This document shows, piece after piece, positions 1-64,000 of a DNA stretch of 64,000 nt (its first letter is position 1; every line of letters begins with the position of its first letter). A model generated the notes under the pieces. That model had not been told where the DNA came from, did no database searches, and saw only the letters and a list, made by a program, of their open reading frames with translations. Source of the DNA: Kushneria konosiri (lineage in GTDB: Bacteria > Pseudomonadota > Gammaproteobacteria > Pseudomonadales > Halomonadaceae). Both the position numbers and the translations under genes were made by a program. The stretch lies in contig NZ_CP021323.1 of assembly GCF_002155145.1 (NCBI RefSeq), forward strand, positions 3,472,001 to 3,536,000, written 5' to 3'.

Positions 1-353
<353 letters not shown>

Positions 354-539
354 TGGTATGCCCTTCCCATTGATTGCATGTGTCCCTGTGACGATCCACA
401 GGATAACGGTATATTTGGCGTCCTTTATCGCTGGACGCAGTTAACTTAACGACAACGCCTCTGGAAACTTTAGAGAAACGAACGCTCGCCGATAACATAA
501 GGCAAGTATCACTTCCCGGGGCCTTATGGATCAGCGCGT

Positions 540-2276
540 ATGTCGGATGCTCTCAGCCAACTCTCAGCCAACCCTCTGCGAAGCCTCGCCCATCAGCTGG
601 TCGAGGATGGATTGCTGGACGCCGACCATGCGCTGGCCCTGGAGCAACGGGCGCAGCAGGAAAAGCGCCCGCTGCTCAGGCTGATTACCGAAGAAACCGA
701 CGTATCACCACGCGACGCGATTCAGAGTGCCGGCTGGGCCTTCGGACTCGGCTGTGTGGATCTGGATGCGATTCCGGTCGCGCGTCTGCCGCCGCTACAG
801 GGTCTGCCGGAATCGATGATCCGCCGGCTGGGCGTGCTGCCTTTGATGCGTCAGGAGCGCTGTTTGATCGTGGCGGTGGATGACCCCTCTCGCCTGCCCG
901 AACTCGATGAACTTCAGTTCGTGATTGGCATGAGCGTGGAAGGCATGCTGGCGCCGGCCAAACAGCTTGCCGCCAGACTCGAGCAGTATCTGGACATGCA
1001 CGGCGAAGGGGCGCTGGCGCTGCTGGAGGGTCACAACGCCATTGAGACACTGGCACAGGAAGAAAGCGATCTTGCGCTGGATCAAACAGAAGACGCTTCA
1101 TTTCAATCCAGCGACGACGCGCCGGTGGTGCGTTTCGTCAAGCAGATCCTGCTCGACGGTATTCGGCGCGGCGCCTCGGACATCCATTTCGAGCCGTTTG
1201 ACGAGAGCTTTCGAATCCGCTTTCGCGTCGATGGCATTCTCATGGAAGCTTCCCGACCGCCGGCACAGCTTCGCCAGCGTATTGCAGCCCGCATCAAGGT
1301 GATGGCCAAGCTGGACATCTCCGAGCGACGCCTGCCCCAGGATGGCAACCTGCGCCTGAAGCTGTCGAGCCGACGCCACGTTGAATTTCGTGTCAACACG
1401 CTACCCACCCTGTTTGGTGAAAAGATTGTCATGCGCCTGCTGGACCCGGACAGCGCCCGTATGGGCATCGATGCACTGGGCTTCACGGCCGAGCAGCGCG
1501 CCATCTTTGAACAGGCCATCGCCCGGCCCCAGGGCATGATTCTATCGACCGGCCCCACCGGCAGCGGCAAGACGGTGACGCTTTATACGGCTCTGAATCT
1601 GCTCAATACCGAGGCGCGCAATATCGCTACGGCCGAGGACCCGGTCGAAATCAAGCTGGAAGGCATCAACCAGGTCAACGTACGACCCAGTATCGGCTTT
1701 GATTTTGCCGCCGCCCTGCGCGCTTTTCTGCGTCAGGACCCGGATGTGGTGATGGTGGGGGAAATTCGTGACCTGGAAACCGCCGAAGTCGCCATCAAGG
1801 CGGCCCAGACCGGACATCTGGTGCTATCGACACTACACACCAACTCTGCCGCCGAAACCCTGACTCGTCTGGGCAACATGGGCGTGGCCGGCTTCAACAT
1901 TGCCACCTCCATCAGCCTGATCATCGCTCAGCGACTGGCACGCCGCCTGTGTGAACGCTGCCGACAGCCGGTCACCCTGCCCCGCGAAGTGCTCAGACAT
2001 CAGGGACTCAATGACGAGGAAATTGATCAGGCCACGCTGTATCAGGCCGTAGGCTGTGAGCACTGCACGCATGGCTACCGAGGACGTGTGGGGATTTATG
2101 AAATGGTGCCGATATCCTCTGCCATGAGCCATTTGATCATGCAGGATGCCGGTGCCATGGCGCTGGCCGAGCAGGCGCGACGAGAAGGTCATCACGACCT
2201 GCGTCGCAGCGGTTTGCACAAGGTGCTGACCGGACTGACCACGCTGGAAGAACTCAACCGGACCATTCAGGAGTAA
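540..2276 (+). CDS. pilB: Type IV pilus extension ATPase PilB
   Basis: This is a 578-residue GspE/PilB-family hexameric ATPase that powers pilus extension from the cytoplasmic face of the inner membrane. An N-terminal GspE_N-like domain covers about residues 30-150. The ATPase core carries Walker A GPTGSGKT at 338-345, an Asp box around GEIRDLETA and a His box LSTLHTN. Two CxxC pairs (C471/C474 and C506/C509) form the zinc site typical of extension motors and absent from the retraction ATPase PilT. pilC starts 8 nt after its stop, so the two are probably translated as one operon with pilD. Length and motifs are normal for the family. Confidence 0.96.
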   Translation: MSDALSQLSANPLRSLAHQLVEDGLLDADHALALEQRAQQEKRPLLRLITEETDVSPRDAIQSAGWAFGLGCVDLDAIPVARLPPLQGLPESMIRRLGVLPLMRQERCLIVAVDDPSRLPELDELQFVIGMSVEGMLAPAKQLAARLEQYLDMHGEGALALLEGHNAIETLAQEESDLALDQTEDASFQSSDDAPVVRFVKQILLDGIRRGASDIHFEPFDESFRIRFRVDGILMEASRPPAQLRQRIAARIKVMAKLDISERRLPQDGNLRLKLSSRRHVEFRVNTLPTLFGEKIVMRLLDPDSARMGIDALGFTAEQRAIFEQAIARPQGMILSTGPTGSGKTVTLYTALNLLNTEARNIATAEDPVEIKLEGINQVNVRPSIGFDFAAALRAFLRQDPDVVMVGEIRDLETAEVAIKAAQTGHLVLSTLHTNSAAETLTRLGNMGVAGFNIATSISLIIAQRLARRLCERCRQPVTLPREVLRHQGLNDEEIDQATLYQAVGCEHCTHGYRGRVGIYEMVPISSAMSHLIMQDAGAMALAEQARREGHHDLRRSGLHKVLTGLTTLEELNRTIQE

Positions 2277-2284
2277 TCATCACC

Positions 2285-3526
2285 ATGGCAACGCCTGCCC
2301 TGTCAAAACGCTCATCGGCTTTATCGGGCCAGGCCACGACCTTTCGGTGGATGGGCAAGAATGGTCGTGGCGAACGGGTCAGGGGTGAAATGCATGGTAT
2401 CAATGAACACGACATTCGCCGCCAGCTGTCATCCCAGGGCATTGTTGTTACCCGCCTGAACCGCAAGCGTCATCTGCCCGGCATGGGCCATCGCATCCGG
2501 AGCGAGGACATCACCCTGTTTGCGCGTCAGATGGCGACCCTGATTCGCGCCGGTGTGCCCTTGCTGCAGTCTCTTGAGGCGGTTGCCAACGGTACCAACC
2601 GCCCGGCTCTACGACACTTCATCGAGACCATCAAAAGTGACGTTTCCAGCGGCATGAGCTTTTCGCAGGCACTGGCGGCGCACCCACGCCATATCGATCA
2701 ACTGTTTGTTCATCTGATCGAGGCCGGTGAACAGGCCGGCGCCCTTGACCGCATGCTCGATCGCGTCGCCACCAACAAGGAGCGCCTTGATCATCTAAAG
2801 GCACGCGTTCGCAAGGCGCTGTATTACCCTGCCGCCGTGGTGGCCGTGGGCATTGCCGTGACGGCGCTTTTGTTGATCAAGGTCGTACCGCAGTTTGAAA
2901 GCATGTTCGCAAGCTTTGGCGCCGAGCTACCGGCCCCGACCCGAATCACCATTGCGCTTTCGGACGCCGCCCAGCAGCTATGGTGGCAAGTACTGCTGGC
3001 AGCGCTGGCCGCAGGGATGTTTACGCGGCGTATGCTTGCACGCTCACCGGCGCTGGCCTTCCAGGCCAGCCGATTGATGCTCAGACTCCCCGTCATCGGG
3101 CCCGTCATCGAGAGAGCCGCCATTGCGCGTTTTTCGCGCACGCTGGCCACCACCTTTGCCGCGGGCGTGCCCCTGATGTCGGCGCTGGAAACGGCGAAAG
3201 GCGTCTGCGGCAATCTGGTGTTTGAGCAGGCCATTGAACGCGTACGCCAGGACGTCAATACCGGCCAGCAGCTCAACTTTGCCATGCGCACCACCGGGCT
3301 TTTCACCCCCATGACCCTGCAGATGGTAGCGATCGGTGAAGAATCAGGTGCCCTTGAAGCCATGCTCAATCGCGTGGCCGATTTTTATGATGTCGACGTC
3401 GAAAACCGGGTCGATACACTGACCACCCTGATGGAGCCTCTGATCATTGTGGTCCTGGGCTCTCTGGTAGGCGGCGTGGTGGTGTCGATGTATCTACCCG
3501 TATTTGATCTTGGCAGCGCCATATAG
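2285..3526 (+). CDS. pilC: Type IV pilus inner membrane platform protein PilC
   Basis: The product is a 413-residue GspF/PilC protein that forms the inner membrane platform, couples PilB to pilin and is needed for assembly. Two repeated T2SSF domains are visible: one beginning FARQMATLIRAGVPLL near residue 80, the other FSRTLATTFAAGVPLM near 280. Each is followed by a hydrophobic membrane segment, and a last membrane helix (LIIVVLGSLVGGVVVSMYLP) lies close to the C terminus. It sits between pilB and pilD, as in the Pseudomonas pil cluster. Confidence 0.95.
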   Translation: MATPALSKRSSALSGQATTFRWMGKNGRGERVRGEMHGINEHDIRRQLSSQGIVVTRLNRKRHLPGMGHRIRSEDITLFARQMATLIRAGVPLLQSLEAVANGTNRPALRHFIETIKSDVSSGMSFSQALAAHPRHIDQLFVHLIEAGEQAGALDRMLDRVATNKERLDHLKARVRKALYYPAAVVAVGIAVTALLLIKVVPQFESMFASFGAELPAPTRITIALSDAAQQLWWQVLLAALAAGMFTRRMLARSPALAFQASRLMLRLPVIGPVIERAAIARFSRTLATTFAAGVPLMSALETAKGVCGNLVFEQAIERVRQDVNTGQQLNFAMRTTGLFTPMTLQMVAIGEESGALEAMLNRVADFYDVDVENRVDTLTTLMEPLIIVVLGSLVGGVVVSMYLPVFDLGSAI

Positions 3527-3536
3527 GAGTCTTGAG

Positions 3537-4397
3537 GTGTCCCCGTTGACCGATTCCCTTCTGCTGTGTGTTGTCGCGCTGCTGGCACTGGCGCTGGGCA
3601 GCTTTCTCAATGTGGTCATTGCCCGACTGCCCCTGATGCTGTCCCGGCAGTGGACCCTGGAGGCGCATCAGACGCTGTCGCTGACACCTCCCGTTCAGCC
3701 TGCCTGCAATTTGCTCGTGCCGCGCTCTCGCTGCCCCGGATGCGAAGCACCCATTGCATGGCATGACAATATTCCCCTGTTGGGCTATCTGAAGCGTCGA
3801 GGCCGCTGCGCGCAGTGTCGATGCGCCATCAGCGTGCAATATCCGTTGGTCGAAATGGCAAGCCTTGCCCTGGTGCTCTGGAACGTATGGCACCATGGCA
3901 TGACCCTGACGGCCCTGACATTGATACTGGCCTGCCTGACGCTGCTGGCACTGGCCGTCATCGATTGGCGTACGATGCTGCTGCCGGATGTACTCACCCT
4001 GCCACTGCTATGGGGCGGGTTGCTGTATCAGCTGACAAACCATCCCGACAGGCTGGCAGAAAGTGTGGTCGGCGCGATGGCGGGATACGGTATTGCCTGG
4101 GGATTTTACTGGCTGTTTCGCCTTGCTACAGGCAAGGAAGGTCTGGGTCATGGAGATTTCAAGCTTCTGGCCGCACTGGGCGCATGGTGTGGCTGGCAGG
4201 CCCTGCCGCTGATTCTGGTCCTGTCCGCCACCACCGGAGCGGTAGTGGGCATTGTCCTGCAACTGCTCATTCCTCGCCTGCGGGGGGCCCCGATGCCCTT
4301 TGGCCCCTTTTTGAGTGCGGCGGGCATGCTGATCCTGCTGGGCGGTGACAGCCTTGTCGAGCTGTATTACAACATCATCGGCCTTTCCGGGTTCTAG
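3537..4397 (+). CDS. pilD: Prepilin peptidase / N-methyltransferase PilD
   Basis: PilD is a polytopic inner membrane aspartic peptidase that removes the leader from prepilins and type II secretion pseudopilins, then methylates the new N terminus. I chose the GTG at 3537, giving 286 residues, because AGGAG lies 7 nt before it and the protein then starts directly before the first membrane helix. Longer in-frame starts overlap pilC. The tetracysteine loop (C66, C69, C91, C94) marks the bifunctional enzyme with the methyltransferase domain. The catalytic aspartates are D143 in DWRTMLLPD and D207 in GLGHGDFK. It follows pilC by 10 nt. Confidence 0.95.
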   Translation: MSPLTDSLLLCVVALLALALGSFLNVVIARLPLMLSRQWTLEAHQTLSLTPPVQPACNLLVPRSRCPGCEAPIAWHDNIPLLGYLKRRGRCAQCRCAISVQYPLVEMASLALVLWNVWHHGMTLTALTLILACLTLLALAVIDWRTMLLPDVLTLPLLWGGLLYQLTNHPDRLAESVVGAMAGYGIAWGFYWLFRLATGKEGLGHGDFKLLAALGAWCGWQALPLILVLSATTGAVVGIVLQLLIPRLRGAPMPFGPFLSAAGMLILLGGDSLVELYYNIIGLSGF

Positions 4398-4453
4398 GCC
4401 ATGGACACTTCTTTCAACTCCGGGCATCACAACGCTTATCTGTGGGAGATTTC

Positions 4454-5062
4454 ATGCTGATTATCGGCCTGACCGGCGGCATAGCAGCCGGCAAGACCAC
4501 CATCGCCGAAGCCTTTGCCAGACGCGGGGCATCCTGGGTGGATGTAGACCACCTGGCCCGGGAGATCGTCATGCCGGGCGAGGCGGCGCTGGCAGATATT
4601 CGTGCGCGCTTTGGTGAGTCCGTCATGACAGAACAGGGCGAGCTCAATAGGGCCGCCCTGCGCCAGATCATTTTCGATGACATCCAGGCGCGTCATGACC
4701 TTGAGGCCATTACCCATCCCCGCATTCGTGAGCGACTGATTCAGCGTCTTGAAGCCCTGTCGGGACCTTATGCCCTGCTGGTCTCACCGCTACTGCTGGA
4801 AACCGATCAGCATCAGCTGGTCAATCGGATTCTGGTGATTGATGTGCCCCCGGAGGAGCAGATCCGAAGGACCTGCGAACGAGATGGCGTCCCCGAATCG
4901 CAGGCCCGCGCCATTGTGGATGCCCAGATGTCACGCAATCGACGACTTGCCAGCGCCGATGACGTTATCGACAATGTCGGCAGCTTTCACGTGGTTGATG
5001 CCCGAATCGATCGGCTCGATCTTTTTTACCGCCAGCTTGCCAGTCAGTACAATGCCCCATGA
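4454..5062 (+). CDS. coaE: Dephospho-CoA kinase
   Basis: CoaE phosphorylates the 3' hydroxyl of dephospho-CoA, the last step of coenzyme A synthesis, in the cytosol. The P-loop GGIAAGKT sits at residues 8-15 and the acidic [11 protein letters not shown] segment follows, both typical of the family. The ATG at 4454 is preferred over an in-frame GTG 12 nt upstream because GGGAGA lies 4 nt before it and family members begin at this point. The product is 202 residues. Its stop overlaps the start of yacG (ATGA), the usual coaE-yacG coupling after pilD. Confidence 0.95.
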
Positions 5063-5277
5063 GTAATGAGAATCAGACTCCTATCGTCCCGTGCCCCCAG
5101 TGCGGCAAGCGCCTTTACTGGACCAGCGATAACCCGTGGCGTCCGTTTTGTTCCAAACGCTGCAAGATGATCGACCTTGGTGCCTGGGCGGATGAATCCC
5201 ATCGCATTGCCGGAGAGCCCGCCATGGATGATGCAAGCCTTGATGAGCTCATGAATCGCATCGAGCGCGGCGACTAG
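5059..5277 (+). CDS. yacG: Zinc-binding DNA gyrase inhibitor YacG
   Basis: YacG is a small zinc finger protein of 72 residues. In E. coli it binds the GyrB C-terminal region and blocks DNA binding by gyrase. The four zinc ligands C12, C15, C31 and C35 (CPQC and CSKRC) are intact, followed by the family motif MIDLGAW. The start overlaps the coaE stop by 4 nt, implying translational coupling. The C-terminal tail is short and acidic. Confidence 0.94.
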
Positions 5278-5300
5278 GCGCTCAAACGCTCCACGAATGC

Positions 5301-5332
5301 AAAAGGGCCACCCCATCGGGTGGCCCTTTTTT
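5301..5332. terminator. Bidirectional intrinsic terminator between yacG and the Nudix/ThiE gene
   Basis: A perfect 9-bp GC-rich stem (5305-5313 with 5318-5326) with a 4-nt loop is flanked by four A on the left and six T on the right. It can stop the pil-coaE-yacG transcript in one direction and the secA-argJ-Nudix transcript in the other. Confidence 0.93.
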
Positions 5333-5353
5333 CTCAGTATCCGCCAGCCCGGT

Positions 5354-6298
5354 TTAGCGCCAGAAGTCACGAATCGAAGCGATGCCCTGCGCACCCACCG
5401 CGCGAGCACGGTCACCATCATCACGAGAGGTACCGCCAAGGGCATATACCGGCATCGTTACTTCTTCCACCATCTGCTGAAGATCGTGCCAGCCGATGGT
5501 CACCGCACCTGGATGGCTCGGCGTCTCGCGCACCGGTGAAAGTGTTGCAAAATCACACCCCAGCCGCTGGGCCTGAGCAAGCTGCTCGGCATTGTGTGTA
5601 GAGGCCGCCAGCCACTTGCCATCCTCTATGGGGCGATGTGTCAGGGCCATCAGTTCGCGGCTGGGCAGATGCAGCCCGTCAGCATCCACGGCAAGGAACA
5701 CCTCCAGCGAACAGTTGAGAATCAGCGACGCCCCATGCTCGCGGCAGGTCGCCAGGGCGCGTTCGGCACGTGCACGATAAGCGTCTTCATCTAGATCATG
5801 CGCCCTCAGCTGTACCAGCTTGATGCTGTCTTCCTCCAGGGCACGCTTGAGCTTGCGGTCAAAGTCCTCTTCATCGCTGGCTTCTCCCGTGATCAGATAG
5901 TCATGCGGCAGCGTCACGGCACGAATGATGGGACCATTGGCCGCCGGGAAGGCGTAGCGGCCAAAATCTTCTGAATTGACCCAACGTACGGCCTGACCTT
6001 CGCGCCCCCAGGGCTCGCCCTCGAAATCATGGGTCTCCCAGACGTCGAGCAGGATATGCTTGTCGGGATACTCGTGATGAACGCGAATCAGTGGCTGAGC
6101 CCGTTGAATATTGATGCCAAGCTCTTCGCGCAGTTCACGACGCAGGGCTTCCAGTCCGGTTTCATACGGGGCCAGCTTGCCGCCGGGAAATTCCCACAGT
6201 CCACCCTGATCGGCAATCGATGGCCGCCGTGCAATCAACACCTGGCCCTGATCGTTGAAGATGGCCGCAGCGGCGACATGTACCCTTCTTTTCGGCAT
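5354..6298 (-). CDS. mutT: Nudix (MutT) hydrolase fused to a thiamine phosphate synthase-like domain
   Basis: The product is about 314 residues with two domains. The N-terminal third is a MutT-type Nudix hydrolase, with the Nudix box starting GGKLAPYETG and running through REELGI. MutT enzymes remove 8-oxo-dGTP from the nucleotide pool. The C-terminal half (about 135-314) resembles the ThiE/TenI barrel, with KLVQLRAHD, AASTHNAEQL, LSPVRETPSHPG and ALGGTSRDD at the usual places. The ThiE consensus around the pyrimidine site is weakly kept, so synthase activity is doubtful. The same fusion is known in Pseudomonas next to argJ. I chose the ATG at 6298 because AAAGG precedes it; an ATG at 6316 would add six residues. 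Confidence 0.88.
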   Translation of the reverse strand: MPKRRVHVAAAAIFNDQGQVLIARRPSIADQGGLWEFPGGKLAPYETGLEALRRELREELGINIQRAQPLIRVHHEYPDKHILLDVWETHDFEGEPWGREGQAVRWVNSEDFGRYAFPAANGPIIRAVTLPHDYLITGEASDEEDFDRKLKRALEEDSIKLVQLRAHDLDEDAYRARAERALATCREHGASLILNCSLEVFLAVDADGLHLPSRELMALTHRPIEDGKWLAASTHNAEQLAQAQRLGCDFATLSPVRETPSHPGAVTIGWHDLQQMVEEVTMPVYALGGTSRDDGDRARAVGAQGIASIRDFWR

Positions 6299-6397
6299 GC
6301 TGGCATGACCTTTCATGATGCGTGAATATCAATCGGTAAAGGGAGCGACATGACACCGCCGCTCCGAAACATGATAGCGACCGCGCTCAGGCGCGTA

Positions 6398-7606
6398 TCA
6401 GCTGCGATAGTCGGCATTGATGGAGACGTAGTCGTGAGAGAGATCCGACGTCCAGACCTGCTCACGTGCTGTTCCACGACCCAGCCGTATCGTGATGTTG
6501 ATCTCTTCCTCGGCCATGACGGCAGCACCGGCTTCCTCACGGTATTCCTGAGCGCGCCCCCCCTGACGTGCGATGGTGACACCGTTGATATCGATCCCCA
6601 CCTGGCTGACATCGAAATGCTCAATGGGCACCTTGCCCACTGCCATCAGAAGACGACCCCAGTTGGCATCGCTGGCATAGAGCGCGGTCTTGACCAGCGG
6701 TGAATGCGCCACGCTGAAGGCAACCGCCAGGGCTTCATCAACGCTTGCCGCCTCTTCAATGACAACGGTGACAAATTTGGTGGCACCTTCGCCATCACGC
6801 ACGATGGCCTGCGCCAGTGACAACAGCACCTCATCGAGTGCCCGGGCAAACGTCGCCAGCGCCTCATCACTTTCAATGGCAACACCACGCCCCGTAGCCA
6901 CCAGGGTGCAGGCATCATTGGTAGACGTATCGGAGTCGATCGTAATGCGATTGAAGCTGCGCTCAACACTTTCACGCAGCAGTGTCTGCAGCGTGTCATG
7001 GGCAATCGCAGCGTCGGTGGCCACAAAGGCCAGCATGGTCGCCATATTGGGGCAGATCATGCCGGCCCCCTTGGAAATACCGTTAATGACGACCGGCTGA
7101 CCTTCGATCATGATCGTACGCGTGGCGCCCTTGGGACGCGTATCGGTGGTCATGATGCCTTCGGCCGCGGCCTGCCACTGGCCATCATCCAGCGAGGCAA
7201 GCGCCTCATCAAGGCCGCCCCGAATCCGCTCTACCGGTAACGGCTCTCCGATCACGCCGGTGGAAAAGGGCAGCACCTGCTCCGGCAGCTGGCCGGTGCG
7301 CTCGGCCAGCGCCGCACAGCAGGCCAGAGCATCCTGCATGCCCGACTCGCCGGTGCCGGCATTGGCATTGCCGGTATTGATCAGAAGATAGCGCGGCGCA
7401 CCATCGGCCAGATGTCGACGTGCCACATGAACCGGTGCCGCACAGAAGGCATTGCGAGTAAAGGTCGCCGCCACATGACTGCCTTCGGCCAGCTCAAAAA
7501 TGACCAGATCACGTCGATCCGCCTTTTTGATGCCTGCCCGGGCGGTGCCCAGTCGCAGCCCTTCGATGCAAGGCATATCGGGAAAATGCGTTTTACCTAC
7601 GGCCAT
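6398..7606 (-). CDS. argJ: Bifunctional ornithine acetyltransferase / N-acetylglutamate synthase ArgJ
   Basis: ArgJ moves the acetyl group from N-acetylornithine to glutamate, recycling acetyl groups in arginine synthesis, and can also start the pathway from acetyl-CoA. The precursor cleaves itself at the conserved ATML motif. Here the cut falls between A189 and T190, and T190 becomes the nucleophile of the beta chain. KGAGMICPNM just before it is also conserved. The ATG at 7606 has GAGG 9 nt upstream; a GTG two codons earlier is too close to that site. Length is about 402 residues, normal for the family. It is 74 nt downstream of secA and 99 nt ahead of the Nudix gene, likely one transcript. 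Confidence 0.95.
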   Translation of the reverse strand: MAVGKTHFPDMPCIEGLRLGTARAGIKKADRRDLVIFELAEGSHVAATFTRNAFCAAPVHVARRHLADGAPRYLLINTGNANAGTGESGMQDALACCAALAERTGQLPEQVLPFSTGVIGEPLPVERIRGGLDEALASLDDGQWQAAAEGIMTTDTRPKGATRTIMIEGQPVVINGISKGAGMICPNMATMLAFVATDAAIAHDTLQTLLRESVERSFNRITIDSDTSTNDACTLVATGRGVAIESDEALATFARALDEVLLSLAQAIVRDGEGATKFVTVVIEEAASVDEALAVAFSVAHSPLVKTALYASDANWGRLLMAVGKVPIEHFDVSQVGIDINGVTIARQGGRAQEYREEAGAAVMAEEEINITIRLGRGTAREQVWTSDLSHDYVSINADYRS

Positions 7607-7680
7607 GGCCACTGCCCTCTGCTGTTCATGTTATCCATCCGACAGTCTGTGACTGCCGGATCATGCCGGGATGCCAGCAA

Positions 7681-10428
7681 TTATTTGTCGAGACTGCCAT
7701 GGCAGTGCTTGTACTTTTTGCCGGACCCGCACGGACAAAGGTCATTACGACCGACCTTCGGTTCATCGCGACGTACGGTCGGGCTCTGAACGGCCTCTGC
7801 CGCCGCCACAGCCTCTTCGCTGATCTCCGGCGCCGGCACATCTTCATGCGCGACATCGGTACGCGTCATCTCGCTGGCCTGCTGTTCGCGCTGCAGGTTT
7901 TCACGACGCTCGCGCTCGAGCGTTTCCGGATCTGCCTGCTGGCGCACCTGAACATGACTCAGGATGCGCACAACATCCGACTTGATATTGTGCAACAGCG
8001 TCTGGAACAGCTCGAAGGATTCACGCTTGTATTCCTGCTTGGGATTTTTCTGGGCGTAACCGCGCAGGTGAATGCCGCGACGAAGATGGTCCATCGACTG
8101 AAGATGTTCCTTCCAGCGGGTATCGAGCACCTGAAGCATGACCTGCTTTTCAAAGCGACGCATGGTCTCGTCACCGACGGTGGCCTCTTTCTCCGCCCAC
8201 GCCTGACGAAGCTGTTCGTGCAGACGCTCACGCAGCATCTCTTCGTGGAAGCCTTCATCGTCACGGGCCCAGGCAACGACCGGCGCCTCAAGATTGAACT
8301 CCTGACGAAGATGCTCTTCCAGCCCGGGCAGATCCCACTGTTCGGCAAGACTCTGCGGCGGCACATAGCTGGAGATGGCGTAATCAAGCATCTCGACACG
8401 CAGGCCCTGAACGTTTTCAGACACGTTGTCGGAGGCCAGGATTTCATCACGCTGGTCGTAAATCACGCGACGCTGGTCGTTGGCCACGTCATCGTATTCC
8501 AGCAGCTGCTTGCGCATGTCAAAGTTGCGCCCTTCCACCTTGCGCTGAGCGCGCTCGACGGCATTGCTGACCATCTTGTGCTCGATGGCTTCACCCTTTT
8601 CAAGCCCCAGCACGCCCATCATCTTCTGCACGCGCTCGGAGCCGAAAAGGCGCATCAGGCTGTCTTCCAGCGACAGGAAAAAGCGGGTCGAGCCCGGATC
8701 CCCCTGACGACCGGAGCGGCCACGCAGCTGGTTATCGATACGACGTGATTCATGACGCTCGGTGCCGATTACGTGCAGACCGCCGGCCTCGATGACCGCA
8801 TCATGACGTTTTTGCCATTCAGCCTTGATGGCTTCGACAGCGGCATCGCCGGGATTATCGAGCGCCGCCACCTCGGACTCCCAGTTACCGCCCAGCATGA
8901 TATCGGTACCGCGACCGGCCATGTTGGTGGCAATGGTGACGGCGGCAGGGCGGCCCGCCTGGGCAATGATCTCGGCTTCACGATCGTGCTGCTTGGCGTT
9001 AAGCACGTTGTGGGCAAGCTGCTGCTTGCGCATCATCTCGGAAAGCACCTCGGAGCTTTCAATTGATGCAGTACCGACCAGTACCGGACGACCCTCGGCC
9101 TGTTTGACCTTGATGTCCTCGATAATGGCTTCAAACTTCTCCTGGGTCGTCATGAAGACCAGGTCGTTAAGATCCTTTCGCGCCCTTGGCTTGTTGGTCG
9201 GAATGACCAGCACATCCAGGTCGTAGATCTCACGAAACTCGAAAGCTTCGGTATCGGCCGTTCCGGTCATGCCGGAGAGCTTGTCATAGAGGCGGAAGTA
9301 GTTCTGGAAGGTCGTGGACGCCAGCGTCTGACTTTCCTTCTGGACTTCAACGTTCTCCTTGGCTTCAACGGCCTGATGAAGGCCTTCCGACCAGCGTCGA
9401 CCATGCATGGTTCGCCCGGTGTGCTCATCAACGATGATGACCTCACCCTTGGCAACCACATAGTCCACATCGCGGTGGAACAGATGCTTGGCTCTGAGTG
9501 CCGCAGAGACATGGTGCAAAAGCCCGAGGTTGTGGGCCGCATACAGTGAATCTTCAGCGGGCAGCAGACCGGCCTGACGTAGAAGGTTTTCGATCTCGTT
9601 ATGGCCGCGTTCGGTCAGCTCGATCTGCTTTTGCTTCTCATCGATGATGAAATCGCCGGTTTCCGGATCTTCCGGATCGTCGCTGGGGACCAGCGGTGCG
9701 ACCAGCTGATGAATGGTACGATAGATCTCGACGTTTTCATCCACTGGCCCCGAGATGATCAGCGGCGTGCGCGCCTCATCGATCAATATCGAGTCAACTT
9801 CATCGATAATGGCGTAGTTGAGCCTGCGCTGAACCTTGTCGACCAGAGAAAAGGCCATGTTATCGCGAAGATAATCAAAGCCGTATTCATTGTTGGTGCC
9901 ATAGGTAATATCGCAGGCATAGGCCGTGCGCTTGTCCCTTGGCTGCTGTCCGGCGTAGATGACGCCTACCGACAGACCCAGAAACTCATACAGGGGGCGC
10001 ATCCAGTCTGCATCGCGGCGGGCCAGATAGTCGTTGACCGTGACCACATGTACACCAAGCGCCGGCAATGCATTCAGATAGACCGCCAGGGTCGCGACCA
10101 GCGTCTTCCCTTCACCGGTCTTCATCTCGGCAATACGGCCCTCATTCAGCGCCATGCCGCCAATCATCTGGACATCGAACTGGCGCATGCCCATCACGCG
10201 CTTGGTGGCCTCACGCACGGTGGCAAAGGCTTCGGGCAGCAGTTTTTCAAGTGCCTCACCCTTGCCAAGGCGCTCGCGAAAGACCTGCGTCTGCTGCTGC
10301 AGTGCAGCGTCATCAAGAGCAGCAATGGACTCTTCAAGCGCATTGATGCGCGTGACAGCCTTGCGCATGCGTCTGATTTCCCGGTCATTCTTGCTGCCGA
10401 CCATTTTGCGTAACAGCGTATTCAGCAT
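7681..10428 (-). CDS. secA: Preprotein translocase ATPase SecA
   Basis: SecA is the motor that drives secretory proteins through SecYEG. The 915-residue protein has Walker A TGEGKT ending at K108-T109 (the same position as in E. coli), [15 protein letters not shown] in the helicase core and an arginine-rich motif VI segment ([13 protein letters not shown]). The C-terminal SEC-C zinc motif has C898, C900, C909 and H910. The start has AGGA 7 nt upstream. Directly upstream, on the same strand, lies a small secreted frame with a hairpin over its end, which may control secA translation in the way secM does in enterobacteria. Confidence 0.97.
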
Positions 10429-10442
10429 CTCTTTATCCTGTG

Positions 10443-10482
10443 TCGTCGTGTCATGTTTCTAACCAATGCAATGACACGTCGA
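10443..10482 (-). promoter_or_regulatory. mRNA hairpin at the secA translation start, overlapping the upstream frame's stop
   Basis: On the minus strand, 10471-10482 (ending CGTGTCAT) pairs with 10443-10454 (beginning ATGACACG). That gives 11 of 12 base pairs with one A-A mismatch and a 16-nt loop holding the TAG stop of the small upstream frame. The 3' arm ends 3 nt before the secA AGGA site (10436-10439). There is no T run after the stem, so it does not look like a terminator. The 5' arm consists of the codons just after the Arg-Gly-Pro-Pro motif, so a ribosome paused there would melt the stem. Pairing and positions are read directly; the regulatory role is inferred from secM-secA. Confidence 0.6.
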
Positions 10483-10809
10483 AGGCGGCCCGCGGCGCGA
10501 CAGCACATCATGGCCTGTCGACATCCCAAGCCAGGGCCGGGCAGGCAACGCCTCGCGCACGATACATGGAAGAACGGTCGGCAAACACCAGACACGCAGT
10601 ACCAGACGCCTGAGGCGATAGCGACGCCGCGACTCGGCGCGAATGTGTTCTGGCGAATGGAAACAGATTCGGATCAGCTGGGCAGCCGTGCCGTCAAGGC
10701 GAGCATCGGCCATACCGATCGGCAGGAGGCAGCCAATCAGAATACCGGCCAACCACCACCTGGTTCTAAAGCCCCGTGGCAGGCGGAATGTGCGAGCGGG
10801 ATGGGTCAT
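10459..10809 (-). CDS. Small secreted protein upstream of secA, candidate SecM-like arrest peptide
   Basis: I do not recognise this 116-residue protein by sequence. It begins with a basic segment (residues 1-17), then a hydrophobic stretch (WWLAGILIGCLLPIGM) and an ADA site near residue 36, a convincing Sec signal peptide. The mature part is short, rich in Arg and Cys, and has no known domain that I can see. It ends RRGPP followed by seven residues, with R106-G107-P108-P109 close to the stop. SecM ends in RAGP plus four residues, and other known arrest peptides use RAPP or RAPG. The frame stops 30 nt before secA on the same strand with no terminator between. The ATG at 10809 has only a weak ribosome binding site. 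It could instead be a chance frame, but signal peptide, position and hairpin together make it likely to be real. Confidence 0.6.
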   Translation of the reverse strand: MTHPARTFRLPRGFRTRWWLAGILIGCLLPIGMADARLDGTAAQLIRICFHSPEHIRAESRRRYRLRRLVLRVWCLPTVLPCIVREALPARPWLGMSTGHDVLSRRGPPSTCHCIG

Positions 10810-10873
10810 GCTGTCAATCTGAGGATCAGCCGTGATAAATTGGCGCCATCCTTATTGATCGCGCGGCAGGGCC

Positions 10874-11338
10874 ATGAGTATAAAGGGTAAAGGAGTACGC
10901 GCCCAGCCCGTGGGGCAATTGTTACGTACCCGCGGCTCTCTGGCACCGCTGATCCAGACGGCAGGTGTCCTTCTCGAGGCTCAGGAACATCTTCTGGACA
11001 AGCTGCCTGACGAGTTGAGGGATCATGTTCGCGTTGGCGGCTATCATGACGGCCATCTCACCCTGATGACGGATCGCGCCGTCTGGCTGACCTGGCTGCG
11101 CTTTGAGCGCCAGCGACTGCTGACTCTTTTGCGACAGCTTCCCGCCTTTGAGGAGCTCAAGGGCCTGACCTTCAAGGTACGCCCTATCCGACCCACCTAT
11201 ACCCCGGACGCGCGAACCCGGGAACTCCCGAAAGCCGCGGCCGACCAGCTTCGTGAATGCGCACGCGACACCACCAGTTCTCGCCTTAAAAAATCGCTTG
11301 AACGCCTGGCGTCGCATAACGGTCATGATCGCGAATAA
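10874..11338 (+). CDS. dciA: DnaB helicase loader/operator DciA (DUF721)
   Basis: The product is 154 residues of the DUF721 family. DciA proteins recruit or load the replicative helicase DnaB in bacteria that lack DnaC or DnaI. The N-terminal part carries the family core (LLEAQEHLLDKLPDELRDHVRV onward, with LTLMTDRAVWLTWLRFERQRLL). The tail is basic and probably disordered. It is divergent from the secA operon across a 64-bp gap, a common location for this gene, and ends at a bidirectional terminator shared with lpxC. Confidence 0.88.
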   Translation: MSIKGKGVRAQPVGQLLRTRGSLAPLIQTAGVLLEAQEHLLDKLPDELRDHVRVGGYHDGHLTLMTDRAVWLTWLRFERQRLLTLLRQLPAFEELKGLTFKVRPIRPTYTPDARTRELPKAAADQLRECARDTTSSRLKKSLERLASHNGHDRE

Positions 11339-11356
11339 CCACGCGCCTCTGCTCAG

Positions 11357-11376
11357 GCCTTTTATCAAAAGGCTTT
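11357..11376 (+). terminator. Short stem-loop after dciA
   Basis: A perfect 7-bp stem (GCCTTTT with AAAAGGC) and ATC loop sits 19 nt after the dciA stop and is followed by TTT. It lies just before the stronger terminator at 11383-11411. Confidence 0.5.
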
Positions 11377-11382
11377 AACGAA

Positions 11383-11411
11383 AAAGGCACCGATCATTGA
11401 TCGGTGCCTTT
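11383..11411. terminator. Bidirectional terminator between dciA and lpxC
   Basis: A 14-bp inverted repeat starting AAAGGCACCGATCA, with A and T runs at the two outer ends, separates the convergent dciA and lpxC genes and can end transcription from both sides. Confidence 0.92.
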
Positions 11412-11446
11412 CACTGTTAGGGTTTCTGCCAGTGTAACCTGTTGGA

Positions 11447-12358
11447 TTACATGGCCATCGCCGGTTCGGAATAGGAAATCGGCGAGGTTTCACGATCCTC
11501 GAACGTCACGATTTCATAAGCCTCTTGGTGCTGAAGCAGCGCGCGTACCAGCTGATTGTTAAGGCCATGGCCGGATTTATAACCGCGGAACTCTCCGATC
11601 AGGCTGTAGCCGAGCTGATAAAGATCACCGATGGCATCAAGAACCTTGTGACGGACAAATTCGTCTTCATAACGAAGACCATCTTCATTCAGAATACGGT
11701 ATTCATCGACAACGATGGCATTGTCCAGGCTGCCACCCAGCGCCAGATTCTGGGAACGCAGAAATTCGATATCACGCATGAAACCAAAGGTACGGGCGCG
11801 GCTGACTTCCTTCACGAACGAGGTCGTTGAGAAATCAACACTGGTGGTCTGCTTCTGGCTAGCAAAGACAGGATGGTCAAAGTCGATGGCAAAGCTGACC
11901 TTGAAACCGTCATGCGGCAGGAAGGTCGCGTATTTATCGCCGTCCTTGACCGTCACTTCCTGCTTGATACGAATAAATTTCTTGGCCGCTTCCTGCTCGG
12001 CGATACCTGCCGACTGAATCAGGAAAACAAATGGACCGGCGCTGCCGTCCATGATGGGCACTTCAGGCTCGCTGAGATCAACAAAGGCATTGTCGATACC
12101 CAGACCCGCGAAGGCTGACATGAGGTGCTCGACCGTGGAGACACGTACGCCATCGATGGCGACAGCCGTACACATGGTCGTGAAATGGACATTTTCCGGA
12201 TGTGCCGGAATGCGAACAATCGGGTCCAGATCGGTACGTACAAACACGATCCCGGTATTGGCCGGTGCCGGGCGCAGCGTCAGGTAAACCTTTTTACCTG
12301 AGTGCAGGCCAACGCCTGTCGCGCGGATGGTGTTCTGTAGTGTTCTTTGACGGATCAT
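11447..12358 (-). CDS. lpxC: UDP-3-O-acyl-N-acetylglucosamine deacetylase LpxC
   Basis: LpxC is the zinc deacetylase that commits UDP-acyl-GlcNAc to lipid A synthesis. The zinc ligands are H78 in VEHLM, H237 and D241 in [10 protein letters not shown], and H264 in SGHGLNN, in the expected order. E77 and the N-terminal MIRQRTL are also typical. I start at the ATG at 12358 (303 residues); an upstream in-frame start would add ten unconserved residues. It lies 142 nt after ftsZ, past a strong hairpin, so it probably has its own promoter. The C terminus (SEPAMAM) may act as a degradation signal, since LpxC levels are set by FtsH in E. coli; this is inferred. Confidence 0.96.
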
Positions 12359-12400
12359 AGTCTGGGCTACCAGGCAGGAAACATTCAAACAGTTGTTTAT

Positions 12401-12429
12401 ATGGTAACAGTTCCCTTGGGGTTCGACAA
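12401..12429 (-). promoter_or_regulatory. Possible lpxC promoter
   Basis: On the minus strand TTGTCG (12424-12429) and TACCAT (12401-12406) are separated by 17 nt. The match to the housekeeping consensus is only partial. It lies between the ftsZ terminator and lpxC, giving a leader of about 35 nt. Confidence 0.35.
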
Positions 12430-12442
12430 CGAACAGTGTTCG
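12430..12442. promoter_or_regulatory. 13-bp palindrome upstream of lpxC, candidate operator
   Basis: CGAACA-G-TGTTCG is a perfect palindrome with 6-bp arms, touching the proposed lpxC -35 element. The identical arms occur upstream of mgtE at 53803-53815. The binding protein is unknown. Confidence 0.45.
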
Positions 12443-12469
12443 ATTAGTCGCTTTTTATATTGTTATAAA

Positions 12470-12497
12470 GATCGGCGGCCCCTGAGGGCCGCCGATC
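12470..12497 (-). terminator. Terminator or attenuator after ftsZ
   Basis: A perfect 12-bp GC-rich stem (12470-12481 with 12486-12497) with a 4-nt loop starts 3 nt after the ftsZ stop, followed on the minus strand by TTTATAAC. The T run is short, so some readthrough into lpxC is possible. Confidence 0.75.
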
Positions 12498-12500
12498 AAA

Positions 12501-13691
12501 TCAATCCGCCTGGCGGCGCAGGAAGGCCGGGATATCCAGATAGTCGTCCATTTCCTGAGACTTCTGGCGCCGCTCACGAGATTCGCGAGACGCCTTTTGC
12601 TGCTCCTTTTCCTTCTCCTTTTCGCGCGATGCGGCCTGCTGGCGAGAGACAGCCGGCTGACGGGCCATTCGACGGTAGTCTGCCTGATCGCTGCGAGAGG
12701 TCTGCGTCTGGCGCGGTGCCGCTTTCTCGACACGCCCGTCAAGCCCTGCCGCCACAACGGTCACGCGCAGGTCATCGGTCATTTCCATGTCAATGGCAGT
12801 GCCCACCACGATGGTGGCATCCTGGGAGGCAAACTCCTGCACTGTAGCACCGACGTCATTGAACTCGCCGATGGAAAGATCCGGACCGGCAGTGATGTTG
12901 ACCAGAATACCGCGCGCGCCATTGAGATCGATATCTTCCAGCAGCGGGCTGCGGATGGCCTTCTCGGCCGCTTCACGAGCGCGGTTCTCACCCATGGCCG
13001 TACCGGTACCCATCATGGCCATGCCCATTTCGGACATCACCGTGCGTACGTCAGCAAAGTCGACGTTGATGATACCCGGGCTTGTGATCAGCTCTGCGAT
13101 ACCCTGAACGGCGCCAAGCAGCACGTCGTTGGCAGCACTGAAAGCCGTCAGCAGACTGGCATTCTTGCCCAGTACCGTCAGCAGCTTTTCGTTGGGAATG
13201 GTGATCAGGGAGTCGACATGCTCGGAGAGTTCCTTCATGCCCTCTTCGGCAGCACGCTGGCGCTTGGGCCCCTCAAACGGGAACGGACGCGTGACGACTG
13301 CCACGGTCAGAATACCCAGCTCCTTGGCCACCTGAGCCACGACAGGTGCGCCACCCGTGCCGGTACCGCCTCCCATACCGGCAGTAATGAACACCATGTC
13401 GGCGCCCTGCAAAAGCTCGGCAATACGCTCGCGGTCTTCCATGGCGGCCTGACGACCGACCTCCGGGTTTGCCCCGGCACCCAATCCCTTGGTAATTTCA
13501 CTGCCCAGCTGCAAAACGGTCTTGGCAGCAACCCTCTTGAGCGCCTGCGCATCGGTGTTCGCGCAGATAAATTCAACGCCTTCGATGTTGCTCTCGACCA
13601 TGTGGTTGACAGCATTGCCGCCGCCACCACCTACGCCGATTACCTTGATTACCGCGCTGCTGGATGGCGCATTGTCTACAAGCTCAAACAT
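12501..13691 (-). CDS. ftsZ: Cell division GTPase FtsZ
   Basis: FtsZ is the tubulin-like GTPase that forms the Z ring. The 396-residue protein has the GTP-binding tubulin signature GGGTGTG at about 107-113, the T7 synergy segment with [11 protein letters not shown], and a variable, charged linker (about 318-380) rich in Gln, Lys and Arg. The C-terminal peptide [12 protein letters not shown] that binds FtsA and ZipA is intact. It follows ftsA by 33 nt at the end of the dcw cluster. Confidence 0.97.
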
Positions 13692-13724
13692 AACCCCGTC
13701 TCCTGGACCGCCAAGGCAGTCCTG

Positions 13725-15008
13725 TCAGAAATTTCCTTTTAACCAGCCCTTGATCCGCGTAATGGTTGAGGAGAGCCGCTCGTTGTCCTGGCGCTCGGAC
13801 TGGTAACGTCTTTGCTGCTCATCCCGGCGGGGTTGGGCCGTAGAACGCGAGTAGCGCGAATATTTCATGCCGTAGAGTAACAAACCAACCCCGGTTGAAT
13901 AAATCGGATTGCGCACGACATCCGCCAGCCCTCTTACGTTCTGCGGACAGGCAATGCGGACCGGCATGTGGAATATTTCTTCCGCCAGCTCCGCAACCCC
14001 TTCCATTCTTGAGGTACCACCTGTCAATACGATACCGGCAGCCACCAGGTCTTCATACCCACTGCGCCGAAGCTCTTCCCGCACCAGGGTAAAAAGCTCT
14101 TCATAGCGAGGCTCGACCACCTCGGCCAGATGTTGCCTGGAAAGGTCTCGCGCCGGGCGGTCTCCCACACTGGGCACCTTGATCATTTCATCACTGGAAG
14201 CCAGCTGTGTCAGCGCACAGGCGTATTTGACCTTGATATCCTCGGCATACTGGGTCGGTGTTCGCAATGCCATGGCAATATCATTGGTGACCTGATCACC
14301 GGCAATGGGAATGACTGCCGTATGCCGAATGGCACCTTCAGTGAAAACGGCGATGTCGGTCGTGCCACCACCGATATCCACCATGCAAACACCCAGTTCG
14401 CGCTCGTCTTCGGTCAGCACGGCGTAGCTTGAAGCCAGCTGCTCGAGGATGATGTCATCCACTTCCAGACCGCATCGACGAACACATTTTTCAATATTCT
14501 GAACGGCATTAAGTGCCGCGGTGACCAGGTGCACTCTCGCTTCAAGACGCACCCCCGACATGCCCAGTGGCTCACGAATGCCTTCCTGGGTATCGATGGC
14601 ATATTCCTGCGGCAGCACATGCAGAATTCGCTGACCTTCGGAAATGGCACGAGCCCGAGCAGAATCGATGACGCGATCGATGTCAGAGGGTGCCACCTCG
14701 CGCTCCTTGATGGCCACAACACCATCGGAATTCATCGAGCTGATATGGCTGCCGGCGATCCCGACATAGACAGAATGTATATCACACCCGGCCATGAGCT
14801 CGGCTTCTTCAACGGCGCGCTGAATCGACTGCACCGTAGATTCGATATTGATGACCACCCCTTTTTTCATGCCATGTGAGGGGTGAGAACCGATGCCGGC
14901 AATCTCGATGCCGCCGTCATCAGTGGGTTGTCCAACAATGGCCACAACCTTGGATGTTCCGATATCCAGCCCGACTACCATATTGGAAGCGTTGGTTTCT
15001 CCTGCCAT
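13725..15008 (-). CDS. ftsA: Cell division protein FtsA
   Basis: FtsA is the actin-like membrane tether for FtsZ. The 427-residue protein has the phosphate-binding loops GLDIGTSKVVAIVG near residue 13 and DIGGGTTDIAVF near 210, plus GIVLTGGTSRMEG near 340. The C-terminal amphipathic helix (STITRIKGWLKGNF) is the membrane-targeting sequence. AGGGAG lies upstream of the ATG. Unlike the tight ftsQ-ftsA spacing common in related bacteria, there are 197 AT-rich bases before it, which probably hold promoters. Confidence 0.96.
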   Translation of the reverse strand: MAGETNASNMVVGLDIGTSKVVAIVGQPTDDGGIEIAGIGSHPSHGMKKGVVINIESTVQSIQRAVEEAELMAGCDIHSVYVGIAGSHISSMNSDGVVAIKEREVAPSDIDRVIDSARARAISEGQRILHVLPQEYAIDTQEGIREPLGMSGVRLEARVHLVTAALNAVQNIEKCVRRCGLEVDDIILEQLASSYAVLTEDERELGVCMVDIGGGTTDIAVFTEGAIRHTAVIPIAGDQVTNDIAMALRTPTQYAEDIKVKYACALTQLASSDEMIKVPSVGDRPARDLSRQHLAEVVEPRYEELFTLVREELRRSGYEDLVAAGIVLTGGTSRMEGVAELAEEIFHMPVRIACPQNVRGLADVVRNPIYSTGVGLLLYGMKYSRYSRSTAQPRRDEQQRRYQSERQDNERLSSTITRIKGWLKGNF

Positions 15009-15205
15009 AGGTCGGGCCTACTCCCTGATCAACCTGTTAATACGCACAATTATCTCAAACGTGTTCAATTAAAAAAGTAACTGGCGTAATTACGCATTAA
15101 TAATACTGAAAAGACTTCCCGAGAATACGGTGATTTTAAAGCGAAAGAAATACCCATTCAGCTTCATGCCCCGTGTTTTTACGCAACTTAACGAGAACGT
15201 CTCAT
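15009..15205 (-). promoter_or_regulatory. AT-rich ftsQ-ftsA spacer, probable ftsAZ promoter region
   Basis: This 197-bp gap is about 37 percent GC across its centre, inside a roughly 60 percent GC cluster. It holds a perfect 12-bp palindrome, GCGTAATTACGC, at 15085-15096, and three TACGCA copies at 15042, 15092 and 15181. I could not fix a single promoter with confidence. A GATAAT box near 15050 on the minus strand is a possible -10. No open frame of note is present. Confidence 0.5.
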
Positions 15206-15931
15206 TTATCCATCGGAATTATCATTTCCCGGGTCATTTTCGCCATGCCACGCCACCGATACACCGTTGGGATAACGCAAATCAATATAACGGATATCGT
15301 CACGGCCTTCAGAAAGACCACGCTGCCATGCCGTCATAAAACGCTCAAGTCGCATATCCAGATCCGTTCGCCCAAGCATGATCCAGAAAGCATTATCAAG
15401 CTGTACACGCCAGGCGCCACGAGGCTCGAGTCGAAGTTGCGTGATGGTCAGATTCAAGCGCGCAAACTGCTGTTTCAGAGCATTATAATAGGCAAGCACC
15501 TCAGGGCCACTTCCCTGTGGGCCAGCCAGCCAGGGCCTGGTCCCAACACTGCTGATGGGACCGGCGGCAAAGGGCTCGCCCTGAGCGTTGAGCAATGAAC
15601 CGTCATTCCACCAGGCCACGGGACGCTGCTCGTAGAGTTCGAACGTCAGTGCATTCGGCCATCGTCTTGAAAGTCGGACATCCTTGAGCCAGGGCACCTC
15701 CAGGGCTTCCTGACGTAACTGACCAATATTCACCGACAGCCAGCTCTCACCGGCAATCAACGGTGAAAGCTGATCCTGCAGATAGGCAGCATTGACGTAT
15801 TCCAGATCTCCTCTGATCGAGACACGCTCGATCGGCTTGTCCAGCCATATCCAGAGCGTGCGCCCGCCTGCCACCATCAGTGCGACGATGAGAATCAGCC
15901 CCAGCAGGCGATTGGAGGTTGCCGTTGTCAT
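15206..15931 (-). CDS. ftsQ: Cell division protein FtsQ
   Basis: FtsQ links early and late division proteins through FtsB and FtsL in the inner membrane. The 241-residue protein has a short cytoplasmic N terminus, one membrane helix (about residues 8-28), and a POTRA domain from about 34 starting ERVSIRGDLEYV. The FtsQ beta domain follows (LSRRWPNALTFELYEQRPVAWW). It is 43 nt after murC; the ddlB gene that normally lies between them is not there. Confidence 0.94.
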   Translation of the reverse strand: MTTATSNRLLGLILIVALMVAGGRTLWIWLDKPIERVSIRGDLEYVNAAYLQDQLSPLIAGESWLSVNIGQLRQEALEVPWLKDVRLSRRWPNALTFELYEQRPVAWWNDGSLLNAQGEPFAAGPISSVGTRPWLAGPQGSGPEVLAYYNALKQQFARLNLTITQLRLEPRGAWRVQLDNAFWIMLGRTDLDMRLERFMTAWQRGLSEGRDDIRYIDLRYPNGVSVAWHGENDPGNDNSDG

Positions 15932-15974
15932 TGCACGCCCTGTATCGCAAAACAGGTTTTAAACACTTTGATCA

Positions 15975-17414
15975 TTACAGGGCAACGCCGGCGAGTCTGA
16001 GTTCACAACGGGCCAGCGAAAGGCTGATCCCGCCGATATCACCGGCACCCTGAGTGATCAGAATGTCATTGTCATCAAGGACGTTGCTCAGGATGTCTGC
16101 AAGCGCTTCGCGACTTTCGACAAAAAGCGGCGAAGTCTGACCACGCTGACGGATGGATCCTGCCAGCGCACGCGAATCAGCGCCGGTAATGGGCGCCTCG
16201 CCTGCGCTGTAGACATCCAGCAGTAGAAGCTGATCCACCCCTGAAAGCACACGAACGAAATCTTCATAAAGATCGTGGGTTCGGGAATAGCGATGCGGCT
16301 GATAGATCATGACCAGTCGTCGATCCGGCCAGCCCTCACGAACTGCCTGAATCACCATTTCCACTTCTCGGGGATGGTGGCCATAGTCGTCCACCAGCAT
16401 CACCGGCAGGCTGTCTCCAGTACTGGCAGGCAGCTGATAATGCCCCTGGACCTGAAAGCGACGCCCAACGCCTGCAAACCCTGCCAGGGCCTGGACGATG
16501 GACGCATCGCTGACGCCGGCATCCGTGGCCACCGCAATGGCCGCCATGGCGTTCAATGCATTGTGGCGCCCAGGCATGGCCAGCCGGACACTGATCGCCG
16601 CGTGCGGCTCGGGCCGGCAGGCCGTAAACGAGACGGTATCTCCCTGCTGGGAAAAATCGGTAATCCGGTAATCGGCATTTTCGTCAAAGCCGTAGGTGAC
16701 GAACTGGCGCTGAATTCTGGGCAGCAGCTCGTGCACGACCGGGTCATCAAGACAGACAATGGCCAGCCCGTAAAAGGGCAGATTGTGCAGAAACTCGATG
16801 AAGGTATCCTGCAGACGACCAAAATCTCCTTCGTAGGTCGCCATATGATCAGCATCAATGTTGGTCACAATCGCCGTCATCGGCTGAAGATGCAGAAAGG
16901 AAGCATCAGATTCATCCGCCTCGGCGACCAGATACTCGCCCTCCCCCAGCTGAGCGTTACTGCCGGCGCTGGTGAGCCGACCGCCAATGACAAAGGTCGG
17001 ATCAAGCCCCCCTTCAGCTAAAAGCGTTGCCGTCAGACTGGTCGTTGTGGTCTTGCCGTGCGTACCTGCCACGGCAATCCCATGACGAAAGCGCATCAGC
17101 TCGGCCAGCATTTCAGCGCGGCGCACGACCGGCACTCGATGCTCCCGTGCCATCACGACCTCGGGATTGGTCGGGTCCACGGCGCTCGACACGACAACAA
17201 CGTCAGCATCACGAACATTGTCGCCATGATGACCGATGGCTACTCGAATGCCGCACTGGCGTAGGTGTGCCACGACCGCAGACTCGCGCAGATCACTGCC
17301 GCTGACGCAAAAGCCCTGATTGGCCAGCACCTCGGCAATGCCACACATCCCGGAGCCGCCAATGCCTACAAAATGAATACAGCGTATACGACGCATACCG
17401 CTGCGTGCCTGCAT
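15975..17414 (-). CDS. murC: UDP-N-acetylmuramate--L-alanine ligase MurC
   Basis: MurC adds L-alanine to UDP-MurNAc, the first residue of the peptidoglycan stem peptide. The Rossmann motif [12 protein letters not shown] lies near the N terminus, the ATP loop [10 protein letters not shown] near residue 120, and [10 protein letters not shown] and [10 protein letters not shown] are conserved Mur ligase segments. I chose the ATG at 17414, 4 nt after the murG stop, giving about 479 residues. The ATG at 17396 is an alternative with a poorer ribosome binding site. Confidence 0.95.
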
Positions 17415-17418
17415 CTGA

Positions 17419-18507
17419 TTACTCAAAACCTGTCTCCATACAGCCCTGGGCCATGATGTCGGTCGCCTCCAGCTGCGCCACGCTTCTGGCACGCCGTCCC
17501 ATTTCCAGCAGTCGATGAGCCTCCAGCAATTCGCCAAGCGTGTCACTCAACGTCTGTACGCTCATCTTCGCCTGAGGAATCAATTGCGCCGCACCCGCCT
17601 CGACCAGATAATTTGCATTGATGGTCTGGTGATCATCCACCGCATGGGGAAACGGTACCAGAAGCGATGCCCTGCCTGCCGCGGCAAGCTCGGTCACCGT
17701 CAGCGCCCCACTGCGGCAGACCACCAGGTCGGCCCACTCATAGGCTCGCGCCATATCACCAATAAAATCAGAAACGTTCGCCTCGACTCCAGCCGTCTCG
17801 TAGGCCTCGATGGTGGCCGCTTCCTTGTTGCGGCCTGCCTGATGGCGAACCTCGGGCCGAGCGTCGGCGGCCATCAGGGCAAGCGCAGCAGGAACACGCT
17901 CGTTGAGCACCTGCGCCCCCAGCGAGCCGCCCACAACCAGCAACCTCAAGGGGCGTGCCGTCAGCGCTTCAATTTCGCGCGGCGCCTCACCGATCGCCGC
18001 GATCTCCTGACGGACTGGATTGCCGATCACAACCGGATGACGAGCGTCATCAAAGGCATTGGGAAAGGCGGCATATACGCGGCGAGCCAGGCGAGCCAGC
18101 ACCTTGTTGGTCATCCCCGGCAGGGCATTCTGCTCGTGAATGATCAGCGGCACCTTCATCAGCCATGCAGCCAGCCCACCGGGGCCGCTGGCAAAGCCCC
18201 CCAGCCCGACCACCAGCGATACATCCAGGGACTGGATGATACGCCGCGCCTGACGAATGGCTTTCCACAGTCGCCACGGCGCCTTGAGCCAGCCCAGTGT
18301 TCCGTTACCGCGCAGCCCGACAATCGACACGTGATGCAATGGTATACCCGCCTCGGGAACCAGCGTGTTTTCGATGCCCCGCGGTGTACCCAGCCAGTGT
18401 ATTTCGACCCCTTTTGCCTGCAGGGCACGCGCCAGAGAGAGCGCAGGCACCACATGCCCACCGGTTCCCCCGGCCATGATCAATGCCTTTCTGGGACGTG
18501 TACTCAT
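17419..18507 (-). CDS. murG: UDP-GlcNAc:lipid I GlcNAc transferase MurG
   Basis: MurG transfers GlcNAc from UDP-GlcNAc to lipid I on the cytoplasmic side, making lipid II. The 362-residue protein has the N-terminal glycine loop [14 protein letters not shown] near residue 13, the lipid-site loop [12 protein letters not shown] near 125, and the UDP-sugar site with [17 protein letters not shown] near 260. The start overlaps the ftsW stop by 4 nt (ATGA), as in most gammaproteobacterial dcw clusters. Confidence 0.96.
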
Positions 18508-19682
18508 GCCGGTGTCTCCGCGGTGGCACTGCGAGAGCGTTTGCGTGCAGCGCGACGACGTCCCCTGGTTTCACCATCAATGCGCAAAAGCACACCGACC
18601 ATGGCACCACTGACCATCAGACTCGATCCGCCATAGCTTAAAAGCGGCAGCGTCAGCCCCTTGGTCGGCAAAAGCCCCGCATTGACCGCCACGTTGATGA
18701 AGGACTGCGAGGCAAAAATGATACCTATCCCGTAGCAGACATAGGCCGCGAACAGATGACCGCTCTCCTCGGCATTACGCCCGATACGAAAGCAGCGATA
18801 GACCAGAATGGCAAACAGAGCGACAGCGCCAACGGCGCCCAGCATGCCCAGCTCTTCTGCCAGCACTGAAAATACAAAATCGGTATGCGCTTCCGGCAGG
18901 TAAAAAAGCTTCTGGACGCTGTTGCCCAGACCCAGACCACTCCAGCCACCGCGACCGAAGGCGATCAGTGCCTGAGTGAGCTGATAGCCGGAACCATACT
19001 GATTGGCCCAGGGATCAAGAAAGCTGGAAATACGGGCGAGACGATAAGGCTCCGATATCGCCACAAAGGCACCGAGTGTGACCACGCCGCCGGCCAGTAG
19101 TATAAAGCGCCAGAGCGATGCCCCTGCCAGCAGCAACACCCCCATGGTGGCCGCCAGCATGACGACTGCAGCGCCATAATCCGGCTCGAGAATCAGCAGA
19201 ATACACAGGGAAAAGGTCAGCATCAGCGGCGCCATGAAGCCCCACCAGCTGCGGCGCAGCCTTGTCAGATGACGCTCGGTATAGCCGGCGATATAGATGA
19301 TCAGACAGAACTTGCCGACTTCGGAAGCCTGAAGGTTAATCGGCCCCAGATGAATCCAGCGGCGACTGCCGTTGACCTCGCGCCCCACGATCAGAACGGC
19401 AGCCAGCAAAATGGCGGCTACAAGGAGCAGGGTCGGCCCATTGGCCCGCCACCATACGGACGGGATGCGCATGACCATCAGCACAATAGCCATGGAAGCC
19501 AGCACAAAAATGCCGTGACGGATACTGTAATACCAGGGATTACCGGTCTGACTGCTGGCCACTTCCGTTGAAGCCGAGGTCACCATGATCCAGCCGATGA
19601 CCATCAGGGTAATGGCGGAAAGCACCAGCCAGCCATCGATGGCATGGCGCTCGGTAGAAAAACGTTCTGCCAGAGATTTCAT
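18504..19682 (-). CDS. ftsW: Septal peptidoglycan polymerase FtsW (SEDS family)
   Basis: FtsW is the glycosyltransferase that works with FtsI at the septum. The protein has about ten membrane helices, and the SEDS signature GLTLPLLSYGGSS lies near the C terminus. LGLGNSVQKLFYLPEAHTDFVFSVLAEELG, present around residues 270-300, is typical of FtsW/RodA. I chose the ATG at 19682, overlapping the murD stop by 4 nt (392 residues); a GTG at 19697 would add five residues. It is between murD and murG. Confidence 0.94.
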   Translation of the reverse strand: MKSLAERFSTERHAIDGWLVLSAITLMVIGWIMVTSASTEVASSQTGNPWYYSIRHGIFVLASMAIVLMVMRIPSVWWRANGPTLLLVAAILLAAVLIVGREVNGSRRWIHLGPINLQASEVGKFCLIIYIAGYTERHLTRLRRSWWGFMAPLMLTFSLCILLILEPDYGAAVVMLAATMGVLLLAGASLWRFILLAGGVVTLGAFVAISEPYRLARISSFLDPWANQYGSGYQLTQALIAFGRGGWSGLGLGNSVQKLFYLPEAHTDFVFSVLAEELGMLGAVGAVALFAILVYRCFRIGRNAEESGHLFAAYVCYGIGIIFASQSFINVAVNAGLLPTKGLTLPLLSYGGSSLMVSGAMVGVLLRIDGETRGRRRAARKRSRSATAETPA

Positions 19683-21046
19683 GAATGCGGCTGCCACTGT
19701 TTAAGCCACGCACAGAAGACCTCTCCGCGCGCTTCGAAGTTATCGAATTGATCAAGGCTGGCACAGGCGGGAGACAACAATACTGTATCGCCCGGCTCCG
19801 CCACGCCCATCGCATGTTGCATGGCCTGCTCAAGCGTGTCCACGATGACAACCGTGACCGATGACTCCAGAGCCTGCGCCAATTGCGCTCGGTCGCGCCC
19901 ATAGACCACGACAGTCCGCGCATAGCGGGCAAGTGGCTCGGCCAGCGGGGTAAAATCGGCACCCTTTCCTACACCACCGGCCAGCAGTATCAGCCGACCG
20001 GACAAGGTCATGCCAATACCCTCGATGGCCGCAAGCGTGGCGCCCACATTGGTGCCCTTGGAATCGTTGATCCAGGTGACCCCGTCAATGTCAGCTACCC
20101 GCTGCGCCCGATGTGGCAGGCCTGCAAAACCCATCACCGTTTCGATCAGAGGCGCGCGCGGCCAGCCGGCCTCGTGCCCTACGGCCAGCGCCGCCAGGAC
20201 ATTGAGAAGGTTATGCTGGCCCGGCATCATGACATCGCGCGCGGCCATGATGGCCTGCTCACCGTGCATGAGCCAGACATCGTCACCGCCTCGCCCAAGT
20301 CCCCAGGCATGATGACGAACGGGAAGGTCACTACCAAAGGACAGCGTGCGTGTCACGCCAGTCGGATCGCATGGCGTGGTGGCAGGATCATCACGATTGA
20401 TGACGGCTGCACCGGCACCATTGAAAATCTGCTGCTTGGCGCGCCCGTAACCGGTCATGCCGTCATGCCGGTCCAGATGATCACTGCTGAGATTCAGATA
20501 CACGGCAATATCGGCGCCCAGCTGCGGCGTGGTTTCCAGCTGAAAGGATGAAAGCTCCAGCACGAAACATTCAGCAGACGGCCTTTGCGCCAGAAGGGTC
20601 AACGCCGGCGTGCCCAGGTTGCCGCCCACGGCCACGTCGATGCCACAGGCGCGCGCCATCTCCCCCACCAGCGTCGTCACCGTTGATTTGGCATTGGAGC
20701 CGGTAATGGCGATCAGCATGGGGCGCCGGGCCCGCTCGCTCAGGGCCTCGATGAAAAGCGCGGTTTCACCGACGATTTCGGGGCCCGAGCGCGGCAGGCC
20801 AGGCGTTCGAACATCCACACCCGGACTCAGAATGATTCGTCCGGCCCGCTTAAGGTCAAGCACGCTCAAATCACCACAGTGCACCGCAACATCGGGATAC
20901 AAGCGCTGAAACTCGGCAAGGCCTGCAGGTTCTGCGCGAGTGTCCGCCATGACAAAGGACTCGCCCCGGCGAGCGAGATGCTCGGCAATGGCAAGCCCCG
21001 AGCGGCCAAGCCCGATAACAACGCTGTGATGCGACTCGATCAACAT
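19679..21046 (-). CDS. murD: UDP-MurNAc-L-alanine--D-glutamate ligase MurD
   Basis: MurD adds D-glutamate to UDP-MurNAc-L-Ala. The 455-residue protein has an N-terminal dinucleotide-like fold (VVIGLGRSGLAIAEHLARRG), the ATP loop AITGSNAKSTVTTL near residue 115 and the Mur ligase segment WINDSKGTNVGATLAAIEG near 315. In the ATP loop, Asn replaces the more common Gly or Asn-Gly pattern (GSNAKST), as is usual for MurD. It is 15 nt after mraY and overlaps ftsW. Confidence 0.96.
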   Translation of the reverse strand: MLIESHHSVVIGLGRSGLAIAEHLARRGESFVMADTRAEPAGLAEFQRLYPDVAVHCGDLSVLDLKRAGRIILSPGVDVRTPGLPRSGPEIVGETALFIEALSERARRPMLIAITGSNAKSTVTTLVGEMARACGIDVAVGGNLGTPALTLLAQRPSAECFVLELSSFQLETTPQLGADIAVYLNLSSDHLDRHDGMTGYGRAKQQIFNGAGAAVINRDDPATTPCDPTGVTRTLSFGSDLPVRHHAWGLGRGGDDVWLMHGEQAIMAARDVMMPGQHNLLNVLAALAVGHEAGWPRAPLIETVMGFAGLPHRAQRVADIDGVTWINDSKGTNVGATLAAIEGIGMTLSGRLILLAGGVGKGADFTPLAEPLARYARTVVVYGRDRAQLAQALESSVTVVIVDTLEQAMQHAMGVAEPGDTVLLSPACASLDQFDNFEARGEVFCAWLKQWQPHS

Positions 21047-21061
21047 GAGGAAGCCGCCATA

Positions 21062-22144
21062 TCAGCGAATTTTCAGAGTGGCCAGCCCCAGCAGGACGAG
21101 CACCACGGTAATGATCCAGAAGCGGATAATGACGCGCGGCTCGGGCCATCCCTTCAATTCAAAATGATGATGAAGCGGCGCCATGCGAAACACTCGCCGG
21201 CCGGTCAGCTTGAATGAGGTCACCTGTACAATGACCGAGACAGTCTCCATGACAAAGACCCCACCCATGATGAACAGCACGATCTCCTGTCGAACGGCCA
21301 CGGCCACCATACCCAGAGCCGCCCCGAGTGCCAGCGCCCCCACATCGCCCATGAACACCTGGGCGGGATAGGTATTGAACCAGAGAAAACCCAGCCCTGC
21401 GCCAATGATGGTGCCACAGAAAACGGCCATCTCACCGGCACCGGGTACCGAGGGGATATGCAGATATTCAGCAAACATGGCGTTGCCGCTGGCATAGGCA
21501 AAAACGCCCAGCCCCATGGCAACCAGCACGGTCGGCATGATGGCCAGCCCGTCCAGACCGTCCGTCAGATTAACCGCATTGGAGCTGCCTACGATGACCA
21601 GATAGGTCAGCAGGATGAAAAAGGGCCCCAGCTGAATCACGACACTTTTGAAAAACGGCACGATCAGACTGGTTTCAACCGGAGAGGCCGACGTGACATA
21701 AAGCGCCACGGCCACGGTCAAACCGATCACCGACTGCCACAGATACTTCCATTTGGCCGGCAGACCACGCGGGTTCTTTTCGACCACCTTGCGATAGTCA
21801 TCAACCCAGCCGATCGCCCCGAAACCCAGAGTGACCAGCAGCACCAGCCAGACGTAATGATTACCCAGATCGGCCCATAGAAGCGTGGAGATCGCAATCG
21901 ACAGCAGAATCATCACGCCGCCCATGGTGGGTGTGCCCGCCTTGGACAGATGTGACTGCGGACCATCATCACGAATCGCCTGGCCGATCTGACCGGCGAC
22001 AAGCCGGCGAATGACCCAGGGACCAATCATCAATGACAGTAAAAGTGCGGTCAGCGTGGCCAGAATCATTCGCAGGGTCAGATAACCAAAAACACTGAAA
22101 CTGGTTTGGAAGGAAGAGAGCAGTTCGGCAAGAAAAAGCAACAT
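21062..22144 (-). CDS. mraY: Phospho-MurNAc-pentapeptide translocase MraY
   Basis: MraY transfers phospho-MurNAc-pentapeptide to undecaprenyl phosphate, making lipid I in the inner membrane. The 360-residue protein has about ten membrane helices. Catalytic-site motifs are [17 protein letters not shown] near residue 115, [13 protein letters not shown] near 190 and [14 protein letters not shown] near 325. Its ATG shares one base with the murF stop (TAATG). Confidence 0.97.
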
Positions 22145-23529
22145 TATGAATAATCACCTGAAGATTCTGATCGAAGCGCATTGACCAGACGGTCCATCCC
22201 GGCGCTGAGAGATCCCTTGATCAGCACACTGGCGTTAGTAGGCAAAGAATGTTGAGCAAACTCGATCAGTGATGCCCAATCGTCAAAATGGCGCCCATGC
22301 TCTCCAAAGGCAGTAGACGTCGCTCGGGCAGGTTCGCCGATCGTGATCATTCGATCAATATCCAGGGTGCGAGCATACTGCCCCAGCGCCTCGTGCGCCT
22401 GGTCGCTGTAACGTCCCAGCTCGCCCATGGCGCCAAGAAAGCACCAGCGTGGCCCGGGCCTTTGCACGAGCGTGTCCAGCGACGCCCGCATGGCCCCCGG
22501 GTTGGCGTTGTAGCTGTCATCAATCAGCGTGGCACCGCGAATACCTTCAATCATCACCATTCGCCGGGCCACACCTTCGGCCTCGTTCAGGCCCGCCAGT
22601 ATGTGTACCGGCTCACAGCCCATGGCATGCGCCACGGCAGCAGCACCTAAAGCATTCATGACGTTGTGACGACCCATGAGCGGCAGTACAACCCGACCCA
22701 CTTCGTCACCATCGATTGTGAGCGTAAACCGATAAAAGCCCTCTTCGCTCATCAAATCAATGGCCTGAACGCGGGCGCCAACGTCAATACCGAAATCCAG
22801 AATGTCATGTCCGGAGGCAAGCGCTGCCCAGACGCCGTAAAAGCGATCGTTACGATTGAGCACCGCGATGCCATCAGGCGAAAGCCCCGACAGTATCTCG
22901 GCCTTGGCCTGCGCAATATGGCCGGCACTGCCGAACTCGCCGATGTGAGCATCGGTGACGTTGTTGATCAGCACCACGTCCGGACACGCCAGCGCCGTTG
23001 TCCAGGCAATTTCACCCGTATGGTTGGCACCGGCTTCAATCACCGCCTGGTGACAATGCCCGTCAAGCTGCAAAAGCGTCAGCGGCACCCCGATATCATT
23101 GTTGAGATTGCCCCGGGTGGCATGTGTCAGCGCGCGGCGTGACAGGATGGCCTCGCAAAGGGCACGTACGGTGGTCTTGCCACTGTTGCCGGTAATGGCG
23201 GCCAGCCGACCCTGCCACTGAAGGCGATGATGGCGCGCCAGTAGCCCAAGCGCCAGACGTGTATCCGCCACTACCAGCTGTGCGATGTCGGTCTCGAACG
23301 GCGTATCAACGATGGCAGCAATGGCGCCGCGATCGCGCGCCATTTCCAGAAAGTCATGACCATCGAAACGATCGCCACGAAGCGCCAGAAACACGTCTCC
23401 CGCCTGCAGACTGCGGGTATCGGTCACGATGCGACAGGCGGTGGCACGCCTGAAACGATCCTGCGCATCGATGATGGCATCGTCCTTCAGACGCAGGGCT
23501 TCAATGATGTCTGTCGGCGTATTACTCAT
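22144..23529 (-). CDS. murF: UDP-MurNAc-tripeptide D-alanyl-D-alanine ligase MurF
   Basis: MurF adds the D-Ala-D-Ala dipeptide to the muropeptide precursor. The ATP loop [13 protein letters not shown] lies near residue 105, [10 protein letters not shown] follows, and [15 protein letters not shown] near 320 is typical of MurF. The ATG at 23529 overlaps the murE stop by 8 nt and gives 461 residues; an earlier in-frame start adds 11 unconserved residues. The D-Ala-D-Ala it uses must come from a ligase encoded outside this window. Confidence 0.95.
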
Positions 23530-24994
23530 GCCAGTGAGCCTCCAGTGCCAGAGAGGCCACATCCATATCGCTGAACGGATGACGCACGCCCTGAATGTCC
23601 TGGTAGTCCTCGTGCCCCTTGCCAGCCAGCAGGATCACATCTTCTGGTCCGGCGTTTTCAACGACATTGGCAATGGCACGTGCTCGTCCGGCAATCTCGC
23701 GAACGTGCGCCCCATCAGGCATCTCGGCCATGATCATCCGACGAATCTCTTCAGGCGCCTCGCTGCGGGGATTGTCATCGGTGACCACCACCTCGTCGGC
23801 GAGCAGTGCTGCGACACCACCCATCAGAGGGCGTTTGCCGGTATCGCGATCTCCACCACAGCCCAGCACGCACCAGAGCCTGCCCGGCACATGCTCACGC
23901 AGGGCCAGCAGTGCATTGCGAAGCGCATCGGGCGTATGAGCATAATCCACCACCACCGCAGGCGCCCCGGGGCGTGCCAGCAGCTGCATCCGCCCGGGTA
24001 CCGGCGTCAGCTGTTCTGCCGCCTTCATCAGCGCCTCCAGCGGACTGCCAAGTCCGTACAGGGTCGCGATGGCAAGCAGCACATTGTCCAGATTGAAGCG
24101 TCCCATCAGCGAAAGCCGCAGGGTTCGCTCCCCTTCCGGTGTCATGACGCCTGCCTCAAGGCCGAGACGCTGCGCCTGCCAGCGGAGTACCTGAAAGTCA
24201 TGGTCCTTCTGACTGCCGACTCGCAACACTCTGGCCTTTTTGGGCACGCCTGCCAGCATCAGGCGCGCCAGAGTGTCGTCTGCGTTGACCACGGCAAGCT
24301 CAAGCTCGGAACGCTGAAAAAGACGTGCCTTCGCAGCGGCATAGGCGGCCATGCTCGGGTGATAGTCCAGATGATCACGACTCAGATTGGTAAAGACCGC
24401 TGCGCGGATATGGCAACCGCTCAGACGATGTTGATCAAGCGCGTGAGAGGAGGCTTCCAGTGCCACGCGCTCGGCGCCGTCGACCGCCAGTTCGCGCAGA
24501 CGCTCCTGCAGTGAGAGGGCATCCGGTGTCGTCAGCCCGGCGTGCTCAAGCCTGCCGGGACGACCGCTGCCCAGCGTGCCAATCAGACCGGCAGGCGTTG
24601 CCATCGCCTCGCTGAGCGCAGCGATGTAGTGCGTTACGGAGCTCTTGCCGTTGGTACCGGTCACCGCAATCTGCTCAAGCGAATCCGGCACTCCCATGAC
24701 CAGCGATGCCAGCTTTCCCAGCCGCTCGGGCAGGTCATCCAGCACCAGCAGATCATCGGCCCTTTCCTGCCAGGGCGAAGCCACCAGAATCATCGCAGCG
24801 CCCCGATCACGAGCCTGGTCAATGTACTGACGACCGTCGACACGAGTGCCGGGCAGCGCCACAAAAACATCACCGGGCTGGAGATGGCGTGAGTCCAGCA
24901 CCAGACGCGCCTCTTCAGGCAGCGACAGGGTATCGATATCGGGCCAGAGTCGTGCAATGGCCTCGGCCAGCGTGCAGGTCGGCAAATCAGGCAC
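23522..24994 (-). CDS. murE: UDP-MurNAc-L-Ala-D-Glu--meso-diaminopimelate ligase MurE
   Basis: MurE adds the third stem residue. The DNPR motif (TDDNPRSE near residue 400) is the marker for meso-diaminopimelate rather than lysine. The ATP loop AVTGTNGKSSVTHY lies near residue 110. I chose the GTG at 24994, because AAGGAG sits 7 nt before it, inside the last codons of ftsI; the protein is then 490 residues. An ATG at 25018 would add eight residues but has no binding site. The gene overlaps ftsI by 8 nt and murF by 8 nt. Confidence 0.94.
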   Translation of the reverse strand: MPDLPTCTLAEAIARLWPDIDTLSLPEEARLVLDSRHLQPGDVFVALPGTRVDGRQYIDQARDRGAAMILVASPWQERADDLLVLDDLPERLGKLASLVMGVPDSLEQIAVTGTNGKSSVTHYIAALSEAMATPAGLIGTLGSGRPGRLEHAGLTTPDALSLQERLRELAVDGAERVALEASSHALDQHRLSGCHIRAAVFTNLSRDHLDYHPSMAAYAAAKARLFQRSELELAVVNADDTLARLMLAGVPKKARVLRVGSQKDHDFQVLRWQAQRLGLEAGVMTPEGERTLRLSLMGRFNLDNVLLAIATLYGLGSPLEALMKAAEQLTPVPGRMQLLARPGAPAVVVDYAHTPDALRNALLALREHVPGRLWCVLGCGGDRDTGKRPLMGGVAALLADEVVVTDDNPRSEAPEEIRRMIMAEMPDGAHVREIAGRARAIANVVENAGPEDVILLAGKGHEDYQDIQGVRHPFSDMDVASLALEAHWHE

Positions 24995-26732
24995 CAGGCG
25001 TCTCCTTGCTCTGATCATCGGGGGGGACATCCAGAAGGCGCAGCGCATTGCCGGCCACTCGGGAGAAGATGGGCGCCGCCACCAGGCCACCGTAGTACTC
25101 TTTACCCTTGGGGTTATCGATCGAAATCACGGTCACGATGCGAGGCTTGCTGGCCGGTGCAATACCGACAAAGTTGGAGCGATAGGCCTCTTTCTGATAG
25201 CCGGTATTGCCGATTTTTCTCACGGTACCGGTCTTGCCGGCCACCCGATAACCCTCAAGCGCTGCCCGTGTACCACCACCACCGGGCTCTACGACCGTCT
25301 CCATCATCTGAATCAGCTCATGGGCCGTTTTGGAGGACATGACCTGATGCCCTTCAGGCGGCTTGTTCAGCTTGAGCAGCGAAGGCGGCAACTGTTTACC
25401 ATCATTGGTAATCGCCGTATAAGCACTCGCCAGCTGTACGGCATTGACTGATAGCCCATACCCGTAAGAGAGCGTGGCACGCTTGGCCTTGGACCAGCTG
25501 AACGGCGAGGGCAGACTGCCGGTGGCTTCCCCGGGGAAGCCAAGCCCGGTGGGGTGCCCCAGCTTCATCGAGTCATAGACGTTCCAGATGGCATCATCCG
25601 GGAGGGCCAGAGCCATATGGGTCATGCCGATATTGGAGGAGTGGGTAATGACACCGGTCATGTCCAGCTTGCCGAAATTGCGGGTGTCCTTGATGGTATA
25701 GCCATCCACCATCATCCAGCCGGGAGTGGTATCCATGGGGGTATGCGGCGTGAACTTGCCCGATTCGAGCCCCGCGCTCATGGCCAGCGGTTTCATGACC
25801 GACCCCGGCTCGAACGCATCGGTCAGTGACCGATTGCGCAGCCCCGCCGGATCTACACTGGTGCGATTATTGGGGTTATAGGACGGCAGGCTGACCATGG
25901 CCAGCACCTCACCGGTATGCGCGTCCATCATGACAAGAGTGCCGCTGTCCGCGTTGTGCTCGTTGACCGCCGCCTTCAGCTCACGATAGGCCAGATACTG
26001 CAGGCGCAGATTGATCGACAGGGTCACATCGCCGCCCGGATGGGCCTCTCGAATCATGTGCAGATCACGCACCAGCTGGCCCTTGCGGTCCTGCAGCACA
26101 CGACGCTGCCCCGGAATACCTGACAGATAGCGGTCAAAGGCCAGTTCCAGCCCTTCCTGACCGTGATCGTCAATGTTGGTCATGCCCACCAGCTGCGAAG
26201 TCACCTCACCGGCCGGATAGTAGCGCTTGTATTCATGACGACCGTGCACGCCGGGGATATCAAGTGCCAGTACGCGGCTGGCAGGCTCGGGCGTGACCCG
26301 GCGCTTGAGATACATGAACTCCTTGTCGCGGTAGTTTTTTACCCGCGCCATGAAATCTGCAGGTCGCTCATCCAGTGCTTTAGCCAGCCGTGTCAGCTGT
26401 ACCGGGTCCTCGGGAAGATCCCCTGGATTGGCCCACAGGGTCACCACCGGGGTAGATACAGCCAGTGGTTCACCATCGCGGTCGGTAATCATGCCACGGT
26501 GGGCATCGATGCTCTGCACCCGAATGGTTCGGGAGTCACCCTGCCCCTGCAGGAATTGATGATCAAAGACCTGCAGATAGACAATACGACCGACCAGCAC
26601 CGCCATGGCCATGAAGATGATGGCCAGTACGAATCGGTAACGCCAGATCGGCATGGCAGTCACATGACTGGCAGCCGTATTCCCGCCATACATGCGTGCA
26701 TTACGCCCGACACGGCGATTTTGTTCACTCAT
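24987..26732 (-). CDS. ftsI: Septal peptidoglycan transpeptidase FtsI (PBP3)
   Basis: FtsI crosslinks septal peptidoglycan and is a beta-lactam target. The 581-residue protein has a basic cytoplasmic N terminus, one membrane helix at about 33-52, a pedestal domain and the transpeptidase domain. The active-site triad is S311-V-M-K314, SSN in THSSNIGM, and KTG in VAGKTGT. The last codons hold the ribosome binding site for murE. It overlaps ftsL by 4 nt. Confidence 0.96.
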   Translation of the reverse strand: MSEQNRRVGRNARMYGGNTAASHVTAMPIWRYRFVLAIIFMAMAVLVGRIVYLQVFDHQFLQGQGDSRTIRVQSIDAHRGMITDRDGEPLAVSTPVVTLWANPGDLPEDPVQLTRLAKALDERPADFMARVKNYRDKEFMYLKRRVTPEPASRVLALDIPGVHGRHEYKRYYPAGEVTSQLVGMTNIDDHGQEGLELAFDRYLSGIPGQRRVLQDRKGQLVRDLHMIREAHPGGDVTLSINLRLQYLAYRELKAAVNEHNADSGTLVMMDAHTGEVLAMVSLPSYNPNNRTSVDPAGLRNRSLTDAFEPGSVMKPLAMSAGLESGKFTPHTPMDTTPGWMMVDGYTIKDTRNFGKLDMTGVITHSSNIGMTHMALALPDDAIWNVYDSMKLGHPTGLGFPGEATGSLPSPFSWSKAKRATLSYGYGLSVNAVQLASAYTAITNDGKQLPPSLLKLNKPPEGHQVMSSKTAHELIQMMETVVEPGGGGTRAALEGYRVAGKTGTVRKIGNTGYQKEAYRSNFVGIAPASKPRIVTVISIDNPKGKEYYGGLVAAPIFSRVAGNALRLLDVPPDDQSKETPGA

Positions 26733-27061
26733 GGCCGCATGACCCTGGTGTGGTGGACATCCGGCACATGCATCTCAAGACGATCACGCGCCAGATTTTC
26801 GATACGTGAAGGGGTCGACCAGGTGCTTTCTTCCAGCAGCAAGCGACTCCACACCGTTTGAAGCTGATCATGCCGATGCTCCATGGTCTGCAGTCGCGCG
26901 TATTGAGAGCGCGTGTGATAGGCCGTACTGATGACCCCCAGCGCTGAAAAAATGACCAGTAGCAGCATGACCAGAATGACGCCATGCATGAAGGTCAGGC
27001 GGAGCCGAAAGGGCCACTGCCATTGGCTGCGCGAAGACGATCCGGACGTGCGTTCGACCAT
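26729..27061 (-). CDS. ftsL: Cell division protein FtsL
   Basis: FtsL is a small bitopic protein of the FtsQLB complex that activates FtsWI. The 110-residue product has a cytoplasmic N terminus of about 24 residues, one membrane helix (about 27-47) and a periplasmic heptad region (about 52-80) likely to form a coiled coil with FtsB. Sequence conservation is low in this family, so the call rests on architecture and position between rsmH (5-nt gap) and ftsI (ATGA overlap). Confidence 0.9.
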   Translation of the reverse strand: MVERTSGSSSRSQWQWPFRLRLTFMHGVILVMLLLVIFSALGVISTAYHTRSQYARLQTMEHRHDQLQTVWSRLLLEESTWSTPSRIENLARDRLEMHVPDVHHTRVMRP

Positions 27062-27066
27062 GATGG

Positions 27067-28026
27067 CTAGCCCTCCTGCCCCAGCTTGCGAGCCACACGC
27101 ATGACAGCGCTACGGGCACGGACGTTGAGTCCGGTTTCCTGTTCGTCCGGACGAATGGCCTTGCCAACGGGTGCCATGTCGCGGCGAATCTGATCCTCGC
27201 GCAGCGGCATGTGCCGCGGCAGATGCTGGTCCCCCCGGGACTTGTCGCGAATAAAGCGCTTGACCAGGCGATCCTCCAGCGAGTGAAAGCTGATCACCAC
27301 CAGGCGGCCATCGGGCGCCAGAGCCTCAAGCGCTGCCTCCAGGGCACGCTCGAGCTGACCCAGCTCGTCATTGAGATGAATACGAATGGCCTGAAAGGCG
27401 CGCGTGGCAGGGTGACGCCCCTTCTCCCACGCCGGATGCGCCGTTTTCAAGAGCTCGGCAAGTTCAACGGTGCGGGTAATGGGGGCTTCCTTGCGCTGCG
27501 TCACGACCGCTCGCGCCAGACGTTTGGCAAAGCGCTCCTCACCCAGACGCTTGAAGATGTCCGCCATCTCGCGCTCGGAGGTTTCGGCAATCCACTGAGC
27601 CGCACTGATACCCGACTCAGGATCCATGCGCATGTCGAGCGGACCGTCGCGCATGAAGCTGAAGCCACGACCGGCATCATCGAGCTGAGGAGAAGACACG
27701 CCCACATCCAGCAAAATGCCGGAAAGCCTGCCGTGTACGCCTTGCTGGCGTGCGACATCGCCCAGATCGGCGAATGTGGCGCGTGCAATATGAAACCGTG
27801 AGTCCTCGATGTCTGCCGCAGCGGCCAGCGCATCAGGATCACGGTCGATGGCGACCAGGCGCCCCTGATCACTCAGGCGGTCAAGGATGGCGCGGGAATG
27901 CCCGCCACGCCCGAATGTACCGTCCAGATAGAGGCCGTCGGGCCGCTGAACGAGGGCATCGACGGCACCCTCAAGCAGGACGCTTTCATGCTTGTGGTCT
28001 TGCCGGATACCTGGGGTCTGATTCAT
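27067..28026 (-). CDS. rsmH: 16S rRNA m4C1402 methyltransferase RsmH
   Basis: RsmH (MraW) methylates N4 of C1402 in 16S rRNA. The 319-residue protein has HESVLLEGAVDAL near the N terminus, the SAM-binding DGTFGRGGHSRAIL near residue 35, and the family segments ILLDVGVSSPQLDDAGRGFSF and VVISFHSLEDRLVKRF. It is the first gene of the dcw cluster here, starting 35 nt after the RNase P RNA with a weak GAG binding site. mraZ, which normally precedes it, is absent. Confidence 0.96.
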   Translation of the reverse strand: MNQTPGIRQDHKHESVLLEGAVDALVQRPDGLYLDGTFGRGGHSRAILDRLSDQGRLVAIDRDPDALAAAADIEDSRFHIARATFADLGDVARQQGVHGRLSGILLDVGVSSPQLDDAGRGFSFMRDGPLDMRMDPESGISAAQWIAETSEREMADIFKRLGEERFAKRLARAVVTQRKEAPITRTVELAELLKTAHPAWEKGRHPATRAFQAIRIHLNDELGQLERALEAALEALAPDGRLVVISFHSLEDRLVKRFIRDKSRGDQHLPRHMPLREDQIRRDMAPVGKAIRPDEQETGLNVRARSAVMRVARKLGQEG

Positions 28027-28061
28027 GAGAACTCAAGGGATGTTTCAAGGGGAAAACAGGT

Positions 28062-28428
<367 letters not shown>

Positions 28429-28434
28429 CGCGCA

Positions 28435-28463
28435 AGAATATCAGTGCCGACCCCCGTCTCCAA
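28435..28463 (-). promoter_or_regulatory. rnpB promoter
   Basis: TTGGAG (28458-28463) and TATTCT (28435-28440) with a 17-nt spacer lie just upstream of the RNase P RNA, placing the start near 28428. The match to the sigma-70 consensus is good. Confidence 0.7.
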
Positions 28464-28518
28464 GCGCGTTAACCATTTTTATCCTTGTGCGCCGCCCCTG
28501 GTGACCCAACGGCAACAA

Positions 28519-29385
28519 TCACTTACAAAAACCGTTATCCTTGAGCGCCTGGGCACGCTGATACCAGTCGCTCTTGCGCCCCCCCAGTATGCGGGTGGCC
28601 ACACTGGCCGACTGCTTGACTCCCACTCCCTCCTCCAGAAGTGAGGACAACAGCTGATCGCCATCAATCTGGCCACTGTCTGCTGGTGCCTTCTCGGGGG
28701 CCGGTGCCATCATGACAACAAACTCGCCACGCATCTGATCGGCGTCTTCAGCCATGCGTGCCAGCAGACTGCCTGCCGTGCCCTGTAGAAAGGTCTCAAA
28801 GGTCTTGGTCAGCTCACGCGCGATGACTACGTGACGCTCACCGAACACGGTCTCGACATCCTCCAGAAGCTGGCGAATCCGGTGCGGAGATTCATAGAGC
28901 ACTATCGTCACCGGCAGTTCGACAACATCACTCAGGCGCTGGCGTCGCCCGGCGCCTTTGGCCGGCAGAAAGCCTTCAAACAAAAAACGCTCGGTCGGCA
29001 GCCCCGCAGCGCTCAGCGCCGTGATCAGCGCGCTGGGGCCAGGAATGGGGATGACGGTATACTCTGCCTCCCGCAGTGCCTGCACCAGACGATAACCGGG
29101 ATCAGAAATCAGGGGGGTACCGGCGTCACTGATCAGCGCGACGCGCTGGCCGTCATCAAGGGCCTGTCGGATACGCTCGATTCGCGAGGTTTCATTGTGC
29201 TCGTGAAGAGACACCAGCGGCACCCTCACGCCGATATGATCAAGCAGGCGCACGCTGTGGCGGGTATCTTCGGCCGCGATCAGATCGGCCTGTGCCAGGG
29301 TATCCATGGCACGTCTTGAGAGGTCATCAAGGTTACCAATCGGGGTGGCAACCACGTACAATGCGCCCTTGCTAAAACTATTCAT
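28519..29385 (-). CDS. rsmI: 16S rRNA 2'-O-ribose C1402 methyltransferase RsmI
   Basis: RsmI methylates the 2' oxygen of C1402, the same nucleotide modified by RsmH two genes away. The 288-residue tetrapyrrole-methylase-fold protein has LYVVATPIGNLDDLSRRA at the N terminus, AEDTRHSVRLLDH, LISDAGTPLISDPGY and PGPSALITALSAAGLP, all typical. It is divergent from lpoA and lies upstream of rnpB on the same strand. Confidence 0.95.
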   Translation of the reverse strand: MNSFSKGALYVVATPIGNLDDLSRRAMDTLAQADLIAAEDTRHSVRLLDHIGVRVPLVSLHEHNETSRIERIRQALDDGQRVALISDAGTPLISDPGYRLVQALREAEYTVIPIPGPSALITALSAAGLPTERFLFEGFLPAKGAGRRQRLSDVVELPVTIVLYESPHRIRQLLEDVETVFGERHVVIARELTKTFETFLQGTAGSLLARMAEDADQMRGEFVVMMAPAPEKAPADSGQIDGDQLLSSLLEEGVGVKQSASVATRILGGRKSDWYQRAQALKDNGFCK

Positions 29386-29551
29386 GTCATCACACTACAC
29401 TGGTTCGGACGCGTCATTGCTTTCGGATTTGCCTGTGTCATGACCAAAAACGGTACAGGCTCGACTGGAGCTGCATGGTACGCCGTGCAGTTCGCTGACG
29501 CCACGCTGTGGCGCCATCATGGAGACCGGCAAGAAAAGGAACTGCCCAGGC

Positions 29552-31282
29552 ATGCGAACATCACTTACCAGACTGGCCGGCGCGGCCATGGTGGCACTTA
29601 CACTGGCAGGCTGTGCCGGCACATCGGGCATTGTTGATCGCTTTGGCGGCCAGTCCCCCAACGATCTGCTAAGTCAGGCTCAACAGCAACAGGGCAGCGA
29701 AGCCGCCGCCACTCGCCTGCAGGCAGCCGAACTTTTTCAGCGCCAGGGTGACAACCAGCGCGCGCTGGACATTGCCAGTTCGCTCGACCGTTCGGTCCTG
29801 TCCAGTGACCAGCAGCTTCGCTGGGCACTGCTGACCTCCCGCATAGGCCTTGAGCTTCAGGATCCACAAACGGTGCTGGCTGCTACCGATGTTCTGGATA
29901 GCGCCGCAACGCTGCCGGACAGTGAAAGAAATACGCTTCTCGAGCGGCGCGGCCTGGCACAGGCCATGAACAACCAGCCGTTTGAAGCGGCACAGACGCT
30001 GACCGCCCTGCAGCAGCGCACGGATGACACCCAGCTCAATGACACCATCTGGCGCCAGCTCAACCGTCTCGATCCGAGTCAGCTCGACCAACTGGCCGGA
30101 CAGGGCAGCGTAGCTGCCGGCTGGGTAACGCTTGCACAACTCCAGCGCCAACAGGGCGCCAATATTGGCACCCTGACAAATGCCATCAGCCAGTGGCAGT
30201 CCAACAATCCCCGTCACCCCGCTTCTCGCCGTCTGCCAACGGATCTGGGCAAACTGGATGAGATTCGTGATCAGGAAATCCGCAGGATTGCGGTATTTCT
30301 GCCCCAGAGCGGCCCGCTGGAATCCATCGCCACCGCCATTCGTGAAGGCATCGAAACGCGCGCCGATGATGTCAGAAGCCAGGGCGGACAGGTTCCCGAA
30401 CTGGTTTTTTATGACACGACCGGCCAGGACATCGAAAGCCTTTATGCCCGTGCCACCATGGAAGGCGCCCAGGCCGTCATCGGTCCGCTCAGCAAGGAGC
30501 AGGTTTCCCAGCTGGAAACACGTGACAGCGTGGCACTGCCAACGCTGGCTCTCAACTATGGAACGCATGATCGCAACAGCGCCCGAAATCTTTTCCAGTA
30601 CGGACTCTCGGCCGAGGATGAAGCACGCCAGGCGGCCCAGCGCGGCCAGCTTGACGGCCATCATCGGGCCGGTGTCATGGTGCCGGACAACGAATGGGGC
30701 AGTCGCGTTCTGGGCGCCTTCCAGAATCAGTGGCAGCAGGAAGGTGGTGAGCTGGTCAGCGTTCAGAATTATGATCCGTCAGCCTCCGCCACCTCTGCAG
30801 TCAAGTCGGTCCTCAATGGCGGCCGTGGTCGACCGGATATGCTGTTTTTGCTGGCCCTGCCCGGCTATGCCCGCCAGGTTCCTCCGACCCTTGATTACTA
30901 CAACGCCGCAAATCTGCCCATCTATGCCACCTCGCACGCTTACGAAGGCTCACCTCAGCCGCGACTCGATCACGATCTTGATGACGTGATGTTCGTGGAC
31001 ATTCCCTGGCTGATCCCCGAGGCTGCTGCCGGCGGCATTGACGCCCTGCCCTTTGAGTCGACTCGCGAGCGGCTCATTCAGGATGATCAGCCGGCCATGA
31101 TCAAGCTTCACGCCATGGGGGTTGATGCCTTTGAACTGGCACGTCGACTGCCGGTCATGAGCGCCATCGGTGGATTTGAACTTTACGGCGCCACCGGCCG
31201 ACTCGCCCCCGGTCAGGATGGTCGGGTCGTTCGAACCCTGCCCTGGGCTGTCTTCCGCAATGGCCAGCCAACATTGCCCTGA
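29552..31282 (+). CDS. lpoA: Outer membrane lipoprotein activator of PBP1A, LpoA-like
   Basis: LpoA proteins reach from the outer membrane through the peptidoglycan to activate PBP1A. The ATG at 29552 gives a lipoprotein signal with the lipobox LAGC and lipidated C21, which an upstream in-frame start would bury. The mature part has an N-terminal helical repeat region (about 40-240) and a C-terminal LppC domain with a periplasmic binding fold (about 250-576, starting IAVFLPQSGPLESIATAIREG). The protein is 576 residues. It is divergent from rsmI and ahead of yraN, the standard order. Confidence 0.92.
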   Translation: MRTSLTRLAGAAMVALTLAGCAGTSGIVDRFGGQSPNDLLSQAQQQQGSEAAATRLQAAELFQRQGDNQRALDIASSLDRSVLSSDQQLRWALLTSRIGLELQDPQTVLAATDVLDSAATLPDSERNTLLERRGLAQAMNNQPFEAAQTLTALQQRTDDTQLNDTIWRQLNRLDPSQLDQLAGQGSVAAGWVTLAQLQRQQGANIGTLTNAISQWQSNNPRHPASRRLPTDLGKLDEIRDQEIRRIAVFLPQSGPLESIATAIREGIETRADDVRSQGGQVPELVFYDTTGQDIESLYARATMEGAQAVIGPLSKEQVSQLETRDSVALPTLALNYGTHDRNSARNLFQYGLSAEDEARQAAQRGQLDGHHRAGVMVPDNEWGSRVLGAFQNQWQQEGGELVSVQNYDPSASATSAVKSVLNGGRGRPDMLFLLALPGYARQVPPTLDYYNAANLPIYATSHAYEGSPQPRLDHDLDDVMFVDIPWLIPEAAAGGIDALPFESTRERLIQDDQPAMIKLHAMGVDAFELARRLPVMSAIGGFELYGATGRLAPGQDGRVVRTLPWAVFRNGQPTLP

Positions 31283-31288
31283 GCCACC

Positions 31289-32869
<1,581 letters not shown>

Positions 32870-32913
32870 GCCCCTGCAAGCTGCCCACCCTTGCTCGGTA
32901 TAAACAGTCAGAC

Positions 32914-32945
32914 AAAAAAACGGACCCGCCATGATGGCGGGTCCG
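32914..32945 (-). terminator. Intrinsic terminator after sspB
   Basis: A perfect 11-bp stem (32921-32931 with 32935-32945) and TGA loop is followed on the minus strand by seven T. It ends the sspA-sspB transcript. On the plus strand there is no T run, so termination of dolP is less certain. Confidence 0.9.
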
Positions 32946-32967
32946 CTGGTATAGCAATGGCGGGCAA

Positions 32968-33456
32968 TTACTTGATGACCTTCAGGGACGGTCGCCCCTT
33001 GGGCGGGCGTGAGCCGTCGTCGTCATCGTCGTTTCCACCCTCACCCTGATCCTCATCCGTTCTCGCCACCGCGCCCAGATGAGAGTCCCGCTCGTCGAGA
33101 TCATCATTGTCGGGCTCGGCTGAATCGGCAGCATCGTCCGGCATGACAGGCTCCTGACCGAAAACCATGCCCACACCATTTTCACGCGCGTAGATGGCAA
33201 TGATGGCATCGATGGGCAGCTCAACGGTCATTGGCTGGCCGCCGAAACGTGCATTGAAAGCCACCATGTCGTTTTCCATGAAAAGCTCTCGAACGGCGCC
33301 TGGACCAATATTGAGAACAATCTGGCCGTTCTGGACGAACTGCTCTGGTACCACCACACCCGTGCGCTCGGCATCGACAACGACATAGGGTGTGCAGTCG
33401 TTGTCCAGCAGCCACTGATATAGCGCACGAATCAGATAGGGACGGCTGGAATGCAT
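32968..33456 (-). CDS. sspB: ClpXP protease specificity adaptor SspB
   Basis: SspB tethers ssrA-tagged and other substrates to ClpXP. The folded substrate-binding domain spans about residues 1-110 (YLIRALYQWLLDND, LNIGPGAVRELFMENDMVAFNARFGG). A flexible acidic linker follows (about 105-150, with a run of Asp). The C-terminal RPSLKVIK is the ClpX-docking tail. Length is 162 residues. It follows sspA by 96 nt, as in other gammaproteobacteria. Confidence 0.94.
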   Translation of the reverse strand: MHSSRPYLIRALYQWLLDNDCTPYVVVDAERTGVVVPEQFVQNGQIVLNIGPGAVRELFMENDMVAFNARFGGQPMTVELPIDAIIAIYARENGVGMVFGQEPVMPDDAADSAEPDNDDLDERDSHLGAVARTDEDQGEGGNDDDDDGSRPPKGRPSLKVIK

Positions 33457-33552
33457 GTTTTCACCTCACTGAAGAATGCATCGAAATATAAGCCCTGCGC
33501 ATCAATCAGTATGTTTGCTGCAGAAAACAACCTGTCTGCAGCGATGATCCGA

Positions 33553-34182
33553 TCAGGTCCGAAGCTCACGCTCCGACTCAAGAAGCGATGCTCTGAAGGC
33601 ATCTCGAGCGAACAGTCTTTCCATATAGCCCATCAGCGGTTTGACCTGCTGCTCGGGTAGTTCAACACCCAGTGCCGGCAAACGCCAGAGAATGGGAGCG
33701 AGGCAGCAGTCTACCAGCGAGAACTCTTCGCTCATGAAAAACGGAATATCTTCAAAAATCGGGCTGATGCCGATAAGACTCTCACGCAACTCCTTGCGCG
33801 CCTGTTCGACTTCCTTCTTGGAGCCAGGCGACAGAATGCGCTCCACCATCGGGCACCATTCACGCTCAATACGGTGCATCCAGAGGCGGCTTTGCGCTCG
33901 CGCTACCGGGTAGACCGGCAACAGAGGCGGATGCGGAAAACGCTCATCCAAGTACTCCATCATGACCTTGGATTCATAAAGAACCAGGTCACGATCGATC
34001 AGTGTCGGCACACTATTATAGGGGTTAAGGTCGGCCAGCTCTGCTGGACGATGCTCATCGTTGACCTCAATGATATCAACGGAAATCCCCTTTTCGGCCA
34101 GCACGATCCTGACGCGATGGCTGTAATGGTCGTCACTGCCTGTATAGAACGTCATTGACGATCGTTTGGCCACAACACCCAT
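33553..34182 (-). CDS. sspA: Stringent starvation protein A, SspA
   Basis: SspA is an RNA polymerase-associated protein with a glutathione transferase fold that helps starvation and acid survival in E. coli. The 209-residue protein has the thioredoxin-like domain up to about 90 ([49 protein letters not shown]) and the helical GST C domain after it. The active Cys of true GSTs is not present in the SDDHYSHR segment. petABC, often found between rpsI and sspA in Pseudomonas, is missing. Confidence 0.94.
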
Positions 34183-34294
34183 AGAAAGTCCTCACTTTAA
34201 TGACGAGCTGGATAATAACACGAGAGCACGCCTTTCGGTTGCCGGATTGCCAACCAAAGCGTTTCAACGAGTTGCAAAATTGTCCTGCAGACAC

Positions 34295-34322
34295 AAAAAC
34301 GCCCGGGAAAACACCCGGGCGT
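34295..34322 (-). terminator. Intrinsic terminator after rpsI
   Basis: A 9-bp GC stem (34299-34307 with 34314-34322) and 6-nt loop is followed on the minus strand by TTTTTGTG. It separates rplM-rpsI from sspA. Confidence 0.9.
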
Positions 34323-34343
34323 CTTGTGACATGACGTCGAAGC

Positions 34344-34736
34344 TTAACGCTTGGAGAACTGGGGACGACGACGTGCCTTGCGCAGACCAACCTTCTTACG
34401 CTCGACCATACGCGCATCACGCGTCACGTAGCCGGCGCTGCGCAGCGGTGTGCGCAGTTCTTCATTGTATTCCATCAGGGCACGAGTAATGCCGTGACGG
34501 ATGGCGCCTGCCTGTGCAGAACCGCCGCCACCCTGAACGGTGACATAAATGTCGAACTGTTCGGTCAGCTCGGTCAGCTCAAGCGGCTGGCGCACAACCA
34601 TCTGCGCGGTAACGCGGCCAAAGTATTCGTTGAGCTCACGCTTGTTGACCGTGATCTTGCCATTACCGGGACGCAGAAAAACGCGTGCGGTAGAGGTCTT
34701 GCGGCGGCCTGTGCCGTAGTACTGCTGCTGTGCCAT
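34344..34736 (-). CDS. rpsI: 30S ribosomal protein S9
   Basis: S9 is a 130-residue 30S protein whose C-terminal tail contacts tRNA in the P site. It has [19 protein letters not shown] at the N terminus and ends RRPQFSKR, the conserved tail. It follows rplM by 11 nt in the standard rplM-rpsI operon. Confidence 0.98.
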
Positions 34737-34748
34737 GAAAATGTTCCT

Positions 34749-35177
34749 TTAGAGATTCAGTGCCTGGGGTTGCTGTGCCGCATGAGGATGCTCACCACCG
34801 GCATAAACCTTGAGCTTGGAGTACATGGCGCGACCCAGCGGGCCCTTGGGCAGCATTCCCTTGACAGCGATTTCGATGACACGCTCGGGCGCATGATCGA
34901 TCATCTGCTCGAAATTCATCGAACGCAGGCCGCCCGGATAACCGGTATGGCGATAATACTGCTTGGCAAAGGACTTCTTGCCGGTCACACGGACTTTCTC
35001 GGCGTTGACGACAACGATGTAGTCACCGGTGTCAACGTGAGGAGTATATTCGGGCTTGTGTTTGCCACGCAGACGGCGAGCGATCTCGGTTGCCAGTCGA
35101 CCCAGAGTCTTGTCTTCCGCGTCGATGACATACCAGTCGCGCTGCACGGACTGCGGTTTGGCGCTGAACGTCTTCAT
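34749..35177 (-). CDS. rplM: 50S ribosomal protein L13
   Basis: L13 is an early-assembling 50S protein. The 142-residue product has the family segments [37 protein letters not shown] and [19 protein letters not shown]. In E. coli L13 represses its own operon by binding the rplM leader. Here a leader of about 100 nt with a hairpin is present, so similar control is plausible but unproven. Confidence 0.98.
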
Positions 35178-35240
35178 GTATGAATCACCATGGTTGTGGC
35201 GAGAGCATCACTTCTGCCCTGCCAATCCCTATTTTTCTTG

Positions 35241-35270
35241 GTTGTTGCCCCTGCAGGCAGACACAACAAC
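35241..35270 (-). promoter_or_regulatory. rplM leader hairpin, possible L13 autoregulation site
   Basis: GTTGTTG (35241-35247) pairs perfectly with CAACAAC (35264-35270), with an inner GCCC/CTGC/AGGC element, inside the leader between the promoter and rplM. No T run follows. Control by L13 is inferred from E. coli. Confidence 0.45.
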
Positions 35271-35285
35271 GATAAGCGAGCGCGC

Positions 35286-35314
35286 ATTGTACAGAGCCTG
35301 CGCCCAGCGAACAA
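35286..35314 (-). promoter_or_regulatory. rplM-rpsI promoter
   Basis: TTGTTC (35309-35314) and TACAAT (35286-35291) are separated by 17 nt on the minus strand; the -10 matches five of six consensus bases. Transcription should start near 35279. Confidence 0.65.
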
Positions 35315-35327
35315 GGGATAATCACAT

Positions 35328-36479
35328 TCAGGGCTTGTGAGTCAACGCCAGATACTCGCTTGACTGCATCTCCTGAAGGCGCGACACGGTACGTTCGAAT
35401 TCAAAGGCAAGCTCACCGCCGCTATAGAGTGATTCCGGCTCGGCCTCCGCCGACATGACCAGTTTGACGGCGCGGTCATAAAACTCATCCACCAGATTGA
35501 TAAAGCGACGCGCCTGATCCTCGATTGCTGCCCCCATCACCGGCACGTTGGAAATCAGCACGCTGTGATACTGCCTTGAGAGCTCGATATAGTCGTTTTG
35601 ACTGCGCGGACCATCACAAAGCGTCTTGAAGTCGAACCAGACCACCCCCTCATGACAGCGTCGAGCCTTCAGCGCCCGTCCATTGATGCGCAGCGTTTCT
35701 TCTTCACCCGGCTCTCCTGCCAGATGAACAAAGCTCTCCTGCAGCGCCTCGTCAGCGCTGTCCCCCGGTGGGGTATGAAACACTTCTTTGCGGGTCAGGG
35801 TACGCATTCGATAATCAATGCCCGCATCGACATTGACCACTTCGCAGTGGCGGTTGAGCAGATCAATGGCGGGCAGGAAACGATCCCGCTGCAGACCATT
35901 TTTATACAGCTCATCCGGTACAATGTTGGAAGTCGTTACCAGCACCACCCCCTGAGCAAAAAGGGCATCGAGCAGATTGCCCAGGATCATGGCATCGGTA
36001 ATGTCCTTGACGAAAAACTCATCAAGGCAGATGACTCTGGCCTCGCCGGCCAGTTTTGCCGCCACCTGGGTCAGCGGGTTCTTTTGGCCCTTGTGAACCT
36101 CAAGTTCCTTGTGCACACGCTGCATGAAACGATGAAAGTGCGTACGCATCTTGTCATCAAAGGGCAGACTGTCATGAAAGGTGTCCACCAGCCAGGTCTT
36201 TCCCCGTCCCACACCGCCCCAGAAATAGAGTCCCTTGACATCAGGCTCGGCAGGCGCCGCCGGGGTAGAAGGAGCACTTTTCCTGCCAAAAAACCCTGAC
36301 ATTTTTGACTTGATCCCGCTATCAGCTGCGACCGTGGCAGGTTTGGGACGTGGCCGACTGGTCAGTGCTTCATAAAGGCGCTGGAGATGTTCAACGGCCT
36401 TTTCCTGAGAGCTGTCATGCTGAAAGCCTTCACGCTCAAGATCCTGACGGTACTGTTCTCGCGGGGAAAGTCTGGACAT
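35328..36479 (-). CDS. zapE: Cell division AFG1-like ATPase ZapE
   Basis: ZapE is an ATPase that binds FtsZ and acts late in Z-ring constriction in E. coli. The ATG at 36479 gives 383 residues; an in-frame start 135 nt upstream encodes unconserved sequence. Walker A is GGVGRGKT at 88-95 and Walker B includes VICLDEFFVKDITDAM. A Pro/Ala-rich insert (about 43-78) is longer than in E. coli. It ends just before the rplM promoter. Confidence 0.93.
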   Translation of the reverse strand: MSRLSPREQYRQDLEREGFQHDSSQEKAVEHLQRLYEALTSRPRPKPATVAADSGIKSKMSGFFGRKSAPSTPAAPAEPDVKGLYFWGGVGRGKTWLVDTFHDSLPFDDKMRTHFHRFMQRVHKELEVHKGQKNPLTQVAAKLAGEARVICLDEFFVKDITDAMILGNLLDALFAQGVVLVTTSNIVPDELYKNGLQRDRFLPAIDLLNRHCEVVNVDAGIDYRMRTLTRKEVFHTPPGDSADEALQESFVHLAGEPGEEETLRINGRALKARRCHEGVVWFDFKTLCDGPRSQNDYIELSRQYHSVLISNVPVMGAAIEDQARRFINLVDEFYDRAVKLVMSAEAEPESLYSGGELAFEFERTVSRLQEMQSSEYLALTHKP

Positions 36480-36689
36480 GTTATCTGGTGCCTTGCCAAA
36501 GATCGGATGTTCGTGATTGTACAGTGTGATGCGGCCTGAATCGCCCCTGTCGGTGGCGAGATGTCCGCGCTGATGGGAACGATTATGTCGTGAGTGAATT
36601 GACCCGGACAACACGACGCCTTCTATAATGGACTATCTCATGGTCACGCCTGTCGTGCGTGCAATCAGCTTTAAAAGAGGGGAATAGCG

Positions 36690-37139
36690 TTGAACGAAGG
36701 CAACATTGATTGGGTAGTCGCCGCTGTGGCACTGCTGGCAGGCATCGTGATCGGCGTACTGATTCGACATTTTTCGGGCAGTCAGAGAGCCACCAGCCAG
36801 AAGCTCAAGCAGCGTCTGGCCGAAACCGAACTTGAACTCAAGGGGTTGCGCGAGAACGTGAATACGCATTTTACCGATGTCACGACACTGGCGCGCAACC
36901 TTGCCCGCCAGAGCGAAGCGCTCCAGTCACGACTCGACGCCGACGCCAGTGCTCTGGCCAGTGACCCGGCCCTGAAGCGCCGCCCGAAGGTTGATGCAAC
37001 CGAAGAGAGTGAAGAAGACACAACTTCTCTTCACATTCCTCGTGACTATGCCGACGGCAATGGGACCCTCGATGAAAGTTACGGGCTGCGTCAGAAGCAG
37101 GAAAGTCACGGCACCGACCCGCAACCCCCCCGCTACTGA
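36690..37139 (+). CDS. zapG: Cell division / envelope protein ZapG (YhcB, DUF1043)
   Basis: The 149-residue protein has one N-terminal membrane helix (about 8-26), a coiled-coil cytoplasmic part (about 30-95) and a polar tail. YhcB in E. coli links division with envelope synthesis. I chose the TTG at 36690 because GAGGGG lies 8 nt before it and the encoded N terminus fits the family. It is divergent from zapE. Confidence 0.87.
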   Translation: MNEGNIDWVVAAVALLAGIVIGVLIRHFSGSQRATSQKLKQRLAETELELKGLRENVNTHFTDVTTLARNLARQSEALQSRLDADASALASDPALKRRPKVDATEESEEDTTSLHIPRDYADGNGTLDESYGLRQKQESHGTDPQPPRY

Positions 37140-37150
37140 TCACAACATCA

Positions 37151-37175
37151 CTGTCGCCGGCCTCCCCGGCGACAG
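37151..37175. terminator. Stem-loop between convergent zapG and the Nif3-like gene
   Basis: A perfect 10-bp stem (CTGTCGCCGG with CCGGCGACAG) and 5-nt loop fills the gap between the two stops. T runs are weak on both sides, so termination may be partial. Confidence 0.6.
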
Positions 37176-37931
37176 TTACACCGGATTATCGATATCGACA
37201 AAGCGATGCTCGATGTCGTGACGCTGCGCCAGCCATTCGCCCAGAGCTCTTATACCATCACGCTCGGTGGCATGATGGCCGGCGGCATAATAGGTAATTC
37301 CCATTTCTCGAGCCAGATGTGTGGTGCGTTCCGAGACTTCACCGGAAACGAAGGCATCCATGCCGGCCTCCGCCGCATCAATGATCATGTCCTGTGCGCC
37401 GCCCGTGCACCACGCAATCCGCCGGACAGGACGATCATGACCGGAAATCATCAAAGGCTTGTGCGCCAGTTGCCGATGAAGCTGTTCGGCCAGCGCCTGC
37501 TGTGAACATTCAGGCATGTCACCGTGGTACAAAAGCCCCTGCCCCACCTCACCGTCAAGGACACCCCGTACCGTCCACCCCATTCGATCAGCCAGCAAAA
37601 CGTTATTGCCAAGCGTTGCGTGCGCGTCCAATGGTAGATGCCAGGCTACCAGATTGATGCCATGGGCCAGAAGCGTGGCGATGCGCCGCTGCTTCATGCC
37701 GGTAATCGCTACAGGTTCGTTTTTCCAGAAGTAGCCATGGTGAACCAGCACCATGTCGGCCTGCCATGCCACCGCCTCATCGAGCAGATCCTGGCTGGCC
37801 GTCACACCACTCATGACACGCCCAACCTGCTCCCCACCCCCGACCTGAAGACCGTTGACGGTAAAGTCCTTGAAGCGCTGCGGCGCGAGCAGTGTCTTCA
37901 TGTCTTCCAGCAGCACCCTGCGCTCGATCAT
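37176..37931 (-). CDS. Nif3-like dinuclear metal center protein (YbgI family)
   Basis: The 251-residue protein belongs to the NIF3/YbgI (DUF34) family, hexameric proteins with a dinuclear metal site of uncertain activity; GTP cyclohydrolase I type 2 is an annotation with little support. Metal ligand motifs are LVHHGYFW near residue 62, AWHLPLDAH near 97 and AAGHHATERDGI near 215. It is divergent from algW across 197 bp. Confidence 0.93.
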   Translation of the reverse strand: MIERRVLLEDMKTLLAPQRFKDFTVNGLQVGGGEQVGRVMSGVTASQDLLDEAVAWQADMVLVHHGYFWKNEPVAITGMKQRRIATLLAHGINLVAWHLPLDAHATLGNNVLLADRMGWTVRGVLDGEVGQGLLYHGDMPECSQQALAEQLHRQLAHKPLMISGHDRPVRRIAWCTGGAQDMIIDAAEAGMDAFVSGEVSERTTHLAREMGITYYAAGHHATERDGIRALGEWLAQRHDIEHRFVDIDNPV

Positions 37932-38128
37932 GTTTTGTCTCCCGACCCTCGATTTTTGAAAGTGTCACGCCTGTATCAGGCATTGACGACGCCTGAATGA
38001 TAAACTCGCCCAATCTCTATATGACATTGCGACCGGCATGAAAGACGGCAGCGCCCTTGCCACGAATGCCGGTTAGAATACTCTGCAAGTCTGCAGCTCC
38101 AGGCTGCCTGTTTCAAAAGGATGTTGTC

Positions 38129-39367
38129 ATGCGCCGATTTCTGGTGCCCCTGATCTGGCCTGTTGTCTGTGGTGTATTGCTGGCGCTGGTCATGCTGGAT
38201 CACATGCCACAGATCATCGACTCTGGCGATCACTCTGCAAGCGATGGCCGACAGGCTCAGGCTGTTGCGCCATCATCCATTACACCGACGATTACACCCC
38301 CCGTACAGCGCACGCCGCCCGTCACCCGAAATGCGGCGCCACTGCAGCGTGGCCCGGGCACGGCAAGCTACTCTGACGCCGTACAACATGCAGCTCCCGC
38401 CGTGGTCAATGTCTATTCGTCAAGACTGGTGGAGCGTGACCATCATCCGCTGATGTCCGACCCTTTCTTCGAACAGTTTTTTGGCAACAGCCAATCCGGC
38501 CGCCGTCGCATGCTGTCGAGTCTTGGCTCTGGCGTCATCGTCAGTGATGAGGGCTACATTCTTACCAACAATCACGTTATCAGCGGCGCTGATGAAGTAC
38601 AGGTGGCTCTGCAGGATGGTCGGGAAACGCTGGCTACCGTGATCGGCACCGACCCGGAAACGGATCTTGCCGTGCTCAAGATTGATCTGGACAACCTCCC
38701 GGTCATCGATCTGGCCGATGCGACCAACACTCGCGTCGGCGACATTGCCCTGGCCATTGGCAACCCCTTTGGCGTAGGTCAGACCGTCACCATGGGCATC
38801 ATCAGCGCCACCGGTCGAAACCACCTGGGCCTGAATGCCTATGAGGATTTCATCCAGACGGACGCGGCGATCAATCCGGGCAACTCAGGGGGCGCGCTGG
38901 TCAATTCCGAAGGCGCGCTGGTGGGCATCAATACAGCCATCTTCTCACGCACCGGTGGGTCACAGGGCATCGGTTTTGCCATTCCTACCAATCTGGCACA
39001 CGGCATTCTCAACGATCTTGTGACCCGCGGGCGCGTGGTCAGGGGCTGGCTGGGAATCGAGGCGAGAGAAGTCAGCTCAAGCCTGGCCTCGTCGCTGGAC
39101 ATCAACGCCCCGCGCGGCGTTGTGGTCTCGGATGTCGTGGATGGTGGTCCGGCAGCCCAGGCCGGTATCAAGGTAGGGGATCTGATTCTGTCGATAGACG
39201 GCAAACCGTTGCTGGATGCTCAGACGGCCATGGTGGATATCGCAGAGATTGAACCCGGCAGGCAGCTACCGATAGAGCTTTATCGTAACGGCAAACGCTT
39301 CAAGGTGACGGTCAGTGTGGGAGAGCGCCCAAGCCGACCGGTAACGCCGGTTCAGTCCGAGAACTGA
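38129..39367 (+). CDS. algW: Periplasmic serine protease AlgW/DegS type
   Basis: This is an HtrA-family protease with an N-terminal membrane anchor (about 4-22), a trypsin-like domain and one C-terminal PDZ domain (about 295-395). The triad is H149, D179 and S253 (NNHVI, ETDLAVL, GNSGG). A single PDZ and the anchor point to AlgW/DegS, which senses unfolded outer membrane proteins and starts cleavage of the anti-sigma factor for sigma E/AlgU. The ATG at 38129 has AAAAGG upstream; an earlier start would put 24 odd residues before the anchor. Length is 412 residues. Confidence 0.92.
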   Translation: MRRFLVPLIWPVVCGVLLALVMLDHMPQIIDSGDHSASDGRQAQAVAPSSITPTITPPVQRTPPVTRNAAPLQRGPGTASYSDAVQHAAPAVVNVYSSRLVERDHHPLMSDPFFEQFFGNSQSGRRRMLSSLGSGVIVSDEGYILTNNHVISGADEVQVALQDGRETLATVIGTDPETDLAVLKIDLDNLPVIDLADATNTRVGDIALAIGNPFGVGQTVTMGIISATGRNHLGLNAYEDFIQTDAAINPGNSGGALVNSEGALVGINTAIFSRTGGSQGIGFAIPTNLAHGILNDLVTRGRVVRGWLGIEAREVSSSLASSLDINAPRGVVVSDVVDGGPAAQAGIKVGDLILSIDGKPLLDAQTAMVDIAEIEPGRQLPIELYRNGKRFKVTVSVGERPSRPVTPVQSEN

Positions 39368-39378
39368 CCGGCGTTTGA
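39343..39378. terminator. Stem-loop overlapping the algW stop, before hisD
   Basis: AACGCCGG-T-TCAGT (39343-39356) pairs with ACTGACCGGCGTT (39363-39375) with one bulged base and a 6-nt loop; the algW stop codon is in the 3' arm. It separates convergent algW and hisD. The T run is only three bases. Confidence 0.55.
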
Positions 39379-39393
39379 CGACAGAAAATTCAA

Positions 39394-40710
39394 TCAGTCC
39401 TTGTGACTGCCGATACGGTTTTCTGCCGAACGGGCGTGTGCCGTCAACGACTCGCCTCTTGCCAGCACGGAGGCCGTCTGCCCCAGCGTTGACGCCCCCT
39501 GCGGCGAGCACTGAATCAGCGACGAGCGCTTCTGGAAGTCATAAACCCCCAGAGGCGAGGAAAAACGCGCCGTGCCGGACGTCGGCAGGACATGGTTGGG
39601 GCCGGCACAGTAATCACCCAGAGCCTCGGCAGTGTAGCGTCCCATGAAGATGGCACCGGCATGGCGAACGTGTTCGACCAGCCGCTGCGGCTCTTCTACC
39701 GAAAGCTCCAGATGCTCAGGGGCGATACGATTGATCAGCGACAGTGCCTGCGCTTCGTCTTCCACCAGAATCAGGGCACCGCGACGCGACAGCGATTCAC
39801 GCACGATCTCGGCACGCTCAAGGGTCGGCAGCAGACGCTCGATGCTTTCTGCGACCGCCTCCAGGTGCTCGGCATCCCAGCTGATCAAAATGGCCTGGGC
39901 ATCTTCGTCGTGCTCGGCCTGCGAAAAAAGATCCATCGCCAGCCAATCCGGATCGGTGCCGCCATCGGATACCACCAGGATCTCGGAAGGCCCGGCAATC
40001 ATGTCGATACCGACCTGCCCGAACACGGCACGCTTGGCCGTTGCAACAAAAATGTTGCCAGGCCCCACGATCTTGTCGACCTTCGGGATCGTTTCGGTGC
40101 CATAAGCCAGCGCTGCCACGGCCTGGGCACCGCCAATGGTGAACACCCGTGCCACACCGGCCACGTGAGCCGCAGCCAGCACCAGCTCATTAAGCACGCC
40201 ATCCGGTGTCGGCACGACCATGACAATGTCTTCCACACCAGCGACATGCGCCGGAATGACATTCATCAGAACAGATGAGGGATAGGCTGCCTTACCGCCG
40301 GGAACATAGACCCCCGCCCTGTCGAGCGGCGTTACCTTTTGACCCAGCATGGTGCCATCGGCCTCCTGGTAGGACCAGGGTTCGGGCTTTTGCCGCTCGT
40401 GGTAGGCGCGAATGCGATCCCCCGCCACGGCCAGCGCCTGACGCTGCGCTTCCGGCAGCCCCTGCCACGCCTGTTCGAGCCGCTCAGCTGTGAGCGTGAG
40501 TGCCGACATGTCCTGAACGTCAAGACGATCGAACTGACGGGTCAGATCGATCACGGCCGCATCGCCGCGACTGCGAACATCAGCAATGATGCGATCAACA
40601 CTTTGCTGGATCTCGGCGCTTGACACGCTTTCCCAGTCCAGCAACGTATCCAGCCGGGTTTCAAAATCCGGCTGGCGTGTAGAAAGTCGATGTATGCTTT
40701 GCTTGTCCAT
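39394..40710 (-). CDS. hisD: Histidinol dehydrogenase HisD
   Basis: HisD oxidises histidinol to histidine in two NAD-dependent steps, the end of histidine synthesis. The 438-residue protein has [55 protein letters not shown] and the zinc-site region [14 protein letters not shown]. It follows hisG by 112 nt. hisC, which follows hisD in Pseudomonas, is not here; a convergent algW comes next. Confidence 0.96.
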
Positions 40711-40822
40711 TACGACTGAATCACTCCTTGCCTTCCGGCACGTGCCGGAGAGTATCGTGCTGCATCGATGGCGTGATGCCCTGTCGAAACATGGCTACTG
40801 ACAGCTGACCGGATTGCGGCCG

Positions 40823-41479
40823 TCAGGAGGTCACATCGCTCTGGCGACGTTCGGCCACCGCCTGACCCAGACGCTCGATCAGCGGCCCCAGTCGAGCATG
40901 CTCCACCGTCATGGATGCCTTGTTGACCACCAGCCGCGTACTGATATCGGCAATCAACTCACGCGGCGCCATGCCGTTGGCCCGCAGGGTATTGCCGGTG
41001 TCCACGATATCGACAATCTCATCGGCGAGGTTCATCAGCGGTGCCAGCTCCATCGCTCCATAAAGCTTGATGACCTCGGCCTGAATACCCAGATCCGAGT
41101 AATAGCGCCGGGCAATATTGACGAACTTGGTCGCCACGCGACGTCGAGCACGACCGGGCGTAACGCCCTCGATGCCCGCCGTCATCAGACGGCAGCGTGA
41201 AATATCCAGATCCAGCGGTTCATAAAGCCCCTGAGCACCATGCTCGAGCAGGACATCCTTGCCGGCCACGCCCACGTCCGCGGCACCCATCTGCACATAG
41301 GTCGGCACATCGACGGCACGCAAAATGACCAGCTTGACGTTGTCGAGCGTGGTATCGAACAACAGCTTTCGGCTCTTGTCGAGCGGCTCCAGCGGCTCAA
41401 TGCCGGCAGCCGCCAGCAGCGGCAGCGTCTCCTTGAGAATCCGCCCCTTGGAGAGCGCCAGTATCAACGGTTTACTCAT
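40823..41479 (-). CDS. hisG: ATP phosphoribosyltransferase HisG, short form
   Basis: HisG joins PRPP and ATP in the first step of histidine synthesis. At 218 residues it is the short form, which lacks the C-terminal regulatory domain and needs HisZ as partner. No hisZ is in this window. [15 protein letters not shown] and the PRPP-binding [17 protein letters not shown] are intact. It is 54 nt after murA. Confidence 0.95.
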
Positions 41480-41533
41480 GTGATCTTCAATGGCTGCAAA
41501 AATGAATCGGCATGGCGTGCACCCGACGGCCCC

Positions 41534-42793
<1,260 letters not shown>

Positions 42794-42813
42794 TCACCAG
42801 ACTTCCAAGGCAA

Positions 42814-43071
42814 TCAGGCACGATCTGAATCAGGCGACTTTTCGGCCCGCTGAGCCGGTGTCATGGTCCTGATACTAATGGCATGCAGCGCACCGCTGGC
42901 AATCTCTTCGGAAAGCGCGGCGTAAATGAGCTGCTGACGCTTGACGGGTGTCAGGCCTTCAAAGACATCGCCGATAGCGGTGACCTGGAAGTTGCACCCT
43001 TCTCCCTGAACCTGAAACTCACACGATTCAACGCGCGCCTCAAGCAGGCGCTTGACCTCATCAGGCTGCAT
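42814..43071 (-). CDS. ibaG: BolA family protein IbaG
   Basis: IbaG (YrbA) is a small BolA-family protein that works with monothiol glutaredoxin in iron-sulfur metabolism. The 85-residue product has the BolA core (VTAIGDVFEGLTPVKRQQLIYAAL) and the conserved His in LHAISIRTMTP. The ATG at 43071 has GGAGTCATC just upstream; a longer frame would run through a terminator. It heads an ibaG-murA-hisG-hisD transcript. Confidence 0.93.
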   Translation of the reverse strand: MQPDEVKRLLEARVESCEFQVQGEGCNFQVTAIGDVFEGLTPVKRQQLIYAALSEEIASGALHAISIRTMTPAQRAEKSPDSDRA

Positions 43072-43140
43072 GATGACTCCTTTACTGGTTTGTTGGTCGC
43101 CAATGGTAAATGAAAAGCATGACCCCGCGCGAATGGACAT

Positions 43141-43170
43141 AAAAAAAAGCGGCGTCAATGACGCCGCTTT
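43141..43170 (-). terminator. Intrinsic terminator of the mla operon
   Basis: An 11-bp stem (43146-43156 with 43160-43170) is followed on the minus strand by eight T. It lies after mlaB and before ibaG, so the two transcripts are separate. Confidence 0.9.
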
Positions 43171-43199
43171 CCGATTCATGAGCCAAAGAACTCAGGGGA

Positions 43200-43553
43200 T
43201 CATGCCTCCTCGGCGGAAGCAAACGAGGTTTCGTGCGCCGGAAAAACATCACCAAGTTCGGCCATTTCGATCAACTCACGCATGCTGTCAGACAGCGTGA
43301 TGCGATCGACCTCCAGCTTTTTGAACTGTGCAGCGCGCAGCCACTCGAGCAGTACCGAGATGGTCGCACTGCTGGTACGGCTGACGCCACAAAGATTGAA
43401 GGAGACCTGTGACCCATCAAACCCCTGCAACCACTGGATGCCGGACGTTGCCAGATCCGACGCGTTGTGAAAACCCGGCGCCCCTTTCAGATAAAGAGCA
43501 CCTTCTCGGGCTTCAAGGCTAACCACGTCATCACTGTAGAGCGCCTTGCTCAT
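43200..43553 (-). CDS. mlaB: Phospholipid transport STAS protein MlaB
   Basis: MlaB is the cytoplasmic STAS subunit of the MlaFEDB ABC transporter, which moves phospholipids between periplasmic MlaC and the inner membrane. The 117-residue protein has a STAS fold with VSFNLCGVSRTSSATISVLLEWLRAA; the Ser/Thr pair in RTSSAT is the usual STAS site. Its ATG overlaps the mlaC stop by one base (ATGA-like TGATG). Confidence 0.92.
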   Translation of the reverse strand: MSKALYSDDVVSLEAREGALYLKGAPGFHNASDLATSGIQWLQGFDGSQVSFNLCGVSRTSSATISVLLEWLRAAQFKKLEVDRITLSDSMRELIEMAELGDVFPAHETSFASAEEA

Positions 43554-44206
43554 CAGCCCTGAGCCTTCTGGTTATCCCCATCACCGTCTTTCAGATCAAC
43601 ATCGGGTGCCCAGCCGTTGATCACGGCATCAAAGTCACGATGGTTGGCGCGCATGGCCTGATCAAACTGATTGCGGAAGGTCAGCCCAAGATTGATGCCG
43701 TTGACCACGACGTTGATGACCTTCCAGCTACCATCACGATTACGCAGCGTGTAGGACACCGGATAGCGCTCACCGCTGGAAGCAATCACTTCCATGTCGA
43801 CGCTGGCCTGATCGTCATAACGCTGGTTATTGTCATCCATTACCCGCACGTCCTTGTAGTCAAACGTCACCAGCCCCTGGGCATAGGTATCGATCAACGT
43901 CTGCTTGAAGACGCGCGCAAACTTGCTGCGCTGTTCGGGCGAGGCGGCCTGAAAATATTTGCCCATAACGCTTGCCGAGGCGTAGCGCCAGTCAACAATG
44001 GGATCGATATTTTGTTCGACCACGCTTTTCAGCTCGTCAGGATGGTTGCGATAGCGGTCCTGATTGTTGTCGAGCTTTGACATCAGTTGTTCGACGCTTT
44101 GACTGACCACTTCGTGCGGAGACTGGCTGGCTGCCTGAGCAGACAGGATGCCCATGCCGAGCACGACGGCGACCAGTACGCCAACATAACGGGAGACCCT
44201 TTTCAT
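43553..44206 (-). CDS. mlaC: Phospholipid-binding periplasmic protein MlaC
   Basis: MlaC shuttles phospholipid between the MlaA-porin complex in the outer membrane and MlaFEDB. The 217-residue protein has a Sec signal peptide (about 1-26, ending AQA) and the MlaC fold (MGKYFQAASPEQRSKFARVFKQTLI, RDGSWKVINVVVNGINLGLTFRNQF). The C terminus is polar with an Asp-rich segment. It follows mlaD by 72 nt. Confidence 0.95.
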   Translation of the reverse strand: MKRVSRYVGVLVAVVLGMGILSAQAASQSPHEVVSQSVEQLMSKLDNNQDRYRNHPDELKSVVEQNIDPIVDWRYASASVMGKYFQAASPEQRSKFARVFKQTLIDTYAQGLVTFDYKDVRVMDDNNQRYDDQASVDMEVIASSGERYPVSYTLRNRDGSWKVINVVVNGINLGLTFRNQFDQAMRANHRDFDAVINGWAPDVDLKDGDGDNQKAQG

Positions 44207-44278
44207 CTACTGCACCTCCTGAGTATACAAATTGCACAGGTGCCGACGGGTAACACCGGCACCTGTCTTTCATTCGAA

Positions 44279-44740
44279 CTACTTGGACATGTTCGAGACA
44301 AACTGCTGAATCAACTCTTCAAGCACCAGCGCAGACTGCGTATCGCGGATGGTGCCACCATCCTTGATCATTTCAGGCGCACCACCGGTCGACAGACCGA
44401 TGTATTTCTCGCCCAGAAGCCCTGCAGTCAGAATAGACGCCGTGGAGTCTTCCGACAGTTTTTCACCTACATCACTGTCGATTTCCATCGTCACACGCCC
44501 TTCAAGCCACTTCGGGTCCAGCTCGATGTTGGTGATGCGCCCGACGGTCACGCCTGCCATGGTGACCCTTGAGCGCTCCTTCAAACCACCAATATTGCTG
44601 AAGTTCGCATAGACGGTGAAATTCTGTTCAGCCTGCCCGGGAGCAAAACCACTTACCTGCAGACCCAGAAAGACGAGTCCCAGAAATCCGGCCAGCACAA
44701 AGGCACCGACACCGGCTTCAAGCCACTTAGAGCGCTTCAT
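44279..44740 (-). CDS. mlaD: Phospholipid transport MCE-domain protein MlaD
   Basis: MlaD is anchored in the inner membrane by one helix (about 8-28) and has an MCE domain from about 38 (FTVYANFSNIGGLKERSRVTMAGVTVG). A hexamer forms the hydrophobic channel on top of MlaE. The ATG at 44740 overlaps the mlaE stop and gives 153 residues, the normal length. A longer in-frame start lies inside mlaE and encodes no family sequence. Confidence 0.95.
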   Translation of the reverse strand: MKRSKWLEAGVGAFVLAGFLGLVFLGLQVSGFAPGQAEQNFTVYANFSNIGGLKERSRVTMAGVTVGRITNIELDPKWLEGRVTMEIDSDVGEKLSEDSTASILTAGLLGEKYIGLSTGGAPEMIKDGGTIRDTQSALVLEELIQQFVSNMSK

Positions 44741-45516
44741 TAGAATTCTCCAAACATCAGCGCGGTCAAAATGAAATCCAGCCCCAGTACGGCCAGCGAG
44801 CCAAAGACAACGGTTCGAGTCGTGGCCCGCGAAATCCCCTCGGAGGTGGGTACAAGATCGTAACCCTGAAAGACAGCGATCCACGTCACGACGACACCAA
44901 AGACCACGCTTTTCAACATGCCATTCAAGACATCATCCATGAAGATCACGCTGCCCTGCATGTTGCCCCAGAACGAGCCCTGATCAACGCCCAGCCAGTC
45001 CACACCGACCAGGTAACCGCCCATGATACCGATCACGCTGAAAAATACGGTCAGTATCGGCATGGACAAAAAGCCGGCCCAAAGCCGCGGCGAAATCACC
45101 CGTCGCAACGGGTCGACGCCGATCATCTCCATGCTGGAAAGCTGCTCGGTCGCCTTCATCAGGCCGATTTCAGCCGTCAGGGCCGAGCCGGCACGCCCGG
45201 CAAACAAAAGTGCGGTCACGACAGGCGCCAGTTCCCGCAGCAGCGACAGCGCTACCATCTGCCCCAGCGCCTCGTCGGCCCCGAAACCGGACAGCACCAG
45301 ATAGCCCTGCAGCGCAATGACCATACCGATAAAAAGCCCCGATACGGCAACAATGGGCAGTGACATGACACCAACAAAGTACATCTGCCGAAGCCATAGC
45401 TTGGCGCCTTCCAGCCGAGGCAGATGACACAGTGCCTGAGCCAGAAAGATGGCACTGCGCCCGAGCGATTCGAGCGTATTCAGCGTCTTGCGTCCCAGAA
45501 AGATCAACGGTGACAT
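44740..45516 (-). CDS. mlaE: Phospholipid transport permease MlaE
   Basis: MlaE is the permease of the Mla transporter. The 258-residue protein has five or six hydrophobic helices and the family motifs [41 protein letters not shown] and [19 protein letters not shown]. The ATG at 45516 overlaps the mlaF stop (TGATG); a TTG one codon earlier is less likely. Confidence 0.96.
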
Positions 45517-46328
45517 CAAGACACCTCCGATGGCGCAAGAATATCCTCGTAGAAGTTCTTCGAAGGATAGTGAAAGGGCACCGGGCCATCGGGCTTGCCC
45601 TGAATGAACTGACTGACCCGTGGATCCTGTGCCTCGCGCAGTGAGGCCGGCGATCCGCTGGCCATGACGCGACCATCGGCAATGACATAGACATGGTCGG
45701 CAATCGACAGCGTCTCCTTGATATCGTGAGACACCACAATGGCCGTCATGTTGAAGGCGCTGTTGAGCCGGCGGATCAGCGTGACCAGTACCCCCATGGA
45801 AATGGGGTCCTGACCGACAAAGGGCTCGTCATACATGATCAGATCCGGGTCCAGCGCAATGGCACGCGCCAGCGCCACACGCCGGGTCATGCCACCGGAA
45901 AGCTCGGCGGGCATGAGGTCACGGGCGCCACGAAGGCCAACGGCCTGCAGCTTGATCAATACCAGGTCCCGGATCATGTGCTCCGGCAGGTCGGTGTGAA
46001 CCCGTATCGGAAAGGCCACGTTTTCAAACACGCTCAGATCCGAGAACAGTGCCCCGCTCTGAAACAGCATGCCCATGCGACGGCGCATGCGAAACAGTGC
46101 CTGCCGCGACAGTCGATGCACGTTGTCGTCGCCAACATGCACACTGCCCGAATCAGGCGTGAGCTGTCCGGCAATCAGTTTGAGCAGGGTTGTCTTGCCT
46201 GTACCACTGGGTCCCATGATGGCCGTAATGCGCCCTTTTGGAATCTCCAGATCAACGCCCGAAAAGATGGGTCTGCCAGCTCGCGAGAAATGCAGGTTCT
46301 CGACGCTGACCAGTGTTGAGTCGGACAT
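45516..46328 (-). CDS. mlaF: Phospholipid transport ATPase MlaF
   Basis: MlaF is the ABC ATPase of MlaFEDB. The 270-residue protein has Walker A GPSGTGKT at 39-46, the signature [14 protein letters not shown] near 145 and Walker [15 protein letters not shown]. The SGGM signature is typical of MlaF. AGGAG precedes the ATG at 46328. It is the first gene of mlaFEDCB; mlaA is not in this window. Confidence 0.96.
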
Positions 46329-46546
46329 ATAACTCCTGAATGAACACAAAAGGATATGGAGTTAGCGAACATCGTATCCGAATTATGCCCGCCCCCACCA
46401 GCCTCAGTTGGCGCCAACTGCCACAAAGGCATAAAAATCGGCAATTAACGTCATTTTCGATCTGAAAGGCCTGGCATCGATACTCTCGATGATGCCTGCC
46501 AGGTTACGCTTGTGCCCTGAACCATCCGACGTCAGAATTCACGGCC
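46329..46546. promoter_or_regulatory. Divergent mlaF-kdsD control region with 16-bp palindrome
   Basis: This 218-bp gap holds CAGTTGGCGCCAACTG, a perfect 16-bp palindrome at 46405-46420. Nearer kdsD, CATCGA and TCGATG flank a 5-nt loop (about 46473-46489). Promoters for both operons must be here or nearby, but I cannot fix a clear -35/-10 pair. I see no sigma E consensus. Confidence 0.5.
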
Positions 46547-47530
46547 ATGACCACACCAGACATCGACCACGACTTTTTGGCCAGCGCACGACGCACCCTC
46601 TCACTTGAGCAAAACGCCTTGAGAGATCTGTCCGAGCGTCTTGATACCCCCTTCACCCATGCCTGTCAGCATATGCTCGAGTGTCGCGGGCGAGTGGTGG
46701 TCACAGGCGTTGGCAAGTCAGGGCACGTGGGCCGCAAGATCGCGGCCACACTTGCCAGCACCGGCACGCCTTCATTTTTCGTGCATGCCGGGGAAGCCAG
46801 TCATGGCGATCTGGGCATGCTGGTACGCGATGATCTCGTTCTGGCGCTCTCCAACTCGGGAGAAACGGCCGAACTGACGGCTCTTTTACCCCTGTTCAAG
46901 CGTCTGGGAACCACCATGATTGCCATGACCGGCAATGTGTCGTCGAGTCTTGCAAGACACGCTGACGTGCATCTTGATGTCAGTGTCGCTCAGGAGGCCT
47001 GCCCGTTGAACCTGGCCCCGACCTCCTCCACGACAGCAACGCTCGCTCTGGGAGATGCGCTGGCAATCGCCCTGCTGGAAGCGCGCCGCTTCAGCCCCGA
47101 GGATTTTGCCCTGTCCCACCCGGGCGGCACGCTGGGCAAACGCTTGCTGCTGCGGGTGGAAGATTTGATGCATACCGGTGATGAACTGCCTGTCGTTCGT
47201 AACGACGCGCTGCTCAGCGAAGCGCTGATTGAAATGACACGCAAGGGCCACGGGTTTACCTGTGTAACCGACGAACGCGACCGTCTTGTGGGCATCTATA
47301 CCGATGGCGATCTGCGCCGCACGATCGATCGCCATGGTGACGTCCGACAGCTGACAATCAATGACGTCATGACGCCCGGGGGCCGCACCATCGAGGCAGA
47401 AACCCTTGCCGCAGAAGCGGTCAGGGTCATGGAGGATCATCGCATTACGGCGCTGGTCGTGGTCGATACCCTGCTCCGGCCGATCGGGCTACTCAAGATG
47501 CACGACCTGCTTAGAAGTGGCATCGTTTAA
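46547..47530 (+). CDS. kdsD: Arabinose-5-phosphate isomerase KdsD
   Basis: KdsD converts ribulose 5-phosphate to arabinose 5-phosphate, the first step to Kdo for LPS. The 327-residue protein has an N-terminal SIS domain (about 40-175: VTGVGKSGHVGRKIAAT, LSNSGETAEL, CPLNLAPTSSTTATLALGDAL) and two CBS domains (about 205-320). It is followed by kdsC, lptC, lptA, lptB, the conserved Kdo/LPS transport set. Confidence 0.96.
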   Translation: MTTPDIDHDFLASARRTLSLEQNALRDLSERLDTPFTHACQHMLECRGRVVVTGVGKSGHVGRKIAATLASTGTPSFFVHAGEASHGDLGMLVRDDLVLALSNSGETAELTALLPLFKRLGTTMIAMTGNVSSSLARHADVHLDVSVAQEACPLNLAPTSSTTATLALGDALAIALLEARRFSPEDFALSHPGGTLGKRLLLRVEDLMHTGDELPVVRNDALLSEALIEMTRKGHGFTCVTDERDRLVGIYTDGDLRRTIDRHGDVRQLTINDVMTPGGRTIEAETLAAEAVRVMEDHRITALVVVDTLLRPIGLLKMHDLLRSGIV

Positions 47531-47633
47531 CCCTGGCTCAGGCCACCCCCATTTTCCAGAACAAGCTGGTTTCAGCCGCTCAAAGCGAGTCAAAACCATC
47601 GATTGCCACGCCGGAGAGCTGAACCCGAACGCC

Positions 47634-48188
47634 ATGACACACTCCAATGACATCACTGCCGCACTGAACAAGCGCGCCCTCCCGATACGCCTGCTGGCAC
47701 TCGACGTTGATGGCATTCTGACCGACGGTCGTCTGCGCTATGCCGCTCGGCCGGAACAGGATGGCGACAAGGTATTTCACGTGCGTGACGGCCTCGGCCT
47801 GAAGCTGGTCATGCAGGCCGGCATTGATGTGGCCCTGATCACCGGCAGGATCTCTCCTGCCGTCGACCGCCGCGCACAGGAGCTGGGTATTCGCCACGTC
47901 ATTCAGGGCCGTGATGACAAGCAGGTCGCCCTGAAAACCCTGATGGCAGAACTGGAACTTCAGGCTGACGAGGTCTGTTACTGCGGCGATGACCTGCCTG
48001 ATCTGGGGGCCATCGTGTATGCAGGTCTGGGGGTAACGGTATCAGATGCCCCGGACTATATTCGTCAGCGAGCCGATCTGGTGACCCAAACGCCGGGAGG
48101 ACATGGTGCAGTGCGTGAGCTCTGTGAATGGCTCCTTAACGCGCGGGGCGTCTGGCAGGATATCATTGATGCTCATGAGCGGCTCTGA
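47634..48188 (+). CDS. kdsC: Kdo-8-phosphate phosphatase KdsC
   Basis: KdsC is a HAD-family phosphatase that removes phosphate from Kdo-8-P. The catalytic aspartates are D24 and D26 in LALDVDGILTDG; LITGRISPAVDRRAQELG and YCGDDLPDLG are HAD motifs II-IV. It has 184 residues from the ATG at 47634. The nearest GGAG lies about 17 nt upstream, further than usual, so the start is slightly uncertain. Confidence 0.94.
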   Translation: MTHSNDITAALNKRALPIRLLALDVDGILTDGRLRYAARPEQDGDKVFHVRDGLGLKLVMQAGIDVALITGRISPAVDRRAQELGIRHVIQGRDDKQVALKTLMAELELQADEVCYCGDDLPDLGAIVYAGLGVTVSDAPDYIRQRADLVTQTPGGHGAVRELCEWLLNARGVWQDIIDAHERL

Positions 48189-48220
48189 GGCTGCATCGCT
48201 TATTCCGACAGGACGTGCAT

Positions 48221-48811
48221 ATGGCTTTTAGAGACAGACTTCCTTCCAAACGCACACGGGCACGCCTTGGCATTCTGGTGCTGGTACTGGCACTTGGAGG
48301 CGTACTGACACTGATCGACCAGCGAAATACCCTGATGTCTCCCGGCCCGGCACCGGAAAGCGAACAGGGGGTTCCGGATTATTATCTCGAAGGGGTCACC
48401 TACACCCGTTTCGATGACCAGGGCCGCATCTCACAGACCATGGAAAGCCCGCGCGTATCCCATACGCCTGCCGACGATGTGACCCGGGCGGTTACTCCGC
48501 ACTTCACCCTGCTGGGCGATGATGGCCATCGCTGGACAGCGGATGGTGAGCGCGCCACGCTCGGCCCCAATGCCAACACGTTCGAACTGAGCGGAGATGC
48601 CGTACTGCGTCAGCCGGCAGACAATTGGCAACTTGAAACGGATGTGCTGCATTATGATGTACCATCTCGGCATGCCTGGAGCGACAGCGGCGCCGTATTC
48701 ACTCAAAACGAACAGCGTACCCGGGGCGACCGTTTCAATGGCTGGGTCAACGAGGATCGCATGACGCTTGAGGGCAATGTGCAGGGTTTTCACCCCCCCA
48801 TTCGCCGGTAA
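48221..48811 (+). CDS. lptC: LPS export protein LptC
   Basis: LptC is a bitopic inner membrane protein that passes LPS from LptB2FG to LptA. The 196-residue protein has one N-terminal helix (about 14-33) and a beta-jellyroll periplasmic domain (about 55-190; YYLEGVTYTRFDDQGRISQTM). The ATG at 48221 has AGGA 9 nt upstream; a GTG two codons earlier is less likely. Confidence 0.93.
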   Translation: MAFRDRLPSKRTRARLGILVLVLALGGVLTLIDQRNTLMSPGPAPESEQGVPDYYLEGVTYTRFDDQGRISQTMESPRVSHTPADDVTRAVTPHFTLLGDDGHRWTADGERATLGPNANTFELSGDAVLRQPADNWQLETDVLHYDVPSRHAWSDSGAVFTQNEQRTRGDRFNGWVNEDRMTLEGNVQGFHPPIRR

Positions 48812-48852
48812 TCGTCTTCTTTTTTACACATGAATGATGACAAGGATCTCCC

Positions 48853-49407
48853 ATGACGCGCCCTCTGCTGCTGTGTACTTCTGCCCTGCTACTGGCAATG
48901 CTCGGCCAGCAGGCCATGGCTCTGGAAAGCGATCGCCAGAAACCCATCAATATCGGCGCTGATGCCCTCAACATCGATAACCGTGCCGGCACGGCCGTCT
49001 ACACCGGGACAGTCGAAGTCGATCAGGGCACCATGAAGCTGCGCTCCAATCGCGTCGAGCTCAAGCGCGCCCAGAGCGGCGGCCTTTCGAGCCTGACCGC
49101 CAAAGGCGGTGATGGTGGGCGTGCCTATATCGAACAGCAGCCGGCACCCAATGATCCATTGGCCAAGGGATGGGGTAACACCATCATCTATCACGCCGGA
49201 GAGCGGCGTGTCGAACTGATCGGCAACGCCGAGCTGCATCAAAATGGTGACACCTTTAACGGCGGCTACGTGGAGTATTTCCTCGACTCCCGCCAGGTCA
49301 ACGCTCGTGGCAACCAGAGCGCGAAGAGCAACAGCTCTGAAGGCAGCTCGGGCGGACGCGTTCGCATGCAACTGACGCCTGAAGACCAACAGGGCAGCAG
49401 CCAATGA
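48853..49407 (+). CDS. lptA: Periplasmic LPS transport protein LptA
   Basis: LptA forms the beta-jellyroll bridge carrying LPS across the periplasm. The 184-residue protein has a Sec signal peptide (about 1-23, ending AMA) and the OstA domain (about 28-155; [26 protein letters not shown]). The C-terminal Gly/Ser/Gln tail is longer than in E. coli. Its stop overlaps the lptB start by 4 nt (ATGA). Confidence 0.94.
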
Positions 49408-50129
49408 AAACCCTTCACGCAGCCCATCTGGCCAAAAGCTTCAAGGGGCGCCGTGTCGTTCAGGACATCAGCCTGTCAATTCGGCAGGGAGAGATCGTGG
49501 GGCTTTTGGGCCCCAATGGTGCCGGCAAGACCACTTCGTTTTACATGATCGTTGGCCTGATCCAGGCCGACGCCGGTCATGTCGCCATCGATGATCTCGA
49601 TCTCAGCCGCCAGCCGATGCACAAGCGTGCCCACGCCGGCATCAGCTACCTGCCTCAGGAAGCCTCGATCTTTCGCAAGCTGTCCGTAGCCGACAACATC
49701 ATGGCCATCCTTGAAACACGCAAGGATCTGGATCGCTCACAGCGGCGCGAACGACTCAACCAGCTGCTTGAAGAATTCAGCATCAGCCATATCAGGGACA
49801 ACATGGGCATGAGCCTGTCCGGTGGCGAGCGACGGCGTGTCGAGATTGCTCGTGCACTGGCCATCGAACCGGCCTTCATCCTGCTTGATGAGCCCTTTGC
49901 CGGCGTTGATCCCATTTCGGTTGGCGAAATCAAGGGCATCATCCGCCAGCTTCGCACCCGTGGCATTGGTGTTCTGATCACCGACCATAACGTTCGTGAA
50001 ACGCTGGATATCTGTGATAACGCCTACATCGTCGGCAGCGGCCTGATCATTGCCGAAGGCGATGCCAATGCCGTGCTGAACAACCAGCACGTACGCGACG
50101 TTTATCTGGGTCACGAGTTTCGTCTTTAA
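49404..50129 (+). CDS. lptB: LPS export ABC ATPase LptB
   Basis: LptB powers LPS extraction from the inner membrane as part of LptB2FGC. The 241-residue protein has Walker A GPNGAGKT at 36-43, the signature [15 protein letters not shown] near 140 and Walker [14 protein letters not shown]. It is translationally coupled to lptA. lptF and lptG are not in this window. Confidence 0.97.
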
Positions 50130-50248
50130 CCCCGAAGACTTGCCAATCGGTGGCATGATAATTGCAGCTTTAAACGCCTTGAGCACTTGCAAGGGGGCCG
50201 CGGACTGGATAGCGTGACATCACACGTTGGCGACCGGGCTTTACGAAC

Positions 50249-51670
50249 ATGATGAAACCCGCCTTACAGCTGCGCACGGGCACTCATCTCACCATGACGC
50301 CCCAGCTGCAGCAGGCCATCCATCTGCTGCAGCTCTCTACGCTGGATCTGCAGCAGGAACTCCAGATGGCGCTGGAAAGCAACCCGCTACTGGATATTGA
50401 AGAGGACCAGCCCCTCGACCTCGAGTTGCCGGAAACACCGCCCTCTCAGGAGGAATGGTCCAGTGACATTCCGGAAGAGTTGCCCCTGGATGCCCGCTGG
50501 GACGATGTCTATACCAACGGCAGCGCTTCCTCGAGCGCTGCAGATGACAGCTGGAGCATCGAACACAACGCCGTAGCCATCGATCTGACCTCGCATCTTC
50601 GTGAGCAGATTCTGCTGATGGACATGACCCCGCGGGAACAATTGATCACCGATACCCTGCTGGATGCCCTCGAACCCAGTGGCTATCTCGGTGTAGATCT
50701 TGAAGATCTTGGCAAGGGGCTTCGCCAGCAGGGGCTCGGTAATCTAAAACAGTCCGAACTGGAGCACATGCTTGCGCGGCTTCAACAGTGCGAACCGACC
50801 GGTGTATTTGCACGAGATCTGCGTGAATGCCTTTTGCTACAACTTGACCAACTCCCGGGCGACACCCCCTGGCTTGCCCAGACCCGACGCATGGTGCGCC
50901 AGTTTCTCGAACCGCTGGGACAAAATGATCGTCGTTTGCTCAAGCGCCGCCTGAGTCTTGATGATGACGCACTCGATGAAGTGATTCACACCATCCGGTC
51001 ACTTAATCCAAGACCGGGTCGCGAGTTTGAATCCGTGGATCAACACCTCGTCATCCCGGATCTGGTGCTGCGCTACCACGCACGTCATGGCTGGCAGGTC
51101 GAGCTCAACCAGGAGGCCCTGCCAAAGCTTCGTATTCAGCCCGACTACGCAGCCCTTGTGCGGCGCGCCGACAAAAGTGAAGACAACACCTTTCTCAAAC
51201 AACATCTTCAGGAAGCACGCTGGCTGCTCAAGAGCCTGTCGAGTCGCAATGAGACCCTCTTGCGGGTAGGACAGGAAATCATGACCCGACAGGCAGGGTT
51301 CATCGAACATGGCGATGAAGCCCTGAAACCCATGATTCTCGCTGATATTGCTCAGGCCGTGGACATGCACGAGTCAACCATCTCCAGGGTGACCACTCGC
51401 AAATATATCCACACGCCGCGCGGCATCATGGAGCTCAAGTATTTCTTCTCAAGCCATGTCGGTCAGGAAGGCGATGCCCATGCCAGCACGGCCATTCGCG
51501 CCCGAATCCGCAAGTTCATAGAAGAAGAGGCACCACGACGCCCGCTGTCTGATGCTCGTCTGGTGCAACTTCTGGCTGATAACGGCATCGTTGTTGCCCG
51601 GCGTACTGTCGCAAAATACCGTGAGGCCATGGGCATTCCCTCTTCCAGCGATCGCAAGCGTCTGGCCTGA
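50249..51670 (+). CDS. rpoN: RNA polymerase sigma-54 factor RpoN
   Basis: RpoN is the alternative sigma factor that needs AAA+ activators and reads -24/-12 promoters. Region I (LQLRTGTHLTMTPQLQQAIHLLQLS) is at the N terminus, an acidic region II spans about 50-100, and the RpoN box ARRTVAKYRE is at 450-459. Length is 473. The first two codons are both ATG. It follows lptB by 119 nt and begins the rpoN-hpf-ptsN-rapZ-npr run. Confidence 0.97.
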   Translation: MMKPALQLRTGTHLTMTPQLQQAIHLLQLSTLDLQQELQMALESNPLLDIEEDQPLDLELPETPPSQEEWSSDIPEELPLDARWDDVYTNGSASSSAADDSWSIEHNAVAIDLTSHLREQILLMDMTPREQLITDTLLDALEPSGYLGVDLEDLGKGLRQQGLGNLKQSELEHMLARLQQCEPTGVFARDLRECLLLQLDQLPGDTPWLAQTRRMVRQFLEPLGQNDRRLLKRRLSLDDDALDEVIHTIRSLNPRPGREFESVDQHLVIPDLVLRYHARHGWQVELNQEALPKLRIQPDYAALVRRADKSEDNTFLKQHLQEARWLLKSLSSRNETLLRVGQEIMTRQAGFIEHGDEALKPMILADIAQAVDMHESTISRVTTRKYIHTPRGIMELKYFFSSHVGQEGDAHASTAIRARIRKFIEEEAPRRPLSDARLVQLLADNGIVVARRTVAKYREAMGIPSSSDRKRLA

Positions 51671-51813
51671 ATGGCATGAAAAGAGACAACAACATCATTC
51701 AGGGTTTGCGCTGACGGGAAAAGCGTTACAATCTGAGAGTAGCCGGAAGAGGCTTGCAGGTCCGGCGGTCCATGTGGACAACCGGTTATCCGTTTCGATT
51801 CAGGGAGCATGCC

Positions 51814-52125
51814 ATGCAGGTAAACATTACCGGGCACCACGTCGAATTGACCGATGCACTGCGCGAGCACGTCAATCAGAAGCTTGCCAAGCTGGAACGT
51901 CACTATGACAACATCACCAATGTTCAGGTGACACTGTCTATTGAAAAGGAGCGCCAGCAGGCCGCGGCCACGTTGCATGCCGCAGGTGCCGAACTTCATG
52001 CTCAGGCCGAGCAGGAAGATCTCTATGTTGCCATTGATGCCTTGACAGAGAAGCTTGATCGCCAGCTGCTCAAGCACAAGGAGAAAACACAGGCCCGCTC
52101 CCAGGGCAACGGCAAATACCTGTAA
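51814..52125 (+). CDS. hpf: Short-form ribosome hibernation promoting factor HPF
   Basis: The 103-residue product is a short HPF/YfiA-family protein that binds the 30S decoding region and helps form inactive 100S ribosomes in stationary phase. MQVNITGHHVELTDALREHV and IDALTEKLDRQLLKHKEK are typical. The ATG at 51814 has AGGGAG upstream; a longer in-frame start is not conserved. It is 3 nt ahead of ptsN. Confidence 0.93.
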   Translation: MQVNITGHHVELTDALREHVNQKLAKLERHYDNITNVQVTLSIEKERQQAAATLHAAGAELHAQAEQEDLYVAIDALTEKLDRQLLKHKEKTQARSQGNGKYL

Positions 52126-52128
52126 CCC

Positions 52129-52602
52129 ATGACACTTGACCAGATACTCCCCTCCGACCGAATCCTGTTTGATGTGGAAGGGGGCAGCAAGAAGCGCGTG
52201 CTGGAATTTTTCAGCGGGTTCATCTCACAAAACATTCCCAGTCTCGACAGCCAGGAAGTCTTTTCCCGTCTGATCAGCAGGGAGCGTCTGGGGAGTACCG
52301 GTGTGGGGAATGGCGTGGCCATTCCCCATGCACGCAATTCACACTGCCGCCAGCCGCTGGCCGGATTCATGCGCCTACAGCAGGCGGTGGATTTTGATGC
52401 CATCGACGGTGAGCCCGTCGATCTGCTTTTCGTGCTGCTGGTCCCTGAAGCAGCCGAAGACACGCATCTTTCCCTGCTGGCGCAGATTGCTGAAGTCATG
52501 AACGCCGCCGAAACCCGGCATGCCCTGCGCAATGCCCATGATGAGCAGGAACTTCATGACATTCTGATGCAGGCCATCAGTCAACTTTCAACGAGAGTAT
52601 AA
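52129..52602 (+). CDS. ptsN: Nitrogen PTS EIIA component PtsN
   Basis: PtsN is the EIIA protein of the nitrogen phosphotransferase system, a regulator of potassium and nitrogen responses. The phosphorylated residue is H67 in GVAIPHARN. Length is 157. It accepts phosphate from NPr, encoded two genes on. Confidence 0.95.
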   Translation: MTLDQILPSDRILFDVEGGSKKRVLEFFSGFISQNIPSLDSQEVFSRLISRERLGSTGVGNGVAIPHARNSHCRQPLAGFMRLQQAVDFDAIDGEPVDLLFVLLVPEAAEDTHLSLLAQIAEVMNAAETRHALRNAHDEQELHDILMQAISQLSTRV

Positions 52603-52607
52603 GCAGC

Positions 52608-53510
52608 ATGGCCATGGAACTTGTTATCGTCAGTGGACGCTCCGGTTCCGGCAAGTCCATCGCGCTTCAGGCGCTGGAAGATCAGGGCTTTTATGCCATC
52701 GACAATCTACCTGCGATGCTTCTGTCTTCCCTGATCGATGAACTCGAAGCCGGCAGCCCGCACAGAAACCGCGTTGCTGTCAGCATTGATGCCCGCAACC
52801 TGCCCAGCGAACTGGAGCGCTTTCCGGAACATCTGGAGGCCCTTTCCACGCGCGGCATTCATTGCCGGGTGGTCTACCTTACGGCAGATTCCCGTGTGCT
52901 TCTGGAGCGCTATGCGGCCACACGACGTCGTCACCCTCTGACGCGCGAAACACAGATGACGCTGGCCGAGGCGATCGAAGCCGAACATCAGTTTCTCTCC
53001 CCGCTTCGCCATACGGCAGATCTGGTCATCGACACCTCGAGTCAGTCAGTGCATGACCTGAGACGCCGCGTGGCCGAACAGGTGGCACATCATGACATCA
53101 ATGATCTGACGCTGACCTTTGAATCCTTTGGCTTCAAGCGTGGTGTGCCACTTGATGCCGATATGGTGTTTGATGTGCGCTGCCTGCCCAATCCTTACTG
53201 GGACCCACGCTATCGCACCCAGACAGGCCAGGACGATGATGTTATCGCCTTTCTTGAAGCCCATGACGAGGTCAGGGCAATGTTTGGCGACATTTGCCAG
53301 TGGCTCGAGCGCTGGTTGCCCTCCTACCTGGCCAGCCATCGCAGCTATCTGACCGTCGCCATCGGCTGCACCGGTGGCCAGCATCGTTCGGTGTATCTGG
53401 CAGAACAACTCGGCGAGCATTTTGCCGATCAGTTTCCGGCCGTACGAATCCGCCATCGTGAACTGACCATCCAGCGCGCTGTCAGCGAGGCGGGTGATGC
53501 TTCAGCGTGA
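52608..53510 (+). CDS. rapZ: RNase adaptor and nucleotide-binding protein RapZ
   Basis: RapZ binds the GlmY and GlmZ small RNAs in enterobacteria and controls GlmS; in other gammaproteobacteria its targets are less clear. The 300-residue protein has the P-loop GRSGSGKS at 10-17, DLVIDTSSQSVHDLRRR near 145 and the C-terminal RNA-binding region with CTGGQHRSVYLAEQL near 265. It overlaps npr by 14 nt. Confidence 0.95.
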   Translation: MAMELVIVSGRSGSGKSIALQALEDQGFYAIDNLPAMLLSSLIDELEAGSPHRNRVAVSIDARNLPSELERFPEHLEALSTRGIHCRVVYLTADSRVLLERYAATRRRHPLTRETQMTLAEAIEAEHQFLSPLRHTADLVIDTSSQSVHDLRRRVAEQVAHHDINDLTLTFESFGFKRGVPLDADMVFDVRCLPNPYWDPRYRTQTGQDDDVIAFLEAHDEVRAMFGDICQWLERWLPSYLASHRSYLTVAIGCTGGQHRSVYLAEQLGEHFADQFPAVRIRHRELTIQRAVSEAGDASA

Positions 53511-53766
53511 ACTGACCCTGACCAATCGTCGCGGCCTGCATGCGAGAGCCGCGACGCGGCTTGTACAGTGCTGCCAGCCCTTTTCGTCTCGCGTGACGAT
53601 TTATCATGGTGAAAGAAGCGCCGACGCGGCCAACATCATGTCGCTTCTGATGCTGGCTGCCCCCTGTACCAGCGTGGTTCATGTTCATGTGGAAGGTGAC
53701 GATGCCGAAGAAGCGCTCACGGCCATCGTGGCCCTTTTCGAGGCGCGCTTCGACGAGGATCAATAG
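53497..53766 (+). CDS. npr: HPr-like phosphocarrier NPr
   Basis: NPr passes phosphate from EI-Ntr to PtsN. The 89-residue HPr-family protein has the phosphorylated H15 in GLHARAAT and the conserved AANIMSLLMLAA segment. I chose the ATG at 53497, with GAGG upstream; a GTG one codon earlier is possible. It is the last gene of the rpoN run. Confidence 0.94.
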   Translation: MLQRELTLTNRRGLHARAATRLVQCCQPFSSRVTIYHGERSADAANIMSLLMLAAPCTSVVHVHVEGDDAEEALTAIVALFEARFDEDQ

Positions 53767-53802
53767 ATCTCGAACCGCAGATAAACCGGCATCCGGCGTT
53801 CA

Positions 53803-53815
53803 CGAACATTGTTCG
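53803..53815. promoter_or_regulatory. 13-bp palindrome upstream of mgtE, candidate operator
   Basis: CGAACA-T-TGTTCG is a perfect palindrome with the same arms as the site upstream of lpxC. It lies 9 nt before a TAGAAT box at 53825-53830 that could be the mgtE -10, so a bound protein would cover the -35 position. Confidence 0.45.
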
Positions 53816-53868
53816 ACTCTCTGCTAGAATACGGCTCTTCGATGGGCTGACACAGGGATGTCACAACA

Positions 53869-55221
53869 ATGAGCAATGATCAGAAAGGACGTCAGCCCCG
53901 TCTGGAGCGACTTGAAAACGCCCTGGCACAGCGGGAGATGGACCAGGTGCGTCGTCTGCTTCGCCGCGGTCTTCCGCCTGCCGATGTTGCCCAGCTGCTG
54001 GAGTCTATCCCGCCGCGCGAGCGTGACATCCTCTGGGAGCAGGTCGACAGCCAGGCCAAGGGCGAGATTCTTCAGTACCTGAATGATGACATCCAGACCG
54101 AGTTTTTAAACCGGATGGATGCCCCTGAGCTGTTGCTGGCGACCCAGCAGCTCGACAACGATGATGCAGCCGATCTGCTGCAGCGTCTGCCTCACACCAC
54201 GCTTGAAGACATCCTGTCCAGGATGGCGCCCAGCCGCCGGGCGAGCATCGAGATGGTGCTGTCCTATCCCGAGGACACGGCCGGCGGGTTGATGGATACC
54301 AACACCATCACCATTCGCCCGGAGGTCACACTCGATGTGGTTCTGCGCTATCTGCGCCGGCACAGGCGCCTGCCTGAATCCACGGACAACCTGCTGGTCG
54401 TGACGCGACACAATGAGCTGATCGGCGTTTTGCCCATCAACCGTATTCTGGTCAGTGCACCCGGCATCAGCGTGCGCGAAATCATGGACACCGACGTGGT
54501 AACCCTCACGGCGCTGATGCATGAGGATGAAGTGGCCAGCATCTTCGAACGCAGGGATTTGATCTCGGCACCGGTCATCAGTGCCGACAATCGGCTGCTG
54601 GGGCGAATCACCATTGATGACGTGGTCGATGTCATTCGCGAAAACTCGGCGCGCACCATGATGAGCATGGCCGGCCTCGAGGATGAAGAAGATACCTTTG
54701 CGCCGGTGCTGCGCACCAGCCGCCGACGCGCCGTCTGGCTGGGCATCAACCTGATCGCCGCCACCATTGTCTCGATTGCGATCGGATTTTTCGAAGACAC
54801 CATCCAGCAGATTGCCGCACTGGCCGTGTTGATGCCAATCGTTTCCAGCATGGGCGGCATTGCCGGCTCTCAGACCCTGACCGTATTGATCCGGGGGCTT
54901 GCACTGGGACATGTTTCGGGGGCCAACGTGCGCTGGCTGGTGGTGCGCGAACTCCTGTCCGGCTCGATCAACGGTGTTCTGTGGGCGGCCATCGTGGCCG
55001 TCATGGCCGTGGTGCGCTTTCATGACATGACGCTGGGCGCCATCATCGCCATGGCCATGGTCATTAACCTGCTGGTAGCCGCACTGGCGGGCACCCTGAT
55101 TCCGGTCATCCTGAAAAAACTCTCGATCGACCCGGCACTGTCAGGCGGCGTGCTGTTGACCACCATTACCGATGTCGTGGGCTTTGTAGCCTTTCTGGGG
55201 CTGGCCACCGCCATGTATTGA
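53869..55221 (+). CDS. mgtE: Magnesium transporter MgtE
   Basis: MgtE is a dimeric magnesium channel gated by cytoplasmic magnesium. The 450-residue protein has the N domain (about 20-130, with ADLLQRLPHTTLEDILSRM), two CBS domains (about 135-255) and five membrane helices (about 285-450). The pore segment PIVSSMGGIAGSQTL is intact. It is 102 nt after npr and convergent with pmbA. No magnesium riboswitch is evident in the short leader. Confidence 0.95.
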   Translation: MSNDQKGRQPRLERLENALAQREMDQVRRLLRRGLPPADVAQLLESIPPRERDILWEQVDSQAKGEILQYLNDDIQTEFLNRMDAPELLLATQQLDNDDAADLLQRLPHTTLEDILSRMAPSRRASIEMVLSYPEDTAGGLMDTNTITIRPEVTLDVVLRYLRRHRRLPESTDNLLVVTRHNELIGVLPINRILVSAPGISVREIMDTDVVTLTALMHEDEVASIFERRDLISAPVISADNRLLGRITIDDVVDVIRENSARTMMSMAGLEDEEDTFAPVLRTSRRRAVWLGINLIAATIVSIAIGFFEDTIQQIAALAVLMPIVSSMGGIAGSQTLTVLIRGLALGHVSGANVRWLVVRELLSGSINGVLWAAIVAVMAVVRFHDMTLGAIIAMAMVINLLVAALAGTLIPVILKKLSIDPALSGGVLLTTITDVVGFVAFLGLATAMY

Positions 55222-55233
55222 CACAATGCCGGA

Positions 55234-55263
55234 GCCTTCAGGGAGTCATCATGCCCTGAAGGC
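55234..55263. terminator. Stem-loop between convergent mgtE and pmbA
   Basis: GCCTTCAGGG (55234-55243) pairs with CCCTGAAGGC (55254-55263) around a 10-nt loop, in the 50-bp gap. There is no T run, so it is a moderate candidate. Confidence 0.5.
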
Positions 55264-55271
55264 ATTCATGT

Positions 55272-56609
55272 CTAGCCGGCCACCATAATGTCGTCGATCA
55301 GCCAGCTGCCGGTATGCACGCTGCTGCGTCGATCGATGTCATCTCCCAGCCCCACGAGATTGCCAAACATGTCGCGCAGATTGCCGGCAATGGTGAACTC
55401 TTCCACCGGCGCCACAATGCGACCCTTCTCGATGAGAAAACCGGCCGCCCCACGAGAGTAGTCTCCAGTGACCGTATTGACGCCCTGCCCCATCAGCTCG
55501 GTGACCATGACGCCGCGCTCGATATTGCCCAGCAGCGCCTCGTGAGACGTCAACGGCGCCTGCAGGCGTACATTGCGTGCCCCGCCCGAGTTGCCGGTGG
55601 TGACAAGCCCGAGTCGTCGCGCGCTGTAGCTCGAGAGCATCCAGCTGGCCAGACGCCCGTCCACGATGAACTCATTGTCTCGCGTATAAACCCCCTCATC
55701 GTCATAGGCACTGCTGGCAATGGCGCCATATTCGCGCGGGCGCTCACCAAGACTCAGCCATTCGGGAAACAGTGACTCCCCCATCGCATCGCATAGAAAG
55801 GAGGACTCGCGAAAAATGGCGCCTCCGGCAATGGCGTTGAGCAGGTGCCCGATCAATGACCGCGCCATGTTGGGCGTAAACAGTACCGGCATTCTGCCGG
55901 TATCCATCGGCCTTGACCCCAGACGCGCCATGGCCTGCTCGGCCGCCACACGCCCGACGGATTCGGGCGCCCTGAGACGCGAGGGATCACAGCTGACGGT
56001 ATAATCGTGGTCACGCTGCATCCCGGCATCATCGCGGGCAATCATCATGCACGAAAGCGCATGATGGCTGACGCGCGTCGCCCCCATAAAGCCATGGCTG
56101 TTGCCATAGACGCTGACGCCCTCACTGGTCGTGAGCGAGGCGCCATCGCTGCTGTCGATGCCTGCAACGGCAAGGCCGCCCTGTTCACAGCGTCTGGCCA
56201 GCTCGACACCCTCATCGGGCGCCAGTGCCCATGGATGATGAACGCCCATATCAGGCATTTCACGGGTCAGAAGCGCCGGATCGGCCAGCCCGGCCGCCGG
56301 GTCCTCTGCCGTATAGCGGGCAATATCGAGTGCCCGTTTGACAGCCTCCATCAGCGAGTTCCGGGACGCGTCACTGCTGGAGACGCTGGCGCGGCGCTGC
56401 CCGAGATAAAGCGTGACGCCAATACCCTGATCCCGCGCCATTTCCAGTGTCTCGACGCTGCCCTTGCGGACGTTGATTTCCATGCCCTGCTGGACGCTGG
56501 CACCAATCTCGCAGGCATCGGCCCCTGCGCGACGGGCGTGCTCCAGTGCCTGCGTCACGGCCGTTTCCAGCGCTGCCTGCTGACCATCTATATCGAGTGT
56601 GCTCGCCAT
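55272..56609 (-). CDS. pmbA: TldE/PmbA metalloprotease subunit
   Basis: PmbA (TldE) pairs with TldD to form a peptidase that matures microcins and degrades CcdA in E. coli. PmbA itself lacks the metal site, consistent with no HExxxH here. The ATG at 56609 has AGGAG upstream and gives 445 residues; an earlier start is not conserved. TldD lies about 700 bp away on the same strand, beyond darP. Confidence 0.94.
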   Translation of the reverse strand: MASTLDIDGQQAALETAVTQALEHARRAGADACEIGASVQQGMEINVRKGSVETLEMARDQGIGVTLYLGQRRASVSSSDASRNSLMEAVKRALDIARYTAEDPAAGLADPALLTREMPDMGVHHPWALAPDEGVELARRCEQGGLAVAGIDSSDGASLTTSEGVSVYGNSHGFMGATRVSHHALSCMMIARDDAGMQRDHDYTVSCDPSRLRAPESVGRVAAEQAMARLGSRPMDTGRMPVLFTPNMARSLIGHLLNAIAGGAIFRESSFLCDAMGESLFPEWLSLGERPREYGAIASSAYDDEGVYTRDNEFIVDGRLASWMLSSYSARRLGLVTTGNSGGARNVRLQAPLTSHEALLGNIERGVMVTELMGQGVNTVTGDYSRGAAGFLIEKGRIVAPVEEFTIAGNLRDMFGNLVGLGDDIDRRSSVHTGSWLIDDIMVAG

Positions 56610-56696
56610 GGCGCTCTCCTGTCTGCCCTGGAGGGGGAACGAGCCTGATATACTCTCCCCCCTATTCATTTGTCCTTCGCTTGCCGGAGCTCTTGC

Positions 56697-57263
56697 ATGT
56701 CGCCACGAAAAAAATCACGCGCGTCCTCGATCGAGGAGACGTCGTCTGATACCGATAGCCAGCATGATGAGTTTCATCATGACAATGGCCGCCCCAACAA
56801 GACCCGCCTGAAACAGGAAGCGCAGGACCTCAAGGAGCTGGGTGAACAGATCATCGCCATGTCCGAGGCAGAGCGTGCGCGCCTGCCCCTGTCCGATGAT
56901 CTGCTGGCTGCCATCGACGAAACCCGCCGCATTACCTCACGCGAAGCCAGACGCCGCCACATGCAGTATGTGGGCAAGGTCATGCGTCACGAGCATCTTG
57001 ACGAGATTCGCACCGAGCTCGATAACATGTCCCGCGAGAAGCGTCAGCGCGAGCTGGGCTTTCATCACCTTGAGCAGTGGCGTGACCGCCTGATCGACGG
57101 CGATAACGATACCGTCACGGCCTTTGTCAACGAATATCCGGACGTGGACCGTCAGGCGCTGGGCCAGCTGGTACGCAACGCCCGGACAGAACGCGCGGCG
57201 CAAAAGCCCCCCGCCAGTGCCCGCAAGCTCTTTCGCCTGATTCGTGATACCGCCGGGCTCTAG
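56697..57263 (+). CDS. darP: 50S assembly factor DarP (YjgA, DUF615)
   Basis: DarP joins late 50S precursors in E. coli. The 188-residue protein has a polar, disordered N terminus (about 1-35) and the helical DUF615 core (KQEAQDLKELGEQIIAMSEAERARLPL, RRRHMQYVGKVMRHEHLDEIR). The ATG at 56697 has GGAG 8 nt before it. It sits alone on the plus strand between pmbA and tldD. Confidence 0.94.
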   Translation: MSPRKKSRASSIEETSSDTDSQHDEFHHDNGRPNKTRLKQEAQDLKELGEQIIAMSEAERARLPLSDDLLAAIDETRRITSREARRRHMQYVGKVMRHEHLDEIRTELDNMSREKRQRELGFHHLEQWRDRLIDGDNDTVTAFVNEYPDVDRQALGQLVRNARTERAAQKPPASARKLFRLIRDTAGL

Positions 57264-57284
57264 GCGCCCCCGTGGTCGGCCGCC

Positions 57285-58748
57285 TTAAGTGGAGGTACCG
57301 CCGACCGTCATGACATCGAGCTTCAGGGTGGGCTGACCAACGCCCACCGGTAGAGATTGCCCATCCTTGCCACAGACGCCCACCCCGGTATCCAGTGCCA
57401 GATCATTGCCAATCATCGAGATGCGCCCCATCGACTCGGGGCCATTACCGATCAATGTCGCGCCGCGTACCGGGATGGTAATCCTGCCGTTCTCGATCAG
57501 ATAGGCCTCGCTTGCCGAAAAGACAAAGCGACCCGAGGTGATATCGACCTGCCCACCGCCAAAGCTTGAGGCATAAATGCCGTGATCCACCGAGGCGATA
57601 ATCTCGTCGGGATCATGCTTACCGGCGAGCATATAGGTATTGGTCATGCGCGGCATGGGCAAATGTGCATAGGATTCACGCCGTCCATTGCCGGTCGGCG
57701 CCATCCCCATCAGGCGCGCATTGAGACGATCCTGCATGTAGCCGGTCAGAATGCCGTCCTCGATAAGCGGCGTATACTGGCCGGGCGTGCCTTCGTCATC
57801 AACGCTCAGTGATCCTCGACCGCCGCTGCAGGTAGCATCATCCACCACGGTCACGCCACGCGCGGCAACCTGCTCACCAAGACGCCCGCTGAATGCCGAA
57901 CTGCCCCGACGATTGAAGTCACCTTCAAGACCATGTCCTACCGCCTCATGCAGCAATACGCCAGGCCAGCCATTGCCCAGCACCACCGGCAGTTGACCGG
58001 CCGGTGCATCGATGGCTTCCAGATTGACCAGCGCCTGACGAACGGCCTCTCTGGCATACTGCTCGGCCACATCCTGATTGACGAACTGCGTCAGCGAGAA
58101 TCGACCGCCGCCACCAGCGCTGCCGCGCTCACGGCGCCCACCGCGAGCGGCGATGACCGACACGTTGAAGCGGACCAGCGGGCGCAGATCCATCGCTTGG
58201 GTGCCATCACTGTTTTGCACCATCACCGCGTCATAGGAAGCACTCAGGGAAACGCTGACCCGCGTCACGGCTGGGTCCGCCGCTCGTGCAATCCGATCGG
58301 CACGCTGGAGCATGGCGACCTTGTCGTCGGCGCCCAGCGAATCAAGCGGATTACCGCTGTCATAACGCGGCACAACCGTCACCGGCGCCTCGACTGCGAC
58401 CGGCGCTGTGCGCTGACCGGCCCGCACGATCAGCGAGGCGGTATGCGCCGTGCTGGCAATGGCTTCACGACTCAACTGATTGGAGTAGGCAAAGCCGGTC
58501 TGCTCGCAGTGCTGAGCCCGAATACCCAGACCGCTGTCGATGCTGTAACCGGCCTCCTTGACCTCGCCGTCTTCCAGCGCCCAGGACTCGCGCCAGCTGC
58601 GCTGTAAAAAGATATCGGCAAAATCGATGCCTGGCCCCATGGCGCTTTCAAGCCCTTCATGGAGCGCGGCATCATCTAGCCCGTGAGCCTCGAGCAGCAG
58701 AGCCCGGGCCTCATTCGATCGAGTGTTCGAAGGGGATGGCGTTGTCAT
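57285..58748 (-). CDS. tldD: Metalloprotease TldD
   Basis: TldD is the zinc-bearing subunit of TldD/E. The motif H267-E268-AVG-H272 (HExxxH) is the metal site, and a C-terminal Cys near [10 protein letters not shown] completes the ligands. The 487-residue protein has the [21 protein letters not shown] segment around it. It follows yhdP with TGATG overlap. Confidence 0.96.
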
Positions 58749-61700
58749 CAGCGCGTATGCTCCAGCTTGACCTGTGGCGTCTCCCAGGGACCCGCCACGT
58801 GATAATGAACCTGCGACACCCGGTCCAGCCAGGGCTCGAACAGCTTGTGTAATAGATAAAGCACACCACCCACCTGAGGAGCCCCTACCAGCACGGCGGC
58901 CAGCGGTAGATTCTGGGTCACCGGCACGGTCACGCCCAGATGGGCATCCAGCGTACGTTCGGGTATATCCACCTGTCCAGCCACTGAAAAATGAGTGGCA
59001 GCCCCATCAAAGAGTACAGGATCCACCGTGCGTATGACGCCCTCATGCAGCGTCGCGCGGGCCTTGACCGATTTAAAGGCAATCCCCGAGCGGGTGACAT
59101 CCGAAAAATTGAACTGCAGTCGTCGTATCAGGTTATCCAGATTCAGCAGTGACACCAGATTGGCCCAGCGTGACTGAACAAAGGTCAGCCGCCCACTGCC
59201 GAGCTCTGCGTTGATACTGCCATCAGCGCTTGTCACATCAAATTGCCAGGGCGCCCCCGGCCAGGCCAGCTTCGTATGGATGCTGGCCTGATCGGTCTGC
59301 AATACGTTCTCGATGCCAAGAGATGCCATGGTTTTGCCCAGATCTCCTGCACTGGCCTCAAGACGAAGGCGCGTCAGACTGGGCAAACCACCGGCCTCTT
59401 CCCACACCAGCTCTCCATCGGCATCAAGATCGCTCATGCGAATGCGCAGCGGCGAAATATCGATGCGCTGATCATCGGAGTGCCAGCGGCCGGAAAGACT
59501 GCCCAGTGTGCGCCCATCGAGTCGCACCTGATCAACATCAAACTCGCCATCTCCCAAGCTCGCCAGCCCTTCCGGATAGGCCGTCAACGCCTTGTCAACG
59601 GCCTTTCCTGAACCACCGGACGTCTCGCTGGTGCGTTTGGCCTCGGTGATCAAGGGCGTCAGATCCAGCCAGTCGATATGAACGGCCACCGGTAGCGCCG
59701 GATTGTCACGCCAGTCCGCCGTACCGCTTAGAAAGGAGCTCTCTACACTGGCGTGCCAGTCATTGCCCCGTACGACCCCCAGCCCACGGGCACTGCCCAG
59801 ACAGGTCACCCCGAACAGGACACAGTCGGTATCGACCGAAATGCGTTCGATGGGCGAAATCTTCTGTGATGGCGCATCCGGACGCCGACGGCGACTGTTG
59901 TCATCGGCGGTATCGGAAAGCTGTGAGATGGCCAGCTGCCAGGCCACCAGATCCAGTCGATCGGCATGCCAGTTGACCTGCCAGTGCTCCTGATCGGGCC
60001 AGTCGATCCCCTCGGGCGGCATCCGCTCCAGCCAGACCTGGCCCTGATGGCTGTTGTGACGCCAGCGCGCGCGCACAAGATCACCCACTTTCAGCTCGCC
60101 GGCACCACTACCCACATCAACATCAAGCGTCAGCGGCAGTGTAGTATCGGGGGATTTTTGAAAGGGCTGGGGCAGCTGCAGTGACAGCCCTTTCAGCGGC
60201 GTCTGCACATGGATTTGCGCGCCGCCGTCGCCCAGCGTGATCTGCGCGGTATAGTCGATCGGGCCGTGAACGATGGGAATGATATTCTCAAGCCCCAGCC
60301 AGCCGGCCACCCCTTCTGCGTAGCCGTGTCCCGAAATATCGATTCCGCCGTCCATCAAATGCAGGCGCGCCCTGACCGGCCCGTCAAAGACGCGAGCATC
60401 CAGCGTCCCGGTAATGGTGCTTTGCTGATGACGATAGCCGTAATGGGCGTGGCCTTCGACATCGGTTACGGTCAGATCCGACTCCCTCGAGTACAGCGTA
60501 CCGCCGTTTAACAGGGCATCACCATCAATGGTGACCGCCTCGGGGTTTGTGGTCGGGAGAGACACATTGACCGAGCCGATCAAACTGCCGCTGGTACGCC
60601 AGGTGTTGAGCGTCTCGCTCAGGGACTGATCTTCAAGCGGGGCCTTCTGTAGCAGCGACAGCAGATTCCCGGCATCGCCGGTGACCAGCGCAGAGAGCGT
60701 AAACTGCTGATCATGCAGTGCAGCCTTCGCCCCGCGCGATACCATGCCCATCAGATTGGCATGGGTAATGTCGGCATCGAAATTGTTGCCCGACATCGTG
60801 AAACGACCATCAAGGGCAGTGACCGGCGGCCAGCCCTCCTGCCAGGTCATGCTGACATTGCGCGCCTCAACCGACAGTTTGACCTTGTCTTCCTCGGGCG
60901 CATCGGGTCGGTCATCATTGAACACCAGTCGCAGCGCCACATTTCCCTTCGGAATGTCGGCGCGGTGAATGCGCTTGTCCAGCCAGACCCGTACCTCGGG
61001 GTCATCAATGGCGCGCACGGGCAGCCACTCTCTTGGCTTGTCGGCAGACACATCTTCAAAGGCAACATTCATGTCAAAATGCTCGGGCTTACCCGGCGGT
61101 GCCGTCAGGGCGAAGTCTCCCTGTGCCTGGGCACCACGATGCTCCAGCTTGATGTCGCGACCGCCAAAGCGAATCTCGCCATCATCGCCGACATTGAAGA
61201 AAAGCCGTCCGCTGACGTTTTCAAGCGTCCATGGCGTCAGAAAGACCTCCGGCAGATTCAAAACGGTCTCTTGCGCACCGAACTGCACCTGCGTATCAAG
61301 CCCCTCGGCCGTCAACCAGCCGTCGACCGGCCCAAAACCGGGAATCTGCTGTACGGGCTGCCCCGAAACGTTCTTGAGCGCCGCGCGCGTTTCGATGGGG
61401 CCTCCTTCACGACGGCGAAGGGAGACACCTTCTACACGCCCCTTGAGCGCCATGCCTGCCAGCATCCGGCGGCTTTCTCCGTCCGGCAGTGGCAAAAGAT
61501 CCGAAATGGCCGAGATATCGTCGAGCGCCAGAGGCGTGGTAGTGACGCTGAAATCGGCAAAATCACCTGCAGCGTCAAGCTCGATTTCCTTGGGCAGCAG
61601 CGACAGCGCCTGCCCGTCACGCGCAAGCCCAAGTTGTTCGACACCACCGTGCCAGCGCCCCTCCGGAGTGCGTTTGACGCCGGCTTCCAGCATCATGTCA

Positions 61701-62629
61701 TTGAGAGTAAAGGCCGAGCCACGGTGAGTACCGGAGAGCTCGGGCACGTTGAGCGATAGCCGAGCAGACGTCATGTCGCCCTTTTGCCAGCCTGCCCAGA
61801 GGGATGCCTGACCGCGGGCATTTTCGACGTCATAATTCGGCCAGAGCCCATCCCAGAGGCTTGCCAGACGACGGGCCTGGTCAGCCTCGACCTTGATCTG
61901 AAGCTGTCCATCAAGCGGGGAGAGATGATCGAAGCGACCCGCCAGCCTGAAGCCGGCATCATTGGCATCCTCCCAGCGCGCCGAAACCAGCACCGTTTTC
62001 GAACCGCTTCCAGCCTCGCCAACGGCCACCCGGTCGAGCAACAGCGAAGGATGCCTGGCCGGCGCCTCATCCGAGGCCTGATCATCTGAAGCCCCCTTTG
62101 GCGGGCGGGGATGAAAGTTGATACGGCCATTTTCAAGATCGGCCGATTGCTGCATCAGTGCCTCGACCCACGTCGTTACGCGCTCGGGCGTAAACTCGAA
62201 GGGCTGATCGTTATTATCCTTTCGGGAAGGCCCCCATCCCCACTGCCCTGGCGCAGTCTCGTAGAGATCGAGCGTGGCATCGCGCGCGCGAAGCGAAGAC
62301 AGTTTCAGGCTCTGCCCGGCCAGCAGGTCGAAGACATCAAGGTGCGCATCGAGTGCCCCCAGCGATACCAGCGAGCGTGTCCCCTCGTCGCCATTCAGGG
62401 CGAGGTTGTTCAGCGACACTACCAGGTCGCGCCCCTCAAGCTCGACACGCAGGTCCTGCCAGCGCACATGGTATTGCGCCGGTAGATCCAGCAGTTCGAG
62501 GACCTGCTGCTGCAGGCCAGGCTGGTTGAGCACACCAAGGCGCAGCGACGTGGTCAACACCGCCAGCAGCAGTAAAATGATCGCCAGCAGGGTCAGCAGC
62601 CAGCGCGTCAGGATTCGAAGCGAAGACAT
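58748..62629 (-). CDS. yhdP: AsmA-like phospholipid transport protein YhdP
   Basis: YhdP is a very large bitopic protein thought to form a hydrophobic bridge carrying phospholipid toward the outer membrane. The 1293-residue product has one N-terminal helix (about 7-28), long repeated beta-rich regions and a C-terminal DUF3971/AsmA-like region. The ATG at 62629 lies 2 nt before the rng stop on the transcript; a longer start runs into rng. The context rng-yhdP-tldD is standard. Confidence 0.92.
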
Positions 62630-62631
62630 GA

Positions 62632-64000
62632 TCACATCAGTACGATGTCGTACTGCTCCTGACAATAATGCTGTTCCACCTGAAAGCGGATGGTCTTGCC
62701 AATAAAACTTTCCAGATCAGCCACCGCCGTCGACTCCTCTTCATGCAGTCTGTCTACCACGCTCTGGGCGGCCATGACCAGATAGGTATCCGGCGAATAG
62801 GCCCGCTCCTCTCGCATGATTTCGCGGAAGATCTCATAGCAGACGGTCTCCGGGGTCTTGAGCGTGCCACGTCCCTTGCAGACAGGACACGGCTGGCAGA
62901 GCACATGCTCCAGGCTCTCTCGGGTCCGCTTGCGCGTCATCTGCACCAGCCCCAGCTCGGTGACGCCGGACAGTCGGGTCCGCGCATAATCGCGTTCAAG
63001 CGCCTTTTCCAGCACCCGTAGAACCTGGCGCTGATGGTCGCTGTCGAGCATATCGATGAAATCGATAATGATGATGCCGCCAAGGTTGCGCAGTCGAAGC
63101 TGTCGAGCGATCGCCGTGGCCGCTTCCAGATTGGTCTTGAAAATGGTCTCTTCAAGATTGCGATGTCCCACAAAGGCGCCGGTATTGACGTCAATGGTGG
63201 TCATCGCCTCGGTCTGGTCGATGATCAGATAGCCGCCGGACTTGAGATCGGCACGGCGCTCCAGCGCGCGCTGCAGCTCATCCTCGACCGAAAAGAGGTC
63301 AAAGATGGGTCGCTCGCCCGGATAATATTCGATGCAGGACTCCAGCGCCGGCATCAGCTCTCGAGCAAACTCTCGCAGTCGATCATGATTTTCCCGCGAA
63401 TCAATCCGGATGCGCTCGATTCCTTCACGCATGACATCGCGAAGCGTGCGGGTCGGTAATGCCAGATCTTCGTAAAGCACGGCCGGTGCCTTTGTGGCCC
63501 GACGTGCCACATCGATCTTGCGCCACAACCTGAGCAGAAACTGCATGTCAGCGGCCAGCGACTGCTCATCGACCCCTTCGGCCGCCGTACGAATGATGAA
63601 GCCACCGACAAGCCCATCCCGCGCCCCGGCCTGAGCATTGACCATCTCGCGAAGACGTTCGCGTTCCGCGTCGTCCTCGATACGCTGGGAAACACCGGTA
63701 TATGCTGCTCCCGGCATATACACCAGATAGCGCGAGGGAATGGAGAGCTGCGTCGTCAGACGCGCCCCCTTGGTCCCCATGGGATCCTTGATGACCTGCA
63801 CCACCAGCGCCTGCCCTTCATGCACCAGCGTTCGAATCGGCGCGGCCTCCTGGCCGGGGTGGCCGGCAGGCATCAGTTCATGGGCGTGAATAAAGGCCGT
63901 TCGGCTCTGACCAATGTCGACAAAGGCTGCCTGCATTCCCGGCAGTACCCGGACGACCTTGCCCATATAGATATTGCTGACAATGCCCCGGCACTGGTCT
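62632..64000 (-). CDS. rng: Ribonuclease G, 5' end cut by window
   Basis: RNase G is an RNase E paralog that matures 16S rRNA 5' ends and degrades some mRNAs. The frame is open to the right edge; the S1-domain segment RGIVSNIYMGKVVRVLPGMQ is at the edge, so about the first 30 residues are missing. Metal-site motifs TIDVNTGAFVG and IIIDFIDM, the zinc link CPVCKGRGTL and the C-terminal YDIVLM are present. It ends just before yhdP. Confidence 0.96.
   Translation of the reverse strand, partial: DQCRGIVSNIYMGKVVRVLPGMQAAFVDIGQSRTAFIHAHELMPAGHPGQEAAPIRTLVHEGQALVVQVIKDPMGTKGARLTTQLSIPSRYLVYMPGAAYTGVSQRIEDDAERERLREMVNAQAGARDGLVGGFIIRTAAEGVDEQSLAADMQFLLRLWRKIDVARRATKAPAVLYEDLALPTRTLRDVMREGIERIRIDSRENHDRLREFARELMPALESCIEYYPGERPIFDLFSVEDELQRALERRADLKSGGYLIIDQTEAMTTIDVNTGAFVGHRNLEETIFKTNLEAATAIARQLRLRNLGGIIIIDFIDMLDSDHQRQVLRVLEKALERDYARTRLSGVTELGLVQMTRKRTRESLEHVLCQPCPVCKGRGTLKTPETVCYEIFREIMREERAYSPDTYLVMAAQSVVDRLHEEESTAVADLESFIGKTIRFQVEQHYCQEQYDIVLM

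Follow-up and report, generated by a model that had tools for sequence, protein, structure and literature searches.

The window, i.e. the whole 64,000-nucleotide stretch of Kushneria konosiri DNA that was analysed, contains secA (7681..10428, minus strand; identified through SecA matches in Pfam and NCBIfam), the presumed regulated gene, preceded by a small upstream open reading frame (uORF; 10459..10809, minus strand) for a candidate arrest peptide of 116 residues. The peptide and stem features described below likewise lie on the minus strand. The uORF begins with ATG and runs for 116 codons before its stop; the secA start at 10428 follows that stop by 30 nt on the same strand, exactly as the preliminary description had it. 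Its placing of the tetrapeptide RGPP at residues 106-109, with seven residues left until the stop, was equally exact; the codons concerned are 10494-10483. On its other flank the uORF has a DciA gene in divergent orientation (PF05258, E 1.6e-9). Rfam yielded no match in 10300-11000 at E-values up to 1, and neither consensus promoters nor consensus terminators were found in 10380-11000.

A profile built from 30 homologs (A1) was searched against 275 genomes of the family Halomonadaceae and matched 257 of them, with one copy in each, the closest named homologs being those of Kushneria. Homologs are therefore plentiful, which disposes of an earlier doubt over their lack. Sixty further genomes were picked among the matches listed, and 170 loci were collapsed to 130 distinct ones (protein plus 60 nt downstream), these forming the set to which the counts below refer. 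Both the frame and its C-terminal motif are conserved upstream of secA in all 130 distinct copies; the preliminary description had named the absence of such conservation as evidence against its proposal. Eighteen family genomes gave no A1 match, two of which also lacked a secA match. The other 16, from four genera, do contain secA, with no RAPP-like frame of at least 50 amino acids near it, and 15 of these 16 loci (L092-L107) carry there an ORF of roughly 310-350 amino acids with an M23-like end, one such ORF having been confirmed as Peptidase_M23 (PF01551). Possibly these four are the genera of Oceanospirillum type whose addition to the family by GTDB is described in PMC10690426. An M23-peptidase-like gene precedes secA in many other families too, its place being taken by the uORF in the rest of the Halomonadaceae. 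An origin of the uORF from the N-terminus of that peptidase gene was considered but found no support, ten such N-termini bearing no resemblance to it by eye.

In the order, secA was located in 121 genomes of other families. Inspection of 65 loci, drawn from 41 of these families, revealed no frame preceding secA with R[AG]PP close to its end; one of the loci comprises only 215 bases. A search of the class matched three of 369 genomes. The third of these matches (genome G600, E 7e-4), covering 24 positions within the signal region of the profile, was set aside; the other two, both Halomonadaceae, are the only credible class-wide matches.

The preliminary description had seen a Sec signal peptide in the N-terminal part of the product, and inspection by eye bears this out: a basic stretch is followed by a hydrophobic core, RWWLAGILIGCLLP, and by an AxA-like end, ADA. 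The signal-peptide core, as delimited by eye (residues 17-36, RWWLAGILIGCLLPIGMADA; 10702..10761), includes L20, L24, C27, L28 and P30, each invariant in 130/130, and RWWLAGLLVGCLLP forms a conserved block across the homologs. The hydrophobic core pattern matches 129 of the 130 frames, the remaining one, L038, being one residue off. Cys27, written with both Cys codons, closes a lipobox-like LIGC (residues 24-27; 10729..10740). The strict lipobox pattern is found in 123/130, the residues after the Cys are hydrophobic (CLLP in 128/130) and an AxA-like site follows in 123/130. Further along lies the central conserved motif PEHIRAESR (residues 53-61; 10627..10653), whose PxxIRAxSR-type pattern occurs in 122 of the 130 homologs at 47-54 residues before the P-site residue defined below. 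The stretch between the signal and the C-terminal motif is basic, with a median net charge of +11, and Lys is rare, with 130 Lys against 2709 Arg among 16103 residues in the homologs; a product so basic and so poor in Lys might be a slow Sec substrate.

The C-terminal arrest block of the window's peptide reads DVLSRRGPP (residues 101-109; 10483..10509), its context across the homologs being mostly D-V-L-[TS]-[RQ]-R-G-P-P. Within it, R-[GA]-P-P is present in every one of the 130 distinct frames, Arg and both Pro residues being invariant and Gly occurring in 129. The chance of finding R[GA]PP within the last 20 residues is about 0.003 at uORF composition. Since every residue of the motif is encoded by four or five synonymous codons across the 130 frames, it is the peptide that is under selection. 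The codons predicted for the P-site and the A-site, by analogy with published toeprints, are 10488-10486 and 10485-10483, respectively. The P-site residue so defined lies 73-80 residues from the hydrophobic signal (CLLP), and the secA start follows the P-site codon by 60-206 nt in all 130 loci. After the motif there remains a tail of 2-16 residues, except in L041 (genome G074, on a single contig), where the uORF stop is lost and the frame reads into secA, through either a true fusion or a sequence error. The sole natural replacement of RGPP by RAPP is in L031 (genome G015), which is also the copy farthest from secA (206 nt).

Arrest peptides of this kind have been described previously, so that the candidate is not new as a kind: in Fujiwara et al. 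2024 (PMC10987492), arrest uORFs with RAPP-like motifs are defined as the RQH family, and the secA-upstream representative of their group uA_RQH_Pseudomonadales, bearing R109GPP, stalls both Escherichia coli and Bacillus subtilis ribosomes with fAP >0.9. According to the main text of that paper, it is the third residue of the motif that occupies the P-site in RQH stalls. Members of the family are short uORFs that immediately precede secA, secDF or yidC on the same strand; they have an N-terminal export or membrane signal and, separated from it by a spacer of over 30 residues, a conserved RAPP-like motif near the C-terminus. In the Halomonadaceae frames secA follows in 130/130, the signal is present by pattern in 129/130, the motif is invariably conserved and the spacer measures 73-80 residues. 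By these sequence features the uORF would belong to the RQH family. The motif Arg falls at residue 109 in eight of the 130 homologs. GTDB release 202 presumably places the Halomonadaceae in Pseudomonadales. The same placement, in the emended order, is made in PMC7498684. The published group and ours thus share a secA uORF in Pseudomonadales, an N-terminal export signal and RGPP near the C-terminus (PMC10987492), and very probably they are one and the same. The string 'halo' is absent from the main text of PMC10987492, which leaves the species of the representative unnamed; because none of the 65 loci inspected in 41 other families has an R[AG]PP frame before secA, Halomonadaceae is nonetheless the likely source of the group. 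RQH members lack overall similarity according to the same main text, whereas the Halomonadaceae uORFs are homologous throughout, with two further conserved blocks. The family-wide homology, the PxxIRAxSR motif, the invariant lipobox-like Cys and the selection for an RNA latch presented below were not met in the literature searched, supplements aside; PMC7897499 mentions neither Halomonas nor RGPP. In PMC12992588, RGPP is reported to be under-represented more than any other tetrapeptide in ten major groups, and frames with RAPP or RGPP to be enriched before sec genes.

Other characterised systems offer instructive comparisons. As in E. coli SecM, there is an exported peptide encoded just before secA, an R-x-(G/P)-P motif near its C-terminus and a predicted pairing of the secA Shine-Dalgarno (SD) sequence with the mRNA beneath the stalled ribosome. 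SecM differs in carrying FxxxxWIxxxxGIRAGP where the Halomonadaceae uORF has RGPP or RAPP, and the uORF is, unlike SecM, expected to stall with the third motif residue, a Pro, in the P-site. Homology with SecM was rejected: BLASTP against the E. coli protein gave E 0.06 over an unrelated stretch, hhalign gave a probability of 0.1, and 30 uORF members tested produced no SecM family match in Pfam or NCBIfam. Very probably, then, the Halomonadaceae uORF works like SecM without being its homolog by sequence. The uDF_RQH_Enterobacterales peptide of Alteromonas naphthalenivorans also bears RGPP, and its arrest opens a stem by which the SD of the downstream gene is partly masked, thereby inducing that gene (PMC10987492), the difference being that it lies upstream of secDF2 and not of secA. 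The RAPP arrest peptides ApdA and ApdP, for which a stalling mechanism is given in PMC10951233, share the R-A/G-P-P core but come from Actinobacteriota and Alphaproteobacteria (PMC10987492).

Predicted RNA pairing around the secA start was measured as cluster averages over 77 sequence clusters, while the synonymous-recoding and blocking tests employed one representative per cluster. The secA SD region is predicted to find its main upstream partner in the mRNA between -15 and +15 relative to the P-site codon, with a 77-cluster mean of 0.286. Pairing is 0.027 further upstream (-90 to -60) and 0.055 at -60 to -30, 0.08 and 0.035 in the neighbouring 15-nt bins (-30 and +15, respectively), and little beyond +30. 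The partner thus stays at the stall site although the distance to secA varies so widely. Pairing between SD and stall footprint was 0.302 in the 77 representatives compared with 0.098 after synonymous recoding (p 1.1e-7), 43 of them ranking in the top tenth and three in the bottom tenth. With the footprint blocked, opening the secA start region cost 6.6 kcal/mol in place of 9.6, whereas the recoded controls changed only from 7.3 to 6.7 (p 6.8e-9); the cost fell by more than 1 in 54/77 and rose by more than 1 in three, the recoded means falling by more than 1 in 24. The cluster-mean version of this measurement went from 9.7 to 7.0, with 52 falls and one rise among 77. A simpler shuffled-partner test was weaker, the mean unpaired SD going from 0.37 to 0.44 and that of the shuffles from 0.43 to 0.44 (p 0.009), with 46 rises and 16 falls above 0.1 among 130. 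A test based on the best SD match (70 rises and nine falls above 0.1 of 130) is to be taken only as a lead, some loci having no SD match, and the later RNA tests used a fixed window in its place. The second Pro of the motif is encoded by CCT in 49/130 frames, compared with 166 of 1187 Pro codons elsewhere in them. As a positive control, E. coli secM gave 0.54 against 0.05 and an opening that fell from 11.6 to 9.5 kcal/mol. As a prediction, an RNA latch in which the secA SD pairs with the stall site has good support at the family level.

For the window, the minimum free energy (MFE) fold pairs 10485-10471 with 10454-10437, so that the CCU of Pro109 faces the AGG of the SD. The 5' arm of this predicted stem (10471..10485) corresponds to codons 109-113, and the 3' arm (10437..10454) ends in the AGG of the secA SD, AGGA (10439-10436). 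In an alignment of seven same-genus sequences the arms are identical save for one inner-end base in one sequence, while the loop varies, and no stretch of consecutive unchanged codons in the frame is longer than that of codons 108-112. Four of the five arm codons show no synonymous change, compared with 17 of 74 other degenerate codons for invariant amino acids (Fisher p 0.016), a modest result, for which the fold had dictated the choice of arm and the alignment had been viewed beforehand. In the more distant, K. aurantia-like L009 (58% identical), a stem is predicted at the same place with different letters. The folding figures for the window speak against a latch there: the SD goes from 0.28 to 0.30 unpaired when the stall region is removed, so that folding alone does not show its release; the opening of the start region drops only from 4.96 to 4.73, and that of the SD core climbs from 2.47 to 3.33; the synonymous test finds no excess pairing (0.113 against 0.142); and the fold is no stabler than shuffles (z 0.79). 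Taken with the family tests, these figures leave the predicted latch well supported in the family, suggested in the genus and, as regards the window, not demonstrated by folding.

These observations fit a scheme in which the ribosome would translate the uORF as far as RGPP and halt there, Pro108 occupying the P-site and Pro109-tRNA the A-site. A working Sec machinery would pull on the nascent chain and release the stall quickly, whereupon translation would end and the mRNA stem over the secA ribosome-binding site would re-form. Were export poor, the stall would be long; the ribosome would occupy the 5' arm of the stem, the binding site would be free and more SecA would be made. We consider it likely that the uORF peptide is an exported monitor which controls secA through such a SecM-like arrest, switching on SecA when export fails; actual stalling, release by pulling and the response of SecA we infer. 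The conservation of gene and motif, the position before secA and the family-level codon selection for pairing between stall site and secA start all support arrest. The export-sensing analogue of SecM put forward earlier is in this sense well supported as a prediction, since the position, the export-signal-like N-terminus, the spacer and the latch at the secA SD fit the scheme. In E. coli and B. subtilis proteins, most RAPP-like motifs tested did not stall efficiently (PMC10987492), and the motif alone is therefore no proof.

It is extremely improbable that the frame is a chance ORF and the conserved element a non-coding RNA or the 145-amino-acid ORF that overlaps it on the opposite strand (10453-10890). 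Such an idea could draw on that overlap and on the weak start site. The weakness, noted in the preliminary description, is real, GGAG being absent before the ATG in the Kushneria sequences listed, but the position of the ATG is conserved and GGAG is present there in many homologs of other genera. The opposite frame is itself rejected as a true gene, for it is not conserved and is broken by a stop inside the homologous stretch in 84/130 homologs. Rfam offers no RNA family, each matching genome has a single copy, invariant residues are written with synonymous variation and pN/pS in the uORF lies at 0.07-0.22 in 11 pairwise comparisons, indicative of purifying selection. Substitutions are accordingly of the coding type, not of the non-coding type that had been named in advance as telling against the proposal. 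With the distribution across the family, we count the chance reading as refuted by these data; the uORF is a real gene. That gene could instead encode an ordinary small exported protein which acts on secA by translational coupling alone, its motif serving another role. The conserved, exported-looking product with its central motif is indeed more than a bare arrest sequence needs, but this reading is made improbable by an invariant RGPP that keeps an almost constant distance to a variable end immediately ahead of secA, and by codon selection that favours SD pairing precisely beneath the stall site.

A different possibility accepts that the peptide stalls and concerns its signal, which could be of lipoprotein type and cut by signal peptidase II at Cys27, the switch then reading lipoprotein-type export as well as Sec. 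The unvarying Cys27, conserved whichever codon encodes it, and the prevalence of the strict lipobox speak for this. Hydrophobic residues right after the Cys are, however, unusual for a mature lipoprotein, and the residues found there are hydrophobic in nearly all homologs, while an AxA-like site commonly follows; overall we regard lipoprotein-type processing as rather unlikely. Use of the lipobox would make this an export sensor of a new kind. We are more doubtful about a composite reading, in which a lipoprotein-type monitor processed at Cys27 is combined with Pro-Pro-coding nucleotides of the arrest motif that serve at the same time as the anti-Shine-Dalgarno strand in the secA latch. If it were true, arrest code and RNA latch would be one sequence, and the secA supply of the family would be set by a sensor of lipoprotein export.

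On the favoured reading, that of a SecM-like monitor of export, a secA switch with no detectable SecM ancestry would be near-universal in a family of halophiles and missing from its sampled neighbours. The family provides 130 natural variants around RGPP, a natural swap to RAPP and a predicted RNA latch with measurable codon constraint, and the regulatory half of RQH arrest peptides is therefore directly testable here.
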